Shown here in pieces: positions 1 to 34,990 of a stretch of DNA of 34,990 nt. A model generated the notes under the pieces. It was not told where the DNA came from. It was given only the letters and a program-made list of their open reading frames with translations, and did no database searches. The translations under genes were made by a program, and so were the position numbers. Numbering within the stretch: position 1 is the stretch's first letter; each line of letters opens with the position of its first letter. This stretch comes from Terriglobia bacterium (lineage in GTDB: Bacteria; Acidobacteriota; Terriglobia; Bryobacterales; Bryobacteraceae), in contig JAJPHS010000127.1 of the NCBI GenBank assembly GCA_021325175.1, positions 76,909 through 111,898 on the forward strand, in the 5' to 3' direction.

Positions 1-1743
<1,743 letters not shown>

Positions 1744-1755
1744 AGAAGCTCGATT

Positions 1756-3180
1756 TCAGGCCGCGGGCGGGCGGCGCTTGTGCCAATCCGTCCGCGACTG
1801 AAACTCCACGCCCAGCGCGATGAGCTGGTTTTCAAACCACGGGCGGCCCACGAAACTGATCGCCACCGGGAGTTTTTCCGCAAACCCGCACGGCAGCGAA
1901 ATCGCGGGATAGCCGACCAAATTGCCCATCGGAATCATTCCGTTCAATCCGCGCGACTTCGGCCGCTCCCGAGCGGGCGGCGCATCCAGCCGATCTGTAA
2001 TTTTCGGCGCTGGTCCCGTCCGGGAGGGCGCAAGCAATAAATCGACGTCGAAAAACATGCGCCGGATTGCGTCCTGAACCAGCGCGCGCGCCCGCATCGC
2101 CTTCAGATATTCGCTCGCCGGCAAATCGAGCGATGCTTTCAGTCCCGCGATCTGCCGTTTGTCGGCCAGCTCGTTCACGCGCCCGCTGCGAATCAGTTCC
2201 TCGAAAATCGCCCCCATCTCGCCATTGAGAACGGTTGAAAGAATCGCGCCGTACGGAAAATCCGGCAGCTCGACTTCCTTCATCCGCGCGCCCATGGATT
2301 TCACCGCGGCGAGCGCGCCCTGCAAATCCGGACGCGCCGAAGGCTCGGCCCATTCTTCAAAGTCGGCCGGCGCGTATCCGATCACCAGATCTTTGGCCGG
2401 CCTGGCGAAGCGCGGCGAATAGTAAAAGCTCTTATTGCCCGACTCCGGATCCTCGTAATCGCCGCCGGAAATGGCCTGCAAAACCAGGCCGCAATCCTCG
2501 GCGGACCTGCACATCGGCCCGATTTTATCCAGCGTCCACGATAGCGCCATGCATCCGTGGCGGCTTACCAGACCGTAAGTCGGGCGCAGTCCCGTGACGC
2601 CGCAGAAAGCGCTCGGAGTCAAAATCGAGCCCGAGGTTTCCGAACCGAGCGCGAACGTCACCAGTCCCGCGGCGACGGCGATTCCCGATCCGCTCGACGA
2701 TCCGCCGCTCCAGCGCGTTCGATCCCACGGGTTCAGCCCCGGTCCGGTAATCGAAGCCGAAGGATAACGATATCCGCCGCCGCCGGCCAGCTCCACCATG
2801 GCCAGTTTTCCGATACAAACCGCGCCCGCCTTGTTCAGCTTGTTTACTACGGTCGCATTCTCATCGAACATCTGGCCGGCGTAGGGCCGGGCGCCCCACG
2901 CCGTCGGATATTTCGCCACCGCGATCAGATCCTTCACGCCATAGGGAATGCCTTGCAGCGGGCGGTAGCGCTCGCGCTGGATCTCCTCATCGGCGTCCTT
3001 GGCCTTGCGAATGGCTTCCTTTTTGAGCGAGTAGGCGAGCGCGTTGTAGGTTGGCCCGAGCTTCTCGAGACGTTTGCAGAAGGCCCGCGCCAGCTCCACG
3101 GCGGAAAACTCCCGGGCGCGAAGTGCTTTCGTCAGATCGGCGATTCCGGCGAAAAAGACGTCCTCGTTGACGATCGCCAT
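1756..3180 (-). CDS. Amidase signature family hydrolase
   Basis: This 474-residue protein has the complete amidase-signature catalytic triad: Lys83 in GIPYGVKDL, the cis-serine near residue 162 in SGGSSSGSG, and the nucleophile Ser185 in GSETSGSI. The family hydrolyses amide bonds (GatA, acylamidases, peptide amidases). GatB and GatC partners are absent here, so a tRNA-amidotransferase role is not supported. There is no signal peptide. The ATG at 3180 lies 2 bases after the stop of a 59-codon gene and has no good Shine-Dalgarno sequence, which suggests translational coupling to that gene. It converges on the fadJ-like gene with no obvious terminator between. The substrate is unknown. Confidence 0.92.
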   Translation of the reverse strand: MAIVNEDVFFAGIADLTKALRAREFSAVELARAFCKRLEKLGPTYNALAYSLKKEAIRKAKDADEEIQRERYRPLQGIPYGVKDLIAVAKYPTAWGARPYAGQMFDENATVVNKLNKAGAVCIGKLAMVELAGGGGYRYPSASITGPGLNPWDRTRWSGGSSSGSGIAVAAGLVTFALGSETSGSILTPSAFCGVTGLRPTYGLVSRHGCMALSWTLDKIGPMCRSAEDCGLVLQAISGGDYEDPESGNKSFYYSPRFARPAKDLVIGYAPADFEEWAEPSARPDLQGALAAVKSMGARMKEVELPDFPYGAILSTVLNGEMGAIFEELIRSGRVNELADKRQIAGLKASLDLPASEYLKAMRARALVQDAIRRMFFDVDLLLAPSRTGPAPKITDRLDAPPARERPKSRGLNGMIPMGNLVGYPAISLPCGFAEKLPVAISFVGRPWFENQLIALGVEFQSRTDWHKRRPPAA

Positions 3181-3182
3181 GG

Positions 3183-3362
3183 CTAGGGTTTGAAGGAGAA
3201 GGCCGGCTCAACCGCCATGGGCATCGGAATCCGGTCAAGCTGCCGCGCGTTCTGCTCCATCGACTCCCGCGCCGAGCGTGTCTCCTCATCCGCCTGCTGG
3301 GGCGCTCCCGCTGCTGCCGCCGCCGCAAGAATCCCAGCCAACTCGCGCCGTGTCACCGCCAT
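3183..3362 (-). CDS. Small Tat-signal-like protein upstream of amidase
   Basis: A 59-residue ORF starting MAVTRRELAGIL, followed by an alanine run (residues 13-18) and a short charged helix. It ends in the motif PMPMAVEPAFSFKP. The twin arginine plus alanine-rich stretch resembles a short Tat signal. Its stop codon lies 2 bases before the amidase ATG, so the pair is almost certainly co-transcribed and coupled. I recall similar small proteins placed before amidases in Solibacter-like genomes, but I cannot verify this here. A reading frame with an upstream ATG at 3386 exists, but it would run across the promoter, so the ATG at 3362 is preferred. Function is unknown: possibly an export helper or a split-off N-terminus of the amidase. 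Confidence 0.7.
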   Translation of the reverse strand: MAVTRRELAGILAAAAAAGAPQQADEETRSARESMEQNARQLDRIPMPMAVEPAFSFKP

Positions 3363-3368
3363 GCACAA

Positions 3369-3374
3369 ATTATA
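3369..3374 (-). promoter_or_regulatory. Promoter -10 hexamer (TATAAT) for the small gene-amidase pair, probably leaderless
   Basis: On the minus strand a perfect TATAAT ends 6 bases before the ATG at 3362. CTGACC (3396-3391), a 4/6 match to the -35 consensus, lies 16 bases upstream. Transcription would be expected to start at or next to the ATG, giving a leaderless message; no Shine-Dalgarno sequence is present. Confidence 0.6.
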
Positions 3375-3392
3375 ACGGCCCAACAACGGCGG

Positions 3393-4706
3393 TCAGAGCC
3401 GCACGATCTTCGGCGAAACGCAGCCCTTGAGCGCATTTCGCGTATCCACGATCAGGCGCGAGCGCTCCACAATCGAGGCGTAATCGAACGATTTGTGATC
3501 GGTAACGATCACCACGCAATCGGCTTGAGAACATGCCTGCCCGGCGTCGAGGGCTTCCATGGCGTGAGGAAGGAATCCATCGGCGCGCAGGCGCGGAACA
3601 AACGGATCGCTATAGCTTACCTTGGCGCCGCGTTTTTCGAGCAAATGAATGATATCCAGCGCGGGCGACTCGCGAACGTCGTCGATATCGCGCTTGTAGG
3701 CGACGCCCAGCACGTGCACGTGGGAACCCTTCAAGGGCTTGCAATGATCGTTCAGCGCGTTCTGAATTTTGTCGACCACGAAATGCGGCATCTGGCCGTT
3801 GATATATCCGGCAAGCTCGATGAATCGCGCCTCGATGCCGCTCTGTTTCGTTTTCCAGGAAAGATAAAACGGATCGATTGGAATGCAGTGGCCGCCCAGG
3901 CCGGGGCCGGGATAGAAGGGCATGAAGCCGAACGGTTTTGTCGCGGCGGCCTCGATCACTTCCCACACGTTGATATCCATGCGGTCGCACATCAGCGCGA
4001 TCTCGTTCACCAGTCCGATATTGATCATGCGGAAGGTGTTTTCAAGCAGCTTCACCATCTCGGCCACGCGCGTGGAGCTTACCGGCACCACGTGCTCCAG
4101 CGCCTGCGAATAAAACAGCGCGCCCAGTTCGGTGCAGGCCGCCGTAATTCCGCCGACAACCTTGGGTATATTTTTCGTTTGAAATTTTGGATTGCCGGGG
4201 TCCACGCGTTCGGGCGAAAAACACAGGAAAAAGTCCTCCCCGACCTTCAGCTCCGGCTTTTCGAACATCGGCAGCATCAACTCATCGGTGGTGCCCGGAT
4301 ACGTCGTCGATTCCAAAATCATCAACAAGCCGGGGTGGAAGTGTTTGGCGATCTCCTGGCAGGCGCTGACGATGTAGCTCATGTCCGGATCCTTGGTTTT
4401 GCGCAGCGGCGTCGGCACGGCGATATTAATCGTGTCGAGCGTTTTCACCGCCGAAAAATCCGTGGTGGCGCGAAATTTTCCAGACTGCACCATGGGCGCG
4501 AGCGCGGCAGCAGGCACGTCCTGCACGTAGGAGACGCCGCGGTTGAGCGTCTCGACTTTACTCTCATCGATATCGATGCCGGTGACGCAGAAACCGGCGT
4601 GGGCAAACTCCATCGCCAGCGGCAATCCGACGTAGCCGAGTCCCACGACGCCGACGCGCGCCTGGCGCGCCTCGATCTTGCGCCGCAGTTCCGTTTGATA
4701 ATTCAA
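3393..4706 (-). CDS. wbpA: Nucleotide sugar dehydrogenase, UDP-N-acetylglucosamine 6-dehydrogenase-like (WbpA family)
   Basis: The protein is 437 residues from a TTG start at 4706. That start is chosen because a strong GGAGG lies 6 bases upstream and the TTG overlaps the dapF-like stop (TTGA); a longer frame from 4787 would run far into the upstream gene. It has the Rossmann motif VGVVGLGYVGLPLA near residues 18-31, FSPERVDPG, and the active-site cysteine Cys274 in GPGLGGHCIPIDPFYLSWK. The family oxidises C6 of a UDP-hexose twice with NAD to the uronate; the IPIDPFYLSW form is typical of UDP-GlcNAc dehydrogenases rather than UDP-glucose dehydrogenases. It is the last gene of a four-gene operon containing a GT-C glycosyltransferase, so a role in surface polysaccharide or glycan synthesis is inferred. 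UDP-ManNAc or UDP-GalNAc as substrate cannot be excluded. Confidence 0.88.
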   Translation of the reverse strand: MNYQTELRRKIEARQARVGVVGLGYVGLPLAMEFAHAGFCVTGIDIDESKVETLNRGVSYVQDVPAAALAPMVQSGKFRATTDFSAVKTLDTINIAVPTPLRKTKDPDMSYIVSACQEIAKHFHPGLLMILESTTYPGTTDELMLPMFEKPELKVGEDFFLCFSPERVDPGNPKFQTKNIPKVVGGITAACTELGALFYSQALEHVVPVSSTRVAEMVKLLENTFRMINIGLVNEIALMCDRMDINVWEVIEAAATKPFGFMPFYPGPGLGGHCIPIDPFYLSWKTKQSGIEARFIELAGYINGQMPHFVVDKIQNALNDHCKPLKGSHVHVLGVAYKRDIDDVRESPALDIIHLLEKRGAKVSYSDPFVPRLRADGFLPHAMEALDAGQACSQADCVVIVTDHKSFDYASIVERSRLIVDTRNALKGCVSPKIVRL

Positions 4707-5497
4707 CTCGATCCTCCTTCCGCAAAAAACTCCCCGCGGGCGACGATCTCCGCCGGGCCGGCGAGAAAGATTTCGTCGTTTTCCCATCGGACCGTAAGAG
4801 AGCCAGCCGGCGTGCGCACTTCCACCGGGCTGCGCACCAGGCCGCGAGCGGCGGACGCCGCGGCGGCGCCCGTCGAGCCGGTGCCAGAACTCATTGTCTC
4901 ACCCGCGCCCCGCTCCCAAAACCGTACTTCAATCATATGTGGGTCCAGTACCAGGACAAAAGAAACGTTGGTGCGATCGGGAAAACGAGCGTGGCGCTCG
5001 ATTTTTTGCCCCAGCGCGCGCCAGTCGAGGTCGAAATCGGGAACGAAAACGGCGCATTGAGGATTGCCGACGTTGACCAGGGTCGCGTCCGCGGATTCAA
5101 TGTTTGCCCGCAATTCTTCGATGCGCGCGCGGCCCATGTTCATCTCGAAGATGTGCCGGCGATCGCGCTTTTCCAGAAAACGCAAGCTCTTCAGACCCGC
5201 GCCGGTCAGGATGCGAAGCGTTTCGGCCGGGCGCTGGTCCAAAAGATAAAGCGCCACGCAGCGGGTGCCGTTGCCGGAAAGCTCGCTGCGGCTGCCGTCC
5301 GAATTGTAGAGCTCTATGGCGGCATCGGCTTCGGCCGATCGCGAGACCAGGATCCAGCCGTCCGCGCCTACCCCGGTGTGGCGGTCACAAATGGCGATCG
5401 ACAAAGCGGCGCAATCGGCATCGGCGGGGATGTCTTCGCGCCGCGTAATCAGAAAATCGTTGCGGTCGCCGTGGGCTTTGGTGAAGGGAATTTTCAT
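4703..5497 (-). CDS. Diaminopimelate epimerase-like protein lacking both catalytic cysteines
   Basis: This 264-residue protein has the DapF double fold signature: KAHGDRNDF at the N-terminus, CDRHTGVGADG, NSDGSRSELSGNGTRC, VGNPQCAVFV and ERGAGETMSSGTGSTG. In canonical DapF two cysteines act as acid and base (CGNGxRC and the C in ACGTG). Here both positions are serine (Ser74, codon TCC; Ser204, codon TCT), read directly from the DNA. The usual GxGNDF is GDRNDF, although the asparagine is kept. By analogy with cysteine mutants of DapF, ordinary meso-DAP epimerisation would be badly impaired. It may be a paralogue with another isomerase/lyase reaction or a non-enzyme. It overlaps the glycosyltransferase gene by ATGA and the dehydrogenase gene by TTGA, so it is tightly co-translated with cell-surface genes rather than lysine genes. 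Confidence 0.85.
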   Translation of the reverse strand: MKIPFTKAHGDRNDFLITRREDIPADADCAALSIAICDRHTGVGADGWILVSRSAEADAAIELYNSDGSRSELSGNGTRCVALYLLDQRPAETLRILTGAGLKSLRFLEKRDRRHIFEMNMGRARIEELRANIESADATLVNVGNPQCAVFVPDFDLDWRALGQKIERHARFPDRTNVSFVLVLDPHMIEVRFWERGAGETMSSGTGSTGAAAASAARGLVRSPVEVRTPAGSLTVRWENDEIFLAGPAEIVARGEFFAEGGSS

Positions 5498-6990
5498 GGG
5501 CGCTGGTAAATTTCGATGATGGCTCCCGTTGTCGCGATCTGCTTTCGCAATCGGTAATGGGCGCGCCGCGCGGCGCTCGCAACCTCATCGCCCGCGAAGG
5601 CAAGCGCCCATTCCTCCCGCAGGAACAGGTCGGGACGGACGACGGCTGCGTTCCAGGCTGGTCCGTTTCCTGAATGAAGACCTTCGCGCAGCGGGATGCC
5701 GGCCTGGCGCAAAGCTCCCGTCAGATCGCCGAAGGAAAACAGGATTCCCGAGCCGTGGCGGTAATGCACTTTGAGAAATTCGGCGGTCTGCCGCGTCCAA
5801 TCGCGCCGGGCAACGGAGTTGTGTTCAGCTTCCTCCAGGCAGACCGGACGGTGCGAAATCCAGAAGACAAGCGGAGCGAGCCCGCACAGGATCGCAACAA
5901 GAATCGCGCCCGGGCTCTTCGGCCGAAAAATCTCCAGCAGCGTCACGATCGCGCCTGCCGCGAACGCCGCGAGCATCACCACCGCCAGCGCGTAGCGCGT
6001 ATTGTAAAAACTGTTCGGCCAAAGACCCGGCACGAAGATCGGCGTGCCGGAAGAGTGCATGCTCAAAATAAAAAAAATCGGAGCAAGCGATAAAAACAAC
6101 AGCGGCCCAACCACCTTGCGCAACAAGGCGATAATCGCGCCGATCGCTCCCAGCACGAGGGCGATGGGGCCGGCGACAAGCCACGCGGCGGCAAAGTAAT
6201 ATTCGCAGGCCTTGCGCCAATCGTGATCGCCGGGATAAGGGCTCATTCCGGCCGCAAGCTGCCGCCGGTAAATCGCCAGCGCGGACCACGGTCCATTATA
6301 AAATTCGAGCGCGTTGCCGTAATAAAATCGATTGTGAGCCAGCCAGGCCAGCGGCCCGAGCAAGGCAATCGCGCCGAACAGCACGGCGTGCCATTTCTGT
6401 TTGGCAATCCATAGAAAATAGACCGCGATGAAGGGGATGAAAAACCATCCTTCATAACGCGTCAGGGAAGCGGCGAAAGCGGCGATTCCGGCGGCAAAAA
6501 TCGCAAAAATCGATTGCGAATCGCGGAACCAGATAATCGACCAGAGCAGCGCGGCGGAGCAGGCGGCAAACGGCAGCTCCGTCATCGCGGTCGACTCCAG
6601 ATACAGCACGTTCGGATTCAACGCAAAGATCAGTACCACGGCGAACGCCGCCGCCGCGGAAAGATAAACGCGCCGCGCGGCCGCGAACAGAAAGGCTCCA
6701 GCCAGAACGAACGACACCGGCGAAACGATCGCGCCGGCGACTCCGGTTTGCCACCATCCGCCATGCATCGCGGCGGCGATCATCAGGATGTGCGGCAGGG
6801 GCAGCCACACCGTGCCGATCTGCTCCGGGCCCGGCGTGCGCGAATCGAGAATCCGGCGCGCGATGTTCAGATGCGCCTCGGCGTCGCCATCGTAGAGCGT
6901 GTAGCCGCGGGCCAGCGAATAGCGCGCCGCGGCGGCCCCGGCCAGCGTCAAGAACGCAACGACGCCCGCCAGCTCGAAAAATCGGCGCAT
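5494..6990 (-). CDS. GT-C fold polytopic membrane glycosyltransferase (PMT/ArnT-like)
   Basis: A 498-residue integral membrane protein with around ten hydrophobic segments over residues 5-390 and a soluble C-terminal tail. The first extracytoplasmic loop holds an acidic motif, YTLYDGDAEAH (Asp34, Asp36, Glu38), followed by WLPLPHIL, which is the layout of GT-C enzymes that use polyprenyl-phosphate sugars. TRYEGWF near residue 180 is also seen in this type of protein. It probably transfers a sugar to a lipid, protein or glycan on the outer face of the inner membrane. It starts 4 bases after the threonine-dehydratase-like stop and overlaps the next gene (ATGA). Specific donor and acceptor cannot be inferred; no close named homologue is recognised. 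Confidence 0.75.
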   Translation of the reverse strand: MRRFFELAGVVAFLTLAGAAAARYSLARGYTLYDGDAEAHLNIARRILDSRTPGPEQIGTVWLPLPHILMIAAAMHGGWWQTGVAGAIVSPVSFVLAGAFLFAAARRVYLSAAAAFAVVLIFALNPNVLYLESTAMTELPFAACSAALLWSIIWFRDSQSIFAIFAAGIAAFAASLTRYEGWFFIPFIAVYFLWIAKQKWHAVLFGAIALLGPLAWLAHNRFYYGNALEFYNGPWSALAIYRRQLAAGMSPYPGDHDWRKACEYYFAAAWLVAGPIALVLGAIGAIIALLRKVVGPLLFLSLAPIFFILSMHSSGTPIFVPGLWPNSFYNTRYALAVVMLAAFAAGAIVTLLEIFRPKSPGAILVAILCGLAPLVFWISHRPVCLEEAEHNSVARRDWTRQTAEFLKVHYRHGSGILFSFGDLTGALRQAGIPLREGLHSGNGPAWNAAVVRPDLFLREEWALAFAGDEVASAARRAHYRLRKQIATTGAIIEIYQRP

Positions 6991-6994
6991 GGCA

Positions 6995-7957
6995 TCAGAC
7001 CATCGACTGGATGCGCGCGAAATCTTCGCAGGAAATATTTCCGCCGCAGAAAACCAGCACGACGTGACGTTCGGAGGAAAAATTGTCCTTCAGGCGCTCG
7101 GCGGCGGCCAAAGTGCATGAGGCCGCCGGCTCGGTGAGCACCTTCATCCGTTCCAGGATCAGCTTCATGGCCGCGACCGCCTCCCGATCCGGGACCACCG
7201 TGACGCTTTCCAGAAGCCGCTTGGCCATCTCCAGCGTGCGCTCGGTCGGCGACGGCGCGCCCAGCGTCCGGGCCACCGATGCGATCGTATCCAGTGTGAC
7301 GATCTGGCCGGCTGCCAACGATTTTGACATGCAATCGGCGCCTTCCGTCTCGACGCCCCACACGCGAACCGCGGGCTTGAGCGATTTTATCGCGGTGGCG
7401 ACGCCTCCCATGAATCCGCCGCCGCCGATGCTGACGATCACGTCCGTCACCTGCGGCGCGTCCTCCAGAATCTCCAGCCCGGCCGTGCCTTGTCCCGCCA
7501 TCACCAGCAAATCGTCGAAGGGATGAATATAGGCCCAGCCGTCTTTTTCGTATTCGCTCACGGCGGCGAAAGCTGCGCTCGCGTTCGCCGCGAATTTCAC
7601 CTCCGCGCCGTAACCGCGCGTGGCGTCGACGTAGTTTCGCGGCGTCGATTCCGGCATCAGCAGCAGCGCCTTCAGTCCCAGGGCGCGCGCCACATAGGCG
7701 ACGGCCTGCGCGTGATTGCCGCCGCTGACCCCGACGAGGCCGCGCCCGCGCTCTTCCGGCCGCAGGCTCAGCGCTTTGTTAAACGCGCCGCGAACTTTAA
7801 ACGATCCGGTTTTTTGAAACAGCTCGAGTTTTACGTAGACGTTGGTGCGCAGCCGTTCGCTTAAAGTCGCGCTGGGCGTAAGCGGAGTTCGGCGGACGCA
7901 GGGCGCGATCCGCTGCCGCGCCGCCTGAATCTGCGCGAGAGAAAGGGCTTCATACAT
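6995..7957 (-). CDS. Threonine dehydratase-like PLP enzyme (fold type II; threonine/serine dehydratase or racemase)
   Basis: This 320-residue protein has the PLP lysine in KTGSFKVRGA, the SGGNHAQ substrate loop, the glycine-rich phosphate-binding loop SIGGGGFMGG and VFCGGN near the C-terminus. There is no ACT regulatory domain, so it resembles the short catabolic TdcB or serine-racemase-type enzymes rather than full-length IlvA. The expected reaction is deamination of L-threonine or L-serine to the 2-oxo acid and ammonia; racemase activity is also known in this family. It is the first gene of an operon with a membrane glycosyltransferase, a DapF-like protein and a UDP-sugar dehydrogenase, an unusual setting that could instead mean an envelope-related amino acid. 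The ATG at 7957 has only a weak AAGAG upstream. Confidence 0.87.
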   Translation of the reverse strand: MYEALSLAQIQAARQRIAPCVRRTPLTPSATLSERLRTNVYVKLELFQKTGSFKVRGAFNKALSLRPEERGRGLVGVSGGNHAQAVAYVARALGLKALLLMPESTPRNYVDATRGYGAEVKFAANASAAFAAVSEYEKDGWAYIHPFDDLLVMAGQGTAGLEILEDAPQVTDVIVSIGGGGFMGGVATAIKSLKPAVRVWGVETEGADCMSKSLAAGQIVTLDTIASVARTLGAPSPTERTLEMAKRLLESVTVVPDREAVAAMKLILERMKVLTEPAASCTLAAAERLKDNFSSERHVVLVFCGGNISCEDFARIQSMV

Positions 7958-7991
7958 GGACTCTTCAGTTTAAACCAGCTACTTTAAAGGA

Positions 7992-8486
7992 ATGAAACGT
8001 GATTTTGCCACCGTGCAGTACGCCGGAAACGACTACTTCGTGGCCGTTCCCCCGCGTGGGCACGCAATTCCCCTGGATATAGACGGCGCGCGGAGCGATG
8101 CTTCCAGCCCGCTGGAGCTGTTGCTGGTCGCCCTGGGCGGATGCACCGGCGCCGACGTTATTTCGATTCTGAGAAAAAAACGCGAGCGCGTCACCGAATA
8201 CCGCGTCGAAGTGCGCGGCGAGCGGCGCGAGGAATATCCCAAGAGCTTCCGCCGCATGGAAGTGCGCCACATCCTGCGCGGCCATGCGCTTTCGCGCGCG
8301 GCGGTGGAGCAGGCGATCGAGTTATCGAATACGAAGTACTGCGGAGTATCGGCGTCCCTGCGCCCCACGGTGGAAATTGTGAATTCGTACGAAATCCACG
8401 AAGCGGAGGCGCCGTCCAAAAACGGCGCGGCGGCCGAGGAAGCTATTTCGCCTTCTTCTGCTTCTGCTGGCCAACGCGAATCTTGA
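7992..8486 (+). CDS. OsmC family protein
   Basis: A 164-residue protein with the two conserved cysteines of the OsmC/Ohr family: Cys51 in ALGGCTGADV and Cys116 in TKYCGVSASL. The family comprises thiol-dependent peroxidases that reduce organic hydroperoxides, or less characterised YhfA-like members; this sequence looks closer to the YhfA/OsmC branch than to Ohr. The last 25 or so residues (rich in Ala, Ser and Glu) are low complexity and overlap the end of a convergent small gene. The start ATG at 7992 has AAAGGA abutting it and TACTTT further upstream, so a very short leader or leaderless message is possible. It is divergent from the threonine-dehydratase operon, with 34 bases between the starts. 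Confidence 0.88.
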   Translation: MKRDFATVQYAGNDYFVAVPPRGHAIPLDIDGARSDASSPLELLLVALGGCTGADVISILRKKRERVTEYRVEVRGERREEYPKSFRRMEVRHILRGHALSRAAVEQAIELSNTKYCGVSASLRPTVEIVNSYEIHEAEAPSKNGAAAEEAISPSSASAGQRES

Positions 8487-8652
8487 ACTGTTTCTGCTGC
8501 GATTCCTGGTACGCTTTCCAGTCAAAGCGCTGCGCCGCTTCGGAAAGATACTGATTCACGTCGACATTTTTCGGCAGCACCGCCATCAGCGTGGCCGTCA
8601 TGGACCCGTCCGGGCTGCTGATGCGATACCGTTTCACGTTCGGAATGGCCAT
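8443..8652 (-). CDS. Small hypothetical protein, basic C-terminus
   Basis: A 69-residue protein whose composition (Lys, Gln, Tyr, Asn) is unlike the Arg/Ala/Gly-rich products of antisense frames here, so I take it as real. It starts MAIPNVKRYRISSPDGS and ends in a Gln/Lys-rich tail, QQKQFKIRVGQQKQKKAK. Its last 44 bases overlap the tail of the convergent OsmC gene. Its start is only 27 bases from the divergent thioesterase start, with no Shine-Dalgarno sequence. No family is recognised. The basic tail could bind nucleic acid or the ribosome, but that is speculation. Confidence 0.6.
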   Translation of the reverse strand: MAIPNVKRYRISSPDGSMTATLMAVLPKNVDVNQYLSEAAQRFDWKAYQESQQKQFKIRVGQQKQKKAK

Positions 8653-8679
8653 ACATCGTCAAGATAACATAGATTCAGA

Positions 8680-9072
8680 ATGTCTTCCATTGCGGTAGGG
8701 ACGCGCGGCGAGCATCGGCTTGTGGTGACCCCCGAGCTGGCGATAAATTTTCTTGGACTCGAAGCCGCGCGCGTGCTGGCGACGCCGGCGCTGATCATGC
8801 AGCTTGAAATGACCGCTCGCGATTCCATCGTGCCCCTCCTCGATGCGGGTTTCGATTCGGTGGGCACGGAGGTTCACGTGCGGCATCTGGCGGCCACGCC
8901 CGTTGGGATGCAGGTCACCCTTCACAGCGAAGTCGTGGAGGTCAATGGCCGCGCCGTCCGCTTCAAAGTGGAGGCGTTCGATGAAAAGGAAAAGATCGCC
9001 GACGGAACCCACGACCGCTACATCGTAAACATCGAACGCTTCGCCCAGCGCCTGGCCGAAAAACGAGCGTAG
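8680..9072 (+). CDS. Hotdog-fold thioesterase, fluoroacetyl-CoA thioesterase (FlK)-like
   Basis: A 130-residue single-domain hotdog protein. The FlK catalytic triad Thr42-Glu50-His76 is matched with exact spacing by Thr35 (LATPALI), Glu43 (QLEMTA) and His69 (VHVRHLAATPVG). FlK from Streptomyces cattleya hydrolyses fluoroacetyl-CoA. Homologues in bacteria with no link to fluoroacetate are common and probably act as general small acyl-CoA thioesterases, so fluoroacetate resistance should not be assumed. No Shine-Dalgarno sequence precedes the ATG at 8680; TAACAT about 8 bases upstream may be a -10 element of a leaderless message. It is divergent from the small hypothetical gene and convergent with a lipoprotein gene. 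Confidence 0.82.
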   Translation: MSSIAVGTRGEHRLVVTPELAINFLGLEAARVLATPALIMQLEMTARDSIVPLLDAGFDSVGTEVHVRHLAATPVGMQVTLHSEVVEVNGRAVRFKVEAFDEKEKIADGTHDRYIVNIERFAQRLAEKRA

Positions 9073-9081
9073 TTTTGCGGC

Positions 9082-9109
9082 CGGAGGCTGAAAGACATCC
9101 CGGCCTCCG
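9082..9109. terminator. Hairpin between convergent genes (possible bidirectional terminator)
   Basis: A perfect 7-bp inverted repeat (CGGAGGC at 9082-9088, GCCTCCG at 9103-9109) with a 14-base loop fills the short gap between the thioesterase stop and the convergent lipoprotein stop. There is no T tract on either side, so intrinsic termination would be weak. Confidence 0.4.
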
Positions 9110-9110
9110 C

Positions 9111-9716
9111 TTAATGCCCGAGATACTGGCCCGTGCTCGCGTCCACAAAAACAGACCACTCCGCCGCCGATACCGATTGCCCCCACATCACCCGCCAGGC
9201 CGGATCGGGGAAGCGCGGCGTGAACTCGCACAAAAAAGTCACCTGCGGCTTTTCGCCCGGCTTTTTCAAATACTCCGCGCTTTTGGCCACCGCGGTCTGA
9301 TACGCCTCCGGCGTGTCGATTTGCAGCGCCGCCACCGAAAACGGCTTTTCCTGACCCTGCGGACCACGCCAGGCATCCTCAAGTCCCGCAAAAACCCCTT
9401 TATGCAGATTACCTTCGGACTCCACCGCGGACCAGGTGTAAATCCGCTGCCGGCCTTTGGCCGCCGAGACCCATAAAATTTCCCACGCGCCGGCTTTGCC
9501 GTCGGCCGACTTGGGTTCCGGCAAATTGAAACTCCGGATGCGCATCGGCTGGCAATCCGCCGCCCAACTGCGAGCCTGCGGATACGTCATTTGAAACGCC
9601 TGCCGTCCGGTGATCGGCGCAACCGCCGGCTCCGCTGCTTTTTTCGCGGTGGGAGCGGGGGTTTCCGAGCACGCGGCCAGCAACAGCGCGGCGCACACAG
9701 CCATCGAGAGTCTCAT
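9111..9716 (-). CDS. Putative secreted lipoprotein, PepSY-like C-terminus
   Basis: The protein is 201 residues from the ATG at 9716 (a GTG three codons earlier is possible). It starts with a short lipoprotein signal and lipobox LLLAAC, with the acylated cysteine at residue 16. A low-complexity Pro/Ala/Lys linker follows, then a domain of about 150 residues. The end, from DPAWRVMWG to [12 protein letters not shown], resembles the final strand of PepSY-type domains (W-x-V ... VDA-TG), but this is only a resemblance. It is probably anchored in the periplasm or outer membrane. It is divergent from the acyl-CoA dehydrogenase. Function unknown. Confidence 0.72.
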
Positions 9717-9791
9717 CTCTTTCACTGTGTCGTTTCACGCCGCGCCGTGTCAACCATCGCCGAATCGAAACCGCCGATAATAGAAACCGCT

Positions 9792-11015
9792 ATGCCCTTC
9801 GATCCCTCGCCAAAATCCCTGGACCTGCAATCCCGCCTCCACGCCTTCATGCGCGACTACATCTATCCGAATGAGCGCCTCTACCACGCCCAAATCCAGG
9901 AAGACCGCTGGCGCCCCGTTCCCATCGTCGAAGAGCTCAAGGCCAAGGCCCGCGCCGCCGGACTCTGGAATCTGTTTCTCGATCTCAGCAATCTCGACTA
10001 TGCTCCGCTGTGCGAAATCATGGGCCGGTCGGCGATGGCGCCGGAGGTGTTCAACTGCTCGGCGCCGGATACCGGCAACATGGAAGTTCTGCATCGCTAC
10101 GGCACCGAAGAGCAAAAGGAAAAATGGCTGAAGCCGCTGCTGGCGGGCGAAATCCGCTCGTGTTTTTCGATGACCGAAAAAGACGTCGCCTCCTCCGACG
10201 CCACCAATATCCGGGCGAGCATCGTTCGCGACGGCGATCATTACGTCATCAACGGCCGCAAATGGTGGTCAAGCGGCGCGGGCGATCCGCGCTGCAAAAT
10301 CTCCATTTTCATGGGCCAAACCGATCCCGCCGCCCCAAAACATAAACAGCAGTCGATGATTTTAGTGCCGCTCGATACCCCCGGCGTCAAAATCGAGCGT
10401 ATGCTCACCGTTTTCGGCTACGATCATGCCCCGCACGGCCACGCGGAAATGACCTTCACCGACGTCCGCGTACCCGTCTCCAATATCCTGCTGGGCGAAG
10501 GCCGCGGCTTCGAAATCGCGCAGGGCCGCCTGGGTCCGGGCCGCATTCATCACTGCATGCGCCTGATCGGCCAGGCCGAGCGGGCCCTCGAAGCGATGTG
10601 CCGCCGCGTGCAGTGCCGCGCCGCTTTTGGCAAAAAAATCGCCGAAATGGGCACGATTCGCGCCGATATCGCGCATTCCCGCATGGAAATCGAGCAGGCC
10701 CGGCTGCTGGTCCTGAAGGCCGCGCATATGATGGATACGGCCGGCAACAAAGCCGCCCGCGCCGAAATCGCGATGATCAAAGTGATCGCGCCCAACATGG
10801 CGCTGCGCGTAATCGATCGCGCCATTCAAGCCCACGGCGGCGCCGGCGTCAGCCAGGATTTCGAGCTGGCCGCCATGTGGGCCAACAGCCGCACGCTGCG
10901 CCTGGCCGACGGTCCCGACGAAGTTCATACGGAAACCGTCGCCAAACTCGAATTAGCCAAATACGAAGGACAGAACGTGAACACGTCCGCTCCGCCGGAA
11001 ACGCCTCTTTCATGA
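9792..11015 (+). CDS. Acyl-CoA dehydrogenase, ACAD10/ACAD11 (FadE2) type
   Basis: The protein is 407 residues from the ATG at 9792. A longer frame from 9591 is rejected because it runs through the divergent promoter region and adds Arg-rich residues unlike the family. It has the FAD-binding stretch [40 protein letters not shown]-like residues in the beta domain ([18 protein letters not shown]), and the C-terminal [15 protein letters not shown]. The catalytic position is in LADGPDEVH, where the ACAD10/11 family has aspartate rather than the glutamate of MCAD. These enzymes are FAD-dependent and oxidise long or branched acyl-CoAs. With the fadJ-like gene at the start of the window it suggests fatty-acid catabolism, though the two are not in one operon. 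GATAAT 12 bases before the ATG may be a -10 element. Confidence 0.92.
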
Positions 11016-11072
11016 CGGTTGGCTGGCGCAAAACCTGACTTCGCGCCTTCGGCCCGGATCGTGGAGCTTTTT

Positions 11073-11078
11073 TAAAAT
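11073..11078 (+). promoter_or_regulatory. Candidate -10 (TAAAAT) of the DNA glycosylase gene
   Basis: TAAAAT, one base off the consensus, ends 8 bases before the GTG start at 11087. No Shine-Dalgarno sequence lies between them, so a leaderless or very short-leader transcript is likely. No convincing -35 element is visible. The rest of the 71-base gap after the acyl-CoA dehydrogenase holds nothing else I can name. Confidence 0.4.
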
Positions 11079-11086
11079 GAAACGCA

Positions 11087-11983
11087 GTGCCCGAGCTGCC
11101 CGACATTACGGTGTACATTGAAGCGCTGGAGCCCCGCATTCTGGGTCGCACTCTTCAAAAAATTCAAATCGCCGGACCCTTTCTGCTGCGCACCGCCGAT
11201 CCACCGCCTGAGGCTGCCTTCGGCCGCAAGGTAGTCGAGCTGCGGCGCGTCGGAAAGCGCATTGCCATCGGCCTCGATCCCGACCTGTGGATCGTTCTGC
11301 ACCTGATGATCGCCGGGCGGCTCCACTGGAGCACGCAGCGAAAAACCCCCGATGGACGCCGCGTGCTTGCCGCCTTTGATTTCGATTGCGGCTCGATCAC
11401 GCTGACCGAAGCCGGGTCGCGCAAACGCGCGTCCCTGCACATTGTTCAGGGCGAAGACGCGCTGGCCGCGCTCGATCCGGGCGGCATCGATGTTTTTCAC
11501 GCGCCGCCGCAAGACTTCGCCTCCGCACTCACGCGCGAAAATCACACGCTCAAGCGCGCGCTTACCGATCCGCGAACGTTCAGCGGCATCGGCAACGCCT
11601 ATTCCGACGAAATTCTGTTTCGCGCGCGGCTCTCGCCCGTTCAGCTTACGCAAAAAATGACGCCCGGCGAAATCGAACGCCTGCGCGAGGCCGTTCAAGA
11701 AACACTCAGCGACTGGACACAGCGCCTTCGCGCCGAATCGCGCGGCAAATTTCCCGAAAAAGTGACGGCGTTCCGCGAAGGCATGGCCGTTCACGGACGC
11801 TACGGCGAACCCTGCCCGCGCTGCGGGACGGAGGTGCAGCGTATCCGCTACGCATCGAACGAAACCAATTATTGCGCGCGCTGCCAGACCGGCGGAAAAC
11901 TCCTCGCCGATCGCGCGCTCAGCCGCCTGCTTCGCCGGGACTGGCCGCGAACGCTTGAAGAGCTCGAAGAGCGCCGCAAATAG
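11087..11983 (+). CDS. Fpg/Nei family DNA glycosylase with variant zinc finger
   Basis: A 298-residue protein starting at GTG. After removal of the initiator Met it begins PELPDI, giving the catalytic Pro1-Glu2 of Fpg/Nei. The conserved lysine lies in RRVGKRIAI (residue 57 counting Met), and the helix-two-turn-helix motif is FSGIGNAYSDEIL. The C-terminal zinc finger has Cys-x2-Cys-x16-Cys-x2-Cys (CPRCG ... NYCARCQ). The family excises oxidised bases and cuts the abasic site by beta/delta elimination. The finger loop is ASNETNYC in place of the GGRGTxxC that carries the DNA-contacting arginine in Fpg. This suggests a distinct subfamily, so mutM is not assigned. The stop codon abuts the convergent amidase stop with no base between. 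Confidence 0.87.
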   Translation: MPELPDITVYIEALEPRILGRTLQKIQIAGPFLLRTADPPPEAAFGRKVVELRRVGKRIAIGLDPDLWIVLHLMIAGRLHWSTQRKTPDGRRVLAAFDFDCGSITLTEAGSRKRASLHIVQGEDALAALDPGGIDVFHAPPQDFASALTRENHTLKRALTDPRTFSGIGNAYSDEILFRARLSPVQLTQKMTPGEIERLREAVQETLSDWTQRLRAESRGKFPEKVTAFREGMAVHGRYGEPCPRCGTEVQRIRYASNETNYCARCQTGGKLLADRALSRLLRRDWPRTLEELEERRK

Positions 11984-13651
11984 CTACGGCGCCGCGGCCG
12001 GCGGCGCGCGGCGCCTGGTCGCCTGCTCGAAGGAATAGGCCAGCTCGATCAGCCGCGGCTCGCTGCACGCCATCCCGGTGAATCCCACCCCGAACGGCTG
12101 GGGCTTGGCGTTGAACCCTTCCGGCAGCGGCGGATCGGGCGCGTTCGGCACCATCCCGAACGGCACGATCACGGTCGGATAGCCGGGTTTGGCGGCAATC
12201 GCGGCGCTATTGGCGCCCGGAAACAAAAGTGCGTCCAAATGATTTTCCTTCATCGTTGCGTCGATGCCGCGCGTCCCCGCCAGATCGATGTCCTTGGCGC
12301 GATCGGCTTCGTAGCGCTGCTTGTCGCGCACCACATCCATTTCGTCGGAAATATCCAGGTTGGACTGGCCGTAGCGAATCGCGCCGGATTGCGTGTGCCG
12401 CAAGTTCCACTCGCGCAGCTCGGTGAGCGTCTTCACCGGCGCCCCCGGACCCAGCGTCTTCAGCCACGCGTTGAAATCGCGTTTCATCCCGTACTTCAAA
12501 ACAACCGAGCAGTTCGCGTCACGACCCTTGCCCTCGTTCCAGCCCGAACAGATATTCCACTCCTCCAGGTCCTTGGCGGTGGCGATATTGGCCGGATCGA
12601 CAATCACCGCGCCCCTCTCTTTCAACACCGCGATCGCCTCCGCCATCACCTTGGCCTGCTCCGGATTCAATCCGCCGCGCCCATTCAGTTTGTCGTAATA
12701 AAACTGGCGCGGGATGCCGATGCGCGCGCCGCGCAGCGCGTCCGCCTTCAAGTGCGGCGTGTAATCGCGATTCGGCGGTGGAGCGCAGCGCGAGGTCGCC
12801 GCGTCGTTCGGATCGGGCGAGGCGCTTTCCATCGCGCCCAGCAGGATCGCCGCATCGGCGACGTACTTGGCCATCGGACCCGCCGTGTCCTGATCGGCCG
12901 TGATCGGAATCACGCCATAGCGGCTCACGCGGCCCACCGTGGGCTTGATCCCGGCGAGCATGTTCTGGTTCGACGGCCCCAGAATGGACCCCGACGTTTC
13001 AGTCCCGACGTTGGCCGCCCAGAAGTTCGCTGCGGTGCCGATCCCGGAGCTCGATCCGGCGGGGCTCATTACGCCGCGGCCGTCGTCGAAGCCGGGCCGC
13101 GGGTCGCGGCGCGGATCGTAGGGATTAAAACCCCACAAGCGAATCGCGTTGTAGTTGCCGACCATCGGGGTCGGCGCGCCCGCGACCCAGTTCGCCAGCT
13201 CGGTCAATGTCGTTTTGGCGATGATGATCGCGCCCGCGGCTTTGAGATTTTTCGCCAGCGTGGCTTCGTAGGGCGGCGTGTATCCGGCGAAGGCCAGCGC
13301 GCCGCCGGTGGTCGGCATTTCGGTGGTCTGGATGTTGTCTTTGAGCGCGATCGGAATGCCGTGCAGCGGCCCGCGAATGCGCCCCTGCGCGCGTTCGCGA
13401 TCCAACTCCTCGGCGTCGCGCAGGGCGTTGCGGTTCACCGTGATCGCCGAATGCAGGACATCCTCATACATCCCGATCCGGGCCAGATACTGCATCACCA
13501 GCTCGCGCGAGGTGACGCGATGCTGCTCCAGCGCCGCGCGCATCTGGGGAATGCTCGCCTCCACCACGGAAAATCCCGCGTCCTGCCGGCTTTGCGCGCA
13601 AAGGATCGCCGCCGCCATCGCGAGCGCCGCAAAAACCAACCATTTTTTCAT
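11984..13651 (-). CDS. Secreted amidase signature family hydrolase
   Basis: The protein is 555 residues from the ATG at 13651; the in-frame ATG three codons upstream is a weaker alternative, and the much longer frame to 13987 is rejected because it crosses the receptor gene's promoter. A Sec signal peptide occupies residues 1-19 (MKKWLVFAALAM ... LCAQ). The catalytic triad is Lys104 in GIPIALKDN, the cis-serine near 201 in SPAGSSSG and nucleophile Ser222 in GTETSGSI. It is closer to secreted peptide amidases than to GatA. It probably hydrolyses amides in the periplasm or outside the cell, which would fit a scavenging role beside the divergent TonB-dependent receptor; this link is inference from position only. 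Confidence 0.92.
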   Translation of the reverse strand: MKKWLVFAALAMAAAILCAQSRQDAGFSVVEASIPQMRAALEQHRVTSRELVMQYLARIGMYEDVLHSAITVNRNALRDAEELDRERAQGRIRGPLHGIPIALKDNIQTTEMPTTGGALAFAGYTPPYEATLAKNLKAAGAIIIAKTTLTELANWVAGAPTPMVGNYNAIRLWGFNPYDPRRDPRPGFDDGRGVMSPAGSSSGIGTAANFWAANVGTETSGSILGPSNQNMLAGIKPTVGRVSRYGVIPITADQDTAGPMAKYVADAAILLGAMESASPDPNDAATSRCAPPPNRDYTPHLKADALRGARIGIPRQFYYDKLNGRGGLNPEQAKVMAEAIAVLKERGAVIVDPANIATAKDLEEWNICSGWNEGKGRDANCSVVLKYGMKRDFNAWLKTLGPGAPVKTLTELREWNLRHTQSGAIRYGQSNLDISDEMDVVRDKQRYEADRAKDIDLAGTRGIDATMKENHLDALLFPGANSAAIAAKPGYPTVIVPFGMVPNAPDPPLPEGFNAKPQPFGVGFTGMACSEPRLIELAYSFEQATRRRAPPAAAP

Positions 13652-13665
13652 GAAAGTCATCTTAA

Positions 13666-13675
13666 CAAGCGCTTG
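13666..13675. promoter_or_regulatory. 10-bp palindrome in the divergent amidase/receptor intergenic region
   Basis: CAAGCGCTTG is a perfect 10-bp palindrome, 14 bases upstream of the secreted amidase start. It may be an operator half of the 148-base divergent region (13652-13799). That region also has a short imperfect inverted repeat (TTCCG/CGGAA around 13691-13706). A chance palindrome is quite possible. Confidence 0.3.
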
Positions 13676-13747
13676 GGCCGCCGCGGTTCGTTCCGGCCTA
13701 ACGGAACCGCGCTTCGCGCGTCCAAGGACTACATCAGGGGCTCGTGA

Positions 13748-13753
13748 TATAAT
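13748..13753 (+). promoter_or_regulatory. Promoter -10 (TATAAT) of the TonB-dependent receptor gene
   Basis: A perfect TATAAT lies 46 bases before the ATG at 13800, giving a leader of about 40 bases. The leader ends in an AAGGGAG Shine-Dalgarno sequence (in TTGAAAGGGAGTTCGCT) about 6 bases before the start. The -35 region is poor (AGGACT, 3/6 at 17 bases). Confidence 0.55.
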
Positions 13754-13799
13754 CTGGACAATTCTCGCATGTCGTAATGCGGTTGAAAGGGAGTTCGCT

Positions 13800-16700
13800 A
13801 TGAAAAATGGAATGTGGAAGTGCGCCGCGGTTCTGTTTTCGCTCGTTTCTCTCTCGTTTGGGCAGAACATTCGCGGCACCATTCTGGGAACGGTCCGCGA
13901 CGCCACCGGCGCGGTAGTCAGCGGCGCGAAAGTTACGGTGAAGCAGCCCGCCACCGGCCTGACGCAAACCAAAACCACCAGCGACACCGGCGACTACGTG
14001 TTCACGGAGCTTCCCGTCGGCACTTACACGGTCACTGCTGAGCAGAGCGGCTTTAAAACAGAGACGCGTGAAAATGTTTTGCTCGAGGTGGACGCCCGCG
14101 TGCGCGAGGATTTCACGCTCACGGTCGGTCAGGTGACCGAAACGCTGGCTGTGGAAGCCTCGGCGCCGGTGATCAGCACGGATTCAGCGACCGTCGGCAA
14201 TGTTATCGACAACAAGCAGGTCACCGAGCTTCCGCTGAACGGCCGCAATCCCCTGCAACTGACGCTGCTGGTGCCGGGAGCCAATTACGGCGTCAAGGGA
14301 TCGCAGAACCAGACCCAGGGCGGGTCCATTTCGGTGAACGGCGCTCGCGAGCAGTCCAATAACTTCCTGCTCGACGGCGTCGATAACAACGATCTGGCGA
14401 TCAACCAGTATTCCGTCGCCATTTCCACGGAAGCGATGATGGAGTTCAAGGTCGGCGAGAGCACCTACACGGCGGAGTACGGCCGCAGCGGCGGCGCGCA
14501 GATCAACTATATCACCCGCAGCGGCAGCAACAATTTTCATGGGGTGCTCTACGAATACCTGCGCAACGCCGACGTGGACGCGAAGAATTTTTTCGACAAG
14601 CCCGGGCCGATCCCGCCTTATAAGCGCAACCAGTTCGGCGCCTCTCTCGGCGGCCCGATAAAGAAGGACAAGACGTTTTTCTTTTTCAACTGGGAAAGCA
14701 CGCGCATCCGCCAGTCGATCACCAAGGTCGGCACGGTGCCCACGGCGGCGATGCACAACGGCGACTTCTCCGCGCTTCTGCCCAATACCGTGATCTACGA
14801 TCCGAATTCGATCAACAGCGCGGGCCAGCGGTCGCCGTTCAACGGCAACATCATCCCGAAAACGGATTTCAACAGCGTGGGCGTGGCGGTGCTGAATCTT
14901 TATCCGCTGCCCAACGCGCCCAACAACGCCGCCAGCGGCCTGTTCACCTCCACGCAGCCCCTCAAGGATGACTTCAATCAGTACACGGGCCGCATCGATC
15001 ATCGCTTCAACGACGCCGACAGCCTGTTTGGCCGCTACACCTTCAGCGATGAAAATCGCTTTAATACCTTCGATCCTTTCTGCGCCGGTTCGCACAACCT
15101 GCCCGGCTACGGCTGCAACACGCTGAACGGCGGCCAGGGATTTTTGCTCGGCGAAATTCACCTGTTCGGCGCCAATAAGATTAATGAGCTGCGCCTCGGC
15201 TACAATCGCACGCGCGGCGGAATCTTCCAGCAGGATCAGGGCACCGACAACTCCACCGCGCTGGGAATCCTGGGCACCTCGCGTTATCCGCTCGACTTCG
15301 GCACGCCGCTGATTACGCCTTCCGGCTATGACAGCGAAGGCGATGCCACCAACCTGCCGCAGGATCGCAAGGACAACACCTATCAGGTGACGGAAACGTT
15401 TTCCTGGACGCGCGGCAAGCACAATTTCAAGTTCGGCGAGGATTTCCGTGCCTTCCAGTTGAACATTCTCTTCGACACCACTTCGCGCGGCAGCCTGGCC
15501 TTCCAGCCGTTCTACACCACCGCCGCGGCGAATTCGAACTCGGGAGGAAGCTCCATCGCCGAACTTCTGCTCGGCTACCCGACCACCGCTTCGGTCAGCC
15601 GGTCGCTTGCCGGGCTTAATGCTCCCGACATCGGCGCGCAGCGAACCAAGTCACTCGACTTCTTCGGCCAGGACGACTGGCGAGTCACCTCACATCTTAC
15701 GTTGAATCTCGGCCTGCGCTGGGAGTACAACACCCCCATCACCGAAAAGTACAACCACCTGGCGACGTTTGATCCCACCGTTCCCGGCGACATCCGCACC
15801 GCGACGCCGCAACAGCCGAATCTTTACTCGGCGCCCAAGGCTCAGTTCGCGCCGCGCTTCGGATTCGCCTACACGCCGTTCAACGAAAAGACCGTGTTCC
15901 GCGGCGGCTACGGCGTGTATTGGGATGAGCGGCTGCTCAATGTTCTCTTAGGTCCCACGCTGAGCCCGCCCTTTGTCGTGCCGCTGACCTTCCCGCAGTC
16001 CAGCAATGGCATTCCGAACATCAGCATTGCCAATCCCTTCGGCGGCCAGGCCGGCAGCAGCTTTCCCAGCGCAACCTGGCTTGAAACTCCGTTCCGCAAC
16101 GGCTATCTCCAGCAGTGGAGCTTCAACGTGCAGCGCCAGCTTCCGACCGACATGGGCGTCACCGTCGGCTATGTCGGATCGAAGGGCACGCATTTGGACC
16201 ACTCCTATAACGACAACCTGCCTCATCCCTCGCCGCTGTTCAGCCAAGCCAACCGCCCTTGGCCGAACTTCACCAATGTCACGGTCGATTCCGCTTCCGC
16301 CGTTTCCAACTACAATGCCTTGCAGGCTTCGGTAGAGAAGAAGTATTCGCACGGCCTCAGCTACCTGATCGCTTATACTTTTTCCAAATCGATCGACACC
16401 GATTCGGCCTGGAGCTCATCCATCGTCAATCCATTCAATTTCCACACGGAGCGGGGCCTGTCGAGCTTCGATACGCGTAATCGCTTCGTCGCCAGCTACA
16501 CCTACGATCTGCCGGTCGGAAAAGGGCACGCGCTCGGTTCGCACATGAACGGGGTCGGGCAGGCTCTGTTGGGCGGATGGCAGACCAACGGAATTCTGAC
16601 GATTCAATCGGGCAATCCGCTCGATCCGCTGGTCGGCCTGACGACGCTGACGGGAACCAATTCCAACACGCGTCCGGATGTGGTCGCCGGCTGCAACCCG

Positions 16701-17033
16701 AACAACTTCCCGCACGATCCCTCGGATTGGTTTAATACTGCCTGCTTCACGCGCAACTTCCTTGGTCGCTTCGGCGATTCCGGCCGCAACGTGATCATCG
16801 GTCCGGACACCAAGGATTTCGACGTTTCGCTGCTAAAAAATTTCCCGCTGTTCCACGAAGGCCGCTACGTGCAGTTCCGCGGCGAATTCTTCAACGTGTT
16901 GAATCGTCCCAACTTCGACAACCCGACGGTGACCCAAACCAGCGCGACCTTCGGGCGCGTCACCTCGGCCGGGGTACAGGACCCGCGCCTGACCTCGCGC
17001 CAGATCCAGTTCGCGCTGCGGCTGGTCTTCTAA
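13800..17033 (+). CDS. TonB-dependent receptor with N-terminal carboxypeptidase-regulatory-like domain (Oar-like)
   Basis: The protein is 1077 residues from the ATG at 13800, chosen for its signal peptide and Shine-Dalgarno sequence; the frame stays open far upstream but that part is antisense to the amidase. A Sec signal (residues 1-21, ending SLSFGQ) precedes a CarboxypepD_reg domain (about 22-110, with GTVRDATGAVVSGAKV and the GTYTVTAEQSGF turn). A plug domain follows (TELPLNGRN, LDGVDNNDL), then a long beta-barrel ending in the aromatic outer-membrane signature FALRLVF. This layout is characteristic of acidobacterial SusC/Oar-like receptors, often for oligosaccharides or peptides. No SusD partner is present, and the ligand is unknown. 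A strong hairpin follows the stop codon. Confidence 0.94.
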   Translation: MKNGMWKCAAVLFSLVSLSFGQNIRGTILGTVRDATGAVVSGAKVTVKQPATGLTQTKTTSDTGDYVFTELPVGTYTVTAEQSGFKTETRENVLLEVDARVREDFTLTVGQVTETLAVEASAPVISTDSATVGNVIDNKQVTELPLNGRNPLQLTLLVPGANYGVKGSQNQTQGGSISVNGAREQSNNFLLDGVDNNDLAINQYSVAISTEAMMEFKVGESTYTAEYGRSGGAQINYITRSGSNNFHGVLYEYLRNADVDAKNFFDKPGPIPPYKRNQFGASLGGPIKKDKTFFFFNWESTRIRQSITKVGTVPTAAMHNGDFSALLPNTVIYDPNSINSAGQRSPFNGNIIPKTDFNSVGVAVLNLYPLPNAPNNAASGLFTSTQPLKDDFNQYTGRIDHRFNDADSLFGRYTFSDENRFNTFDPFCAGSHNLPGYGCNTLNGGQGFLLGEIHLFGANKINELRLGYNRTRGGIFQQDQGTDNSTALGILGTSRYPLDFGTPLITPSGYDSEGDATNLPQDRKDNTYQVTETFSWTRGKHNFKFGEDFRAFQLNILFDTTSRGSLAFQPFYTTAAANSNSGGSSIAELLLGYPTTASVSRSLAGLNAPDIGAQRTKSLDFFGQDDWRVTSHLTLNLGLRWEYNTPITEKYNHLATFDPTVPGDIRTATPQQPNLYSAPKAQFAPRFGFAYTPFNEKTVFRGGYGVYWDERLLNVLLGPTLSPPFVVPLTFPQSSNGIPNISIANPFGGQAGSSFPSATWLETPFRNGYLQQWSFNVQRQLPTDMGVTVGYVGSKGTHLDHSYNDNLPHPSPLFSQANRPWPNFTNVTVDSASAVSNYNALQASVEKKYSHGLSYLIAYTFSKSIDTDSAWSSSIVNPFNFHTERGLSSFDTRNRFVASYTYDLPVGKGHALGSHMNGVGQALLGGWQTNGILTIQSGNPLDPLVGLTTLTGTNSNTRPDVVAGCNPNNFPHDPSDWFNTACFTRNFLGRFGDSGRNVIIGPDTKDFDVSLLKNFPLFHEGRYVQFRGEFFNVLNRPNFDNPTVTQTSATFGRVTSAGVQDPRLTSRQIQFALRLVF

Positions 17034-17059
17034 ACCCCGGGCACGAATGCCGGGGGTTT
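17032..17059. terminator. Hairpin terminator after the TonB-dependent receptor, shared with convergent egtD
   Basis: A 12-bp stem with one mismatch (AAACCCCGGGCA / TGCCGGGGGTTT) and a 4-base loop CGAA begins inside the receptor stop codon. The AAA...TTT ends give short U-runs in either direction, so it may serve both the receptor and the convergent egtD, which stops at 17083. Confidence 0.75.
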
Positions 17060-17082
17060 CGAACGGTAAATCGACGGGGGCC

Positions 17083-17985
17083 TCAGGCGGCGCGCCAGAG
17101 ATTTTCGGCGAATGGCCATTCTCGGTCGATCCATTGCGCTTCCGGCTCGAATCCCGCCTGCCGCGCGATCTCCGGAATTTCGGCGGCATCGAATTTGTGC
17201 GACGATTCGGTCCAAATCGTTTCTCCCGCGCGGAAAAAGCATTCAAATTCGGCGTCGCGGATCGTCACCCGCTGATCGATTCGCGAACGCAGATGCATTT
17301 CGATACGGTTCAAGGAATGATCGTAGCGAGCCTCGTGCGCGAAGGCGCGAAGGTCGAAATCGCCGCCCAGCTCGCGATCGATGCGTCCCAATAAATTCAG
17401 ATTGAACGATGCCGTGACGCCGCACGGATCGTCGTAGGCCTCAAGCATCGTGTCGAGCGGCTTGATCAGATCGAAGCCGATCAGCAGCGCGTCGCCCGGC
17501 CGCAGCCGCGAGCGTAGCTGCCGCAAGAAATCGCCGCGGCAGCGCGGATCGAAATTGCCGATCGTGCTGCCAAGAAAAAGAATCAGCAGCGCGCCGTCAT
17601 CGCGCGGAATCCGGTCGAGGCCGTTCAGATACGAGGCTTCGATCGGCTCGATTTGCGCGAGGCCCTGCAATTCGCGCCGGCAGCGTTCGAGCGCCGCAGC
17701 CGAAAAATCGATGGGGTAATAGCGATCCGGCGCGAGCGCTTCAACAATCACGCGCGCCTTGCGCCCGGATCCGCTGCCGAACTCGGCGATCACCGGGAAA
17801 GCCGGCGCGATTTCCGGCGCACATTTTTCCAGCACGCGCTGATCGGCGCGCGTGAGGCCGTATTCGGGCAGCACGGTAATGGCCTCGAACAGCGCGCTGC
17901 CGAGCTCGTCATAAAGATACTTCGACGGCAGCTCTTTCCGCGGTTTTCTCAGACCGTTGCGGACTTCACATGCAAATTCGTTCAT
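17083..17985 (-). CDS. egtD: L-histidine N(alpha)-methyltransferase (ergothioneine biosynthesis)
   Basis: The protein is 300 residues from the ATG at 17985, which has a strong CGGAGG 4 bases upstream and overlaps the egtB stop (ATGA); the longer frame runs antisense-like through egtB and is rejected. The N-terminus matches EgtD (LPSKYLYDELGSALFEAIT, LPEYGLTRAD). The SAM-binding motif is EFGSGSGRKARVI near residues 68-80, and FLGSTIGNFDP corresponds to the substrate-binding asparagine region. EgtD uses three SAM to make hercynine (N-trimethyl-histidine), the first step of ergothioneine synthesis. Position directly after egtB in an overlapping pair supports the assignment. Confidence 0.93.
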   Translation of the reverse strand: MNEFACEVRNGLRKPRKELPSKYLYDELGSALFEAITVLPEYGLTRADQRVLEKCAPEIAPAFPVIAEFGSGSGRKARVIVEALAPDRYYPIDFSAAALERCRRELQGLAQIEPIEASYLNGLDRIPRDDGALLILFLGSTIGNFDPRCRGDFLRQLRSRLRPGDALLIGFDLIKPLDTMLEAYDDPCGVTASFNLNLLGRIDRELGGDFDLRAFAHEARYDHSLNRIEMHLRSRIDQRVTIRDAEFECFFRAGETIWTESSHKFDAAEIPEIARQAGFEPEAQWIDREWPFAENLWRAA

Positions 17986-19127
17986 GATGCCTCCGAAAGC
18001 GAATCCACCAGCCGGAATCCGGCGTATACGTGCGGGTAATCGGGGCGGAACCAGTTGCGAAAGCTCTCGCGCAACATGCGCCGCGCCGTACGCGGCGATC
18101 CGCCCTTCAGCACAAAGTGCTTGCCGTCGAAAAAATCGGCCGAGTAGCCGGGATAGAATGGAAAAGGCCTGAATCCGGCGAAAGGGCCGAAAACCGTCGA
18201 GGTCCATTCCCATCCGTTGCCGATCATTTGCGAAACGCCGTAGCGGCTGGGCGGCCCGGCGTCGACGCGAACCGGATCCCAACGTTCGAAATCCGCGTTC
18301 ACCGGAACCGCGCCGGAGGCGGCGCGGTGAAACTGAGCCTCGCTCGGCAGCGCCGCGTTGCGCCACTTCGCGTAGCGCGATGCTTCCTGGTGCGTCACGT
18401 ATACCGGCCAGTCGAGCGGCAGCGGAATTTCACCGAACATCGCGCGCAGAAACCAGCACCCATCGCGCTCAACCCAAAAATGCGGTGCGGGCGCGCCGGC
18501 GCGAACGTATTCGAGATACTCGCCGTTGGTCACTTTAAAACGCGAGATGCGAAACGCGGGCACGGGAACCTCGTGCCGGTCGAATTCGTTATCCCATCCG
18601 AAGCCGTCGTTGCGAGGACGGCCGAGAACGGCTGTGCCGGCGGGAATCTGGATCATCGTGTTTTCGATTCGATGCGGCTTTCCGGCAAAGGGCGCAGGCC
18701 CGCGCTTGGCCTCATAGGGCAGATTGTGAAACAGATACGCCAGGGTTTCAGCGTGCATCAATCGATGCTCAATGGCGACATTAAGCAATGCATCGGGAAT
18801 CCGGTCCGCGGCGGCGTCGATCTCCCGGCGAACGCGCGCGCCGTATTCGCGCACTTCCCGCTCCGACGGCCAATCCGTTGGGCGATCGGCGGGCGCGCCG
18901 CCCGGCTCGGGATCGATGCCGAACGCGAAGAGCTGGTCAAAGCTCGGATGAAACGACGGTTTGTCCAGCGCGTGCCGGGAAATCAGATTCCAGTCGAAAG
19001 CTTCGACGTGGCCCAGATAAAAAATCAGGCGATGACGCTCGGCGACCGGCCGCTGGTACAAGGCGGCGGGATCGAGGAGATTGAAAAGCGCATCGGTTCG
19101 GATACGCGCGGCTTCAAGAGCGTTCAT
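17982..19127 (-). CDS. egtB: Ergothioneine synthase EgtB (iron-dependent sulfoxide synthase)
   Basis: The protein is 381 residues from the ATG at 19127 (GGAGG upstream); the frame's earlier start at 19193 would be in the promoter. An N-terminal DinB-like domain holds the iron ligands: His40 (YLGHVEAFDW) and the H-x3-H-x-E motif His121, His125, Glu127 (EHRLMHAETL). A C-terminal formylglycine-generating-enzyme-like domain follows (GNGWEWTSTVF, LRESFRNWF, YAGFR). EgtB joins hercynine to a thiol, giving a sulfoxide. Without egtC here, a cysteine-using EgtB or an unlinked egtC is possible. The selenoneine synthase SenA is a homologue, but the egtD partner and the lack of senB/senC favour ergothioneine. 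Confidence 0.93.
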   Translation of the reverse strand: MNALEAARIRTDALFNLLDPAALYQRPVAERHRLIFYLGHVEAFDWNLISRHALDKPSFHPSFDQLFAFGIDPEPGGAPADRPTDWPSEREVREYGARVRREIDAAADRIPDALLNVAIEHRLMHAETLAYLFHNLPYEAKRGPAPFAGKPHRIENTMIQIPAGTAVLGRPRNDGFGWDNEFDRHEVPVPAFRISRFKVTNGEYLEYVRAGAPAPHFWVERDGCWFLRAMFGEIPLPLDWPVYVTHQEASRYAKWRNAALPSEAQFHRAASGAVPVNADFERWDPVRVDAGPPSRYGVSQMIGNGWEWTSTVFGPFAGFRPFPFYPGYSADFFDGKHFVLKGGSPRTARRMLRESFRNWFRPDYPHVYAGFRLVDSLSEAS

Positions 19128-19145
19128 CCTATCCTCCGCCGGATC

Positions 19146-19168
19146 GCCGCCCGTCAAGAGCGGGCGGC
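19146..19168 (-). promoter_or_regulatory. Hairpin in the egtB 5' leader
   Basis: A perfect 8-bp inverted repeat (GCCGCCCG / CGGGCGGC) with a 7-base loop sits 19 bases before the egtB ATG, just upstream of its GGAGG. It lies downstream of the likely -10 and so would be transcribed. It could be a regulatory stem or a REP-like dispersed repeat; nothing here decides between them. Confidence 0.45.
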
Positions 19169-19181
19169 GTACACCACGTGC

Positions 19182-19187
19182 ATCATA
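19182..19187 (-). promoter_or_regulatory. Candidate -10 (TATGAT) of the egtBD operon
   Basis: On the minus strand TATGAT, one base from consensus, lies 54 bases before the egtB ATG in the 106-base region divergent from glgP. No clear -35 element is seen. The glgP side has TATTCT and a GGAG Shine-Dalgarno sequence shortly before its ATG. Confidence 0.4.
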
Positions 19188-19233
19188 GCGCATACCTTCT
19201 TACCTTGCTATTCTGAAACGTGCACGGAGATCG

Positions 19234-21795
19234 ATGTCGTTTCAGATTCGTCCTTTGAGGGAGTTCCTCGTTCGTCCGGCGCTGCCGGAGAAGCTTTCGA
19301 GACTTTCGGAAATCGGCTACAACCTGCTGTGGAGTTGGGATCACACGATCCGCAGTCTGTTCCGGCGGCTGGATCCCCAAATCTGGAAGCAATCCAACCA
19401 CAATCCGGTGGTGATGCTGGGGCGGATTCCGCAGGCCACGCTGGAGCGCGCGGCGAACGATCCCCGGTTTCTGGCGCTTTATCGCCGCGCCTGCGAAATT
19501 CACGACAATTATCTGAGCGCGCGCGGCAACGCCCCGTCCAACATGTTGATCGCGTATTTTTCGATGGAGTACGGCCTGCTGGACTGCATGCCGATCTACT
19601 CCGGCGGCCTGGGCGTGCTTTCCGGCGATCACCTGAAGGCCTCAAGCGACGCGATGTTGCCGTTAGTGGGCATCGGGCTGTTGTATCAGAAAGGGTATTT
19701 GCAACAAACGCTGGGTCCGGATGGCTGGCAACAGGAGCGAACGCCGGTCAACGATTTTTACTCCCTTCCCGTAACACCGGAAACGCGCGCCGACGGCAGC
19801 GAGCTCCTGGTGTCTGTGACGCTGGCAGGCACGCCGGTGTTTCTCAAGGTCTGGCGGATCGACGTGGGCCGCGTGAAATTGTATCTGTTAGATAGCAACA
19901 TCCCGCAAAACGCCAACGCCGAGCATCGCGAGATCACCAGCCAGCTTTACGGCGGCGACCGTCACCACCGTATCCGCCAGGAAATCGCCCTGGGAATCGG
20001 CGGCTTACGGGCTTTGAAGGAGCTGGGACTCCATCCGACCGTATATCACATGAACGAGGGTCATTCGGCGTTTCTGGCGCTCGAACGGATTCGCGTTTTG
20101 ATGACGGAACATCATTTAAGCTTCGCCGAAGCCCTGGACGCAGCGAGGATGAATAATATTTTCACCACACACACGTCCGTACCGGCGGGAATCGACCTGT
20201 TTGATTCGGGAATGATGTACGTGTACTTTCAGGATTACGCCAGCGAACTGGGGATCGGCTTCGACGAGCTGCTCGCGCTGGGACGGCGCGAGCCGGCCGA
20301 TCCGCAGGAGCCGTTTTCGATGGCCATTGCGGCGTTTAAAACATCAGCCTACCGCAACGCCGTGAGCCGCCTGCATCGCCGCGTTTCGCAGCAGATGTGG
20401 GAAGGACTGTGGCCCAATCTGCCGGTGTGGGAAGTTCCAATTACATCGATCACCAACGGCGTGCATCTCACAAGCTGGGTGAATGGTGACCTGGCCGGAA
20501 TTTACGACCAGTATCTGGCCCCCGACTGGCGCGAGGGACACGCCGAGCCGAAGATGTGGGATCAGATCGCGGAAATTCCCGACGCGGAGCTGTGGGAAGC
20601 GCACCGCCGGCGGAAACGGCGGCTCATCAGCTTCATTCGCGAACGCGCGGCCGCGGCGGCCATGGAGCGCAACGCGCCCTCGCCCGAGGTGCGGCGCTTA
20701 CAGGAAATTCTCGATCCGGAGACGCTGACGCTCGGCTTCGCGCGGCGTTTCGCGACGTATAAACGCGCGACGCTGATATTCCGTGATCTGGAGCGGCTGA
20801 AAAAAATTCTGACCAATCCGCGCATGCCGGTACAAATTGTCATTGCCGGCAAAGCTCATCCCCAGGATGTTCCGGGAAAGGCGCTGATTCGCGAGATCGT
20901 CCAGTTTTCGAAGTCCCCGGAGCTGGCGGGCCATATTTTTTTCGTCGAGGATTACGGGATTCAAGTCGCGCGGGAGCTGGTGCAGGCCGTCGACGTGTGG
21001 CTGAACACGCCGCGGCGCGGCGAGGAGGCTTGCGGCACCAGCGGGATGAAAGCCGGCATCAACGGCGTGCTGAACATGAGCATTCTGGACGGCTGGTTCG
21101 ACGAAGCCGCCGAAAGAACGGGCGGATGGGTCATCGGCGATCGCGAGCCGTACTCGCCCGAGCGCGACGACGCGCACGCCTCCGCGATCTATTCTCTGCT
21201 GGAGAGCGAAGTGGCGCCGCTGTACTACGAAGGGCGCGAACAGAGTGTACCTGTCGAATGGATGCGGCGCGTCAAAAAGTCGCTGAGGTTCGTAAGCGCG
21301 CATTTCAACTGCCAGAGGATGGTCCATGAATACCGTTCGCAGTTGTATGAGCCGGCGCATCGCGCCTACGAAGGCATCATGCGGGATCAGTTCCATCCAG
21401 CGCGGGAGCGCGCCAAATGGCAGCGCAAGGTGAACGAAAGCTGGGAGCGGGTGGCGTTTGTCGATTCGACGCTCGAATCGGCCGGAGCGGTGGTCACCGG
21501 ATCGCCGGTGCCGCTGCGCGCCCGCGTGGATCTAGCCGGTCTAGATCCGCAGGACGTTCGAGTGGAAGCGGTGGTGGGCCGGGTGGGCGCCCATGGAGAA
21601 TTAGAAGAAACGCAGGTGCTGACGCTCGCGCCGCTGGAACAACAAGGAACGATATTTCTGTTTGGAAGGGATTTTGCTCCGTTCACCACCGGGAGGTTGG
21701 GCTATTCGCTGCGGGTAAGTCCGAATCATTATGACGATCCGTTAAACAGGCCGTGTAATTCTCCGATGAAATGGGCCGGGGCGGCGTCTAACTAA
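19234..21795 (+). CDS. glgP: Alpha-glucan (glycogen/maltodextrin) phosphorylase, GT35, DUF3417-containing type
   Basis: An 853-residue protein with the N-terminal DUF3417-type region (SEIGYNLLWSWD), then the GT35 catalytic core: YSGGLGVLSGDHLKASSD, HMNEGHSAF, TNGVHLTSW, LGFARRFATYKRA. The PLP-binding lysine is Lys606 in EACGTSGMKAGING. This is the archaeal/mycobacterial-type phosphorylase, longer at the ends and distinct from E. coli GlgP. It releases glucose-1-phosphate from alpha-1,4-glucans in the cytoplasm. The ATG at 19234 has GGAG 5 bases upstream. It stands alone here, though a ROK kinase and HAD phosphatase lie a few kilobases away on the other strand. The last 110 or so residues form a beta-rich tail. 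The coding sequence contains a perfect 8-bp inverted repeat (GGATCTAG/CTAGATCC) near 21530. Confidence 0.93.
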   Translation: MSFQIRPLREFLVRPALPEKLSRLSEIGYNLLWSWDHTIRSLFRRLDPQIWKQSNHNPVVMLGRIPQATLERAANDPRFLALYRRACEIHDNYLSARGNAPSNMLIAYFSMEYGLLDCMPIYSGGLGVLSGDHLKASSDAMLPLVGIGLLYQKGYLQQTLGPDGWQQERTPVNDFYSLPVTPETRADGSELLVSVTLAGTPVFLKVWRIDVGRVKLYLLDSNIPQNANAEHREITSQLYGGDRHHRIRQEIALGIGGLRALKELGLHPTVYHMNEGHSAFLALERIRVLMTEHHLSFAEALDAARMNNIFTTHTSVPAGIDLFDSGMMYVYFQDYASELGIGFDELLALGRREPADPQEPFSMAIAAFKTSAYRNAVSRLHRRVSQQMWEGLWPNLPVWEVPITSITNGVHLTSWVNGDLAGIYDQYLAPDWREGHAEPKMWDQIAEIPDAELWEAHRRRKRRLISFIRERAAAAAMERNAPSPEVRRLQEILDPETLTLGFARRFATYKRATLIFRDLERLKKILTNPRMPVQIVIAGKAHPQDVPGKALIREIVQFSKSPELAGHIFFVEDYGIQVARELVQAVDVWLNTPRRGEEACGTSGMKAGINGVLNMSILDGWFDEAAERTGGWVIGDREPYSPERDDAHASAIYSLLESEVAPLYYEGREQSVPVEWMRRVKKSLRFVSAHFNCQRMVHEYRSQLYEPAHRAYEGIMRDQFHPARERAKWQRKVNESWERVAFVDSTLESAGAVVTGSPVPLRARVDLAGLDPQDVRVEAVVGRVGAHGELEETQVLTLAPLEQQGTIFLFGRDFAPFTTGRLGYSLRVSPNHYDDPLNRPCNSPMKWAGAASN

Positions 21796-22014
21796 AGTAA
21801 CAGTGGAAAATCACCGATTATAGATCAGGCCCGTGAAGATTTCACTGGATTCCGCGGCCAGTTCGTGGTACATAGTGGTTTAGACACTCGCGGGCGCCTC
21901 TTGAACCGCTTGCGAAGGCGCCTGGCGGTCTCCCGAAATCTCTCGAAGCACCTCCCGAAGGGTTGCACGGTAACCGTTTCAACAAAGGAGCAGATCCGCT
22001 TCAGTTACAACTTT
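21796..22014 (+). other. 219-base structured leader upstream of the zinc-ribbon gene
   Basis: No gene is supported here. The stretch holds an imperfect inverted repeat (21801-21812 with 21838-21847, CAGTG...CACTG), a 7-bp inverted repeat GGCGCCT/AGGCGCC (21893-21899, 21916-21922), three direct repeats of CTCYCGAAR (21930-21938, 21940-21948, 21952-21960) and a short palindrome ACGGTaACCGT. AAAGGAG near 21985 looks like a Shine-Dalgarno sequence, but no start codon follows at the normal distance. It may be a structured mRNA leader or a small RNA. An in-frame GTG at 21865 would extend the next gene through it, which I consider less likely. Confidence 0.35.
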
Positions 22015-22551
22015 ATGGAAGGCGATCGCAAGTACCGGCAACGCGGCTACATGGACTCCGGCCGCGACTATTCCGGAAACGGCGGGCCACGGCGCGAGGA
22101 GCGTCCACGCCCGCAGGGTCCACGGCCTCCAATCGATGTCACCGGCCCGCGGCTGCCGCGCATGGTCCAGGCGGTGGCGGCGGCGCGATGCTACAACTGC
22201 GCCACCACGCTGCCCTCCGACATCGACTGGCGGGGAAACTGCCCGAAATGCGGAGCCGCGCTGCACTGCTGTAAGCAGTGCGCGCACTTCGAGCCGTCGA
22301 CGCGCTTCCAATGCCTGAAGCCCGTGCCGGTGCGCATTTCCCCCAAGGATCAGGCCAACACCTGCGATCTGTTCAACCCGCGCGTAACGGTCGCCCGCGA
22401 CGCCCCGCCGGCGGGCAACGGCTACGGTCTCGGGAACGGCAACGGGCACGGCAATGGCAACGGCGGCTCCGCGCTGCCAAACGTGCCGGCTCCGAAAAGC
22501 GCCACTGACGCACGGGCTATTTTCGATAGCCTGTTCAAGAAGCCAGAATAG
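22015..22551 (+). CDS. Zinc-ribbon protein with disordered ends
   Basis: The protein is 178 residues from the ATG at 22015; ATG 22051 (12 codons later) and GTG 21865 are alternatives, none with a well-placed Shine-Dalgarno sequence. The N-terminal 45 residues are Arg/Gly/Pro rich (PRREERPRPQGPRPP). The middle has nine cysteines, including Cys59-x2-Cys62, Cys76-x2-Cys79 and a CCKQC cluster (85, 86, 89), plus Cys100 and Cys117, so one or two metal sites are likely. The C-terminus has a Gly-Asn repeat (GNGYGLGNGNGHGNGNGG) and ends ARAIFDSLFKKPE. It may bind RNA, DNA or ribosomes, but no family is recognised. Its 3' end overlaps the convergent ROK gene by 17 bases. Confidence 0.72.
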   Translation: MEGDRKYRQRGYMDSGRDYSGNGGPRREERPRPQGPRPPIDVTGPRLPRMVQAVAAARCYNCATTLPSDIDWRGNCPKCGAALHCCKQCAHFEPSTRFQCLKPVPVRISPKDQANTCDLFNPRVTVARDAPPAGNGYGLGNGNGHGNGNGGSALPNVPAPKSATDARAIFDSLFKKPE

Positions 22552-23368
22552 CGGCGCCCCACAGGACGCTATCGTCTCCCAGCGCCGCCGGTTGTACGTC
22601 CAGGCGGGCGCGCGACCACGCCGTGACCTGCCGCCGCAATTCCGCGCGCAGCGGAACGAAAAGAGCATCGCCGGATTTGGCAATCCCGCCCCCGATGACG
22701 ATCCGCGCCGGATTCAGGAGCATGACGGCGGCTTTCAGTCCCGCGGCGAGATCGGCGGCGTAACGGCGGGTGAAGGAAGCGTCGCCGAGCAGCTCGCGCA
22801 CGGGCTTACCGTAGTCGCGCTCCAGCCAAAGGCCGCAGCAAATTCTCTCGAAACATCCGCGAGCGCCGCACAGGCATTCGGGACCATCCGGGCGTATCGC
22901 GATGTGCCCCAGCTCGCCCGCCCAGGAGTCGGCGCCGCGATAGAGCTCGCCGCTTTCGAGAACGATTCCGCCGCCGATGCCGGTGGAAAGAGTCATATAG
23001 AACATCGGCAGATGATCGCGACCCGCGCCGAATCGAGCCTCGCCGAGCGCGCCGGCATTGGCGTCATTATCGATGACCACCGGCACGCCGAGGGCGGATT
23101 GAAGACGCTCGGCCAGCGGAAAATCGGTCCAGCCGCCGGCGTGTGTGGAGAGAGCAACGCGCTGGCGAGCGAAATCGACCGGACCGCCGAAGCCCACGCC
23201 GCAGCGTTCAAACCGCCAGCGGCGCGCGATCGCAATCAGTTCGGCGATCATCGGTTCGGGCCCGGCGGCGCGGTCGGTGAAGCGCGTCTCTTTCGCGACG
23301 ATGCGGTTGTTTTCAAACAGCGCGGCCTGGAATTTCGTTCCGCCGATGTCGATGGCGAGCAGGCGCAT
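22535..23368 (-). CDS. ROK family sugar kinase (glucokinase-like)
   Basis: A 277-residue protein with the ATP-binding DIGGTK at residues 7-12, the catalytic aspartate in DNDANAGALGE, and LSTGIGGGIV. It has the glucokinase-type ELGH (in AGELGHIAI) and the ROK zinc site CLCGARGCFE. The family phosphorylates glucose, mannose, fructose or N-acetyl sugars with ATP. There is no N-terminal helix-turn-helix, so it is a kinase and not a NagC-type repressor. It starts 12 bases after the stop of the HAD phosphatase gene and is the last gene of the long minus-strand run. Substrate is unproven; glucose is the default guess. Confidence 0.88.
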   Translation of the reverse strand: MRLLAIDIGGTKFQAALFENNRIVAKETRFTDRAAGPEPMIAELIAIARRWRFERCGVGFGGPVDFARQRVALSTHAGGWTDFPLAERLQSALGVPVVIDNDANAGALGEARFGAGRDHLPMFYMTLSTGIGGGIVLESGELYRGADSWAGELGHIAIRPDGPECLCGARGCFERICCGLWLERDYGKPVRELLGDASFTRRYAADLAAGLKAAVMLLNPARIVIGGGIAKSGDALFVPLRAELRRQVTAWSRARLDVQPAALGDDSVLWGAAILAS

Positions 23369-23380
23369 GGGCGGCGCGTG

Positions 23381-24202
23381 TCAAAAATTGGCGATTCGCC
23401 GTTCGGCGAAAAGCGTCGCGATCAGCTCGTCCCCGCACAAATAATTCGGCACGATGTAGTCCGCACCGACCCCGATCAGGCGCTGTCGCTTCCAATCGTC
23501 GACCATCCGGCACTCCGGCTCGGCGGTCGCCACGCCGACCGCGACTCCGCCGACCTGCTTCACTTCCTCGATCTCCACGTAGCCGTCCCCGAAGCCCAAA
23601 ATTTCGCCGCCTCCGACGCCGGTGGTGGTGATGATCCGCTGGATCAGAATTTTTTTCGAAAAGCTTTTATAGTCGTCCTGCGCGCCATAGACCCCGCCAT
23701 CGAAATAGCGCGCCACATCGAGCAGCCGCGCCTCTTCCTTCATATAAATCTCGTCGGTGCCGCTGGCCAGATACAGGGTCAAGCCGCGCGATTTGAGAGA
23801 TTCGAGCAAAGCGCGCGCGCCGGGCACCAGATACTGCTCCGGCGAAACGCGCCCTTGCTGCAAATCCTCGATGCGGCCGTGAATGCGCGTCCACAGCCGG
23901 TCGAGATACATTTTCTTATACTCCAGCGGATCGAGCGCCCGCCCGCCGCGTTTGCGGACGTGTTCGGCGAACTCCATCATCTGGTAAATCGTCTCCTTTC
24001 CGGTGAGACGCCAGACGAAATCCTCGACGATCGAGCGCAGCTCGGATTCACTCTCCCCGCTGTTGAGATCGAGGAGAATCTCCACCATCATCGGCACCAT
24101 CACCTCGACCCAGCCGGAGCGGATCAGGGATAAGGTGCCGTCAAAGTCGAATAAAACGGCGCGCGCGCGGGCGGCGGAAACGGAGCGGATGGATTCAATC
24201 AT
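23381..24202 (-). CDS. HAD superfamily phosphatase
   Basis: The protein is 273 residues from the ATG at 24202; a GTG at 24232, immediately after the upstream stop codon, would add 10 residues, and neither start has an ideal Shine-Dalgarno sequence. HAD motifs are visible: I LFDFDGT (nucleophile Asp19, acid Asp21), II YLASGT, III a lysine in YKSFSKK, IV GFGDGYVEIEEV. A helical cap of roughly 110 residues follows motif I, as in phosphoglycolate-phosphatase-like enzymes. It probably hydrolyses a small phosphorylated metabolite. Pairing with a ROK kinase suggests sugar phosphates, which is inference. Confidence 0.82.
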   Translation of the reverse strand: MIESIRSVSAARARAVLFDFDGTLSLIRSGWVEVMVPMMVEILLDLNSGESESELRSIVEDFVWRLTGKETIYQMMEFAEHVRKRGGRALDPLEYKKMYLDRLWTRIHGRIEDLQQGRVSPEQYLVPGARALLESLKSRGLTLYLASGTDEIYMKEEARLLDVARYFDGGVYGAQDDYKSFSKKILIQRIITTTGVGGGEILGFGDGYVEIEEVKQVGGVAVGVATAEPECRMVDDWKRQRLIGVGADYIVPNYLCGDELIATLFAERRIANF

Positions 24203-24232
24203 TCGGCAAGCGGGCGTGGGGCGATTCCCCAC

Positions 24233-24913
24233 TCACAACCAATACTCCCATTTTCCGGCCGCGATCACATAGGCGCTGAGGCAGGCGTTGGTGACGGCGT
24301 GCGCGAAAATCAAATCGCCCAGGCTGCGCGTTCGCATCATCCACCAGTTGTAGAGGATGCCGGCGGCGAGCCCCACGTCCCAATACGGACCGTGTTCGGA
24401 GGCGAAAAGCACGGCGACGGTCCAGAAGGAAAGCGGCGCATAGGCGCCGAGCGGGATTTTCTGAAAGTGGGGTGAAATGATCCAGCGCATCAGCCACGCG
24501 CGCCAGAAAAGTTCTTCAACGACGGGCACGATAATCACCGCGCGAACCGTACGCAGCGCCAGCAGCGAGACACTGAGCCGCGCCGCCGCCGGAAACGTTG
24601 ACTGCATGGTTCCCGTGATCGAATTCTCCAGATGATGGCGATACCCGGGGAACAGCAGATCCGGCGCGATCCAGAGAACGAACACCACAACGCCGGCCAG
24701 AGCGCTCGCCGCCGGCGCGCGCATCGAAAGATCCAGCGCCGGCCGCGCCACCGCGGCAATCAGCGCGAGCATCACCGCGAGAAACATCACCTCCAGCAGC
24801 AGCGGGGCGATCGGAACCAACTTGCGCAGCGAGAGAATCGCCACGAAGACGGCAAACGGCGCGACATATGGCGCCGATCCAACATCCGCGGCGCGGCGGC
24901 AAAAGGCGGTCAA
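24233..24913 (-). CDS. CPBP-type intramembrane protease (CAAX protease-related, exosortase-associated-like)
   Basis: A 226-residue polytopic membrane protein with the three CPBP/ABI motifs: EELFWRAW (EExxxR), FASEHG (FxxxH) and HAVTNACL (HxxxN). The N-terminal APYVAPFAVFVAIL and IAPDLLFPGYR segments resemble the CAAX prenyl protease-related family often found with exosortase (PEP-CTERM) systems. The start is TTG at 24913, overlapping the TPR-lipoprotein stop (TTGA). There is no Shine-Dalgarno sequence, but the conserved region begins almost at once, so no later start works. It probably cleaves a membrane substrate. No exosortase gene is in the window. Confidence 0.8.
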   Translation of the reverse strand: MTAFCRRAADVGSAPYVAPFAVFVAILSLRKLVPIAPLLLEVMFLAVMLALIAAVARPALDLSMRAPAASALAGVVVFVLWIAPDLLFPGYRHHLENSITGTMQSTFPAAARLSVSLLALRTVRAVIIVPVVEELFWRAWLMRWIISPHFQKIPLGAYAPLSFWTVAVLFASEHGPYWDVGLAAGILYNWWMMRTRSLGDLIFAHAVTNACLSAYVIAAGKWEYWL

Positions 24914-27222
24914 TCGCTGTGCTGGAGCAAGTCCTGAATCTTACTTTTTTCGTCCGTCGAAGGATTGTCTTTGAGCGCGGTCTCGAACTCGCGTTTGGCG
25001 CCCGATCGGTCGCCTTTCTGAAGCAGCGCCATTCCGTAATGGAAATGGAACGTGGGATTGTGCGGGTCCTTCTGAACCAGATCCGTGAACACGCGCACGG
25101 CGTCCTCGCTCATATTTTTCTTGATGTAGATCCAGCCGAGCGTATCGGCGATATCGAACGACGTCGGCGCCTTCTGCCGCGCGCGCTGCGCCATCGTCAA
25201 AGCCTGATCGAGATCATTGCCCTCCTCGGCTTTAATAAAGGCCAGGTTGTTCAGAGCCACCGGATGGTCGGGCTCGATTTTGAGGATCTGCTCGTAAATC
25301 GGCTTGGCCTGCTCGCGCTTTCCCGTGCCGTCCATCAGCAGTCCCAGTTGCAGCAGACACGCGGTGCTATTCGGCGCTTCCTGCGCGCAGCGGCGGAATG
25401 AATCGATGGACGCGTTCAGGTCGCCCTTCCGGCGCTCGGTCTCGCCCAACTGGAACAGCAGGCTGGGCGATTTCGGCTCCTTGGCGAGCAGATCTTTATA
25501 AATCGCGATCGCGTCGTCGTAGCGTTCGGCACGGACGTCCAGATGAGCCAGGAACAGCTTCAGATCGCTGCGCTGCGGCTCCTTGTTGACGGCGTTCTGC
25601 GCTTCCTTGATGGCGTCCGCCATGCGCCCTTCGCTCACCAGCGCCTCGGTGAGACCGCCCAAACCGCGATGATCGTTGGGATTGGATTTATTCAACTCGG
25701 CGAAAATCTGCTCGGCGCGTTTGTAATCCCTGTCCTGCCAGGCCAGGTAGCCGGCCTGATAGCGAGCTTCCGCGTTCTGCGGAAACACCTTACCGATGTA
25801 ATCGATTTCCTGCCGCGCTTTGTCCTTATCGCCCATGATCAGCAGCGCGCTCGACCGCAGCAGGTGAGCTTGCAAATTGTTTTGGTCGATGGCCAGAATG
25901 TCGTCGGCGGCCTTGAGCGCCTTGCCGGAGTCGTTCTTGGAAAGATAAATTTTTGCGAGCAATTCTCTTCCGGCGATGAAATCGGGCCTGATCTTGATCG
26001 CCTCTTCCAGTTGAAGCCGGGCCGCGTCGATATCAGGCGGCGTTTTGGCGATCAGAGCCCGCGCGTAATTGAAGCGGTACAGATGATTCTGCGGCGACTT
26101 CGAAACCAGCGATTGCAAATCGTTGGCGGCGATGTTGATCTGCTCGCGGTCGCCGGTGGTCAGCATCAGCGCCGCGCGCATGGCGATCGCATCCACATCC
26201 TTGGGATTATCCTTGAGCACCGTGTTCAGCATTGACCGCGCGTCCTGATTGTCGCCGTGCGCCGCGTACAGCTCCACCATGCGTTTCTGGTACAGCGCCT
26301 TGTCCTTGGGGAAATCCTTCATCGCGATCTGATACTGTTCCTTGGCGCGATCGTATTCGCGCGCGCGGAACAGAAAAAAGTCGCCGGCAAGCAGATGGCC
26401 TTCGGGAAATTTCTTCTCATCGCTCAGCCGCTGGATCACCGCGTCCAGCTCCGGCCGGCGCTGGAGAAGGTAATAATGCTGCGCCAGTTGCAGCAGGTAC
26501 TGCGCCTGGTTCGGATTGGCGTCGATCTTCTGCTTCAGCACCTGTTCGGCTTCGTCCGTCTTGTTCTGGCGCATGTACTGGATGTACAGCAGATCGTACA
26601 TCGGCGAAAAATTCTTGTGGCTGGCGATCACATCGTGCGCCAGCTTTTCGGCTTCCGGCATCCGGTTGGTGAACGCCAGCGCCTCGAAGTAGGAGATCAC
26701 CAGCTCCGGCGCAAGCGGCTTTGCGGCATTGGCCTTTTCGAACTCCGGCACCGCGTCGGCCGGCTTTCCCGAAATCAGGGCCAACTGCCCCTTGATCCGA
26801 TGGCCATCGAAGGAGTTCGGGTCCTTCTTGAGAAGCTTCCCCGTCAGGTCGTCCAGATCGGTGGCGATCTGCGAACGGTGCTTCGGGTCCTGCGCCGCCG
26901 CGACCAGATAAATGTCGCAGAGCTTGATCATCGCGTCGGTATTATCGGGCTGCAACGATACCGCGCGCTGAAGCTGATGGACGGCATCGCCATAGTTGGC
27001 CAGCTTCAGATCCGTCAGGCCCAACCGGTAATACGCTTCGCCGAAGCGCAGGTCCTTTTGCAGAGCCTTGCGATACATGATCGACGCTTCCTTGTACTTG
27101 CCCTTGGCGAAAAACTTGTTTCCGTTTTCAAGGTAGCGTTGCGCCTGTGCCTTCGGGTCCCGGCTGCACGACGCCAAAATTACGACTAGAGGCAGTAGCC
27201 TCAGTAATTTACGGCTTAACAT
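24910..27222 (-). CDS. TPR-repeat lipoprotein (PrsT-like)
   Basis: The protein is 770 residues from the ATG at 27222 (GTG 27240 is an alternative). A short basic-hydrophobic signal and lipobox VILASC put a lipid-anchored cysteine near residue 19. The rest is at least a dozen tetratricopeptide repeats, for example YLENGNKFFAKGKYKEAS near the start and PVALNNLAFIKAEEGND near the end. Size and layout resemble the PEP-CTERM-associated TPR lipoprotein PrsT, although such resemblance is easy among TPR proteins. It is likely a periplasmic scaffold. It is co-translated with the CPBP protease, a pairing that supports an exosortase-like or envelope-assembly link. Confidence 0.85.
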   Translation of the reverse strand: MLSRKLLRLLPLVVILASCSRDPKAQAQRYLENGNKFFAKGKYKEASIMYRKALQKDLRFGEAYYRLGLTDLKLANYGDAVHQLQRAVSLQPDNTDAMIKLCDIYLVAAAQDPKHRSQIATDLDDLTGKLLKKDPNSFDGHRIKGQLALISGKPADAVPEFEKANAAKPLAPELVISYFEALAFTNRMPEAEKLAHDVIASHKNFSPMYDLLYIQYMRQNKTDEAEQVLKQKIDANPNQAQYLLQLAQHYYLLQRRPELDAVIQRLSDEKKFPEGHLLAGDFFLFRAREYDRAKEQYQIAMKDFPKDKALYQKRMVELYAAHGDNQDARSMLNTVLKDNPKDVDAIAMRAALMLTTGDREQINIAANDLQSLVSKSPQNHLYRFNYARALIAKTPPDIDAARLQLEEAIKIRPDFIAGRELLAKIYLSKNDSGKALKAADDILAIDQNNLQAHLLRSSALLIMGDKDKARQEIDYIGKVFPQNAEARYQAGYLAWQDRDYKRAEQIFAELNKSNPNDHRGLGGLTEALVSEGRMADAIKEAQNAVNKEPQRSDLKLFLAHLDVRAERYDDAIAIYKDLLAKEPKSPSLLFQLGETERRKGDLNASIDSFRRCAQEAPNSTACLLQLGLLMDGTGKREQAKPIYEQILKIEPDHPVALNNLAFIKAEEGNDLDQALTMAQRARQKAPTSFDIADTLGWIYIKKNMSEDAVRVFTDLVQKDPHNPTFHFHYGMALLQKGDRSGAKREFETALKDNPSTDEKSKIQDLLQHSD

Positions 27223-27263
27223 CACTCTTAAGTAAAGCACAATCGCGGGACGGTGAAAAGGTA

Positions 27264-28085
27264 CTAACGTTCTGGCCCGTGAAGCGTCAAATCGCGTCCG
27301 GCAGGCTGATAAATGATCGCGATGACGTCGCGAACATATTGTTCATCTGAAATTTGTTCCGCCACTTCTTCCGGATAGGGCGCGGCGGCCCGAAAGCGGC
27401 GGGCCAAATCGGCGAAAAAGGTTAGCCGCGCGGCGGGATCCAGGCGATCGCGCCGGATTAGCGCCTCCAGACCGATCCGCGCCAGCTCCGGCGTGACTTT
27501 CTGGCGCAGCCGGGCCGCCAAATGCCGCGATTCGGCGAGCGTATTGTACTTTCCCGGCGCAATCCGGTCCAGATCCGGCGCCACGACCTGGGGAGTCCGG
27601 ATCACCACCGTTCCCGCCGCAAGGTCGCCCAGGCGCTGATAGTAACGGTTAAATACGCAGGCCGCGCCGCCGACCAGATAAAACAACGGCAGCCCGTCCA
27701 AAAAACGCATCAAGTTGCGGACAATGATCTGCGCCGGCTCCAGCCGCAAGCCTCGCGAATCGACCACGCGCAGGCCAAGCAAACGTTTGCCGATGGTCTG
27801 TCCGCGCCAGAACCACTCGCAGGCCGCCGCATAGACCAGCGTAAGCGCGAAATAAACAATGACGTGCAGGCCGGCGCTCAAATCCTCGGCGAAAATCGCC
27901 AGCGCGCCGAGGATTTTCTGGAGAATCGAATCGATCGCGGCGATCGCGGCGAAGTCGATGGCCAGCGCGAGCATCCGGCTGAACGGTCCGGCCAGCGGCA
28001 GCGCAAATTCGATCCCTTCCGGCGTTCGAATGCGGAGAACACTTGCTTTCCCGGGCGGGCCGATTTCCGGGTTGTTACCGGGCAA
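27264..28085 (-). CDS. RDD family membrane protein
   Basis: A 273-residue protein with an RDD domain over about residues 30-165: RMLALAIDF carries the Arg and Asp of the family name, and GQTIGKRLLGLRVVD is the second signature. It has about three transmembrane helices and a cytoplasmic C-terminal tail of about 100 residues rich in Arg/Ala. The start is TTG at 28085, with AAGGAG about 10 bases upstream, overlapping the speE-like 3' end by 11 bases. RDD proteins have been proposed as transporters or membrane chaperones; no specific role can be given. Spacing to the TPR gene is 41 bases. Confidence 0.82.
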   Translation of the reverse strand: MPGNNPEIGPPGKASVLRIRTPEGIEFALPLAGPFSRMLALAIDFAAIAAIDSILQKILGALAIFAEDLSAGLHVIVYFALTLVYAAACEWFWRGQTIGKRLLGLRVVDSRGLRLEPAQIIVRNLMRFLDGLPLFYLVGGAACVFNRYYQRLGDLAAGTVVIRTPQVVAPDLDRIAPGKYNTLAESRHLAARLRQKVTPELARIGLEALIRRDRLDPAARLTFFADLARRFRAAAPYPEEVAEQISDEQYVRDVIAIIYQPAGRDLTLHGPER

Positions 28086-29568
28086 TATCTTTCCACTCCT
28101 TTTCGTAGTAGCGGACTAAAATCTGATCGTTCAGCCGATTCACCTCCGCCTGCACCGGCTTCATGTCTTCAGGAAAATCGAAAAGCTGGGGAATAATCGA
28201 GACGGTTAAAAACTTCATGCCCGCGGGCAGCGTCGATGGCGGATGCCACTGGCTGCCGGCCAGGGTGAAGCCCCACTCGCCGAAGCTCGGAACGTAGACG
28301 TGATACGGCCAGGTCTGAAATCCGGCTTGATGAAGCGTATCGACCACGCACCAGTAGCTCTGGCGCGAAAACATCGGCGACGTGCTCTGCACCACCACCA
28401 GTCCGTTTTCGGCCACGCGCTTCTTCAGCAAACGGTAAAACGCGGAAGTGTACAGCTTGCCCAGCGAATAGCTGGTGGGATCGGGAAAATCGACCACCAC
28501 GAAATCCCAGGCGCCGCGCGTTTCCTCCAGCCACGGGAAGGCGTCGGCGTTGATCACGTGCACGCGCGGATTGCGAAACGAATAGCCGTTGAGCGGCGCG
28601 AGCATGGGATGATCCGTGAATAAGCGGATCATCTCCGGATCCAGATCGACCAGCGTAATCGATTCCAGATTCGGATACTTCAGCAGCTCTCGAACCGCCA
28701 GGCCGTCGCCGCCGCCCAGCACCAGCGCGCGGCGCGCCCACGGCAGCGATGACAATCCCGGATGCACCAGCGATTCGTGATAGCGATACTCGTCGCGCGA
28801 GCTGAACTGCAAATGGGAGTTGAGAAACAACCGTATGTCGTCTTTCCAGCGCGTCACCACGATGCGCTGGTAGCGCGTCTGGCGCTCGAAAATCACTTCG
28901 TCGGCGAAAAGCTGGTTGTCGGCCTGAGATTGAATCCAGTTCGAGGCGGCCATGCCTCCGCCGAGCAGCAGCAGCACGGCGCCGCATGCCGCCCGCAGTC
29001 CCGATCGCGACGGCAGTTGATCGCGAAACAGAAATGTGGACCACAGGGCGACCGCGGCATTAATCACTCCGAACAGAAGCGCCGCGCGAACCAGGCCAAG
29101 CTTGGGCACCAGCCACAGCGGAAAGGCGATAGACGCGCCAAGCGCGCCCAGATAATCGAACGTCAGCACGTGCGAAACCAGATCGCGCAGATGAAATCGC
29201 CCCTCGAGAATCCGCATCAGCAGCGGGATCTCCAGGCCCACCAGAATTCCAACCGCGATTACCAGCAAATAAAGCGCCAGATCGAAGGCGTGCGTATACG
29301 CGAAGGCCAGAAACAACAGCGAGGAAGAAAATCCGCCGACCATCGCCACCATCAGCTCGATTTCGACGAATCGCGCGATCAGCGAGCGGCTCAGGTAACG
29401 CGAGGCCGCGCTCCCCAGCCCCATGGCGAACAGATACGTCCCGATGACGGTCGAAAACTGCAAAACGCTGTCGCCGAGCAGATAGCTGGCAAGCGTTCCC
29501 GCGATCAGCTCATAGATCAGCCCGCAGGCGGCGATCAGCAGAACGGATAGGAAAAGAACGACGGCCAT
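28075..29568 (-). CDS. Spermidine synthase-like aminopropyltransferase with N-terminal membrane domain (COG4262-type)
   Basis: A 497-residue fusion. Residues 1-215 form about seven transmembrane helices (from ACGLIYELIAGTLASYLLGD). Residues 235-490 form a spermidine synthase fold with the nucleotide loop GGGDG (285-289), the acidic VDLDPEM, NADAFPW, and the catalytic VVVDFPDP (Asp360 and Asp363; the usual DSxDP has Phe in place of Ser). The family transfers aminopropyl from decarboxylated AdoMet to an amine acceptor. Together with the AdoMet decarboxylase gene four genes upstream it makes a complete donor-plus-transferase pair, anchored at the membrane. The acceptor could be putrescine or something unusual. 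TTATCCT in the 69-base gap before it may be an internal promoter; there is no strong Shine-Dalgarno sequence. Confidence 0.88.
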   Translation of the reverse strand: MAVVLFLSVLLIAACGLIYELIAGTLASYLLGDSVLQFSTVIGTYLFAMGLGSAASRYLSRSLIARFVEIELMVAMVGGFSSSLLFLAFAYTHAFDLALYLLVIAVGILVGLEIPLLMRILEGRFHLRDLVSHVLTFDYLGALGASIAFPLWLVPKLGLVRAALLFGVINAAVALWSTFLFRDQLPSRSGLRAACGAVLLLLGGGMAASNWIQSQADNQLFADEVIFERQTRYQRIVVTRWKDDIRLFLNSHLQFSSRDEYRYHESLVHPGLSSLPWARRALVLGGGDGLAVRELLKYPNLESITLVDLDPEMIRLFTDHPMLAPLNGYSFRNPRVHVINADAFPWLEETRGAWDFVVVDFPDPTSYSLGKLYTSAFYRLLKKRVAENGLVVVQSTSPMFSRQSYWCVVDTLHQAGFQTWPYHVYVPSFGEWGFTLAGSQWHPPSTLPAGMKFLTVSIIPQLFDFPEDMKPVQAEVNRLNDQILVRYYEKEWKDIAR

Positions 29569-29637
29569 GGAAGTCGGAAAGCGTTAGCCTTCAGGATAAA
29601 CCCTCGCGGCGTTCCGGCTTCCCGCGCCGTCCGGGCA

Positions 29638-29850
29638 TTAGTGCACCGCCGCCGCGATAATAATGCACATCCCCAGAGAAATCGCGCCGATCAGGATCGC
29701 CAGCGCGACGTTTTTGTCCTTCACGATCTCGTTCCAGAGATGATAAGGCGTCATCTTGTCGACGATCAGGAACGCGAGCATGAAGATCACAATGCCTAAA
29801 AGCGCGTAAACCACCGCATTCAGAAACTGCCCGGGTTGGAATTGATCCAT
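29638..29850 (-). CDS. DUF350 (YjfL-like) small membrane protein
   Basis: A 70-residue protein with two transmembrane helices (about 10-30 and 47-68) separated by the polar loop VDKMTPYHLWNEIVKDKN, the pattern of one DUF350 unit. E. coli YjfL-type proteins usually carry two such units, so this is a half-size form. GGAGG lies 10 bases before the ATG. DUF350 genes recur beside polyamine, SPFH and DUF4178 genes; function is not established. It may oligomerise into a membrane channel or scaffold, which is speculation. Confidence 0.82.
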   Translation of the reverse strand: MDQFQPGQFLNAVVYALLGIVIFMLAFLIVDKMTPYHLWNEIVKDKNVALAILIGAISLGMCIIIAAAVH

Positions 29851-29871
29851 TGGTTGATTTCCTCCGAGGGG

Positions 29872-30057
29872 TTATTTCCCTCCGACGTAGCGTGGATAAA
29901 AGCCGTAATGCGAGCGGTACGCGCCGGGATTATCGCGCACCGTTTTCGGAACATTCTTCAACTGATTCACCGGCGTGAGCGACCAGCCCCGATACTCCGC
30001 CCAGGTGGTTCCGGTAAGCAGCAGCAGCGAGTAAACAATATAAGCGGTGTAGCGCAT
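29872..30057 (-). CDS. Small secreted hypothetical protein within the polyamine/SPFH cluster
   Basis: A 61-residue protein with an N-terminal signal-like helix (MRYTAYIVYSLLLLTGTTWA) and a mature part of about 41 residues rich in Tyr, Pro and Asn (YRGWSLTPVNQLKNVPKTVR ... YPRYVGG). It is real by context: 3 bases after the DUF4178 stop, 21 bases before the DUF350 gene, and with AGGGGA upstream. No family is recognised. It could be a periplasmic subunit or substrate of the system. Confidence 0.7.
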   Translation of the reverse strand: MRYTAYIVYSLLLLTGTTWAEYRGWSLTPVNQLKNVPKTVRDNPGAYRSHYGFYPRYVGGK

Positions 30058-30060
30058 TCT

Positions 30061-31422
30061 TTATTCCCCTATGCTCTCGATCGCGGATCCCACGGCGCTC
30101 ATCAGCATCGACGAGGATTTCACCGGGCCGCTGCTTTGCGCCCAGCGCTGCTTTTCAAAAGACCGCCGGCGAAGACTCGAAATCGCCGGTGGGATCAGCA
30201 GCAGAATTCCCGCGATCCAGAACCAGGCGTAATTCGGAACATCGTGGCGGATCGTAATATCATACGCGACGGCATTGTACTTCTTTGTTCCGTTGCGATA
30301 CGGCCCGGCGGCGTCCATCTCCGGCTCGACGCGCAGATAGTAGCGGCCCGGCGGCACCGAGGGCAGATACGCGGTCGAGGTCTGGCCGCCTTCGGTCCAG
30401 GAGCCGTCGCTGTCGGTGCCGTGATAATAGCTCACTTCGCGGCCGAAATCGTAAGCCGAGCCGGTGTCGTCGTTGATCAGGGCGAAGTTGAAATACGCCC
30501 AGTTGTTGTTGACATCGGCATGAACAATCAATTGCAGACCGGAGGCGCGGCCGTCGATGTTGAACACCGGGGTGACGAAAGACGGCTCCGGCTGAAGCGT
30601 CGAAAAGTAATAAGAGTTGCGAAAAACGACGTTTTCACGGCTAAAAACCGCGAAAAACATCGCTAATCCGGCAAGCAGCAGCAGCATCAGCAAACAGGCG
30701 GGCCACATGCTTCCCTTGCCCTCGTACGGTGACGGCTGATTCAGATAGATGCCGCGCGGCCGCTCGGGCTTGCCGGGAAGCGAGAACGCCTGCCAGATCG
30801 CGTCCGCCGGAGTATATTCGCCGCGCGACCAGGTGATCTCATCCCGCGTCGTTTCCGAGGAAAGCACGAAAGGCGGATGAATGAAATCGTCGCAGATCAC
30901 TTTTTCGCCCACCTGCACGCGCCACGGAAATTCGCCGAGGACGAAAGAGGTCATCGCCTCGCATCCGGAAAAATGTTTGTAATGCTTGCCTTCGAAGGAA
31001 ACGGCGGGACGTCCGCCGAGCGCCAGCCGCTCCGGCATTGGCTCCAGCGGCGTCACGAAATTCCAGTGGCCCTGATATTCGGTGAGATAGCGGAAGCCTT
31101 TATAAGGATTGAACAGAAGATATTCATCCCAGGAATCGGAGTCTTCGACGGCCATCCGCTGCTGAAACCCGATCGCCTCCCATTCCGCGCCGGCGAGCTT
31201 GCCGCGAGTCCCCAGCGGAATTTTTAAATCGCAGCGCTGCGCCTCCTGAATCTGCCCCAGGATTTTAATCTCCGGTTCCGAGGTATCGAGCGTGGTCAGG
31301 CAGTTCGGGCAGACGACGGTGAGGGTGTGGCCGAAGCCGCGCAGCGCCACCGCCGCGCCGCAGTTCGGGCAGTTGAGCGCGCGAGCTTTGACCACCGGCG
31401 GCGTGACTAGAGATGATGCCAT
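30061..31422 (-). CDS. DUF4178 protein with zinc ribbon and two transmembrane helices
   Basis: A 453-residue protein. An N-terminal zinc ribbon (Cys18, Cys21, Cys38, Cys41: CPNCG ... CPNC) is followed by DUF4178-type beta domains (about 60-215; GKLAGAEWEAIGFQQR, DEYLLFNPYKGFRYL). After a linker come a transmembrane helix near 240-262 and an extracytoplasmic beta domain (about 280-395; GLQLIVHADVNNNW, PPGRYYLRVEPE). A second helix near 398-415 and a short basic tail complete it. The outer domain looks like a jelly-roll or immunoglobulin-like fold. It could link a cytoplasmic zinc-ribbon scaffold to the periplasm. Function unknown. A weak AAGG is the only ribosome-binding signal. Confidence 0.82.
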   Translation of the reverse strand: MASSLVTPPVVKARALNCPNCGAAVALRGFGHTLTVVCPNCLTTLDTSEPEIKILGQIQEAQRCDLKIPLGTRGKLAGAEWEAIGFQQRMAVEDSDSWDEYLLFNPYKGFRYLTEYQGHWNFVTPLEPMPERLALGGRPAVSFEGKHYKHFSGCEAMTSFVLGEFPWRVQVGEKVICDDFIHPPFVLSSETTRDEITWSRGEYTPADAIWQAFSLPGKPERPRGIYLNQPSPYEGKGSMWPACLLMLLLLAGLAMFFAVFSRENVVFRNSYYFSTLQPEPSFVTPVFNIDGRASGLQLIVHADVNNNWAYFNFALINDDTGSAYDFGREVSYYHGTDSDGSWTEGGQTSTAYLPSVPPGRYYLRVEPEMDAAGPYRNGTKKYNAVAYDITIRHDVPNYAWFWIAGILLLIPPAISSLRRRSFEKQRWAQSSGPVKSSSMLMSAVGSAIESIGE

Positions 31423-31450
31423 TTACGCCGGCCTTGACGCGAAACCGAAA

Positions 31451-32083
31451 TCACTTCCATCCCTCGAACTGGCGCAGATTCTTCAATTGCAGATCTTCGA
31501 ACTCCACCCATTCCCCGACAAAAAGCAGCGGCGGATTCTCACTGTAATCGATGGTCCCGAACGCCGGCCCCGATGTGCGCAAATCGGCGAAGAGCATGTC
31601 GGATTTCTCATAATAAGGAAACGGCAGCTCGCCTTCAAAGCCCTTATAGATCGCCACGGTGAGGGTGGACACCTCGAAGTCGGTGTTTTGATAGCGCAGG
31701 CGCTTGCCGCGCGAGATCTGCTCCTCGGTTGGAAGCTGGCTGCCGCCGGCCAGAAACGAGACCGCGTATTCTAATTGCGCATCCGAGAGCCACCCGCTCT
31801 GCCCGTCGGCCATCACGATGTGCCATTCGTTCCACCCGCCCTGCTCCCATTGATAAACCAACCGTCCAGTGACCTGAAATTTATTTCCCTTGTACACGCC
31901 CTCGGTGAGCAGTTGGATTGGCGAGGGATCGGGCGGCAGATCGGCGACTTTGCCCACGGTTTTCAGGTCCAGATCGGAGCGGATCAGAACCGATTTGCAG
32001 AAAGGGCAGGCGGCCTGCACCGCGCCCGACCAGCGGAACTCTACCGGGGCGCCGCAGTTAGGACAGTTCGTTCCGCGGCTCAT
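31451..32083 (-). CDS. DUF4178 protein with zinc ribbon, soluble
   Basis: A 210-residue protein with a zinc ribbon (Cys7, Cys10, Cys26, Cys29) and a DUF4178-type beta domain (VYKGNKFQVTGRLVYQWEQG, WNEWHIVMADGQSGWLSD). There are no transmembrane segments. It looks like a soluble relative of the larger neighbour's cytoplasmic half, suggesting duplication. It overlaps the AdoMet decarboxylase stop (ATGA), so the two are co-translated. Function unknown; probably a cytoplasmic partner of the SPFH protein, which also carries a zinc ribbon. Confidence 0.82.
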   Translation of the reverse strand: MSRGTNCPNCGAPVEFRWSGAVQAACPFCKSVLIRSDLDLKTVGKVADLPPDPSPIQLLTEGVYKGNKFQVTGRLVYQWEQGGWNEWHIVMADGQSGWLSDAQLEYAVSFLAGGSQLPTEEQISRGKRLRYQNTDFEVSTLTVAIYKGFEGELPFPYYEKSDMLFADLRTSGPAFGTIDYSENPPLLFVGEWVEFEDLQLKNLRQFEGWK

Positions 32084-32460
32084 CGGCGATACGGACGATC
32101 CAGCTTCCGCACCTCCACCGAACCCGCGCCGAATCGGCTTTTCAGCTCGTCTTCAAAATCCCAGTCGGGACGCGGGCGGCAGCAGAATACGTTCAGGCAC
32201 AGCGACTGAAACTCGGGGAAGGTGTGGCACGCCAGATGCGATTCCTCAAGCAAGGCAAGCCCGGTGATTCCGCCGCCCGAAAACTGGTGCCACTGGGCTT
32301 CGGCGGCGGGATGCAAATTGAGTCCTTCGACCAGGCGGCCGAACAGCGCGCATAAGGCCTGGCGATCAGACAGCGCCGCCGGATCGCAGCCGTGCGCTTC
32401 GATGATCCACTCGCATCCCGACATCACCATGCTCTTTGCTCGTTCAAAGGCGCGGACCAT
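32080..32460 (-). CDS. speD: S-adenosylmethionine decarboxylase, bacterial class 1B-like
   Basis: The protein is 126 residues from the ATG at 32460, which overlaps the SPFH stop (TGATG) and has AAGG just upstream; GTG 32481 and ATG 32430 are alternatives. The self-cleavage site is LLEESHLACHTFPE: cleavage between Glu73 and Ser74 gives the pyruvoyl cofactor. Spacing to the other catalytic residues matches the Thermotoga enzyme (Ser63, His68, Cys83) exactly: Ser74, His79, Cys94. It makes decarboxylated AdoMet, the aminopropyl donor for the spermidine synthase-like protein of the same operon. Six cysteines within about 70 residues is more than usual. Confidence 0.9.
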   Translation of the reverse strand: MVRAFERAKSMVMSGCEWIIEAHGCDPAALSDRQALCALFGRLVEGLNLHPAAEAQWHQFSGGGITGLALLEESHLACHTFPEFQSLCLNVFCCRPRPDWDFEDELKSRFGAGSVEVRKLDRPYRR

Positions 32461-33476
32461 CAGCCTTGCGAGCTTCCGCACTCCGGACAGAATTTCGCGT
32501 TCTTCGGAATCGATTTGCCGCAGTTGATGCAGAATTTCGTCTCGGCCGCTGGTGTTGCGGGAGCAGACGGCGCCGGACCACCTGCCGGCGCCGCGGGCGC
32601 CGCGGGCGGAGGCTGCTCGCCGGGACGCAGCGCATTCGCCATGGTTTGGGCCATCGTGAATCCCGCGCCTAAACCCGCCCCGATTCCGGCGATTCCGCCT
32701 TCATTCGCCGCCGCGATGGGCATCGAATTGGCCACCTGAAACTGCGTATACTTGCCCATATCGCCGAGCATGTTCATGCCGATTCTGGTATCGAGAAGTT
32801 TTTGCAGCTCTTCGGGCAACGAAAGATTCTCGACGACGAAGCTGTCGAGCGCCAGGCCGAGATCGGCGAAAACCGGCTTCAATCCCTCGCCAATGCGGTT
32901 GCCCAACTCTGTCTGATTCGCCGCCATATCGAGAAACGGCAGCGTCGATTCCGCGAACGCGCTGGTCATGCGGCCAATGATAGTATTGCGAAGCTGGCCT
33001 TCAATGTCGGGCACGCGATAGATTTCGCGCGTGCCGCTCACCTTGCTGTAAAACACCCGCGGATCGGCGATGTGCCAGGAATAGATTCCGTAGCCGCGCA
33101 GCCGCACCGCGCCGAATTCCTTATCGCGAATCGTGATGGGCGTGGCCGTGCCCCAGCGCTGATCGGTCTGGATGCGGGTGGAGAAGAAATAAACGTCGCT
33201 TTTAAACGGCGAGTTGAATTTCTTGTCCCAGTTCATCAGATCCGTCAGGATCGGTAGATTTTCCGTGGTGAGGGTGTATAATCCCGGGCCGAACACGTCG
33301 GCGACGCGGCCTTCGTTGACAAAAACCGCCATCTGCGATTCGCGCACCGTCAGCTTCCCGCCATTCATAATTTCCATGTTGTTCATGGGGAAGCGATAGC
33401 TGAGTATGCCATCTTCCGGCTCGGTGTACTGGATGACCGAGATCCATTGTCTGGCGATGAAATCGCGAAGCGCCAT
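32460..33476 (-). CDS. SPFH/band-7 domain protein with C-terminal zinc ribbon (YdjI-like)
   Basis: The protein is 338 residues from the ATG at 33476, chosen because GGAGG lies 8 bases upstream; the longer frame to 33503 includes that site. The SPFH domain spans about residues 20-250 (VRESQMAVFVNEGRVADVFG, GPGLYTL). A Gly/Ala-rich stretch near 260-285 and a Pro/Ala linker lead to a zinc ribbon (Cys316, Cys319, Cys330, Cys333). There is no transmembrane helix, as in the YdjI/virion-core-like branch of the family. SPFH proteins build oligomeric rings or membrane microdomains. It is the first gene of the polyamine/DUF4178 operon and probably its scaffold. Confidence 0.88.
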   Translation of the reverse strand: MALRDFIARQWISVIQYTEPEDGILSYRFPMNNMEIMNGGKLTVRESQMAVFVNEGRVADVFGPGLYTLTTENLPILTDLMNWDKKFNSPFKSDVYFFSTRIQTDQRWGTATPITIRDKEFGAVRLRGYGIYSWHIADPRVFYSKVSGTREIYRVPDIEGQLRNTIIGRMTSAFAESTLPFLDMAANQTELGNRIGEGLKPVFADLGLALDSFVVENLSLPEELQKLLDTRIGMNMLGDMGKYTQFQVANSMPIAAANEGGIAGIGAGLGAGFTMAQTMANALRPGEQPPPAAPAAPAGGPAPSAPATPAAETKFCINCGKSIPKNAKFCPECGSSQG

Positions 33477-33505
33477 TTGGAAGTCCTCCGGTTTCTGTTT
33501 CACAA

Positions 33506-33511
33506 AGTATA
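33506..33511 (-). promoter_or_regulatory. Candidate -10 (TATACT) for the SPFH-polyamine operon
   Basis: TATACT on the minus strand lies 29 bases before the ATG at 33476, giving a leader of about 23 bases that includes the GGAGG. The -35 region is weak. The rest of the 170-base divergent gap (33477-33646) shows no second clear promoter and no strong repeat. Confidence 0.45.
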
Positions 33512-33646
33512 ACGCCAGCGGTAACCGAAATGTTCCGCCATTCCGCGATCTGCCGGCGCTGGAGGACGGATTTTAATCCGCGCAGGGCTTTGGTCCTGCT
33601 GTTTGGGATGAATCCCGCCGCAATTGTGGCAAACTACGAATTCATC

Positions 33647-34210
33647 ATGAGCTGCGAATTGTGGTTGATCCGCCACGGCGAAACGGAATGGAGTCTTTCC
33701 GGCCAGCACACCTCGCGTACGGATCTGCCGCTGCTTCCCGAAGGCGAGCAGCGCGCCGGCGCGTTACGCGAAATTCTCGCCGGGAAAAATTTCGCGCGCG
33801 TGCTTTCCAGCCCGATGCGCCGCGCGATCGACACCGCGCGCCTGGCAGGATTCACTCCCCAGCCCTGCGCCGATCTGCGCGAATGGCAATACGGCGACTA
33901 CGAAGGCTTAACCACGGCGCAAATCCGTCAATTCGCGCCGGATTGGTCCATATGGACCTCGAATCCTCCCAATGGCGAGACGGCCGATCGGGTTGCCGCT
34001 CGCGCCGACCGCGTCATTTCCGAAGCGCTGCTGGCGCCCGGCAGCGTCGCGCTGTTCGGCCACGGCCATATGCTGCGCGTGCTGGCCGCCCGCTGGCTCG
34101 ATTTGCCGCCGCAATGCGGGCGATTTTTCTCCTTGAGCACGGCCTCGGTCAGCGTGCTGGCGATCGAGCATGAAATGCATGTGATCCGTTTGTGGAATCG
34201 GGTAGCATGA
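33647..34210 (+). CDS. Histidine phosphatase superfamily protein (phosphoglycerate mutase-like)
   Basis: The protein is 187 residues from the ATG at 33647; the frame is open to 33530 but the domain starts only at MSCELWLIRHGETEW. The catalytic histidine is His10 in LIRHGE, with SSPMRRAIDTA and the second histidine in LFGHGHMLR near residue 150. REWQYGDYEG is typical of the GpmB/CobC branch. It probably dephosphorylates a small sugar- or nucleotide-related phosphate; GpmB-type broad phosphatase and alpha-ribazole phosphatase are both possible. No Shine-Dalgarno sequence is seen. Its stop overlaps a nine-codon ORF leading to the next gene. Confidence 0.88.
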   Translation: MSCELWLIRHGETEWSLSGQHTSRTDLPLLPEGEQRAGALREILAGKNFARVLSSPMRRAIDTARLAGFTPQPCADLREWQYGDYEGLTTAQIRQFAPDWSIWTSNPPNGETADRVAARADRVISEALLAPGSVALFGHGHMLRVLAARWLDLPPQCGRFFSLSTASVSVLAIEHEMHVIRLWNRVA

Positions 34211-34236
34211 AGATTACGCCACGAACACGCCAGTGA
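34207..34236 (+). CDS. Nine-codon linker ORF between two genes
   Basis: ATG at 34207 overlaps the phosphatase stop (ATGA). The ORF encodes MKITPRTRQ, and its TGA overlaps the in-frame GTG of the following gene (GTGA). It may pass ribosomes from one gene to the next or act as a leader peptide. Chance is a serious alternative. Confidence 0.25.
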   Translation: MKITPRTRQ

Positions 34237-34990
34237 ATCACCGCATGCCGTCTCATGCGACGCTCTCGAACCCTAAATTGCGAACCGAGCCGGCATGGCT
34301 CTGGCCCAACCTGCTGAGCATCGACGCTCCGGTGGTCGCGCTGCTCTGGCAGCTTTTATTCGCGCGATGTTTTCACGCCGCGGTCAGCGCGATGCCGGCC
34401 GTGTTGCTGGTGCTTGCCGTGTGGCTGATCTACGCGGCGGATCGCTTGCTTGATGTTCGCGGCGCAAGCTGGACGCGCCTGCCGCGACATGAGTTTTATC
34501 GCCGCCATGGCGCGGTGGTGACGCCGGTCTGGATCGGCGTGCTGGCGCTTGCGGCGTGGCTCGCCTGCACGCGGCTGCCGGCCGGGATTTTCGCGCGCGG
34601 CGCGGGATTGGCAGGCGTGGTCGCGCTCTATTTCTTCATCGTTCATCGCCTGCAATGGAGCTGGCCCAAGGAGCTGGCGGTGGCCGTCCTTTTTGCGCTC
34701 GGCGCATCGCTTACGGCGTGGGAGAAAGTGCGATCGCCAGGCGACGTCGCCACCATCGTTTTGTTCTCCTGCCTGTGCTGGATCAACTGCGCCGCTATCG
34801 AGAAGTGGGAGCGCGGGAGCGCGGCCGCGTGGCCGGTGGGCGGCGCGGCGTGGCTGGTCGCGCTGGCGGCGATGCTGTTGGTCTACGCTCATCGGCCGGT
34901 GCTCAGCGGCGCCGAGGCGGCCAGCGCCCTGGCCTTCGTCGCGCTCGATCACGCCCGCGAGCGTCTGTCGCCGGACGCGCTGCGCGTTCT
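34233..34990 (+). CDS. Multi-spanning membrane protein, UbiA-like (3' truncated by window)
   Basis: The frame runs open from GTG 34233 (or ATG 34245, 4 codons later) to the window end, about 252 residues. The N-terminal hydrophilic 20 residues are followed by WLWPNLLSIDAPVVALLWQ and then a chain of hydrophobic helices. VWLIYAADRLLDV (about 70-82) recalls the Asp-rich motif of UbiA-type prenyltransferases, and FYRRH plus WPKELAV are also seen in UbiA-like proteins of acidobacteria as I remember them. If so it would prenylate or handle a lipid carrier. The identity is tentative, the coding status firmer because of long hydrophobic runs and tight linkage to the phosphatase gene. Confidence 0.6.
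   Translation, partial: MNHRMPSHATLSNPKLRTEPAWLWPNLLSIDAPVVALLWQLLFARCFHAAVSAMPAVLLVLAVWLIYAADRLLDVRGASWTRLPRHEFYRRHGAVVTPVWIGVLALAAWLACTRLPAGIFARGAGLAGVVALYFFIVHRLQWSWPKELAVAVLFALGASLTAWEKVRSPGDVATIVLFSCLCWINCAAIEKWERGSAAAWPVGGAAWLVALAAMLLVYAHRPVLSGAEAASALAFVALDHARERLSPDALRV

Follow-up and report, generated by a model that had tools for sequence, protein, structure and literature searches.

Gene clusters encoding membrane-fused spermidine synthases raise the question of which acceptor takes the aminopropyl group. One such cluster was analyzed in a stretch of 34,990 nucleotides from a Terriglobia bacterium, hereafter called the window. An invariant C-terminal lysine, found on a co-conserved exported protein, makes the question cheaply testable, by the mass of one peptide. 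The pairing of a membrane enzyme with lysine-ended, putatively exported proteins suggests that lysine is decorated outside the membrane, and we give about even chances to a periplasmic aminopropyltransferase whose target is the lysine that ends its exported partner protein.

The gene cluster and its conservation

All eight genes described in the earlier note were found on one strand, with intergenic gaps of -22 to +69 bases. The features are:

32460..33503, minus strand: SPFH (Band_7_1) protein with a C-terminal zinc ribbon, 347 aa (Pfam PF13421, 249.6 bits; PF13240, 31.6 bits)
32080..32481, minus strand: SpeD, class 1b AdoMet decarboxylase homologue (PF02675, 84.7 bits)
31451..32083, minus strand: zinc-ribbon DUF4178 protein A, 210 aa (PF13785, 52.3 bits)
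30061..31422, minus strand: zinc-ribbon DUF4178 protein B, 453 aa (PF13785, 61.4 bits)
29872..30057, minus strand: small exported protein, 61 aa, proposed aminopropyl acceptor (family by phmmer)
29875..29877, minus strand: codon AAA for the C-terminal lysine of the 61-aa protein, followed by the stop TAA (sequence)
29638..29850, minus strand: DUF350 membrane protein, 70 aa (PF03994, 59 bits)
28075..29568, minus strand: membrane-fused aminopropyltransferase, COG4262/PRK03612 type (NF002956, 672.7 bits)
27264..28085, minus strand: RDD membrane protein, outside the conserved cluster (PF06271, 68.8 bits)

The same-strand run goes on beyond 27264, where it had been thought to end: a TPR gene lies 23 bases downstream and itself overlaps one more gene. 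The three zinc-ribbon proteins noticed earlier are the SPFH protein, YdjI-like in domain order, and the two DUF4178 proteins. Protein B (AlphaFold2 pLDDT 91.6, pTM 0.77) is composed of a zinc ribbon and DUF4178, a helix (240-260), a beta-sandwich and a second helix (399-428); both helices are taken as transmembrane, an inferred topology.

SpeD exceeds the Pfam AdoMet_dc cut-off of 25 bits by a wide margin, and its Ser/His/Cys triad is present at +0/+5/+20. The numbering Ser74/His79/Cys94 given before applies to translation from the ATG of codon 8 (32460), the probable start; counted along the full 133-aa ORF, the triad is Ser81/His86/Cys101. The score for TIGR03330 is below the equivalog cut-off (62.3 against 75.65 bits), and SpeD function is probable, short of certain. 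According to PMC10407285, a conserved proline separates AdoMet decarboxylases from arginine-decarboxylating SpeD; the window's SpeD contains HTFPE, a candidate site for this proline. SpeD is the sole match of PF02675 in the genome.

In the complete genome assembly, with the window counted in, the Orn/DAP/Arg-decarboxylase family has one match, on another contig. Its identity as an ornithine or arginine decarboxylase is ruled out, as it is LysA (TIGR01048, 507 bits). The absence of these decarboxylases, as claimed earlier, thus holds within this family.

The operon is real and conserved. Upstream counts were made on 60 relatives with at least 4.7 kb upstream of a COG4262-type transferase: DUF4178 and the small protein are equally frequent (57/60 each), followed by DUF350 (50/60), SPFH (49/60) and SpeD (48/60). 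Adjacency and downstream counts were made on 69 relatives. The RDD gene is beside the transferase in none of them (0/69, with at least 1.6 kb downstream needed for this count), and it is lineage-specific, as had been supposed; the same supposition failed for the small secreted protein, given its frequency upstream. The small-protein profile has 18 matches in 297 genomes of the phylum: all but one fall within the 53 genomes having the transferase, and the eighteenth contains a stop. Related polyamine/DUF350/DUF4178 neighbourhoods had been said to be known, and the 7TM-SpdSyn/DUF350/DUF4178 gene set is indeed in print in PMC11237479.

A flavin amine oxidase, outside the view of the earlier note, is found beside the transferase in 52/69 relatives; the window's genome has one too, unlinked to the cluster.

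Lysine-ended proteins associated with the transferase

The 61-aa protein has an N-terminal hydrophobic segment, a basic tail with R-x-N-P-G-x-x-R and a C-terminal Gly-Gly-Lys. It matches no family in Pfam (E up to 1) or NCBIfam (E up to 0.1), and this small-protein family with its constant C-terminal lysine is new here. Lysine is the last residue in 75/75 unique long-class proteins, chosen by R-x-N-P-G-x-x-R, and in 8/8 unique short-class proteins, chosen by position and a Y-x-G-W-like motif; both rules omit the lysine, yet were drawn up with the sequences already in view. For comparison, among 1011 mechanical ORFs of at least 250 aa, 32 (3.2%) end with lysine and 194 with arginine. An automatic, lysine-blind rule, based on position and hydropathy, was applied to 128 intervals (left out were 49 loci lacking a DUF4178 match and 11 intervals lacking an ORF), and 92 of its 104 unique picks end with lysine. 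For 11 of the other 12, the locus holds a lysine-ended protein outranked by the rule; for the twelfth, G591, no separate protein was found in the 7.5 kb examined, and the DUF4178 protein itself has a Ser/Gly-rich tail ending HK.

At an upstream basic position of the tail, lysine and arginine interchange (44 K, 25 R), whereas the C-terminus is never arginine, which indicates that the amine, and not the charge, is conserved. In 77 unique long-class genes the terminal lysine is encoded by AAA (45) or AAG (32), followed by any of the three stop codons. The test of export of the small protein, by charge (77/86) and by cleavage site (8/86), was weak. Hydrophobic anchors or lipobox-like starts are seen in the carriers.

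Lysine-ended proteins of other types accompany the transferase as well. Lipoproteins of about 200 aa end with SRGK in 3/3 cases, those of L181 and L182 being also present in a gene list blind to the lysine. Among 13 divergent transferase loci, 5 adjoin a lipoprotein of about 330 aa, found in equally blind lists and always ending GK; the other 8 have no adjacent lipoprotein in the stretch examined. Genome searches found the ~330-aa type in 7 of 8 genomes, again always ending GK (one of the seven repeats an adjacent one); none was found anywhere in the genome of G673. No similarity is detectable between the ~330-aa lipoproteins and the small proteins, nor between a ~200-aa lipoprotein and the 61-mer; the two lipoprotein types match each other in the signal segment only.

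The association also survives separation of the genes. In 4/4 proteobacterial genomes where they lie apart, both transferase and small protein are retained: the transferase stands alone in L090, L091 and L107 and at a contig edge in L110, while the small protein adjoins DUF4178 and ends HK, with no transferase match in about 1.5 kb downstream. No partner was found by the short-class profile in the L092 and L060 genomes, and no lysine-ended neighbour among the ORFs listed for L130 and L146, the most divergent transferases.

A C-terminal lysine could also be a structural anchor or sorting tag. In Braun's lipoprotein (Lpp) this residue is bound to peptidoglycan, so that an invariant C-terminal lysine in exported proteins has a precedent; the small proteins are short, exported-looking and lysine-ended like Lpp, and the Braun-type combination of C-terminal lysine and N-terminal signal or anchor is found in them, their export being probable. 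The transferase would then act elsewhere. We hold this explanation unlikely, although it is the best of the alternatives: the YkuD L,D-transpeptidase domain has 0 matches in the window's genome (94% complete), and an anchoring enzyme leaves unexplained why the tail goes with the transferase even where the carriers are unrelated or the loci separate.

The transferase and the proposed modification

The earlier description of a membrane-fused aminopropyltransferase was confirmed. The protein passes the NF002956/PRK03612 equivalog cut-off (472 bits), and is composed of seven TM helices followed by a spermidine-synthase domain, in which both GGGDG and DFPDP are present (AlphaFold2 pLDDT 88.6, pTM 0.63). 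GGGD and D360/D363 are conserved in 126/126 core relatives; D360/D363 also in 14/14 far rows, and D360 in 10/11 middle rows. E265, the Glu of the YHE motif, is replaced by Ala/Ser in 12/14 far rows; R262 never varies among core and middle rows and is Ile/Leu in the far group. No candidate residue for binding the peptide carboxylate is therefore common to all.

Loops 2-3, 4-5 and 6-7 are richer in K/R in 103/103 rows (93 unique; core group only), which, with seven TM helices, places the catalytic domain outside the membrane; this topology is based on the positive-inside rule, with loops picked after the profile had been seen, and on one helix (TM7). RR precedes the FAD motif in 51/51 oxidases where the motif is recognised (of 73 rows), and transferase domain, lysine tail and oxidase are all predicted to lie outside. 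The gene set, the invariant lysine, its association with the transferase in carriers of unrelated type, the conserved active site and the 7-TM topology are supported at the sequence level. The earlier suggestion of a membrane or periplasmic acceptor fits the findings; it had missed the small protein as the best candidate.

A transferase that makes a free polyamine inside the cell, either spermidine or aminopropylagmatine, with accessory stress or scaffold proteins as neighbours, appears less probable still than an anchor. It would account for the conserved active site and for the best structural neighbours, soluble triamine/agmatine aminopropyltransferases; moreover, among three PF01564 places in the genome, DxxDP is intact, by eye, here only. 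However, a soluble enzyme would suffice, the search for the Orn/Arg-decarboxylase family yields LysA alone, and predicted topology and lysine tail are left unexplained; Li et al. (2019) reportedly found no spermidine in hosts, and no complementation of a speE mutant by such a fusion. Least probable, and quite improbable, is a lipid or cell-wall amine (e.g. phosphatidylethanolamine) as acceptor, with the lysine tail positioning or activating the enzyme: a membrane enzyme with SPFH/DUF350 partners would suit it, as PspA/SPFH systems handle the membrane (PMC8581546; PMC11237479), but a positioning tail should keep a surface beyond the last residue and tolerate Arg, and the carrier types share nothing detectable except the terminus.

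Returning to the C-terminal lysine as acceptor, we infer its identity, the transport of the donor, the role of the oxidase and the physiological purpose as follows. The SPFH and DUF4178 proteins would organise a complex at the membrane, where SpeD would produce decarboxylated AdoMet (dcAdoMet) on the cytosolic side; dcAdoMet would cross the membrane, perhaps via DUF350 together with the 7-TM part of the transferase. On the far side, the spermidine-synthase domain would then transfer aminopropyl to the side-chain amine of the terminal lysine. This side chain, a butylamine, resembles putrescine; its aminopropylation would give N6-(3-aminopropyl)lysine, a spermidine-like product at the tip of a flexible tail. 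The flavin amine oxidase, also exported, may strip the group or oxidise it further. Targets would be exported membrane-anchored proteins and lipoproteins ending GK or HK, and the likely result a regulated polycationic tag on the periplasmic side of the inner membrane, for envelope-stress handling. Sister DUF350 operons (YjfC/YgiC) would put spermidine on Gly-ended carriers, the last residue matching the enzyme chemistry.

Against the lysine as acceptor, the soluble structural neighbours of the transferase act on free amines, and SpeD is missing from the immediate upstream cluster in 12/60 relatives. We know of no dcAdoMet transporter, though a periplasmic aminopropyltransferase requires exported dcAdoMet. 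The divergent loci and genomes where no lysine-ended partner was found, the want of a shared carboxylate-binding residue, the limited basis of the topology and the weak export test also speak against it.

The broader view, of a new post-translational modification in Acidobacteriota and Proteobacteria at least, written by COG4262-type enzymes, possibly erased by a TAT oxidase, and with YjfC/YgiC as a Gly-ended sister version, is held a little more tentatively than the basic reaction. If true, it would add a lysine modification of which no description was found in the literature searched (an aminopropylated C-terminal lysine), would carry chemistry based on AdoMet to the outside of the membrane, and would go some way to account for polyamine genes beside PspA/SPFH membrane-stress proteins.

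Comparison with known systems

The pspA-ydjGHI system of B. subtilis shares with the cluster an SPFH protein, a zinc finger near its C-terminus and membrane recruitment by partners; no polyamine enzyme or lysine-tailed peptide appears in the passages of PMC8581546 describing the system. Closer are the PspA-CesT/Tir-SpdSyn(7TM)-DUF350-DUF4178-lipoprotein operons, which, as presented in PMC11237479, have the 7TM-SpdSyn fusion, DUF350 and DUF4178 in common with the window. Here, in contrast, an SPFH-zinc ribbon protein replaces PspA/CesT, SpeD is in the cluster, and the 61-aa lysine-ended protein stands in place of the lipoprotein. Aminopropylation of non-putrescine substrates is already raised in that source (PMC11237479, citing Li et al. 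2019), the main text of which contains neither "lysine" nor "periplasm". By Pfam, L187 is an operon of the PspA type (DUF350, DUF2170, PspA, DUF4178), whereas neither PspA_IM30 nor DUF2170 has a match among the window's eight gene products.

Li, Kurihara, Kim, Liang and Michael (2019, Biochem J 476:2579) reportedly described a functional SpeD, a membrane-fused SpdSyn-like protein and DUF350, and proposed a non-putrescine acceptor. AdoMetDC, membrane/SpdSyn fusion, DUF350 and the acceptor idea are reportedly common to their clusters and ours; no acceptor is said to have been named there, whereas the lysine-ended carrier, the outward topology and the amine-oxidase neighbour were worked out here independently.

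The E. coli operons yjfIJKLMC and ygiBC (DUF350, PspA, DUF1190 protein, peptide-spermidine ligase) resemble the cluster in the DUF350 and PspA context (yjf) and in a polyamine-to-peptide enzyme, named peptide-spermidine ligase in RefSeq; that ligase is of the ATP-grasp kind. Their partners have Ser/Gly/Arg-rich tails, YjfM ending HWGG and YgiB SMGG, whereas the tail here ends with lysine. In eIF5A, deoxyhypusine is formed in the cytosol by transfer of aminobutyl from spermidine to an internal lysine. Both this modification and the proposed one put a polyamine-derived group on a lysine side chain; in our proposal the group would be aminopropyl and the lysine C-terminal.

Gene content of the operon and of its relatives

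The eight genes are as described in the earlier note, and they lie close together, with -22 to +69 bases between neighbours. The host genome is a 4.26 Mb draft, 94% complete, in which a genome-wide search identified a single SpeD. The spermidine-synthase domain (PF01564) occurs at three places in this genome, and the DxxDP motif, judged by eye, is intact only in the operon copy. The other two, at L115 and L116 (contigs C23 and C39 of G000, the window's genome), encode long multi-TM proteins whose spermidine-synthase-like domain has, again by eye, an altered DxxDP. A genome search with the Orn/DAP/Arg-decarboxylase family found no ornithine or arginine decarboxylase of that family: the lone match, a 658-aa open frame resembling the arginine decarboxylase SpeA, was identified as LysA.

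A genome-contig scan for relatives of the transferase gave at least 578, and the best 80 of these were used. They share 58-83% identity across the transferase, and a sample chosen in this way favours near relatives. Record titles of these 80 name several phyla, which were assigned from titles that may be wrong for MAG contigs; near relatives, on the same basis, are Bryobacterales (Acidobacteriota). Within this best-80 sample (of at least 578), the 60 relatives with at least 4.7 kb upstream carry DUF4178 in 57 cases, the small protein in 57, DUF350 in 50, SPFH in 49 and SpeD in 48. DUF4178 and the small protein are missing together, at the same three loci (L091, L092 and L107), where the transferase is solitary. 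The gene set and its conservation are certain. At L071 (4254-5231), the SPFH gene is opposite in strand to the rest of its cluster, unlike in relatives, which hints at a local inversion.

Within the family, the transferase is matched at E <= 1e-120 in 26 of 61 sampled genomes, and a further three give weak matches only; it is absent from both other sampled genomes of the window's genus. Family-sample loci, having 1.5 kb flanks only, were excluded from the neighbourhood counts, and unique sequences were counted, since the family sample and the contig scan share organisms.

Downstream, at least 1.6 kb of sequence is available for 69 members of the best-80 sample (of at least 578), and RDD is adjacent in none of them, so that it was rejected as an operon member. 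The suggestion that RDD and the small protein are lineage-specific thus stands for the former only, the latter being present in the 57 of 60 relatives just reported. In the window, the same-strand run resumes 23 bases past RDD, with a TPR protein followed by an overlapping further gene (24233-27240). An Amino_oxidase-family flavoprotein is found downstream in 52 of the same 69 relatives (again from the best-80 sample of at least 578). In the window's genome the corresponding gene is on a different contig; its product shares 63% identity with the search query and has RRRFL at the N-terminus:

G000:C65:32269-33720 (L117; also L206:16267-17736), RR-type flavin amine oxidase, single copy, unlinked to the operon

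The C-terminal lysine and its carriers

A single phmmer pass with the 61-mer gave 90 matches in 111 loci. Single-pass matches and motif rules were used, because the iterated profile drifted to out-of-frame ORFs (214 matches). In 44 diverse members only two columns are invariant, one Gly and the C-terminal Lys, within a variable body. The lysine is terminal in 75/75 unique long-class proteins, picked by R-x-N-P-G-x-x-R, and in 8/8 unique short-class ones, picked by position and a Y-x-G-W-like motif, both rules being blind to lysine; an automatic lysine-blind rule gave 92 Lys-ended proteins out of 104 unique picks. As background, a C-terminal Lys is seen in 3.2% of mechanical ORFs 250 aa or longer and in 4.8% of ORFs 45-75 aa long; Arg is the last residue in 19% of the longer set. 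An upstream basic position is occupied by K in 44 and R in 25 members; the C-terminal Lys is never replaced by Arg. It is the sole lysine within the last 40 residues in 21 of 86 unique members, a set chosen partly by an HK ending, unlike those of the two motif rules. In distant families of the phylum, small proteins located by position end in ..NGFHGGK, ..SGFRGGK, ..AGGK and the like, in a small-ORF list that, as all such lists, was filtered in favour of K-ended ORFs. Three short-class members are part of profile A2, which makes its match to the short-class profile partly circular. The idea that the lysine codon results from genes overlapping at ATGA was rejected: the window gene ends AAA TAA and is followed by a 21-base gap, and relatives use AAA or AAG with all three stop codons.

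The small protein and the transferase also occur apart. The transferase is solitary at L090, L091 and L107, and at a contig edge at L110; in each of the four genomes the small protein adjoins a DUF4178 gene and ends HK, with no transferase match in the approximately 1.5 kb that follow it. The short-class profile used there found no match in the genomes of L060, L073, L092 and L111; long-class proteins are present at L073 and L111. In the phylum, the transferase occurs in 53 of 297 genomes and a small-protein profile match in 18; positional finds indicate that in many of the 53 transferase genomes the profile misses or barely reaches diverged forms. Of the 18 matches, 17 fall in transferase genomes, and the last is interrupted by a stop codon.

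Lysine endings recur on unrelated proteins. In the class of L099, where 21 of 369 genomes match the transferase, a lipoprotein of about 200 aa lies directly upstream of it at L180-L182 and ends SRGK in 3/3, in output (L178-L182) filtered in favour of K-ended ORFs; those of L181 and L182 were also recovered in a K-blind gene list, in which the L178 and L180 carriers were masked by an antisense ORF. At 5 of 13 loci of a divergent transferase type (L183, L184, L187, L190, L191), an adjacent gene encodes a lipoprotein of some 330 aa whose Ser/Arg/Gly-rich tail ends in GK; gene lists for L183-L194 and other lipoprotein loci were K-blind. DUF2170, PspA, DUF350 and DUF4178 stand alongside at L187. 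Searched with the 330-aa lipoprotein profile, seven of eight divergent-type genomes were positive, all matches ending GK: on the transferase contig, at a distance of roughly 3 kb, in G570, G442 and G564, on a different contig in G607, G423 and G546, and a repeat of L183 in G611; G673 gave no match. In profile comparison these lipoproteins showed no similarity to the small proteins and matched the 200-aa type in the signal segment only. In genome G591 the C-terminus of the DUF4178 protein itself is SSSGSYGGYTSGGSHK, with no separate carrier within the 7.5 kb examined. At L177 (2467-3993), one protein has two DUF4178 stretches and a tail ending HK, with no separate small protein seen nearby.

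The C-terminal lysine is very probably coupled in function to the transferase.

Proposed acceptor chemistry and probable site of reaction

All 126 core and all 14 far rows of the transferase alignment retain GGGD and the catalytic Asp pair. D360 is lost in one of 11 middle rows, and the Glu of YHE in 12/14 far rows; R262 was rejected as a universal carboxylate-binding residue, since far rows have Ile or Leu at this position. Triamine/agmatine and other aminopropyltransferases lead the Foldseek ranking. The acceptor of spermidine synthases is a butylamine; the lysine side chain is itself a butylamine, so that lysine would be a chemically natural substrate for aminopropyl transfer. That the C-terminal lysine is the acceptor is an evenly balanced proposal.

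The AlphaFold2 model of the transferase has seven long helices, taken as TM, ahead of the catalytic domain. K and R are more numerous on loops 2-3, 4-5 and 6-7 than on 1-2, 3-4 and 5-6 in 103/103 rows (93 unique; mean 9.3 vs 2.5), which by the positive-inside rule places the N-terminus inside and the catalytic domain outside. Lipoprotein carriers have lipobox-like N-termini, and RR precedes the FAD motif in 51/51 oxidases with that motif recognised (of 73 rows), a lenient twin-arginine count requiring nothing else. The reaction is thus probably extracytoplasmic. The model of DUF4178 protein B consists of a zinc ribbon plus DUF4178, a helix, a beta-sandwich and a helix; its fold search gave no whole-chain match, and weak partial ones to beta-sandwich domains, among them TMED1 (TMt 0.51) and the collagen-binding domain of a collagenase (TMt 0.54).

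Known systems

Li et al. (2019) reportedly found that AdoMetDC was active and linked to DUF350, that spermidine was absent and that speE was not complemented. A 7TM-SpdSyn/DUF350/DUF4178/lipoprotein operon is described in a PspA survey (PMC11237479), which suggests polyamine sensing or aminopropylation of other substrates; lysine and the periplasm are unmentioned in its main text. The gene cluster is thus already known. Within the open-licence literature searched, no paper on aminopropyl-lysine was found, the titles listed from a looser search show nothing on this system, and neither the rule of a terminal lysine nor its reappearance on unrelated carriers was met with. E. coli YjfC/YgiC form the closest contextual precedent; RefSeq names them peptide-spermidine ligases, an activity for which PMC12568646 cites a paper. 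The partners of YjfC/YgiC end HWGG and SMGG, and a carboxylate, not an amine, would be needed there, whereas the carriers described here end in Lys.
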